DNA of 32,850 nt from Desulfurococcales archaeon (GTDB lineage: Archaea; Thermoproteota; Thermoprotei_A; Sulfolobales; Acidilobaceae): positions 1-32,850 of the forward strand of contig WAOS01000014.1 in assembly GCA_015521185.1 (NCBI GenBank), in the 5' to 3' direction. How positions within the stretch are numbered: the stretch's first letter is position 1; every line of letters starts with the position of its first letter. Shown piece by piece: positions 1 through 32,850 of the stretch. The notes beneath the pieces are model-generated. The model saw nothing but the letters and a program-made list of their open reading frames with translations, was not told where the DNA came from and ran no database searches. Position numbers and translations under genes: made by a program.

Positions 1-411
1 GTTGTAAACGTTTTAGGCGCGGGCGAGTTCCTCGCCCAGGGCATTCTCGATGCTTATCCTGGAGCCCCTCTCGGCATAGTTGCTGCGAGGCGCGTAGAGG
101 ACGGTGGAGTTAGCGTTGAGATATACTACGAGAGGCTTCCCAAGCGCTGGGAGGGCCCGGCGATAATCGCTGACCCGATGCTCGCGACTGGGACCACAGT
201 TGAGGCGGTCGCCCGCCTCCTACTCGATAGGGGCGCGAGCCCCCTAGTTATCGCGAGCGTGATTGCTGCTCCGGAGGGCCTAGGGAGGCTCTCGAGGCTC
301 GGCGACATAACGGTCTATACGCTGGCCGTGGATAAGGGGCTGAACAGCAACTACTTCATAGTTCCCGGCCTTGGAGACGCCGGCGATAGAGGGCTAGGGG
401 TGACGCCGTAA
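1..411 (+). CDS. upp: Uracil phosphoribosyltransferase, C-terminal part (truncated at window start)
   Basis: Frame 1 is open from base 1: VVNVLGAGEFLAQGILDAYPGAPLGIVAARR...IIADPMLATGTTVEAVARLLLDRGA. The DPMLATGTT PRPP loop and C-terminal DxGLNxxxFIVPGLGDAGDR are UPRT hallmarks. Confidence 0.93.
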   Translation, partial: VVNVLGAGEFLAQGILDAYPGAPLGIVAARRVEDGGVSVEIYYERLPKRWEGPAIIADPMLATGTTVEAVARLLLDRGASPLVIASVIAAPEGLGRLSRLGDITVYTLAVDKGLNSNYFIVPGLGDAGDRGLGVTP

Positions 412-441
412 AAAGAGGCTGGATTCGCCTTTTCTAATTCG

Positions 442-993
442 CTAGCGCCTCCGCGAGCCGAGGAGGAGTACTGCTATGAGCGCTCCGGCAATGCCAGCGC
501 CTAGGACTCCGAGCCTCAGCTCTCTCCCCCCGCCCTGCGCCCTCGTGGCGCCGCTCTCCTGGGAGGCGCTCTCCGGGCTAGTAGGCTGGCTTGTGGTGCC
601 CGTGTCCTCGCCCTGCCCTTGACCGCATGGGCCCTGGTACGCTTCGGTCCCGTTTATGAGAACCCTGACCCTCTCGACGGTTGCGTTAACAGTGACTACG
701 ACTCCCGCGTCCTTTATGATCTGTATTACGGGCCCCTGAGGGGGAGAGAACCATAGCTCGATGGTCGCGGTTCCGTTCTGGACGGACACGTTCCTCTTCT
801 CAAGGTTGTACCCAGGGTTGGGGAGGCGGACTAGGACGTTGATGAGAGTCTTGTTCTTGAGAGGCTCGCACCTCACAGAGACCACTCTGATAGGCATCTG
901 ACCCGCCACCTCATCGCTCGAGCTAGCTGACACGGAGAGGGCTTGGACCGCTGTTAGGAGGAGCACGACGATTAGAGGGTATAGTCTTTTCAA
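442..993 (-). CDS. Secreted/membrane-anchored protein of unknown function (signal peptide, extracellular domain, Ser/Thr/Gly linker, C-terminal TM and RRR)
   Basis: N-terminal LYPLIVVLLLTAVQALSVSAS signal; low-complexity TGTTSQPTSPESASQESGATRAQGGG linker; C-terminal LGVLGAGIAGALIAVLLLGSRRR TM. Confidence 0.75.
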   Translation of the reverse strand: MKRLYPLIVVLLLTAVQALSVSASSSDEVAGQMPIRVVSVRCEPLKNKTLINVLVRLPNPGYNLEKRNVSVQNGTATIELWFSPPQGPVIQIIKDAGVVVTVNATVERVRVLINGTEAYQGPCGQGQGEDTGTTSQPTSPESASQESGATRAQGGGRELRLGVLGAGIAGALIAVLLLGSRRR

Positions 994-1048
994 CGTTATC
1001 AGCCCGCTCCGCGTAGCCTGTATGGTCGCCGGAGGCTTTTATCTTAGT

Positions 1049-1438
1049 TCAGCACTTTATTGGCTCGTCCACTTTTTCTGCGGTGGGCCGGGCGGGTATG
1101 ACACATATGAACCATAGTTCCTCGTCGGCCCAGTACTCGTGCTCTACGTTGGGCGGAATGTAGAGGTAGTATCCTTCTCCCACGTCGTAGGTGGTGCTGC
1201 CTACCCTGACCTTACCTCTCCCCTTCACGATGAATATTTCGTGCTCCCAGGGGTGGAAGTGCGGTTTTATGTGGCCGCCCTTCTCGACGGTGAAGAGCCT
1301 CATGTAGAAGTTCTTGGCTCCCGAGCCCTCCCCTATCAGCCACCTGATATATGTCTTCTCGGCCATCTCGCTCGGAACAAGCTTAGCCTCAACCTCACTA
1401 TAATGGCCAACGGTTTCCCCGCAACTCCCGCGAGCCAT
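1049..1438 (-). CDS. Cupin-domain protein
   Basis: KPHFHPWEHEIFIVKGRGKVRVG...VGEGYYLYIPPNVEHEYW matches cupin motifs 1 and 2. Confidence 0.85.
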   Translation of the reverse strand: MARGSCGETVGHYSEVEAKLVPSEMAEKTYIRWLIGEGSGAKNFYMRLFTVEKGGHIKPHFHPWEHEIFIVKGRGKVRVGSTTYDVGEGYYLYIPPNVEHEYWADEELWFICVIPARPTAEKVDEPIKC

Positions 1439-1491
1439 AGCCTATACACCATATTGAGGTTGGCGTGGTGGCACTATATTGGCGTGAGCCC

Positions 1492-2682
1492 TTACGCGAA
1501 GCCCTCAATACTCACCCTATCCAGGCCTACGTGGACAGCTGTCGGCTTGCAGGGGGAGAGCAGGCGGAGCCTCCGCCTCCTGTAGTCGATGCTCTCCACG
1601 AGGCCGACGCACGGCTCCCCCTCCTCCGGGTATGATGCTGCGATTAGCCCCTTCTCCCAGCCCTGGACTAGGACGCGCATTCCCGGGGGAGGCCTCACTC
1701 TCCGCCTCGCGACGACCACTATCTTACCCTGGACCTTCTCCGCGTATAGTGGGCGGTGACCCAGTAGGGAGGAGACGAGGTCGAGCCCCTCACCCTCTAG
1801 GGGCTCCCCGACGAAGACTGGCGCGCCATATACTGGTGCACTGTCGGGGCTGACGCTATACTTCTTAGCGCCTTGTAGGGCTCTCGCGAGGAGCCTCTCC
1901 CTGTGGACCCTCCTCTCCTCCCTGGATTTCACAGCATTGCTCACGAGCCTCGGGAGGGCGAGCACGCTGGCACCAGTCTCCCTCTTGAGGTACTCGACCA
2001 GCTCTCTGGGCATGCCTAGAACTCCTATAGTGCCTATATCGAGGGCGCGGGCTAGGGCGGCCTTGCTGTCTAGGCCCTCCCAGAGTTCTACCCAGCCATC
2101 TGTGTCTACGATGATTGCTCCCGGCCCTGATAGGGCTCGTGCGCACGATACGTAGCGGAGTGGAGCGCGGGCTGGAGAGAAAGCTCCGACGAAGCATCGG
2201 CGTGCAGATGCTCCTCCCGAACCCGGAACTAGGAGTCCCTCAACTCTCGTCGCGGCTGTGAACCCGGGCGAGTAGAGCTCGTTCTGCCCGACATCAACAG
2301 TCAAGTATAGGGCACTTCCCAGCTGAGAGGCGACGAAGCTTGCCAGCGTGGTCTTCCCCGAATCGCTCGGCCCCACAAGCATTATCCTCCTACCCGTACC
2401 GGCGAGCTGTTCCGCGGCCTGCAGGTAAGACTCGTAGACGCCTCCAGCGACTGGGACGGGCTTGCAGGTTCCCCCTGGCGGCTTTTCCGAGCGGACCAGG
2501 ACGGACCGGCCTACTGGCACTACGATGTCTTCCCCGGCTTGCAAGCGATAGCCGTTCACCTCGGAGTCAACGGGAAAGGCGGCGCGGCACGCGCCTCGAA
2601 GGAGCCACACGCCCACAATACCGCACCTCGGCCCCACCGGGCTAACAAAGAAATAAATACCTCTCAACACAGAGTGAACCAC
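1492..2682 (-). CDS. Clp1/Grc3-like polynucleotide 5'-kinase (P-loop); true start possibly GTG at 2670
   Basis: MLVGPSDSGKTTLASFVASQLG Walker A; TVDVGQNELYSPGF and IVDTDGWV are typical of the Clp1 P-loop family. GGTGG Shine-Dalgarno lies about 7 nt before GTG at 2670. Confidence 0.8.
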   Translation of the reverse strand: MVHSVLRGIYFFVSPVGPRCGIVGVWLLRGACRAAFPVDSEVNGYRLQAGEDIVVPVGRSVLVRSEKPPGGTCKPVPVAGGVYESYLQAAEQLAGTGRRIMLVGPSDSGKTTLASFVASQLGSALYLTVDVGQNELYSPGFTAATRVEGLLVPGSGGASARRCFVGAFSPARAPLRYVSCARALSGPGAIIVDTDGWVELWEGLDSKAALARALDIGTIGVLGMPRELVEYLKRETGASVLALPRLVSNAVKSREERRVHRERLLARALQGAKKYSVSPDSAPVYGAPVFVGEPLEGEGLDLVSSLLGHRPLYAEKVQGKIVVVARRRVRPPPGMRVLVQGWEKGLIAASYPEEGEPCVGLVESIDYRRRRLRLLSPCKPTAVHVGLDRVSIEGFA

Positions 2683-2687
2683 CGGAC

Positions 2688-2765
2688 GCCGCGGTAGTAT
2701 AGCCTGGCCTAGTATGCGGGCCTGTCAAGCCCGTGACCCGGGTTCAAATCCCGGCCGCGGCGCCA
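2688..2765 (+). tRNA. tRNA-Asp (GTC), 3' CCA encoded
   Basis: Acceptor GCCGCGG/CCGCGGC, anticodon arm CGGGC-CTGTCAA-GCCCG (GTC), T arm CCGGG-TTCAAAT-CCCGG, discriminator G followed by CCA. Confidence 0.95.
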
Positions 2766-2866
2766 TCCTAATCGCGTGTTCCACGGAATCCCTCCTGCCG
2801 GCTAGTCGAAGAGGCTAATCTATATTAGTAGTTGAGAATCTATGAGTAATTTGTGGGTGGAAACCG

Positions 2867-2977
2867 TTGGTCACTATTTTAATCTATTATATGCTGGGAG
2901 TTCTAGCCGTCACTGTTGCGGTAGTACTACTCTATAAGGCTTTGAAAGATGAGGGGCGTGGCGGCTCAGGGCCCTAA
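2867..2977 (+). CDS. Putative single-TM microprotein (36 aa, TTG start), absent from the ORF track
   Basis: Translation (M)VTILIYYMLGVLAVTVAVVLLYKALKDEGRGGSGP*. GGTGG Shine-Dalgarno just upstream and a TATA-like tctatatta about 45 nt upstream. Confidence 0.5.
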   Translation: MVTILIYYMLGVLAVTVAVVLLYKALKDEGRGGSGP

Positions 2978-4639
2978 ATTCTTCGCGCAGTATTCTTTTA
3001 TCGCTCGGGTCTCCGAGATTTTCCCGTTCTCAAGGTCCTCCCTCACCCTGTCCGGATTCCTAGTGCAGGGGTCGCCGTAGCCGCCTCCCCCGGGAGTGTT
3101 TATGACTATCGTGTCCCCCTCCTTTACAGTAATGGTTGCTATACAGCCTAGGGGCACGTTCTCTCCCGTGGGCCGGACTAGGTAGTGTGTGCTTGGCTCC
3201 GCCGGCTTACCCCCGTTGAGCCCCCACGGCCTGTGGCGGCACCTCTGCGCTACTATCGTTAGGGTTGCTGTTCCTCTTGTTAGCGTGAATGCCCTCGTTA
3301 TTCCTAGGCCGCCCCTATTCTGGCCGGGACCCTCGCTGTCCTCGCGAAGCTTGTACGCTTTGAAGAGGACGGGGTATTCGGCTTCTAGCCTCTCGATCGG
3401 GGTGTTCAGCGTGTTAGTCATATTGGTGTGGACCCCGTCCACCCCGTCGCTCCACGGCCTGCCCCCGCTCCCGCAACCAATCGTTTCGTAGAACGCCCAC
3501 CTCCTACCCTCGAGCAAGCCGCCTATCATAATGTTCGTCATAGTGCCGCAGCTCGCCGCTGGCACCCTGCCTGGCAGGGCTTTGGCGAGAGCCATGAATA
3601 CTGTATCGGCTATCCTCTGACTAGTCTCCGTGTTGCCCGCGCTGACGGGCGCCGGCTTCCTGGGGTTGACGAGTGTTCCCTCTGGCGCCACTATCCTTAT
3701 GGCCCGATAGAATCCCTGGTTAACAGGCATCTCGGGGTCGAGAATTGATTTGACGGCAAAGCTTGCCGCCGCTACTGTTACCCCGAGAACGGCGTTGAGC
3801 GGCGCGTCTACTTGGGAGCTTGTCCCCTCGAAGTCTATGGTTATCTCGTCGTCTCCTATAGCTAGCCTCGCCCTTATCTTTAGGTCTCCTCCGGGTAGCT
3901 CCACGTAGTCTTCCCCGGTCCACTCCCCCCTTACTCCGAGATCTCGTATGGTTCTTCGAACGTATCTCTCGGTGTAGTCCAGTATCTCTCTCCAGGCTTG
4001 TAGGAGGATCTCGCCCCCGTACCTTTCAGCTAGTTCTCTCAGTCTTCTCTCGCCAACGTTTAGCGATGCGAGCTGTGCTCTGAGGTCTCCGAGGGTGTAC
4101 TCGGGTGTTCTGACGTTAGCCGCGATAAGATCAAGTATGTCCCTGTTGATCACGCCTGAGGTGACGAGCTTGACGGGCGGTATTATTATTCCCTCCTGGC
4201 CGAGCTCCTTCACGTCGCCACCTAAGCTTCCGGGGACCGCTCCCCCAACGTCTACGTGGTGAGCCTTATTGGCGAGGTATGCTATGTGCTGGCCTTTATA
4301 GTATACGGGTTTGAGGAGTGTGATGTCATTTAGGTGCGTCCCCGTTATGTACGGGTCGTTCGCTATTATAACGTCTCCCTCGCCAAGCTCGATGCCTCTG
4401 GACCTGAGGTATGAGACTATGTTCTTGACACCAACGGTCATGCTACCTATGTGGACCGGTATGTGTTCGGCCTGGGCTACCAGGTCTCCCTCGGGCGTCA
4501 GTACGGCGCATGTGTGGTCTAGCCTATCCTTTATATTGGGGCTGTATGCGGTGTTTCTCAGGACTATACCCATCTCCTCGCTAGCGTATATGGCGGCGCT
4601 CTTGATGACCTCTACCGTCAGCTTGTCCGGGCTTGCCAA
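2966..4639 (-). CDS. hyuB: Hydantoinase/oxoprolinase/acetone-carboxylase-family subunit B
   Basis: Full-length HyuB: AAIYASEEMGIVLRNTAYSPNIKDRLDHTCAVL, GDVIIANDPYITGTHLNDITLLKPVY, C-terminal TPGGGGYGDP. Confidence 0.93.
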   Translation of the reverse strand: MASPDKLTVEVIKSAAIYASEEMGIVLRNTAYSPNIKDRLDHTCAVLTPEGDLVAQAEHIPVHIGSMTVGVKNIVSYLRSRGIELGEGDVIIANDPYITGTHLNDITLLKPVYYKGQHIAYLANKAHHVDVGGAVPGSLGGDVKELGQEGIIIPPVKLVTSGVINRDILDLIAANVRTPEYTLGDLRAQLASLNVGERRLRELAERYGGEILLQAWREILDYTERYVRRTIRDLGVRGEWTGEDYVELPGGDLKIRARLAIGDDEITIDFEGTSSQVDAPLNAVLGVTVAAASFAVKSILDPEMPVNQGFYRAIRIVAPEGTLVNPRKPAPVSAGNTETSQRIADTVFMALAKALPGRVPAASCGTMTNIMIGGLLEGRRWAFYETIGCGSGGRPWSDGVDGVHTNMTNTLNTPIERLEAEYPVLFKAYKLREDSEGPGQNRGGLGITRAFTLTRGTATLTIVAQRCRHRPWGLNGGKPAEPSTHYLVRPTGENVPLGCIATITVKEGDTIVINTPGGGGYGDPCTRNPDRVREDLENGKISETRAIKEYCAKNLGP

Positions 4640-4645
4640 CGCCTC

Positions 4646-6685
4646 TCACCTCTCCAGCTCGAGGGCTCCCAGCTCTGTGACTATGCCGTGGTAGCCTGGT
4701 GGTACGAGTATTGTCGAGTCTGGCGCTTCTATCACTGCGGGCCCCTCAACCCTGTATCCCTCGGCCATCGCGTTGTAGTCGTATACCGCGGCATTATGCC
4801 ACCCACCCTGGAAGAATACTTCCCTCTCGCCCTTGAGGGGGTCTCCGGCCTGCTTGGGTGCGCGTAGGAGCGGTTTTCTCGTTAGGCCGATCGCTTCGAC
4901 CCTAACGAGGACTATCTCAACGTCTTCCTCTTCAACTGAGAACCCGTATCTCGCAGCGTGAACCCTATGGAACTCCTCGAGGGTCCGCTCCACACTGCCC
5001 TGGTAGGGAACCCTTAGAGTGTAGGCTTGGCCCCAGTACTTTGCGTCCACGAGTCTCCGCGTTACTATGCTGCCGGGCTCGACCCCCCAGTCCTGGAGTG
5101 TGCGGACCGCCTCCGCCTCGAGTCGTGCTAGGACCCTCTCTAGCTCGTCATCGCTGATATCGCCGGCCCTTTTAGCTATCGAGGCATGCCTCTCCACCTT
5201 GTAGTCCGCCACTAGAAGGCCGAGAGCGCTGAACACTCCGGGCCTCGGCGGGACTAGCACGCGGGATACTCCAACCTCTGCCGCGAGCTCTGCAGCGTGG
5301 AGAGGGCCGGCGCCTCCGAAAGCGAAAAGTGTGAAGAGCCTCGGGTCGTGACCCCTCTCTAGGGTGACCAGCCTCACAGCTCTACCCATGACAGTGTTGG
5401 CGAGGCCGATTATCATCCAGGCCGCCTCTACTACGGTGACTCCTAGGGGCTTTGCTATCATATCGCGTATAGCCCTCCACGCTAGATCCCTCCTCAAGCG
5501 TATTCCTCCGGAGATGGTTTCTGGAAGCCTGCCGAGTACGAGGTTAGCGTCTGTTACCGTGGGTTCTGCTCCTCCCCGGCCGTAGCAGGCTGGGCCGGGG
5601 TCTGCGCCAGCGCTTTTGGGGCCTATCCTCAGGCCACCTCCGGGGTCGACCCAGGCTATCGTTCCTCCGCCGGCGGAGACTTCTGCTAGGTCTATATGGG
5701 GGAAGCGGACCGGGTAGCCGCTCCCCCTTATTACGCGGCCCATGTGAACTTTTCCGCCCACCTCGTAGGACTCTACTATCTCGGGCTCGCCACGTACGAT
5801 GCTGGAGGCCTTAGCCGTGGTCCCGCCCATATCGAAGCCTATGCTATACTCTATCCCGGCGAGCCTGGAGAAGTATGCGACCGCCACAGCTCCCGCGCTG
5901 GGGCCCGACTCTATGAAGGCCGCCGGCCTCTCCACGGCCTCTCCGACCTCGACTATGCCGCCGCTCGACTGCATAATGAGCAGCTTACCCTCGAAGCCCT
6001 CGCGGCGGAGCCTGGAGACAAGGTCTTCTAGGTACGAGGATAATACGGGCTTGAGGAGGCCGTTCACAACGGCGGTGCTCGTCCTCTCATACTCCATCGG
6101 CGCAGGGTCGACACGGCTCCCCGTGACAACGTAGGCGGTCGGGCACTCGTCCCTGATCGCTTCGGCAGCTTGTTCCTCGTGCGAGGGGTTCCTGTATGAG
6201 TGGAGGAATGATACTACGAAGACCCTCGTCCCCTCGGAGCACTCGCGAGAAGCCGCCTTCCTAACTTCTTCCACGTCCAGCTCCTCAATAACTCGGCCTT
6301 CACTGGTTATTCTCCCCCGAACACCGTAGCGCCTCTTCCTAGGGATGAGAGGTTTGGGCTTGCTGAAGTTGGGGTCGTAGAGGCTCGGCCTGTTCTGCCT
6401 CCCAATCTCTATGACGTCTTCGAAGCCCGCATTTGTTATTAGGGCTGCGCGGGGAGGCTCAATGCCTATCTGGCCAAGAAACATGTTGGTTCCGATCGTC
6501 GTGGCATGGATCAGAAGGTCTATTTTGACTAGTGGGCCCACAGCCATTCTTAGGCCCGCCAGTATCCCCTTTGCCGGCTCTCTCGGCGTTGTGGGAACTT
6601 TCATTATTCCGAGCTCGCTTGTTTCCTCGTTGAGAAACACTATGTCGGTGAATGTACCGCCGACATCGACGCCCACTCTATACAC
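4646..6685 (-). CDS. hyuA: Hydantoinase/oxoprolinase/acetone-carboxylase-family subunit A
   Basis: RVGVDVGGTFTDIVFLNEET, HATTIGTNMFLGQ, SSGGIV, ESGPSAGAVAVAYF, FDMGGTTAKAS, FAFGGAGPLHAAELA. Confidence 0.94.
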   Translation of the reverse strand: MYRVGVDVGGTFTDIVFLNEETSELGIMKVPTTPREPAKGILAGLRMAVGPLVKIDLLIHATTIGTNMFLGQIGIEPPRAALITNAGFEDVIEIGRQNRPSLYDPNFSKPKPLIPRKRRYGVRGRITSEGRVIEELDVEEVRKAASRECSEGTRVFVVSFLHSYRNPSHEEQAAEAIRDECPTAYVVTGSRVDPAPMEYERTSTAVVNGLLKPVLSSYLEDLVSRLRREGFEGKLLIMQSSGGIVEVGEAVERPAAFIESGPSAGAVAVAYFSRLAGIEYSIGFDMGGTTAKASSIVRGEPEIVESYEVGGKVHMGRVIRGSGYPVRFPHIDLAEVSAGGGTIAWVDPGGGLRIGPKSAGADPGPACYGRGGAEPTVTDANLVLGRLPETISGGIRLRRDLAWRAIRDMIAKPLGVTVVEAAWMIIGLANTVMGRAVRLVTLERGHDPRLFTLFAFGGAGPLHAAELAAEVGVSRVLVPPRPGVFSALGLLVADYKVERHASIAKRAGDISDDELERVLARLEAEAVRTLQDWGVEPGSIVTRRLVDAKYWGQAYTLRVPYQGSVERTLEEFHRVHAARYGFSVEEEDVEIVLVRVEAIGLTRKPLLRAPKQAGDPLKGEREVFFQGGWHNAAVYDYNAMAEGYRVEGPAVIEAPDSTILVPPGYHGIVTELGALELER

Positions 6686-6810
6686 TGTAGAGCACCGCCT
6701 CCGAGCAGCAGCAGGCCCGGGGGGTCCTGCTAAAACGGTAGCATAGCGAGAAGTATTAGCCTGTATTCATAGCGGTCCGCAGTATCTCTCATAAGTGGAG
6801 GAGAAGGCGT

Positions 6811-7086
6811 GTGGCGCGTGTCGTAGTCTACGAGGGTAAGGGGCCTGTCGAGGTTAAGCTTGTCGATGGGAGTATCGTTTGGCTTTGCGGCTGCGGTCTT
6901 AGCGTGACGTTCCCGTTCTGCAGCGGGAGACATATTCGCACGTATAGCGAGGATGACGATGGCATCTACGCTTATGACAGGGACGGTAACCTGCTGGGTA
7001 GGATTAGGAAAATAGTTTTGGAGGATGGCCGGGAAATAAGTCCGGAGTCCCTAGTTAGGGCTCGCTTAAGGGGGGAGGAGGCCTAG
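6811..7086 (+). CDS. CDGSH-like iron-sulfur protein (GTG start)
   Basis: [16 protein letters not shown] fits C-X-C-X2-S-X3-P-X-C-x-G-x-H, keeping the 3Cys-1His ligand set. GGAGGAGAAGGC Shine-Dalgarno upstream. Confidence 0.8.
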
Positions 7087-7646
7087 GTTTTCAGGAACCT
7101 CCTCGTGTAGGGGCTCTCTCCGGGGTGCCTCCTGCGGAAGTGCCCGCTGGGTTTTCCGGTGAGTAGCTCTTCGAACCATGCCTCGTGCTCGATCTCCTCG
7201 TGCAATATTGCTAGGGCTAGGTCCGCGGTCCGGTAGTCCTTGCCCCAGACATAGTTGAGTATCTCCGTGTACACTCCTACTGCACATCTCTCGGCGTCTA
7301 GGAGTACTTTTAGGAGGTTCTCTATTGTGGGGTTCTCCGGGAGCTTTGCATCCATGCATGCTGCCATCCTCGAGAACTCTACTATGTCGTTTGGCAGCTC
7401 GCCGCCCAGCTCGTAGATCCTGACGGCTAGAGCCTCGAAGTGGCTGCGGTCCTCCTCTCTAGCGTCCTCTATTATCTCCTTTATCGCCTCTCCCTCTAGG
7501 CCTGTCGCGTGCATGCGCAGGATTGTATAGTAGTAGTATGTTGTGAACTCTGCTGCCGCTGCTCTAACCAGCATGTCTAGGAGTTTCTCCACATCTATGC
7601 CCGCCTGTTTTATGAGTTCTACGTTCCTTCTAGCCATACGAACCAC
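7083..7646 (-). CDS. Dps-like (DPSL) ferritin-like diiron protein; start more likely ATG at 7637
   Basis: [61 protein letters not shown] give a four-helix carboxylate/His ligand pattern plus the Cys pair seen in DPSL proteins. Confidence 0.8.
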
Positions 7647-7662
7647 CTATTATTTCGTAGTC

Positions 7663-7678
7663 ACTTCTAGATAGAAGT
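7663..7678. promoter_or_regulatory. Perfect inverted repeat ACTTCT-AGAT-AGAAGT upstream of DPSL
   Basis: Read from sequence; 26 nt upstream of the likely ATG, with TATA-like gtatatac at about 7711-7718 on the promoter side. Confidence 0.55.
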
Positions 7679-7738
7679 CATATCTCGACTTTATCCGTTG
7701 CACAAAACAAGTATATACAGACATAGCGGAAAGGCGTC

Positions 7739-8722
7739 CTAGTGATACTTCAACCCGCTACCTGTAAGCACTAACACTGCCTCCTCCAGGCCAGCCATTT
7801 CAGCAGCTGCCTCCACCGAGGCGCTAGAAGGCTCAACAATGAATCCCTTCCCGTAGAGGGCCCTCATGCCCTTCTCGATCTCGGGGTCACCAACAACTAC
7901 TAGGCCGGACGAGGCAGCAGCGATTTCTTCGAGCCTCGGCGGGTTCTTGAGTACTAGGGCGTCTGCGAGCCTGCTCGTATCGGCTTTTGTTGATGCTAGT
8001 AGGGGTACCCTGCCTAGTAGGCTCGCGGCCTCGACCGCTTGCACCGCTATGATCCTGGGCTTGACACCCAGCCTCTTGAGGCCTCTGTAGAGGCCTAGAA
8101 TGAGTGTCCCGCTACTCACAGGCACTAGTATGGGCGCCTCCCGGGCGAGGGGCGCTAGCTCTCGGGCTATACTGCTAGTTCCCTCGATAAATATTGGGCT
8201 GTACGCGTGCGCTACGTAGAAGCAGCTGCTTGAGTCTCTCTTAGCTGCCTCAGCCGCTGCCTCCCTTGTCTCGTGGATCCTTAGCTCGCCCCCTAGGGAC
8301 CTGATTATCCGCGCCTTCCCCGGCGCTATACTCCTTGGGGCGTGGATCCTAGCCTTCAGGCCTAGCCTAGCTGCGTAAGCGGCGACTGCGAGGCCCGTGT
8401 TTCCGCTTGTGTCCTCTACCACGCACTCATAGCCCAGTCTCTCCGCGATGTAGACGCTTAGACTCGCCCCTCTATCCTTGAAGCTCCCAGTAGGGTTCAG
8501 ATAATCAAGCTTGTAGACGCGCCTCCCAACCCTCACAACCGGCGTACCGCCCTCGCCCAGAATAGAGCCTGGCCTCGGCAGTTCGCCTAGTACTTCTAGG
8601 GGGCTCCCGCAGCGGGGGCAGTACGGCTTGTACTCTTCACTGTCCCCCGTCCAACCACACCTTGGACAATAAAGCTTCCAGGCCAACAGTCCTCGCCTCT
8701 CTCCGAGCATAGCAAGAGTCAT
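7739..8722 (-). CDS. thrC: Threonine synthase or closely related fold-type II PLP enzyme with N-terminal zinc ribbon
   Basis: CPRCGWTGDSEEYKPYCPRCGSPL zinc ribbon; KLDYLNPTGSFKDRGASLSV PLP lysine motif; VEDTSGNTGLAVAAYAA. Confidence 0.85.
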   Translation of the reverse strand: MTLAMLGERRGLLAWKLYCPRCGWTGDSEEYKPYCPRCGSPLEVLGELPRPGSILGEGGTPVVRVGRRVYKLDYLNPTGSFKDRGASLSVYIAERLGYECVVEDTSGNTGLAVAAYAARLGLKARIHAPRSIAPGKARIIRSLGGELRIHETREAAAEAAKRDSSSCFYVAHAYSPIFIEGTSSIARELAPLAREAPILVPVSSGTLILGLYRGLKRLGVKPRIIAVQAVEAASLLGRVPLLASTKADTSRLADALVLKNPPRLEEIAAASSGLVVVGDPEIEKGMRALYGKGFIVEPSSASVEAAAEMAGLEEAVLVLTGSGLKYH

Positions 8723-9162
8723 GCCTCTACAATTCTAATCTTCCCCGATAGGTCTCTGAGGAGCTTTCTGGCCCCCTCGAGGCCGTAGAGTACTAGGAGT
8801 GAGCGGACCGGCTCTGCTACGGGCGATATACTGGCTACTCTTAGGAGTGGCATCCTCCGAGGGCTAGCGTAGAGGGACCCCTTGACTCCGTAGTTGGGGG
8901 CTGCGCGGCGAAGGGCTTTCCAGTCGTAGCGGGCCGGCACTATTGCCTTGTACCCGAGGATTGTCGCTACTCCCTCGGGACTCTCGATGACCCCGTCCGG
9001 GTCAGTGAGTAGGTGCAACTCCCATCTCACACTGATCTCGTCGGGCGCGACGAAGCCTAGGGCTAAGTAGTAGTGGGCCCCGATCTTCGTGTAGGGGCCT
9101 ATGATTTGCTTTGCTTCTCCCGTGATTATCTTTAGGGGGATGACGACCTCTATCCCATCCAT
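8719..9162 (-). CDS. Conserved-looking protein of unknown function, overlapping the threonine synthase start by 4 bp
   Basis: 147-aa ORF with coherent protein-like composition in an operonic arrangement. Confidence 0.7.
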   Translation of the reverse strand: MDGIEVVIPLKIITGEAKQIIGPYTKIGAHYYLALGFVAPDEISVRWELHLLTDPDGVIESPEGVATILGYKAIVPARYDWKALRRAAPNYGVKGSLYASPRRMPLLRVASISPVAEPVRSLLVLYGLEGARKLLRDLSGKIRIVEA

Positions 9163-9166
9163 ATGC

Positions 9167-10216
9167 TCACCTCATTACTAGGAGGGCCAGTACGGTTATG
9201 AGGGCTTGCCAAGAGAGCACTAGGAGAGTCACGCCCCTCTCGGTCGCTTTACCCCTCACCTTCTTGAGTGTTTTGATTGCTAGGTGGGTAACGCTGTACA
9301 CCTTCGGGTATCGCATGTCGAGGCTGCCGTCGGGTCTGGGAAGCCCGAATGTCTCCTTGTAGACTCCGTCCTTCAAGCCCCTGAGGAAGAGGGCTAGCTC
9401 TAGGAAGTAGAGGGCGAAGAGTGCGACGCCGAACTTCTCGAAGTTATCAACTATTACTATGGCTGCCAAGAGGCTCCCGAAAGCGTATGTAAAGGAGTTC
9501 CCGGGGAACACCTTGGCTGGGTACCAGTTATAGACTAGGAAGGCTATAAGGCCTAGGATCGCAATTACGCTTAGCTTTAGAGCTAGAGTCTTCCCGTGTA
9601 ATGCTGCGTATGCGGCGTAGCCCGCGAGTATTATTGTCGCCATGCCGGCTTCGAGCCCGTTGAAACCTGCTAGCATGTTGAACGCGTTGCTCGCGCCCAT
9701 GACTCCCACAGGAATCACTATCAAACTATAGGCCGGGCCAAGGTCGACTCTCCCCAACAGTGGTACACTTATGATACTAGTCCCAGCCTTGACGACGCTG
9801 AGCGGGAGAGCTATAGCATAACTGGCTAGTAGGCGATACCTTATGGGGACCCCCACCTTCCACCCCATTATATCGTCTACTAGACCTACGAAAGCGCCCA
9901 GGAGGAGGAGTAAGCTCACGCTCAACACGTCCTGGACCCTGTAGGGCCCGCCGCCGAGGTAGACGTGATACGCCTCCATCACGAGGAAGCCGAAGAGCAC
10001 ACCAAGAACACTCCATATTCCCGCGAACCTCGGAGCATAAACATCACCCGGCTTGTTCATGTCCTTCCCGAAGTGCAGGCTCAGGAAGGCGCTCTTAACC
10101 GGGCCCTCGAGCCTTGAGAGGCTCTTCCACAGCATGCTAACCCATTTCCCGGTAACCACTAGAGTGAACAGGAACGCTACCAGTCCCCCAGCAATGCAGT
10201 CTAGACAGCTTACCAA
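9167..10216 (-). CDS. UDP-GlcNAc:polyprenyl/dolichyl-phosphate GlcNAc-1-P transferase family (glycosyltransferase family 4, multi-TM)
   Basis: GKDMNKPGDVYAPRFAGIWSVLGVLFGFL, GAFVGLVDDIMGWK, ASNAFNMLAGFNGLEAGMA, FPGNSFTYAFGSLLAAI are the GPT/MraY Asp and Asn motifs. Confidence 0.88.
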   Translation of the reverse strand: MVSCLDCIAGGLVAFLFTLVVTGKWVSMLWKSLSRLEGPVKSAFLSLHFGKDMNKPGDVYAPRFAGIWSVLGVLFGFLVMEAYHVYLGGGPYRVQDVLSVSLLLLLGAFVGLVDDIMGWKVGVPIRYRLLASYAIALPLSVVKAGTSIISVPLLGRVDLGPAYSLIVIPVGVMGASNAFNMLAGFNGLEAGMATIILAGYAAYAALHGKTLALKLSVIAILGLIAFLVYNWYPAKVFPGNSFTYAFGSLLAAIVIVDNFEKFGVALFALYFLELALFLRGLKDGVYKETFGLPRPDGSLDMRYPKVYSVTHLAIKTLKKVRGKATERGVTLLVLSWQALITVLALLVMR

Positions 10217-10220
10217 GCCG

Positions 10221-10778
10221 CTAGTCCCTCCATGAGAGCCTCCACACTATGTACGCCGCTGTCTGCGACGAGAGGTAGCTTAGCGGGCCTATCGAGACCT
10301 CTTGGCTCGCATACCTACGTATAATGTTTTCGATGCTTTCCTCCGGCTCCTTATGCGCCCCCATCACCCATAGAGTTCTCCCCCTCAGGAGGATCCCTGA
10401 GACGTCCTCTCCAGCCTCAGATAGCCTGACTATGACTCGCGTCTTCGAGTATCGATGGAGAAATCTTTCGTAGTGCTCCCTCTCGGCTACGATGCACTCA
10501 TGCTGCCCTCTCCTCAGGGCCGCTAGAACAGAGTAGACTACCCCCCTCTCGCCCCGTCCCTTGTAGCAGCTCGGCTTGGCCGTGAGCCTGAAAGGCTCGC
10601 CGTTAACTCTCACGAGCGCGTGCACGGGCCAGTCGGCACCCAGGCTTGCAACGGCTAGGATTACCCTAGCATACACGTCGATCCGGGAGTACCGGGAAGC
10701 GTAGCCCCGTAAAACAGTTCTGCCGCCGAGGACGAGGGAGCCGGGATAGAAGATTGCTATCTCGTGCTCCCCGCTCAT
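10221..10778 (-). CDS. Possible SPOUT-superfamily RNA methyltransferase
   Basis: C-terminal GRTLWVMGAHKEPEESIENIIRRYASQEVSIGPLSYLSSQTAAYIVWRL resembles the SPOUT knot pattern GDH..P..IS(L/I)GP.SYL(A/S)S. Confidence 0.45.
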   Translation of the reverse strand: MSGEHEIAIFYPGSLVLGGRTVLRGYASRYSRIDVYARVILAVASLGADWPVHALVRVNGEPFRLTAKPSCYKGRGERGVVYSVLAALRRGQHECIVAEREHYERFLHRYSKTRVIVRLSEAGEDVSGILLRGRTLWVMGAHKEPEESIENIIRRYASQEVSIGPLSYLSSQTAAYIVWRLSWRD

Positions 10779-10780
10779 TC

Positions 10781-11113
10781 TTACTGCCCTATTATCTCGA
10801 GGATCTTCTTCTTAGCTTGCTCGTACGCCATGTCCTTGTCTGGCTTAGTTGTCTTAGGGTCGAAGGGATACTCGGCTAGGACTAGGACTATTCTTCCGTC
10901 GTCGAGTTCGACGAATAGCTGGGGCAGGCTCGCCATTCCTAGGTCGTCTGTCTGTCCATGGTCGATAGCAAAGAGGTAGTCCTCCTTCTTCACCTCTAGC
11001 TCGGCCCCGAACTCTTCGGCCAGCCTCTTAGCTAGGTTGAGCCAGGCCTTGTGGAGGGGATGGAACTCTGCTGTGTCAAGTATGATCTTCTTGACCTTCG
11101 CCATCTCGTTCAC
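10781..11113 (-). CDS. Conserved hypothetical protein, about 107 aa (likely start ATG at 11104)
   Basis: Coherent alpha/beta ORF; GGTGA Shine-Dalgarno before ATGGCGAAGG. Confidence 0.65.
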   Translation of the reverse strand: MNEMAKVKKIILDTAEFHPLHKAWLNLAKRLAEEFGAELEVKKEDYLFAIDHGQTDDLGMASLPQLFVELDDGRIVLVLAEYPFDPKTTKPDKDMAYEQAKKKILEIIGQ

Positions 11114-11160
11114 CCGCGATCAACCTGGATTGTCGCCTTCCCGGTTAAAAAGGGCAGTGG

Positions 11161-12039
11161 CTAGACGGCGCTCGCGTCAAGCCTCTTACAGTGGTCTCTC
11201 ATTAGTATGGCATCCTCTTCTAATATTGGGCTCTCGCTTATTATGACTGCGTGTACCCCTGTCTCGAGGTATGCCTTACACACTATGTCCCACTCGGGCC
11301 CGTATTCTTCCTCCGAGAGGGTGTGGTGCTCCCGCTCTCCTCCAGGCCCGTATTCTATTTTCGAGAAGTGCGTGTGGAGCGGCCTGACTGCTCGGGTGCC
11401 AAGCTCTCTTTCGAACTTCTCTATAACGCTTATCACGTGGTCCACGCTGGTCACGAACTTGCCCTCGTATCTAGCGTATAGATGAGCCCAGTCTATGGTA
11501 GGCCTGCATCTCCTCCCTAGCCGCCTGCATATCTCTATGACTTCGTCAATATCTCCTATGGCTTGCTTCCTACCCATTACCTCGGGAGAGAGATCCGGCT
11601 TCTTAACCCACGCGGGCAGCCTGTTTAGGGCCTCCTCGTATCCCTTTATCGCGGCTTCGAGCGCCTCGCGCTTGTCATGGTATCCTTTGTAGTAGCCAGT
11701 GTGTATCACTACAGCGTAGGCTCCCATCCACTCGGCAGCCTTCATGGAGTCAATAATTCTTCTTATACTTGCCTCTCTCTTATCATTATCCTTGCTAGCA
11801 AGATTGATATAGTATGGCGCGTGTAGGCTGAGGACTACGCTGTTCTCCTTCGCTCTCTCGCCGAGTAGGCGGGCCTTGGCCTCCGAGATTCTCACGCCCC
11901 GTACAGCCTCATACTCCAGGGCGTCTAGCCCTATGGATCTTAGGAAGGCGGGGACGTCCTCCATCTTGCCTTTTTTCATGCTAATCGGCTTACCAGCTGG
12001 GCCGAACCATAATCGCTTCGCCAATTCTCTCCTCACCAC
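11161..12039 (-). CDS. AP endonuclease family 2 / endonuclease IV-like TIM-barrel protein
   Basis: VVLSLHAPYYINLASKDNDKREASIRRIIDSMKAAEWMGAYAVVIHTGYYKG...RPTIDWAHLYARYEGKF...LHTHFSKIEYGPGGEREHHTL match Nfo-type metal-binding motifs. Confidence 0.85.
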   Translation of the reverse strand: MVRRELAKRLWFGPAGKPISMKKGKMEDVPAFLRSIGLDALEYEAVRGVRISEAKARLLGERAKENSVVLSLHAPYYINLASKDNDKREASIRRIIDSMKAAEWMGAYAVVIHTGYYKGYHDKREALEAAIKGYEEALNRLPAWVKKPDLSPEVMGRKQAIGDIDEVIEICRRLGRRCRPTIDWAHLYARYEGKFVTSVDHVISVIEKFERELGTRAVRPLHTHFSKIEYGPGGEREHHTLSEEEYGPEWDIVCKAYLETGVHAVIISESPILEEDAILMRDHCKRLDASAV

Positions 12040-12087
12040 CGTGGCGGACCGGGCTTATCCCGAGAGGCTAGAAAGTGACTGGCCCCC

Positions 12088-12603
12088 TTAAGGGCCACAC
12101 CCGATCTTTCTAGCCAGCTCGGACTCCCCGAGCCTTCTCTTGTATATTATTTCCACGCCCGGATCGTAACGGTAGCTTCTAAACCATTTGGGTGGTCCGT
12201 ATTGGAGACCTACGACCCTTAGGCTTACGCCTACGCTATTGGCCATGGCCCTAGCATAGCTTACTGGTATCTTCGGCTTCTTAGGCATAGACCATAGTAG
12301 CACGAGCATGTCGCCCACGGCCGGCATTCCCGCCCTCTGGTAGAAGATAATTTCTAGCGCCTCTTTTACTGCCTTCACAGGCTCGGGGATACCTCTCATG
12401 GTTGCAGCACCCGCGAGCGCTTCTTCCAGCTGGCGGGGATCCCTTGTTCGTTCAATGACGGGGGCGGCTCTAGACGCGTATACTACGAGGCCGAATCCCT
12501 CGTGATCGGAAGCGCACCTCTCAGCGTTTTGCGTCACAAAGCTCCTCTGAAACTCGATGTATTGCCTGGCGCTCCGACTAATGTCTACAGCGTATATGAT
12601 CAT
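12088..12603 (-). CDS. vWA-domain-like protein with incomplete MIDAS (vWA-2)
   Basis: IIYAVDISRSARQY (DxSxS), ATMRGIPEPVKAVKEAL; the position expected for the late Asp reads VLLWSMPKK. ATGA overlap with the upstream vWA gene. Confidence 0.7.
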   Translation of the reverse strand: MIIYAVDISRSARQYIEFQRSFVTQNAERCASDHEGFGLVVYASRAAPVIERTRDPRQLEEALAGAATMRGIPEPVKAVKEALEIIFYQRAGMPAVGDMLVLLWSMPKKPKIPVSYARAMANSVGVSLRVVGLQYGPPKWFRSYRYDPGVEIIYKRRLGESELARKIGCGP

Positions 12604-13169
12604 CTGGAGACGCCCCCGACTAGCTTTACGAGCCCGCTTGTGAGGTCCTCGTAACTGCCTACCTCGACCCAGTGGGCTATGTCTTTGTACTGATGATACG
12701 GTCCGGCGAGCTGGGTCTCCTCTATCTGGCCTATCACGAAGATGTAGAGGTCAACGCCGGACTGCTTCGCATATGATAGAGCGTATTCGAGGGGGACGCC
12801 CATGTTATAGTCTCCGTCTGTTATCACTGCTACTACCTTTTTGTGGTCGTGGAGAGCCCTCATAACCTTAACAGCCTCTACCACTGCATCTCCTGGGGCA
12901 GACCCCAGGAAGGTCCTTCCTAGAAGCCTAAGCGCCGAGAGGAAGTGAGAGATGTTCCTCGTTGGATATACGAGGGGGACTGCCCACTCCGCGAAAACTA
13001 CGAGACCCGTTTTAAGGCCCTCCTCTATTATTGCCCTCCTCGCGCTGATAGCAACAGAGTTTATGGAGGCTTGGAGCTTGCTCGGCTTGAAATTAGAGTA
13101 TATCTTGTCCATGCTTATTGATATGTCGAGAGCGTAGACCAGCGAGGGCATTCCTTGCTCACCTCCCAA
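12600..13169 (-). CDS. vWA-domain protein with intact MIDAS (vWA-1)
   Basis: LVYALDISISMDKIY (DxSxS), RTFLGSAPGDAVVEAVKVM, VVAVITDGDYNMGVPLEYAL. Confidence 0.85.
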   Translation of the reverse strand: MGGEQGMPSLVYALDISISMDKIYSNFKPSKLQASINSVAISARRAIIEEGLKTGLVVFAEWAVPLVYPTRNISHFLSALRLLGRTFLGSAPGDAVVEAVKVMRALHDHKKVVAVITDGDYNMGVPLEYALSYAKQSGVDLYIFVIGQIEETQLAGPYHQYKDIAHWVEVGSYEDLTSGLVKLVGGVSR

Positions 13170-13938
13170 GATCCGTGAAAGCGCTAGGTGGTAGAATCAG
13201 TGGGACGCTCTTGAGGGAGTATACTATGTCAAGGGCTTCTGACGTGCTTATGAGCTGCCGAGCTCTCGCCTCGTAGAGTAACTCTACAGCACCGACTGTC
13301 TTGATCCCGAAGCCCTCGAGGGCTTCTCGAAGCCTCTGGTCTACCGTTAGCACCGGAATGTTGCACGTTTTAGCCGCGTTAACCGTCGATTTCTCCGCCT
13401 TGCTGAGAAGTATCTTAGAGTTAATCTTCTCCTTCATCCTCGCGCAGGGTTCTATAGCTTCGATAGCCAGAACATGGCGGAGGATCCCCTTATGAATTGA
13501 GTATGCCTCCCAGAGCCTCTGCTCGTTCTCTAAGTCAGCAGCCATGTAGAGCCGCGTTCCCCCCTCGCGCAGCTTCCACAGCAAGTTGCCCAAGTACGAC
13601 GTGTAGACGGTGAATAAGGCTGAGGGGGCTAGTAGTATCTGGTTGGGTATCTCCGTTCTGGCAGGCTTTTGACTGCTCCCTAGTAGCGGTACAGTCCCGT
13701 TCTCCAGGAAATACGATATAACTCTATTGCATGGCGAGTCTGTAAACTCGCATATGTAGCTCAGCGTTGCGTTGCCGGACCGGTAAAGCATTAGGCCTAT
13801 ATGGTGAAGGTCTAGCTCGTCCATGAGCCTCCTAAGCGCGTCTCTTACCGCCTCGCTAACACTAGCATATATCCCGAGATCTACTAGTCTGCGTAGTCTC
13901 TCCTCGAGCACCCCTGTTATATCGACGCTTACAACCAT
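13159..13938 (-). CDS. Ribbon-helix-helix N-terminus fused to a PIN-like domain
   Basis: N-term VVSVDITGVLEERLRRLVDLGIYASVSEAVRDALRRLM is a textbook RHH; C-term LSKAEKSTVNAAKTCNIPVLTVDQRLREALEGFGIKTVGAVELLYEARARQLIS is PIN/DUF3368-like. Confidence 0.78.
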   Translation of the reverse strand: MVVSVDITGVLEERLRRLVDLGIYASVSEAVRDALRRLMDELDLHHIGLMLYRSGNATLSYICEFTDSPCNRVISYFLENGTVPLLGSSQKPARTEIPNQILLAPSALFTVYTSYLGNLLWKLREGGTRLYMAADLENEQRLWEAYSIHKGILRHVLAIEAIEPCARMKEKINSKILLSKAEKSTVNAAKTCNIPVLTVDQRLREALEGFGIKTVGAVELLYEARARQLISTSEALDIVYSLKSVPLILPPSAFTDLGR

Positions 13939-13971
13939 CTTCGGTAGGCCCCGCAGAACACCGCTGCTACA

Positions 13972-13986
13972 GCCCTCTCTGAGGGC
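13972..13986. promoter_or_regulatory. Palindrome GCCCTC-TCT-GAGGGC at the predicted transcription start of the RHH-PIN cassette
   Basis: Perfect 6-bp arms; TATA-like ctaattaac (about 14001-14009) lies 25-30 bp upstream on the minus strand. Confidence 0.5.
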
Positions 13987-14054
13987 GTGTGGGGAGCTAG
14001 TTAATTAGTCATGGGTATCAGTCGAGATAGGAATACTAGGATATAATACTAGAA

Positions 14055-14090
14055 ACTATACAGAAAAAATTGTTTGGGAAAATTTAGGTG
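14055..14090 (-). terminator. Probable T-rich transcription terminator after the S-layer gene
   Basis: Minus strand reads cctaaattttcccaaacaattttttctgtatag immediately after the stop codon; oligo-T stretches act as archaeal terminators. Confidence 0.5.
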
Positions 14091-14094
14091 ACCC

Positions 14095-17000
14095 TTACGG
14101 AGGAGTCCTTCCCCTCGAAATCACGCTCATAGCAACGATTGCGGCCAGCAGTACCACTATGCCGACGCTGGTCATAGTGGTGACTCTACCCTTCACGGCG
14201 TTGTTGCTCTCCTCTATCTTCTGCGAGAGGTCCTTGGTAGCCTTGTCGAGCTTCTGGGAGAGCGTGTTGTTCAGGTTGTCGATAGCGTTGAGTATCTGCT
14301 TGGTGTTGGTGCTCACCAGGTTGGTTAGGGTCGTGTTGAGCGACTTGGTCTCGTTGTAGAGCTCGCCTAGCTTTGCGGTAAAGGTCTTGTTTAGACTGTC
14401 AATGTAGCCCTCTATGTCCTCGGCCTTGGTGTTGATTAGTCCCTTGACGGAGGCGGCCTGGGTTCCGACCGCGGATATTATCTGGCTCTTGCTCTCGTTG
14501 ATGAGCATGCTTATGGCGTCTAGCTTAGTCATTGTCTCGTTCTGGAACATGCTTAGCCTGTTGCAGAGCCTCATGCCGAAGCTGGTCACGTTCGCGCTTA
14601 GGTTTGCTATGCTCTCTAGCACCTCCTCCTTAGCGACGCTTAGGTTGTAGGCTAGCATCTCATAGACAGCGTTTATAGTCGCGGTTATGTTGCCCTCGCT
14701 GGTCTTGATCTGCGCGATCAGGGCGCCGGTCTTGTTCTCGATTAGGCCTGTTAGGGTCGCGTTTAGGTTGTTGATGAGCTGGGTTATGTTAGCCTCCATG
14801 GTTCCTAGCTTGCTCAGTATTATCGCGGTGTTGTTGTCAACAGCGGTTATGAGCAGGCCTAGCTGCTCCAGAGTGGTGTTTAGCTTGATGAGTATCTCCT
14901 CGCCGTAAGCCTCTAGTGCTAGGTAGACCATTGCGATGTTGTTGTTGATCTCCTCGGTGCTATTTTCGATCTGCCTGCTTATGCTGTTGGTCGTGTCGAC
15001 GACTATGGTGAGGTTCGCATTGATCGCGTTGGCAAGGTTGATTAGCGCGCTTACATCAGCGTAGGTCTCGTTGAGAGTGTCGCTTACTACTACCAGCTTA
15101 CCGTTGATGCTCTCTAGCTTGAGGTTGAGGTTGTTGTAGACGTCGTTGATCAGGTTCTCGATCTCCACCTTTCCATTATTGACCTCAGTGATTACCTCGT
15201 TGAACAGGTCCTCTAGACTGCTCGCTACCGTCAGGCTGGTGAACGCCATGTCACTCTTGGGTATCATGAAGAACTTCGGCTGTACCTCAGCATATACCTT
15301 AATGAGCAGCTCGTCACCCTTCACGTCGGGCGTCACAGCGAACCTGTAGTGCCAGATGCCAGGCTCTCCAGTGTACTGCATCTTAGCGTTATCTAGGAGC
15401 TTCACCAGATTACCGCCGTCGTAGTAGTATACTGTTAGGTTGACCTCTATCTTGTGCGGCTTCACGGTGTCGTTATCGAGTAGCTGGCCACCTAGGTATA
15501 CAATTGCATACACGTCTACAGTGTCGCCTGGATAGGTTAGCTTTAGGGTGCCAGTGTAGACCTCAACCTTGACGTTCGGGGTCACGCTGTAGTAGATGTT
15601 GATTATCTCCTCGACAGTGTCGTTATAGTAGATTGTCAGAGTGTAGTTGCCGGGGCCATTGTCCTCTAGGAACTTACTTATGTTTGCGGTTATGTTGAAC
15701 GTACCATTTGCTGCAGTTGTGAAGGTCTCGCTGTAGCTGAGTAGCGTGCCGGTCTTATGGATTATGTAGCTTACAGTAGCGCTGCCCGGCCATCCATAGC
15801 CGAGCACTGTTACGTTCATTGCCTCTCCTAGGAATATCTGTAGCTTGTACTCTACTTTGCCGTTGAGTATAAGCTCGACTGGGTCAATAGCCCTCGCGGT
15901 TTCCCTAATGTATACTTCCTTACTGTGGCTACCATAGTAGGTTGTAGAGTCGTTGGCTACCACATAGTAGTCGCCGTATGGAGCCACTGGCACGTCGACT
16001 GTTCCCTTGAAGTAGCCGTTCGTGAAGGTTACGCTTGCAGCCTCCCAGTAGGTTGTATTGTCTGTGGTTATGCTTATGCTTCCACTGGTGAAGCTTACTC
16101 CTATTACCTCGACTGTGAAGTTTGTTTCGGCATAGTCTGGAAGCTGGTCCTTCCAGGGTGTTGCGGCCGGGTATGCAGGTGTCGCAGGAATCTGGTCTAC
16201 TCTGGCTGCGTCGGGGGTGAACCCGTAGCCGGTCAATAGTAGTGGCGCCGGGTTCACGAAGACCTTGTATACGCTGCCGTCGAGCACGAAGTTGAATGGC
16301 TGCGTGCTGAAGCCTCTGTTAGTTGTTGTTGTTCCGTGGGCGCTGAAGTGGAACGGGCTGTTGGCCGGGTCGACGTCTGCAGGTATCTGGAATAGGCTGA
16401 AGAACGTTCCATTGTCGTAGACGTGTATGCTGTCTCCTCCGCTTATGTCGGCTATGAACTTTAGGGTGGCCACGTCTGCTCCGCCGTAGAATATGGTCGC
16501 GGTTATGTTCTCATTCATGAATCCGTGTCCCTTGATCAGCACGTAGTCTCCGGGCGCAGTATTAGTGGTCTCATAGAAGTTGCCGAAGGTGCCATCGTTC
16601 TTGACTAGGGAGATCTCAAGGTACGGGTGTACTACTATGATGGATGGCCCGCTTGTTACAGTGGCGTTGGTAGCGGGCAGTCCCCTCACGTTGTCGCCCT
16701 GCTTCGCTACTACGAAGAACTGCCTACCTCCATACTGTGCTTCTGGCAGCGTTACTGTGACTGTAGCGTTGCCATATGTTGTATCCACGGTCGCGCTAGT
16801 GTCTATCTGGACTAGCTTACCGTCCCCGTACACGAATAGGCATATGTGGACAGGGTTAGTATTGCTTACGAAGTTGTACAGCTTTACGGTTATCTGGTCG
16901 CCTGGGTTAATCTCTGTAGTATTCCCAGCTACCTCAGTGTAGCCTGTTAGCTCAACGCTCGGGAATATGTTCATAGTCTTGCCTAGGCTACCTATGTTAA

Positions 17001-17922
17001 TGGTTATCTCGGGTATCGTGACCGTGCCTGGCACGTCCGAGAACTCGTGCTGTCCTGTCGTATAGTTGTAGGTAACGTTTATGGCATTGTTGAATGTCTC
17101 CTTGAACTTCTTAGCCTGGAACGTGAAGTTGAAGGACGCATAAGATACAGGTATGCCCTGGACCGTAATCTGAGCGTTTACTCCGCCCAGCGCGAAGTCC
17201 TTGAGAGTACCATTAATCTTGGCTACCGTTGTGGTTATTGTGCTGCTGTTAATGTTGTCTAGAATATCGCTCTTCCAGGTTGTGGTGTTAGTGACGGTCT
17301 GGTTGAAGAGCTCTAGGCTCTCGATGTTGTTATACAGGAGTATTGTGAAGTTCTGCGTGGTCAGGTCTATTGTTGGCGCTATGGTGGATATGTCCACGGT
17401 TAGGTTAAGCGTGTTGTTGGTCTCTATTACGGTGTCGGTGTAGCTTGTCTTCGATAGGTTGTAGGTATTCGCCTTGAATATCTCGGATACATTGGTTACC
17501 ACGTAGAACCTGTTGCTTGCCGCCACGTTAGACCCGTCAGTCACCTTGATGTAGAGATAACCGCTCTCACCACCTAGTAGCTTGTTTACTACAGTATTGT
17601 TGATGTACAGATATCCGGCTATGTAGTCAGCGTCAGCTATGTAGATTCCCCTGACTAGGAGCAGGTCGCTTACGCCGGGCTGGATATTTCCGTATCCGTT
17701 GTTGCTAACGTAGATGTCGGCTGTGGTTCCTACCCAGCCGAACGTGTTCTTTAGGTAGGTTAGGTTCACGTAGAAGTATACGGTATTGTTCATGCTTACT
17801 ACTTCGGTTATTACTGTTACTCCTGTGTCTGTTGCTGCTACGGGCACACTTGGAGCGTAGGCTAGTGCCATGAGCGCTACCATGAGTGCCGCGAATACTA
17901 TCTTTGCCGCGTTCATGGTCAT
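14095..17922 (-). CDS. S-layer-like giant surface glycoprotein: signal peptide, Ig-like/beta ectodomains, long coiled-coil stalk, C-terminal TM anchor
   Basis: 1275 aa; MTMNAAKIVFAALMVALMALAYAPSVPVAA signal; very many N-x-S/T sequons; coiled coil over roughly the last 320 residues before TM VGIVVLLAAIVAMSVI. Strong TATA (ttttata, about 17983-17990) and GGGGGAGGG Shine-Dalgarno. Confidence 0.88.
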   Translation of the reverse strand: MTMNAAKIVFAALMVALMALAYAPSVPVAATDTGVTVITEVVSMNNTVYFYVNLTYLKNTFGWVGTTADIYVSNNGYGNIQPGVSDLLLVRGIYIADADYIAGYLYINNTVVNKLLGGESGYLYIKVTDGSNVAASNRFYVVTNVSEIFKANTYNLSKTSYTDTVIETNNTLNLTVDISTIAPTIDLTTQNFTILLYNNIESLELFNQTVTNTTTWKSDILDNINSSTITTTVAKINGTLKDFALGGVNAQITVQGIPVSYASFNFTFQAKKFKETFNNAINVTYNYTTGQHEFSDVPGTVTIPEITINIGSLGKTMNIFPSVELTGYTEVAGNTTEINPGDQITVKLYNFVSNTNPVHICLFVYGDGKLVQIDTSATVDTTYGNATVTVTLPEAQYGGRQFFVVAKQGDNVRGLPATNATVTSGPSIIVVHPYLEISLVKNDGTFGNFYETTNTAPGDYVLIKGHGFMNENITATIFYGGADVATLKFIADISGGDSIHVYDNGTFFSLFQIPADVDPANSPFHFSAHGTTTTNRGFSTQPFNFVLDGSVYKVFVNPAPLLLTGYGFTPDAARVDQIPATPAYPAATPWKDQLPDYAETNFTVEVIGVSFTSGSISITTDNTTYWEAASVTFTNGYFKGTVDVPVAPYGDYYVVANDSTTYYGSHSKEVYIRETARAIDPVELILNGKVEYKLQIFLGEAMNVTVLGYGWPGSATVSYIIHKTGTLLSYSETFTTAANGTFNITANISKFLEDNGPGNYTLTIYYNDTVEEIINIYYSVTPNVKVEVYTGTLKLTYPGDTVDVYAIVYLGGQLLDNDTVKPHKIEVNLTVYYYDGGNLVKLLDNAKMQYTGEPGIWHYRFAVTPDVKGDELLIKVYAEVQPKFFMIPKSDMAFTSLTVASSLEDLFNEVITEVNNGKVEIENLINDVYNNLNLKLESINGKLVVVSDTLNETYADVSALINLANAINANLTIVVDTTNSISRQIENSTEEINNNIAMVYLALEAYGEEILIKLNTTLEQLGLLITAVDNNTAIILSKLGTMEANITQLINNLNATLTGLIENKTGALIAQIKTSEGNITATINAVYEMLAYNLSVAKEEVLESIANLSANVTSFGMRLCNRLSMFQNETMTKLDAISMLINESKSQIISAVGTQAASVKGLINTKAEDIEGYIDSLNKTFTAKLGELYNETKSLNTTLTNLVSTNTKQILNAIDNLNNTLSQKLDKATKDLSQKIEESNNAVKGRVTTMTSVGIVVLLAAIVAMSVISRGRTPP

Positions 17923-17927
17923 ACCCT

Positions 17928-17944
17928 CCCCCTTGCATAGGGGG
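17928..17944 (-). promoter_or_regulatory. Leader hairpin CCCCC-TATGCAA-GGGGG partly covering the S-layer Shine-Dalgarno
   Basis: Minus-strand RNA: CCCCCUAUGCAAGGGGGAGGGUAUGACCAUG; five G-C pairs, 7-nt loop. Confidence 0.45.
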
Positions 17945-17980
17945 TTGTGGGTTGTCGTTTTACAGGGGTGATACGCGGTT

Positions 17981-17994
17981 GTTATAAAAGGGTT
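17981..17994 (-). promoter_or_regulatory. TATA box of the S-layer gene
   Basis: Minus strand cccttttataac, a strong archaeal TATA element about 60 nt upstream of the start codon. Confidence 0.65.
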
Positions 17995-18020
17995 AAGCCG
18001 AGTTGGAGCGGTGGTTCAGA

Positions 18021-18046
18021 CCCGGAGATCGGGGGGGTTCTCCGGG
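18021..18046. repeat. GC-rich inverted repeat CCCGGAGA-N10-TCTCCGGG between the MATE and S-layer genes
   Basis: Perfect 8-bp arms, 10-nt spacer tcgggggggt. Confidence 0.7.
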
Positions 18047-18060
18047 GGTGGCTCGTCTGT

Positions 18061-19434
18061 CTATATGACTCGTCTTGCTAGTCTCGTGAGCAACTTATCT
18101 ACTATTATAGAGAATACTATTGATCTAACTGAGAAATCTATTACCATTGAGATCCACACCAGAATAGCGCAAACAGGTTTGGGCGCAACACCGATCAGAG
18201 CTGGGGGCAGGAGCACCCTTGCAAGGTAGAACGATATGAGGTTAACGAGTAGGGGGACACGCGTATTGCCTGCCCCGCGTAGTCCCATGGATAGCGACAT
18301 TGCGAGGCCGAATAGTGGCTCTGATATGGCGGCAAGAAGAAGATAGGCCATAGAGAGAGTTCTCACCAGGGGGTCCTCTGTAAAGAGCGATGGCAGGCTT
18401 CGACTTGCTAACGCGAGGATCGCCCCCGTTATGGACCCTACTGCTACCGAGAGGAGGGAGCCCTCGAGTGTCACTCTCTTAGCTTTCTCGGCCCCTTCTC
18501 TCCCCATAGCTTGCCCGGAGAGTACAGCGGTGGCCTCGGATAGAGAGTAGAGTGGGAGGAAGGCTAGGCTCTCTATCCTTACACCAATTGTGTGCGCTGC
18601 TAAGGCCTTGTCGCCGCACCTCGCTATCTCGCTGAGGTATGCGAGGTGTCCTCCCACAATCGTCAGCCTCTCAGCGAGGACTGGAGCTCCAACGTTCACG
18701 ATCCGCATAGCTATGCGGGAGGGCCTCGCTACCGATAGTTTTAGACCCGTCTCTCTGAGGAGGGCCATGTTTGCTAGGAGAAAGGCTGTGTTGGCGACAG
18801 AACTCGCGATTCCTGCCCCCACGACTCCTAGGGGTGGCGCTCCCAGTAGGCCATATATTAGGATGGGGTCGAGGACAGCGTTCACTAGAGCGTAGGTGAG
18901 GCTCGTCTTCACTATTGGCCTGGTTTTCCCGGTGGCCCGGAATATACTGTCTAGGGAGAGCGCAGCATAAGAAGCAGGGGTCGAGGCGAGCCTCGCAAGG
19001 AAGTAGGATCGGGCCATTCCCTTGGCCTCCTGGCTAACCCTAGGCCCTGCTATGATGCCCACTAGTTCGGTGGAGGCTAGCCAGAAGCCTATGACTACGG
19101 GCGCCGAGATTAGGATGGACAGTGATACGGCCTCGGCTAGGGCTTGCTGAGCTTTCTCTCGATCGCCTGCGCCCCAGGCCTGCGACACTACGACCATTGT
19201 GCCCATGTATAGGAGGCTTCCGAGCGAGAAGACTAGCCAGCTCAGGTAGCCTCCGAGCCCTACGGCCTCCAGGGCTGTATCTCCTAGCTTGCTGACGAAG
19301 AATGTGTCTGTTATCCATAAGACACTGTCAATACTGTCGGCTAGCATCATCGGTAGCGCTATCGATATCAGCTTCCTCCATATTACCCTTCGCGCACTCA
19401 AGGCTCTGGACACGGGCTGTACGGCCCTCCACAT
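18061..19434 (-). CDS. MATE-family multidrug/metabolite efflux transporter
   Basis: About 12 hydrophobic segments; ISIALPMMLADSIDSVLWITDTFFVSKLGDTALEAVGLG; SMGLRGAGNTRVPLLVNLISF. Confidence 0.9.
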   Translation of the reverse strand: MWRAVQPVSRALSARRVIWRKLISIALPMMLADSIDSVLWITDTFFVSKLGDTALEAVGLGGYLSWLVFSLGSLLYMGTMVVVSQAWGAGDREKAQQALAEAVSLSILISAPVVIGFWLASTELVGIIAGPRVSQEAKGMARSYFLARLASTPASYAALSLDSIFRATGKTRPIVKTSLTYALVNAVLDPILIYGLLGAPPLGVVGAGIASSVANTAFLLANMALLRETGLKLSVARPSRIAMRIVNVGAPVLAERLTIVGGHLAYLSEIARCGDKALAAHTIGVRIESLAFLPLYSLSEATAVLSGQAMGREGAEKAKRVTLEGSLLSVAVGSITGAILALASRSLPSLFTEDPLVRTLSMAYLLLAAISEPLFGLAMSLSMGLRGAGNTRVPLLVNLISFYLARVLLPPALIGVAPKPVCAILVWISMVIDFSVRSIVFSIIVDKLLTRLARRVI

Positions 19435-19867
19435 AGATAAAGCCGCCGCCCCTCCTCTTCAACGCCTCGAGAACCCGTTTGGCTCGCCTCCTTGGCCCGG
19501 CATATGCGCTCCTCCTATCCCTGGCAGGCCTGCCCAGGGTTGGGCCTGTGATTGCAACTATTGTTACTGTAACTCCCGTCTTGGCCATCTCACAGGCTAT
19601 ATGCTTGAGATCTGCCTCAACTTCCTCTGGCTCTGCGCCCGGGATCTCTATCACCGCCTCCTCAGTGCCCCTCTCCCAGTCGAGGCCGTAGATAATGACT
19701 GCACTCCACTTCCTAGCGAACAACTCGACTAGGCCTGAGAGCTTCCCGGTCGAGGGGTTGGGCCTGTACTCACTCCACCCTTTCTCGCGAATTACTTCGC
19801 TCATTCTATCAATATCTATTAGTATAATAGTTCCATAATTCACGCTCACCCTGGGCATGACAGGCAC
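19328..19867 (-). CDS. Uncharacterised protein, possibly a palm-fold (GGDEF / GTP cyclohydrolase III-like) single domain
   Basis: IILIDIDRMSEVIREKG...WSAVIIYGLDWERGTEEAVIEIPG...GVTVTIVAITGP...RRRAKRVLEALKRRGGGFIYVEG; strand/helix order and DxD resemble nucleotidyl-cyclase palm domains. Family assignment is tentative. Confidence 0.55.
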   Translation of the reverse strand: MPVMPRVSVNYGTIILIDIDRMSEVIREKGWSEYRPNPSTGKLSGLVELFARKWSAVIIYGLDWERGTEEAVIEIPGAEPEEVEADLKHIACEMAKTGVTVTIVAITGPTLGRPARDRRSAYAGPRRRAKRVLEALKRRGGGFIYVEGRTARVQSLECAKGNMEEADIDSATDDASRQY

Positions 19868-19906
19868 CGGAAGAAAATGCGTGTACTAGGACGAGGGAAA
19901 GAAGGA

Positions 19907-22435
19907 TTAGGGAGATGCCACGCTTACCGCGTTAACCAACACGAGGTTGCTCTCATGACTATACATTCCGTCAGCCCCGCTCTTAAGGTACTGAAGCCAG
20001 TAGCCGTCTAACGCGCTGAATAGGAATACCCAATTCTCCTTGCCGGGCGCGTCGTATACAGCGATTGTGGCGCCCTTTATGCTCCATCCGAACCATGAGT
20101 ATACCGCTATCTTGCCTAGCACCTCCACGTTTGCATCGTCGGTGAAGCTCACATACACGTAGTCGGCGTACTGGCTGTTAGCAGTGTCAACGAGGTAGTA
20201 GTGCCCATCTATCCCGTTGTATATCGGGTGGTCCTTATTGACAACATAGACTGCTACGTAGGTGTCATAGGTGTACCCGTAGTCCCTAGTGTCGGGGGCT
20301 GGGTAGCCAGCCTTCTCTATATCGGCGGAGTAGGCATACATTATGTATCCCATAGTGCCTTTACCCTCGTATGCACCGTCAAGTATGACTAGTCCTATGT
20401 CATGGCTGTCCACGTAGGATAGGAAGTTGAGCACGGCGTTCTTATCGGGGAGACTGTCTCTGTTGTTCTGGTCCCAGTAGTTTACTACAACAACCTTAAC
20501 GTCCGGGCCAGCGTGAGAGAGGAAGCTCTCAACACTATCATACGCTACCACGTTATAACCGTTGTTCTGGAGCAGGGTGATTATGTTTCCTGCAGGATCC
20601 CCTATCACTGCAACTTTGTTGCCCGGCTGCGTCTGCACGGGCTGAAGGGCGAAGTCAGCCCGCACGGTCTCTCCTTCGCCCACGCTCACAGTCTTGCTCT
20701 GAGACTCATACCCGCTAGCCTCGGCTGTCACGGTGTACGTGCCGGGGTCGACTGTTACCTCGTAGTAGCCGTTGGAGTCGGTGGTCACGCTGCCCACTCC
20801 CTCCACAGTCACAGTGGCCCCACTAATCGGCTGCCCAGTTGACTGGTCCGTCACGTAGCCGTAGATCTTGCCGGGCTGCGGCTGGGGCTGCTCTCCACCT
20901 CCTCCCCCGCCGCTACCGCCGCCGTAGTTCTGCAGAGCGTAGGTTACAGCCTCGTACGCATCAATTCTCCCATAACCGTATTCCGTGTCCTGGCCGCTTG
21001 CTCCTAGGTCGACTGCCGTTTTGGTTAGTGCCTCGTAGATTTTCTCCGGCGTGTCGGGCACGCTCCAGTTGGTCCAGCCCAGTGCTGATAGTATTAGGGC
21101 TACTGTGCCTGCGACGTGCGGGGTCGCCATGCTAGTTCCATCCCAGGAGGCATACCCACCGTTTGGCGTGGAGCTCGTTATGCCGACGCCTGGAGCGCTA
21201 ACGTCGGGCTTGATGTACTGGCTCGGGTAGGTGTCGTAGAACGGCCAGTCGCTAGGTATAGACTGGTAGTGTACTACCTCACCGCTGCTAAAGCTAGCAT
21301 GGTTATCATTCTGGTCGACTGCGCCTACACCTATTACTCCCCATATGTTGCCGGGGTTACTACTCGTTCCTTGGCCCTCGTTTCCTATTGCTGCTACTAT
21401 AACTATGTTTGCTTCTAGTGCTGCCTTCACAGCGTCTAGAAGATAGTCTCCATAGTAACCGTCAGCTCCGAGGCTCATTGATATTACATGGGCGGGATAG
21501 TTAGTTGGGTTACCGTTACAGTCGTAGGGGTTCACCGCCCACTCTATGCCCGCGAGAACGCTTGCGAAGCTCCCGCTCCCTCCGGGCAGGACTAGGGCGT
21601 GCATGAGCTTCGCCTGAGGGGCGACGCCGATAACAATATTGCTGCCGTCACCGCCGAGCACAGTCCCGCTCACATGGGTCCCGTGCTCTCCACTATCGTG
21701 GGGCTGAGAGCACACTGGGTTTCCATTGCTATCGAACTCTATCCAGCCCCCGGGATAGTAGCTGTTCCCGGGATCGATAGTGAACATCTTCCCCTGAAGG
21801 GCGGGGTGGCTTATGTCGACTCCAGTGTCTAGTACCGCAACCCTTATTCCCTGGCCCATGTCGTTGTAGTTCTGCCACACATCTGGAGCCCTAATCTTGT
21901 AGATTCCCCAGCTCTCAACGGTGCTCTGGGGCTCGACTGATACCTCACTCTTGAGACCGTCTAGGTCCAGCGCTTTAACCTCAAAATTAGGTATTATTTT
22001 CTCTACATAGGGCATACTAGCGAGTATGTATAGGGTTAGAAGGTTACCCCTAACGACCATTGCATTTACTATCCAGAACTGCCTGAGGACCTCGCCTCCA
22101 GTTGCAGCTATCAGAGGCATAGCCTGCAGCTGGTACGGTCTAACGGAGCTCTTGAGAGTCTTAGCGAGTTCTTTAGGCGTGTAGTGCTCTCCCTCCGGTA
22201 GAACAGGTTTCTTCAGTAGAACTACGAATGTCACGCTGCCCTCGGAGATAGCCTCTTTTATAAGTTTAGGATCAATCTTCGAGTAGTACTGGAAGTAGTA
22301 GGGACTCGTGCTTGGCACAGGACTAGCTGCAAATCTTTGGGATGCTCCAGATGCTATAGGGGCTGCTATCATAACTAGTATGAGAACAAGCGCGAATACC
22401 GGGCTTCTCACGAGTTTCACCCACACATGTCCCAC
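19907..22435 (-). CDS. Secreted subtilisin-like (S8) serine protease with I9-type propeptide, carboxypeptidase-regulatory-like domain and large C-terminal domain
   Basis: Triad motifs VAVLDTGVDISHP, GEHGTHVSGTVLGG, DGTSMATPHVAGTVALIL; GGGSGGGGGG linker; GKIYGYVTDQSTGQPISGATVTVEG domain. Confidence 0.94.
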   Translation of the reverse strand: MGHVWVKLVRSPVFALVLILVMIAAPIASGASQRFAASPVPSTSPYYFQYYSKIDPKLIKEAISEGSVTFVVLLKKPVLPEGEHYTPKELAKTLKSSVRPYQLQAMPLIAATGGEVLRQFWIVNAMVVRGNLLTLYILASMPYVEKIIPNFEVKALDLDGLKSEVSVEPQSTVESWGIYKIRAPDVWQNYNDMGQGIRVAVLDTGVDISHPALQGKMFTIDPGNSYYPGGWIEFDSNGNPVCSQPHDSGEHGTHVSGTVLGGDGSNIVIGVAPQAKLMHALVLPGGSGSFASVLAGIEWAVNPYDCNGNPTNYPAHVISMSLGADGYYGDYLLDAVKAALEANIVIVAAIGNEGQGTSSNPGNIWGVIGVGAVDQNDNHASFSSGEVVHYQSIPSDWPFYDTYPSQYIKPDVSAPGVGITSSTPNGGYASWDGTSMATPHVAGTVALILSALGWTNWSVPDTPEKIYEALTKTAVDLGASGQDTEYGYGRIDAYEAVTYALQNYGGGSGGGGGGEQPQPQPGKIYGYVTDQSTGQPISGATVTVEGVGSVTTDSNGYYEVTVDPGTYTVTAEASGYESQSKTVSVGEGETVRADFALQPVQTQPGNKVAVIGDPAGNIITLLQNNGYNVVAYDSVESFLSHAGPDVKVVVVNYWDQNNRDSLPDKNAVLNFLSYVDSHDIGLVILDGAYEGKGTMGYIMYAYSADIEKAGYPAPDTRDYGYTYDTYVAVYVVNKDHPIYNGIDGHYYLVDTANSQYADYVYVSFTDDANVEVLGKIAVYSWFGWSIKGATIAVYDAPGKENWVFLFSALDGYWLQYLKSGADGMYSHESNLVLVNAVSVASP

Positions 22436-22538
22436 TGTTTTGTGGGAAAACTATGGGTCACAGTATATATGTGTACCTACGCTACTTCTCGGTAACAACC
22501 ATATATTTTTCTTGGGGGAGGAGAAAGTGTGTTGGAGT

Positions 22539-23708
22539 CTAGTATAGGAAGAGGTTCTTCAGGTATGCCTGCTCCCACGAGTCCTTTGCCTTCGTGTATT
22601 CCTCTTTGGGCTCGGGGTCCTTAGACGGCTTCGGCGGCTTTGTGGCGAAGTTCAGCCCGAACTTTACGCTTAGCGTCTCCAGCCTGCCCTCGAGGTTTCC
22701 AACGTAGGCCCATCCGAGGAATGCGTACTGAACGGGGACTCGCTCGCCTACACCCGCGTCCTCCATTATCTTGTTAGCGGCGAAGAGCGCGCTCTCATAG
22801 GCTATCTCCTGGTTCTTCGGGAACGGCAGTTTGGCCACGTCGCCGGCAGCCAGTATGTCGTCGTATTTCACGCTTCTCGGATCGGTGGGGCTCCTGATCT
22901 CGAACCAGTTCTTACCTAGCCCTGCCTCCTCTACGAAGCGCGGAGCTCTGTTAGGCTCTAGCATCGCTAGTATTGTGTAGGGTAGGCGCTCGCCACTGTC
23001 GAGGACCACGTAGTCGGGGCCTATCTCAACTATCTGCCTAGACGTTATTAGCTCAACGCCTGCCTGCTCGAACAGCCTCGTTATTATATCCGCGATGACC
23101 GGGGGCTGTGGCTTGTCGTTCGCGTCTACGTGAATTATCCTGAACTTCTCCCTGACGCCCCTGTGCTTTAGAACTGTGTGGACGAGCAGTGTCGTCTCGC
23201 TGGGGGCTGGGGCACACCTGTACGGCATCTTTGGAGCGTATACCACCACAGTGCCCTTGCTAGCGTTCCATAGTCTGTAGCGGAACGTGTCCACTCTGCC
23301 GGGCTCGTACACGTTGACGATGTTCCCCTTGTACTTTTCGTAGCCCTCTATTCCGGTACCGTCTAGAACTACTCCGGGCGCGACAACTAGGTAGTCGTAT
23401 TCGATCTCCCTGACCGCTGGCCTAGTAGGCGCCTCTGCAACGCGCACCTTCCTCTCATCTGGCAATATCTCGGTTACTAGTCCGTGAGCCACCTTGATGC
23501 CGGCGCGGGCGACCTCCTCGTATCCCCTGATTATCCTCTCATACTTCTGCTCCCCCGTAATCAGTAGGGGCCTGCTCGGGCCAGCCATGTAGAAGGTGTC
23601 CTTAGTGATTACTGTTACATCGAAGTCTTCTGGAGCTTTCTCCTTAAGAGTCTTGGCCACACCCATCCCGGCTATGCCACCGCCAATAATGACTACTCTC
23701 CGAGCCAT
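22539..23708 (-). CDS. FAD-dependent sulfide:quinone oxidoreductase-like flavoprotein
   Basis: [19 protein letters not shown] dinucleotide fold, [53 protein letters not shown]. Confidence 0.85.
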
Positions 23709-23809
23709 CGCTACGCACCTCTTCTGGGTCCACGGTCTCTAGAGAATCGGGATCGATTTATTCGGAGAGAAAGTATTCACTAGTGGAGAACACTCATAAT
23801 TGTATACCG

Positions 23810-24949
23810 TTAGCAGGTGGAAGCGAATTCGTCTACCAGGTCCCGCTTCAAGCCCTCGTCAACGACCCAAGAGAAGACGTGCCCGCTAGACTCTCTGAGG
23901 CCTAGCGAGTCAACTACCCACCTGTAGGCGCCACCCGCTAAGCCGCTCGCTATTATCGCGGCCCCGCTAGCGCCCTCTTTGGCGGTCGGGCTTAGGAGGA
24001 GGGGCCTCTTAGCTGGGAGATCGCTTAGTAGAGGTGACCTCTTCAATCCCTCCACGATCATTCTGGATATGAGCGGATATCTCATTGCACGCCCGCTAAG
24101 GTAGATTGCTGTGGGTCGCTTCCTCGCCGTCGAAACCAAGGCTGAAGCCGCCTTAACTACTCCCTCGGCCAGCATATTCGCTGCCTCACGCGCCTTCCCC
24201 ACGCCCCGGCCAAGCCCTTCCTCGAGCTCGTCGAACCCGCTTATGCCGTAGATGCTGGATACTCCCCCGCTAAAGAGGAGTTTCTTCGAAAACCGGGGGC
24301 GGACCGCTGCTAAGGCGTATGCGAGCTCCGAGTCCATGAAGCCCCCGCCCATGAAGCCCCAGAAGCCGGCTGTGCCTGCTATTGCGTCAGTTATTCTCGA
24401 TTCCTCCACAAGCATAGCGCTAGTGTACGCCTGGCCTATCTCGACTACAATAATATTTATGTTCTCAGGCCTAGCACCGCCGAGCCTTTCTGCCGCCATA
24501 GCCGCCGCGACTGTGAATATCTTATCAGCAGTCGCCATGTCTATCCTGTTGGCCTTCCTGTATGCGGGGATAGAGGGGAGATGGACCCCGCCAGGGGTGA
24601 ACCATGCAGGCAGGTCGGAGTCTCGGAACATCTGCATTAGCCTGCGTAGCCCCACAATTTGGAGCCCCCTCTCCTCGTCTTCGCAGGTAATGAATGTTGC
24701 TAGCCGAATATCGGCGTCAGACGCTTCCTGAACCCTCTTGAGGGGCATGCCGTAGCCCGAGGGCGCCACTATCGCATCTAGCCCGTAAGCCCTATGGATG
24801 CGCATGAGCCTCTCGATTACTATGCTGGGATCCTCGGTCACGAGACGCCTGGGTATGGCCTCGGCGTAGAAGACTTCCCCGGTCTCGTCGTCGAAGGCTA
24901 GGAGATCCATGCTTCCCGTTCCAGGATCTATTCCTAGGGCCCTCACCAT
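23810..24949 (-). CDS. DUF1464-family (ASKHA-fold, predicted kinase) protein
   Basis: RALGIDPGTGSMDLLAFDDETGEVFY phosphate-binding start, IIVVEIGQAYTSAMLVEES, AIYLSGRAMRYPLISRMI. Confidence 0.72.
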   Translation of the reverse strand: MVRALGIDPGTGSMDLLAFDDETGEVFYAEAIPRRLVTEDPSIVIERLMRIHRAYGLDAIVAPSGYGMPLKRVQEASDADIRLATFITCEDEERGLQIVGLRRLMQMFRDSDLPAWFTPGGVHLPSIPAYRKANRIDMATADKIFTVAAAMAAERLGGARPENINIIVVEIGQAYTSAMLVEESRITDAIAGTAGFWGFMGGGFMDSELAYALAAVRPRFSKKLLFSGGVSSIYGISGFDELEEGLGRGVGKAREAANMLAEGVVKAASALVSTARKRPTAIYLSGRAMRYPLISRMIVEGLKRSPLLSDLPAKRPLLLSPTAKEGASGAAIIASGLAGGAYRWVVDSLGLRESSGHVFSWVVDEGLKRDLVDEFASTC

Positions 24950-25899
24950 TCTATCCTCACCAGGGCTCCTGTGCTAGCGGGAGACGTTATCCATACGTCG
25001 CCACCCCCGAGGTCCTCCATGAGGCTTCTGGCCTCCACTACTACGCGCCCCACGAGGTCCTCCGGGAATGCTGCATAGACCGTGGGGCCCCAGCTGGATT
25101 GGCCGACGAAGATTGCGCCTTTACTATCGAAGAACCTTATGAGGCTCTCGGACTCCTTGCAGCAGTACACGGACTCCTGCGGCCCCCTCCAGTACTCGCC
25201 CAGGGACCTGTTGAACTCTGTTATGAATTTGCCTGCTAGCTTCCAGTCCCCATCTGCAATGTTCCCCAGTATCCCCATGAGCATCATCCTCGATAGCCTG
25301 TCGGCCATGTCGGGGTTCATGTGCGGCATGCTGGAGAGGATCTCGTCCTCGCGCTTCTTAAGCTCCCTTATGCGCGCTATAGGCCTGCTAGGTAGGGCTA
25401 CGATGATCCTCATCCAGCCGGGCGGCTCGGCCCGGAAGAGGAGCGGCGGGGGCCTGCTCTCTCCCGGTTTGAAGCCAGCGTCAAATAGTAGGCCGCCGTA
25501 GAGGAACGAGTATAGGCCTAGACCGGAGATCGTGCTCCGACCGAGACGGACCGCCCAGTCTGCCGCTTCGAATGGAAGCCCGGGCCTGCAGATTTCGTGA
25601 ACGGCCCTCGCTATCGAGAGGAATAGCGTTGTGGTTGACCCTAGCCCCACGTGGGGTGGTATCTCGCGGACAACTCTTACTCTCGCACTGCAGTCATAAG
25701 CCGATACAATTTTGGAGTATGCTTCTAGAGCGTCCCCCCTCTTGCATTCGCATCCCCTCCCCTCACTAGCTTCAACAATTACCCTAGGAGTTTCTAGGGC
25801 GAGGCCGAGCGTCCCGTACAGTCTACCATAGCTGCCGTCGAGATCCGGGTTACCCATATGCACGTGACTAGGAGCCGAGACTACCACTCTCCTCATCAC
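24943..25899 (-). CDS. Beta-ribofuranosylaminobenzene 5'-phosphate (beta-RFAP) synthase family, GHMP fold
   Basis: VVVSAPSHVHMGNPDLDGSYGRLYGTLGLALETPRV; VREIPPHVGLGSTTTLFLSIARAV; STISGLGLYSFLYGGLLFDAGFK. Confidence 0.85.
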   Translation of the reverse strand: MMRRVVVSAPSHVHMGNPDLDGSYGRLYGTLGLALETPRVIVEASEGRGCECKRGDALEAYSKIVSAYDCSARVRVVREIPPHVGLGSTTTLFLSIARAVHEICRPGLPFEAADWAVRLGRSTISGLGLYSFLYGGLLFDAGFKPGESRPPPLLFRAEPPGWMRIIVALPSRPIARIRELKKREDEILSSMPHMNPDMADRLSRMMLMGILGNIADGDWKLAGKFITEFNRSLGEYWRGPQESVYCCKESESLIRFFDSKGAIFVGQSSWGPTVYAAFPEDLVGRVVVEARSLMEDLGGGDVWITSPASTGALVRIEW

Positions 25900-26006
25900 A
25901 CTACCGCCCCGTGGAGCCCGTGGAGCGGGCTGTCTTGGACAACTAGTAATAAAGCCCTAGACGAGGCATAGTTAGGTTACTCTCACGGGCACATCCCGCC
26001 CGGGGG

Positions 26007-26354
26007 ATGCGCATGGCGAGCGAGGAGAAGATTAGCATAGAGGACTTCCTAAAGGTCGATCTACGTGTCGGAAAGGTTGTGAGTGCTGAGCCTGTGCCTA
26101 ACAGTAGGAAGCTCATAAAAGTGGTCGTCGACCTCGGCGGCGAGAAGAGGACTATCCTAGCGGGCCTCGCCAAGTGGTATAAGCCGGAGGATTTCATCGG
26201 AAAGTACGTTATCGTAGTGGCTAATCTGAAGCCGAAGAAGATGGCTGGCCTAGTAAGTGAGGGCATGATACTGGCAGCCCCGTGCAGTGATGAGACAAAG
26301 CCTGCACTCCTAACCGTTACCGAGCCCGTGGAGCCCGGCTCGAAGGTCTGCTAG
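26007..26354 (+). CDS. tRNA-binding OB-fold protein (MetRS beta-subunit / CsaA-like)
   Basis: ISIEDFLKVDLRVGKVVSAEPVPNSRKLIKVVVDLGGEKRTILAGLAKWYKPEDFIGKYVIVVANLKPKKMAGLVSEGMILAA. Confidence 0.9.
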   Translation: MRMASEEKISIEDFLKVDLRVGKVVSAEPVPNSRKLIKVVVDLGGEKRTILAGLAKWYKPEDFIGKYVIVVANLKPKKMAGLVSEGMILAAPCSDETKPALLTVTEPVEPGSKVC

Positions 26355-27592
26355 GAGACCTCCTCGAAACTGTAGCCCGCGCTTGATAGCTCGTCGAGTA
26401 TTTTCCTTATTACCTCTCTCCCCATGGCCTCGAATGTTATTGTCACTAGAGCGTGCCAAGCGGGTATGTGGGGGTCTATCCTGTCGTGCTGTATTCCTAT
26501 CACGTTGCCCCGGTGCCTAGCAATGATATCTAGGACCGTTCTAAGCTGTCCGGGACTATCGCGTACGAACCCTCGTATCCTCGCTAGCCTTCCCTCTCTC
26601 GCTAGACCTCGCAGAATTATCCTGTAGATGTGGGTCAGGTCGATGTTGCCGCCGCTGATTATGGCTATGCTAGTCCTATTCCTCGCGCTAATTTTCCCCG
26701 AGAGTAGTGCGGCTAGGCTTATCGCGCCGGCACCCTCCGCCAGGACCTTGCCCCTCTCGAGGAGCAGGTATATGGCGTGGGCTATCTCGTCCTCCCCAAC
26801 GAGGTAGACCCCGTCTACTACGCGCTGGATTATTTTGAACGTTAGATTCCCAATTTTCTTCACTAGAAGCCCGTCAGCGATTGTCGAGCCTGTCTGTACC
26901 TCCACGGGCCTTCCAGCCTTGAGAGCCTCGAGAGTTTTGGGGGCAGCCTCGGGCTCTACGCCTATCACCGACACGTAAGGCCTATAGTACTTTAGGACGG
27001 CGCCAACCCCCGAGATGAGACCTCCGCCACCTACTGGGACTATTACTTGGTCGAACCCTTCGACCTGCTCCATTAGGTCGTAGGCTATTGTTGCTTGCCC
27101 AGCGATAATGTCGATATCGTCGAATGCGTGTATGAAGGCGTAGTTCCTCTCCTCTGCTATTCTTAGTGCGACCTTTAACGTCTCGTCGAAGAGGCGCCCA
27201 GCTAGTATGACCTCGGCACCATACCCCTTAGTAGCCTCTATCTTGCTAATAGGCGCCCCCTCCGGCATCACTATTACTGCTTTAAGCCCGAAGATCTTGG
27301 CAGCGTAGGCGACTCCCTGAGCATGGTTGCCCGCGCTCGCTGCCACAACGCCTTCGTACTTGTCTTTTATCTTGTAAACCTTGTATAGGGCTCCTCTAAC
27401 CTTGAAAGCCCCAGTTTTCTGGAGGTTCTCATACTTGAGTAGAACCTTTCCCCCCGCCATCGAGGAGAATGTCGCTGAGACCTCGACCGGCGTTTTATGA
27501 GCATACTTTCTCACTATTTCGAGGGCTTCTCTGCTTCTGGAGACGACCTCCCTCACAAGGGTTTCCGCGTCAGCACTACTCGCCGAACTCAT
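26351..27592 (-). CDS. ilvA: Threonine dehydratase/deaminase with C-terminal ACT-like domain
   Basis: KYENLQKTGAFKVRGALYKVY PLP motif, VVAASAGNHAQGVAYAAKIFG, VPVGGGGLISGVG, C-terminal regulatory domain. Confidence 0.92.
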   Translation of the reverse strand: MSSASSADAETLVREVVSRSREALEIVRKYAHKTPVEVSATFSSMAGGKVLLKYENLQKTGAFKVRGALYKVYKIKDKYEGVVAASAGNHAQGVAYAAKIFGLKAVIVMPEGAPISKIEATKGYGAEVILAGRLFDETLKVALRIAEERNYAFIHAFDDIDIIAGQATIAYDLMEQVEGFDQVIVPVGGGGLISGVGAVLKYYRPYVSVIGVEPEAAPKTLEALKAGRPVEVQTGSTIADGLLVKKIGNLTFKIIQRVVDGVYLVGEDEIAHAIYLLLERGKVLAEGAGAISLAALLSGKISARNRTSIAIISGGNIDLTHIYRIILRGLAREGRLARIRGFVRDSPGQLRTVLDIIARHRGNVIGIQHDRIDPHIPAWHALVTITFEAMGREVIRKILDELSSAGYSFEEVS

Positions 27593-27635
27593 GGTCGTGC
27601 ACCTTGCCTTCGCTAGACTCAGGGAAAAACGCGTA

Positions 27636-28025
27636 CTAGCATATGTAAGCTATAGCCTCGACTTCAACGTCGACCCCTAGGGGGAGGTTCGAGACCTCCA
27701 CGACCGCTCTGGCCGGGGGACTAGCCTTGAAGTACTCTGAGTATACTTCGTTGAAGCGGGAGAACAGCCCTATATCTCTTATGTACACGTTTACCTTCAC
27801 AATATCGTCCATAGTGCCGCCCGCCGCCTCCACAATAGCCTTAATATTCTCCATGACCCTGCGAACCTTATCCTCGAAGCTCCCCTCAACGAGCTTACCT
27901 GTCTCGGGGTCTATCGGGATCTGGCCGGAGACGAATACGAAGCATCCTCCAGCAACTATTGCCTGGCTATAGGGACCCACAGGCCTAGGAGCCTTGTCCG
28001 TGAAAACCGCCTCCCTCCTCGCCAT
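27636..28025 (-). CDS. ridA: RidA/YjgF/YER057c family (reactive imine deaminase)
   Basis: MARREAVFTDKAPRPVGPYSQAIVAGGCFVFVSGQIPIDPETGKLVEG...SPPARAVVEVSNLPLGVDVEVEAIAYIC; internal ATG at 28025 fits family length. Confidence 0.93.
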   Translation of the reverse strand: MARREAVFTDKAPRPVGPYSQAIVAGGCFVFVSGQIPIDPETGKLVEGSFEDKVRRVMENIKAIVEAAGGTMDDIVKVNVYIRDIGLFSRFNEVYSEYFKASPPARAVVEVSNLPLGVDVEVEAIAYIC

Positions 28026-28569
28026 CTTTCTCCCCACTAGTCTCAACGGTTCTTTGCAGGGTACTTGGTTTCTCCCCCGAGCCGCGCACATACGCCGCTC
28101 CAAGTCCCGCGAGGAAGCCAGAGATTATCCCTATGGGGGCCAGGTATGAGGAGAGCTCTGTGTAGATTGCTGGGACCTTATAATTTAGTATTACTGCGAT
28201 TGCCCCCTCAGACGATAACCCTAGCGGCTCGACGACGACCAAGTAGTTCCCGGGGCCTTCTAGGAGTACAGACGTGTCGGCCTGCCTGCCGGGCTGGACA
28301 GTTATCGTAGATATGGTGGTGTTTGATTTCATAACTGAGATGCGGACACCGTCACCCCCATCACTCGCGGAAGCCACAACTCTGATTACAGGCTCTTTTG
28401 CACCGCTGGGCACGCTAATGCTAATAGCTACGAAAGAGTTGAGGCCTCCCTTAGCATAGACAACGTGTTTTTCGCTCTGATCCGCGTAGTAGAGGTAGAG
28501 GACAGCGCTGGCGGCGATGAGAAGTACTACGGAAGCCGTTATGAGGATAAGACCGTACCGCTTGCCCAA
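27985..28569 (-). CDS. Membrane protein of unknown function (TM at both ends, extracytoplasmic domain between)
   Basis: N-term GLILITASVVLLIAASAVLYLYY; C-term LAPIGIISGFLAGLGAAYV; 41-bp overlap with ridA. Confidence 0.65.
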   Translation of the reverse strand: MGKRYGLILITASVVLLIAASAVLYLYYADQSEKHVVYAKGGLNSFVAISISVPSGAKEPVIRVVASASDGGDGVRISVMKSNTTISTITVQPGRQADTSVLLEGPGNYLVVVEPLGLSSEGAIAVILNYKVPAIYTELSSYLAPIGIISGFLAGLGAAYVRGSGEKPSTLQRTVETSGEKDGEEGGGFHGQGS

Positions 28570-28593
28570 TACCCTTCCCCGAGAGAGGCCGGG

Positions 28594-29088
28594 TTAGGCG
28601 CGGGAGCTATCATATAACATCTTTTCTCTGCAGAACCCTTTCACCCAGTCAATCATGCTCCTCGACACTAGCATACACGCCTTCCCGGACTGCTCCGCGC
28701 AGTCCAGCGCATAGTGCAGATCCACAAGCCACACCGCGCCCTCGCCGTACAGGGATGCCACAACACGCCTCAACAGTAACGCTCCCTTCGGAGTCTTCCA
28801 ATCGTGAACCGCCACCCCTGGTACGCGGAAGCCGTAGAGGACGGTCCTCAGAGTAGTGCACTCCCACGTCTTTCCCTCACTACATAGCTTCTCTGCTGCC
28901 GCGCGTAGGAGGGGCTTAGCTTTTCCTGGATGATCTATGATCGTGTTGACAGCCTCAGCAGCCCCTTCGGGAAGGCTTGCGCCAGTGCTTCTCGAGTAGA
29001 GGTAGGAGCACACGACGTGGGCTCTCCTATTCGGCACCGGACCGGCACCTCCGGGCGATGTTATGGGGGTCGGTGTGAGACTAGGCAT
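28594..29088 (-). CDS. Hypothetical Cys-containing protein (start uncertain)
   Basis: Long ORF with plausible helical composition; the Pro-rich N-terminus suggests a later true start. Confidence 0.5.
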   Translation of the reverse strand: MPSLTPTPITSPGGAGPVPNRRAHVVCSYLYSRSTGASLPEGAAEAVNTIIDHPGKAKPLLRAAAEKLCSEGKTWECTTLRTVLYGFRVPGVAVHDWKTPKGALLLRRVVASLYGEGAVWLVDLHYALDCAEQSGKACMLVSRSMIDWVKGFCREKMLYDSSRA

Positions 29089-29232
29089 TTCATCCCCCGC
29101 CCCGCGAGCTGGGGTCCCTGGCTGCTCGCTTCCCCATCCCCCGGGTGATCTCGCATTGGTAATACGACACCTATAAGGCCTCTTAAGATCCGGTTGATTG
29201 TGGCCTCCGAGGGAGCTCTAAGGTGGTAGTCT

Positions 29233-29988
29233 TTGGGGTCTGACGTAGGGTTAGAAATGCTCAAGGATATAGTGATGCTTCGAGGCATACCAGCGATATT
29301 CATTAGGAGGGCTAACGCTGTCGTAATCGCAGATCTACACCTAGGCTACGAGGAGTCTATGGCCCGTCAGGGAGTCTATCTTCCCAGGCTGCAGATCAGG
29401 AAGGCCCTCCGGGTGATCCGGAAGGCAAAGGAGATAACAGGCGCTAAGAAGCTTATAATAAATGGTGATATTAAACACGAGTTCGGACGTCTACTCAAGA
29501 GCGAGAAACTGGAGGTTGCTAAGTTCCTCAGAGGCGCCTACGAGACAGGCTATTCGGAGGTCATACTAGTCCGCGGGAACCACGACAACTATGTTAAACC
29601 CATTATAGAGTCTCTCGGGGGCGAGGTTGTTGAAGAACTCGTAGAGGGAGACGTTCTCTTAACCCACGGTCACAAGAAGGTTAGGGGGAGCCACGGAGTA
29701 ATAGTCATAGGTCACGAGCACCCAAGCATATCAGTGAGCATTTCGGGTGTTAAAGCGAGGTTTCCAATATTCTTACTAGTGCCGCTCGAGGATGATAGCA
29801 TGGTACTAGTGCTCCCCGCTGCCGGCGCATACCAGACTGGGAATCCCGTCAGCGTTATCCGCGAGAATTATCTGAGCCCTATAATTCGTGAAAAAGGAGT
29901 CGTTAGTGAGGCGGTGCCTATTATAGTTGATGAGACTGAGGGGCTTATGCCCCTGCCCAAAATCTCGTTGCTTGAGAGCTTAATCTGA
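29233..29988 (+). CDS. Metallophosphoesterase (COG1407-like)
   Basis: [50 protein letters not shown] start with GGTGG Shine-Dalgarno (alternative ATG at 29257). Confidence 0.9.
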
Positions 29989-30606
29989 GGGGGCTAGTAT
30001 ACACCCTTCCTCCCACAGCCTCTTGTATATGTTGACTACGGCCTCCTCTACATCGCTCTCCCTCTTCGCCCCCGTTATAACCATCTTACCGCTGCTGAAG
30101 ATTAGCAGGACAACGCTCGGCTTCCTCATCCTATAGATGAGGCCCGGGAACTGTTCGGGCTCGTACATGCTCCCCTCCAGAACTATAGCGGCCCTCTCGA
30201 GATCGACCCTAGCATGAAGGTTAGCGCTAGCAACAATATTCTGTATCTGAGTCTTGGGCACCCCCTTTATCTCGAGACCTGCGTCTTTAAGCGCCTTAAT
30301 TATTCTCTTAACAGCATATACTAGCTGGCGAACACTCTTCGCCCCAGTAACAACCATTTTTCCCGACTTGAATATTAGCGCCGTGACCTTTGGATTATGG
30401 AGCCTGTAAACTAGGCCCGGAAACTGGTCCGGATTATAATCGACCTCCGGAATCCTGGTCTCTATAAGGTTAAGGTCGAGCTGCTGGTCTAGTATGACAG
30501 TGGCTACTATATTCTCTATGCGCGCCTCCGGCTTCTTGTAACCCTCCGGCACTTCGAGGCGGGCCAGAGGGCTCTCACTTTTTACTTGAGAACCGGGTTT
30601 CGACAC
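29980..30606 (-). CDS. tbp: TATA-box binding protein
   Basis: Two TBP repeats: [19 protein letters not shown]...[30 protein letters not shown] and [17 protein letters not shown]...[29 protein letters not shown]. Confidence 0.97.
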
Positions 30607-30693
30607 CCTTTTAACACCCTATATAAGCCTTGCAGGGAGGGGCTATAAAAACTGAGAGCAACCCCTATAAGTACGCCCGCAACTCGCCAGGCC

Positions 30694-32193
30694 TCAAAGC
30701 CCTCTTCCGCGTCGTAGCGCTAGGTTCTTACTTACGCGGAACTTACCAATGTAGTTTTTGGCGTCCGGCTTCCTACCGCACAGCTTTGTCACGAGATCCA
30801 AGTCGTCAATGGCGTGGCTAACGGGTAGTCCCATAGTGCACTGAACTAGGGGGGCGACGACTCGCGTTGGCAACGTCTCGTTCCCCGGCCCGAGACTCTC
30901 GAATCCCTGGACAGGTATCATTACTCCCCACATATCGTGGCCTGGGTACCGCGTTTTCGTGTATTCCTCCCCCATTAGGCGGGCGGGGCCAAGGACGTAG
31001 CCCTCGTCGTGCTTCCCCACCACAACTATGTTGGGACCCCTCCGCGTGTAGGGGCCGCGGTACACCTCGCTGCTGTCCCAGACGAGTAGGCCCCTATACG
31101 AGGAGAGAATTCTCATAACCTCACTCTTATGCGACACATCCTTAAGATAAACCCCGTAGGCGCCGCCAAAAGGCATGCAAGCCTTGCTCCTAGCGTAGTC
31201 TATGCTAGCTCCGCTCCTCGCAACGAGTGTCCTCCCAGTAAGCCTCTTGTAGAGGGGTCGGACAATGTTGTAGAAAACCTTCCTCGCCAGAGGCTCGAGG
31301 CCCAGGAGGGCTATGAGCTTGTAGAGCCGCGTCGGCACGTAGATGCGTGCTGTCTCGACTTTCTTGGCTTTCATTAGCTGTTCTTCGACGACTTCCTCTG
31401 TCTCGTCGGAAGCCCTAACTACATATCCGTGCTTTTCAAGTATATCGTTAATATTGACGCGATACTTGAATATCCTGAACCCGTGATCGCTAACTATGAG
31501 AACATTATCGAAGCCACCCTTTAGCACCCTCACGATCCGGTCGGCGAGGGACCATAGGTGTGAGACTTTCCAGGGCTTCTCGACAGTATCGGGGAGCTTA
31601 TGATATATGGCGTCTGGAAAGTTCACGTTAAGCCATGCTAGCGGTGGAGGCTCTCTAGCAAGGTCCTCGGCTAGGCCTACGACTCTCTCCATATACTCCT
31701 CGTAGTACTCGGGGTTCCTCCCTGGCGGCCACGCGAGCCCTCCGAAGTACTTCTCGACGAGGCCGGCTGGCTTACTGTAGGGCTCGGGGACGAAGAACAG
31801 GTTCGAGATTATGCTTGCCTTCCTCGCTGGTAGCGGAGGATAATCGGGTATAGGATTTAGGACGAAGCTCTCGACCCCCTCATAGGATAGCATCTCGTGG
31901 ATGCGCGGATGCTCCAGGTCGAGAGCGGTAACAAGCCTCTGCCTGTAGTTCTTCCTGTCGTAGTGGAAGAAGGAGAAGAGCCCGTGTTTTCCCGGGTTCA
32001 CACCGCTCATTATGCTAGGCCAGCTGGCCGGAGTTATTGGGGGGATCGCTGTCAGCCTTCTCGCCCGGGATAGCTCCTTATCGCCCGCAATAGAAGGGGC
32101 TAGCCCCCTATCTCGCAGTAAGGGAAGGACCCAGTAGGGGAGGGCGTCTAGACCTAGGACGGCAACGCTGCTTCGGGTCAACACAGTTAGCAC
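30694..32193 (-). CDS. Type I phosphodiesterase / alkaline-phosphatase-superfamily protein
   Basis: VLGLDALPYWVLPLL, TPASWPSIMSGVNPGKHGLFSFFHYDR, VLIVSDHGFRIFKYRVNINDILEKHGYV. Confidence 0.9.
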   Translation of the reverse strand: MLTVLTRSSVAVLGLDALPYWVLPLLRDRGLAPSIAGDKELSRARRLTAIPPITPASWPSIMSGVNPGKHGLFSFFHYDRKNYRQRLVTALDLEHPRIHEMLSYEGVESFVLNPIPDYPPLPARKASIISNLFFVPEPYSKPAGLVEKYFGGLAWPPGRNPEYYEEYMERVVGLAEDLAREPPPLAWLNVNFPDAIYHKLPDTVEKPWKVSHLWSLADRIVRVLKGGFDNVLIVSDHGFRIFKYRVNINDILEKHGYVVRASDETEEVVEEQLMKAKKVETARIYVPTRLYKLIALLGLEPLARKVFYNIVRPLYKRLTGRTLVARSGASIDYARSKACMPFGGAYGVYLKDVSHKSEVMRILSSYRGLLVWDSSEVYRGPYTRRGPNIVVVGKHDEGYVLGPARLMGEEYTKTRYPGHDMWGVMIPVQGFESLGPGNETLPTRVVAPLVQCTMGLPVSHAIDDLDLVTKLCGRKPDAKNYIGKFRVSKNLALRRGRGL

Positions 32194-32238
32194 CCGTCAG
32201 AGGAAAACGCTCCCCGCTTAGCCCCGGTGAGGGGAGGT

Positions 32239-32541
32239 TTAGATTCGCTGGAAGGTTAGCTTGGGGAGCTTCTCCTTGGGCACGTATATCGGGCTCCTCC
32301 TATTCGGCGTGAACTTAACTATGAGGCCCTCCTCCTCGAGAGCCTTCAGGAGCTTCCTAGCAGTGCTAAGCGAGACATTATACTTCTGGTGGACTTTGAA
32401 CGGTGTTAGATACTTCTCCCTCTTGATATCGCGCCTGGCCCTCTCGAGCAGCTCAGGGGCCAGACTGACATCGTACTCGGCCTGCTTCACAAGGCTCCTA
32501 GCCTGCTTCTGCTGGGCCCCCTTACCCTTCTTCTTAGCCAC
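32239..32541 (-). CDS. rps25e: 30S ribosomal protein S25e (GTG start inside the longer ORF)
   Basis: VAKKKGKGAQQKQARSLVKQAEYDVSLAPELLERARRDIKREKYLTPFKVHQKYNVSLSTARKLLKALEEEGLIVKFTPNRRSPIYV; gatataaag TATA on the minus strand at about 32617-32625. Confidence 0.93.
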   Translation of the reverse strand: MAKKKGKGAQQKQARSLVKQAEYDVSLAPELLERARRDIKREKYLTPFKVHQKYNVSLSTARKLLKALEEEGLIVKFTPNRRSPIYVPKEKLPKLTFQRI

Positions 32542-32725
32542 TATATGCGCACCCCGCTTCCGCAGCTCCCAGAGATCCGCAGTCACGCCTGGGAAATAAG
32601 CGTTGGGCCCCCAAGACTTTATATCCTCCAGATCCGAGTCTAGACGAGACGGCGATGGGGCCCGGTATGAGCCCCCCATGAGGGGGCTATGAATTGCGAT
32701 CCCGGGCGGCGATCGGGCATCGCGT

Positions 32726-32804
32726 GGCCCGGGTAGCTCAGCCTGGTTAGAGCGCCGGACTGTGGATCCGGAGGCCCCGGGTTCAAATCCCGGCCCGGGC
32801 CCCA
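32726..32804 (+). tRNA. tRNA-His (GTG), encoded G-1 and CCA
   Basis: GCCCGGG/CCCGGGC acceptor, CCGGA-CTGTGGA-TCCGG anticodon arm (GTG), CCGGG-TTCAAAT-CCCGG T arm, C73 followed by CCA, preceding G consistent with G-1. Confidence 0.95.
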
Positions 32805-32850
32805 CCCCCTGTTCAACTAATGCAATACCTCCACCCACAGAGCTCTCCCG

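Follow-up and report, generated by a model that had tools for sequence, protein, structure and literature searches.

A probable S-layer protein of the tetrabrachion type with a long hendecad stalk in a Desulfurococcales archaeon

Most descriptions of tetrabrachion concern Staphylothermus only, and the Pfam model of the protein is limited to a 49-aa piece of the stalk. The stretch of DNA analysed here (the window, 32,850 nucleotides of contig WAOS01000014.1, which is part of a 1.05-Mb assembly that is 77% complete) encodes a large protein with 11-residue repeats in its C-terminal part. A preliminary description had proposed from these repeats that the cell surface uses a related stalked S-layer architecture. 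The question that this locus raises is therefore whether the protein is a homologue of tetrabrachion, and what its stalk is like.

The gene lies on the minus strand, as do all features given below, at positions 14095..17922; it was delimited as an open reading frame of 1275 aa and assigned to the tetrabrachion type of S-layer protein by homology of its head. An N-terminal hydrophobic segment, recognised by eye, comprises residues 1-30 (17833..17922; MTMNAAKIVFAALMVALMALAYAPSVPVAA) and is a probable signal peptide. It is followed by the head, or arm (residues 31-903, 15214..17832), which carries 31 N-glycosylation sequons and is almost all-beta in an AlphaFold2 model that, with a mean pLDDT of 57, is confident in parts only. 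With the head model as query, Foldseek found proteins with serial beta-sandwich domains, e.g. alpha-2-macroglobulin, at a TM-score of about 0.1, and these matches are read only as an indication of tandem beta sandwiches. In the AlphaFold2 model a helix begins at residue 903. The stalk (residues 904-1249, 14176..15213) has about 346 residues without proline and, at the textbook helix rise of 0.148 nm per residue that was used for all stalk lengths, extends over about 51 nm. A C-terminal transmembrane anchor (residues 1250-1268, 14119..14175) follows with a mean Kyte-Doolittle value of 2.6 over 19 residues.

Because any coiled coil can resemble another, homology to tetrabrachion was tested with the head and not with the stalk. 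The profile was restricted to residues 30-904 and comprised 11 members, i.e. aligned homologues from related genomes; an exact match to the 1FE6/1YBK stalk identified the tetrabrachion of S. marinus. The profile scored 54.4 bits against this tetrabrachion, whereas 500 shuffled tetrabrachion heads reached 7.8 bits at most, the first-pass HMM score carrying a large composition correction of 45.7 bits. Tetrabrachion was the sole match in the whole S. marinus genome (E = 1.3e-12), a second tetrabrachion-bearing genome gave one match (E = 2.1e-28), and in the genome of the source organism only one protein was matched; in total, matches were found in 32 of 216 genomes of the order. The aligned heads have the motifs NPGD, LPxxxYGG, APGDYxLxKGxGF and VEVIG in common and in the same order. 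The 11-member profile was needed for this result, as a profile of the four closest sequences did not find tetrabrachion. PDB searches that started from one sequence, either the entire protein or its stalk, likewise missed tetrabrachion, since the divergence is too great for one sequence, and brought up nothing but generic coils and apolipoproteins at E>0.02. The Pfam model PF11401 ('Tetrabrachion'), a 49-aa stalk segment with a cut-off of 27 bits, had no match in the window protein or elsewhere in its genome and matched in 3 of the 216 genomes. The proposal of a related stalked S-layer architecture is thus upheld by a head homology that is independent of the repeats, to which the stalk, the C-terminal transmembrane helix and a switch of periodicity along the stalk are added.

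A homologue of tetrabrachion could nevertheless have the role of SlaB in Sulfolobus, where the stalk bears a separate SlaA-like canopy and is not itself the lattice. SlaB of Sulfolobales, compared here by its description, likewise combines beta-sandwich domains, a C-terminal coiled coil and a C-terminal transmembrane anchor, and is trimeric (PMC10903991), and a distant similarity between SlaB and tetrabrachion is given in a review (PMC5744192). However, SlaB requires SlaA and is much smaller in head and stalk (475 aa in all, three beta domains and a helix of 132 residues; PMC10903991), whereas the head of the window protein alone has about 870 residues and matches the arm of tetrabrachion. A SlaB-like role is accordingly considered unlikely, and a tetrabrachion-type lattice protein is preferred.

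The gene order around the S-layer gene is conserved in many assemblies: after the gene of the stalked S-layer protein comes one for a protein with a ribbon-helix-helix (RHH) N-terminus and a PIN-like C-terminal domain, and then two VWA genes. In the window the RHH-PIN gene is located at 13159..13938 (NCBIfam ParD-like 4e-6, which is below the cut-off; AlphaFold2 pLDDT 90; PIN and RNase P matches in Foldseek at E 3e-3 and weaker). The genes for VWA-domain protein 1 (12600..13169; Pfam VWA 6.6e-8) and VWA-like protein 2 (12088..12603; Pfam VWA_2 5e-3, below the cut-off) were assigned with the additional help of synteny, and two VWA-type genes (12088-13169 in the window) come after RHH-PIN in most syntenic loci. 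Syntenic loci were collected via the conserved RHH-PIN neighbour gene; all loci found in this way are from metagenome assemblies of archaea that bear the labels Acidilobaceae, Desulfurococcales, Sulfolobales, Pyrodictiaceae, Thermodiscus, Staphylothermus or Thermoproteota, and the source organism is therefore placed among these hyperthermophiles. The RHH-PIN fusion of the window and its A6 homologues is conserved beside S-layer or subtilase genes and is a possible regulator of the S-layer locus. The first acidic position of the PIN-like domain is Asp in 22 of 23 RHH-PIN proteins and Ala in the window copy.

In other assemblies the gene before RHH-PIN encodes a subtilase of about 1310 aa. These stalkless 1310-aa genes had been candidates for SlaA-like canopy proteins, a reading that was ruled out by their Pfam assignment as subtilases. 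The STABLE protease, which sits on the stalk of tetrabrachion, is also a subtilase (PMC5744192). STABLE-like subtilase genes adjoin genes of stalked surface proteins at L006 (G013), L018 (G017), L104 (G065) and L098 (G157), and the source genome encodes a STABLE-like subtilase elsewhere than at the S-layer locus. Genome position supports a putative partnership of stalk and protease in the source lineage, and a STABLE-like protease may dock on the stalk of the window protein.

The least expected observation was a second, membrane-anchored stalk protein of 950 aa in the source genome outside the window (L059:6128-8977; G000:C50:16127-18976). Together with a syntenic homologue of 990 aa (L062:7289-10258 in G004), it has a short N-terminal beta-like region and about 700 residues of hendecads without proline, with a period of 3.67 that is coherent over 695 and 735 residues, respectively (power 45 and 51). 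The second stalk is nearly headless and, at about 103 nm, twice as long as the S-layer stalk. Both proteins are 37% identical overall and nearly identical in their last 36 or so residues. Upstream of the long stalk gene, and a few hundred bases apart from each other, are located a ThiF/E1-like gene (L059:3552-4403; Pfam 4e-50) and a ubiquitin-conjugating-like gene (4753-5292; UQ_con 2.5e-9). In a different taxonomic family within the same order, ORF 2053-3603 of L107 (G160:C57) encodes a further hendecad tract, which is free of proline over 517 residues or more (period 3.69).

The presence of several stalked membrane proteins per genome implies that the family is not single-purpose, and the window protein could in principle be a long-stalked adhesin or another surface protein of the tetrabrachion family instead of the lattice protein. 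This explanation is regarded as very unlikely, for the head profile has one match each in the source genome and in the tetrabrachion-bearing genomes, and the S-layer gene belongs to a conserved cassette with the RHH-PIN and VWA genes.

The repeats that had given rise to the proposal are for the greater part as they were described. The eight 11-mers at residues 1035-1122 (14557-14820, minus strand) are present letter for letter, and a Fourier analysis of the residues ILMVFYW agreed with the expected periodicity of 3.67 and not 3.5: the block has a period of 3.66 with a power of 14.3, compared to 0.7 at 3.5, and the peak was reached by none of 1000 shuffles. The second block (residues 1177-1243) indeed continues the hendecads (period 3.66, power 14.2 vs 0.5 at 3.5). 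The gapless parse is valid for roughly seven of the units, but the eighth, VTSFGMRLCNR, fits better in a shifted register. Hydrophobic residues, reported for positions 1, 5 and 8, occupy positions 1 and 5 to 94% and 92% in the two blocks, a level matched by none of 20,000 shuffles, whereas position 8 is hydrophobic in only five of eight units (62%). As controls, no window of the head exceeded 69%, and parsing the two blocks as a/d heptads gave 44% and 32% at best. A register search over residues 905-1243 gave a score of 47.7 (shuffles 0.0 +/- 4.8, maximum 10.1) and yielded three hendecad tracts with slips between them. A single register spans tract 1 (residues 1022-1105, 14608..14859, period 3.66), which contains most of the first block; it ends in a slip, with position 1 at residue 1108 after a step of 7 residues, beyond which lies tract 2 (residues 1106-1167, 14422..14607). 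Tract 3 (residues 1168-1243, 14194..14421) was found by register search as well as Fourier analysis and holds the second block. The upper stalk, residues 904-1021 (14860..15213), which make up about the first 115 of the stalk and were not part of the preliminary description, has a period of 3.51-3.59, i.e. towards heptads, and clear hendecads are absent from it. For this reason the average period of the whole stalk is 3.63-3.655. In none of 18 cases is a sequon Asn of the stalk located at the core positions 1, 5 or 8. That the region is a disordered linker or a normal heptad coil whose 11-residue pattern arose from composition by chance, a view for which the richness in Asn/Thr/Ser and the weak apolipoprotein matches of stalk regions (to be expected of any amphipathic helix) could be adduced, is refuted by both shuffle controls, by a power at 3.5 below 1.5 and by the 346 residues without proline, and can practically be dismissed.

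Taken together, the window protein is a tetrabrachion homologue and probably the main S-layer protein of a hyperthermophilic archaeon from the Acidilobaceae/Desulfurococcales group, with a head on a membrane-anchored, putatively self-associating stalk of about 51 nm, and would form the lattice of the source cell. The exported chain would fold into a head of about 870 residues of tandem beta domains that forms arms or a canopy. Under the head, one long helix of about 346 residues would pair in parallel with its own copies to build the stalk, in a tetramer by analogy to tetrabrachion or possibly in a trimer. The C-terminal transmembrane helix would fix the stalk in the cell membrane, and such an anchored stalk would hold the canopy about 50 nm above the membrane. 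With its near-heptad spacing, the upper third of the stalk is expected to be straight to left-handed, and the lower two thirds, with their 11-residue spacing, straight to right-handed. The right-handedness of the lower part, the top being excluded, is suggested by the period. As an alpha-helix has a period of its own of about 3.62 residues, to which periods of 3.63-3.66 are close, the superhelix would be shallow and its right-handed twist slight.

Among 15 full-length homologues, the stalk varies between 114 and 597 residues (17-88 nm) and its period between 3.49 and 3.665. In a tree of the heads, the stalks that are most heptad-like fall into one clade, and hendecad stalks are found to either side of the midpoint root; stalk length and twist are read as changing faster than the head. 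The stalk of one homologue (L012:1691-2115) contains tandem repeats of 33 bp and 165 bp, corresponding to growth by whole hendecads; a search of the window stalk for tandem repeats found none. A joint reading, for and against which the chances appear even, is that of one family with a conserved head and a stalk free in length (17-88 nm) and in the sense of its superhelix, from heptad-like to hendecad. Both pseudo-periplasm height and pillar handedness would then be tunable, with growth by 33-bp duplications as suggested by the L012 array, and the second stalk of about 103 nm would extend to roughly double the distance of the canopy.

By the link through the head, tetrabrachion becomes a single branch within a broader S-layer family that extends over several families of the same order. 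Natural stalks that differ in length and helical period but share one head constitute a comparative set for the question of what fixes the height of an S-layer and the handedness of its coiled coils at high temperatures. Moreover, the family is a source of new hendecad coils, which are presumably very thermostable.

Compared to known systems, other hendecad families, such as the hendecad coiled-coil families of Martinez-Goikoetxea and Lupas 2023 as cited in PMC11676326 and the undecads in a bacterial adhesin (PMC6191539), have the 11-residue spacing in common with the window protein, but the proteins are unrelated and the resemblance is confined to the repeat. With tetrabrachion, the window protein shares the homologous head, a long stalk, the C-terminal transmembrane helix and a similar density of sequons. 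In both proteins about the first 110-120 residues of the stalk are near-heptad, followed by periods of 3.61-3.70, and a published fragment scan of tetrabrachion also found that periodicity differs along the stalk (PMC11676326). In direct alignments, the window stalk scored 86.7 and 93.2 bits against two tetrabrachion stalks, more than any of 100 register-preserving shuffles, which peaked at 70.1 and 73.2 bits. The octamer RLCNRLSM is identical at residue 1118 of the window stalk (about 14548-14571) and at residue 1348 of L058, a closer homologue of tetrabrachion that is recognised by PF11401; the two positions are not equivalent, and the octamer may be either chance or a short functional site. 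Processing at Glu700/Gly701 yields the heavy and the light chains of S. marinus tetrabrachion. Neither the window protein nor L058 has Glu-Gly at the corresponding site of the alignment, and since L058 is matched by PF11401 the site does not define the family. The proline of the tetrabrachion stalk and the 49-aa PF11401 segment are likewise absent from the window protein. The stalk of about 51 nm is shorter than that of tetrabrachion (about 67-70 nm), for which the same residue rule predicts 67 nm and electron microscopy gave 70 nm according to a review covering Peters 1995/1996 and Stetefeld 2000 (PMC5744192). The window protein is a relative of the known tetrabrachion and not something new.
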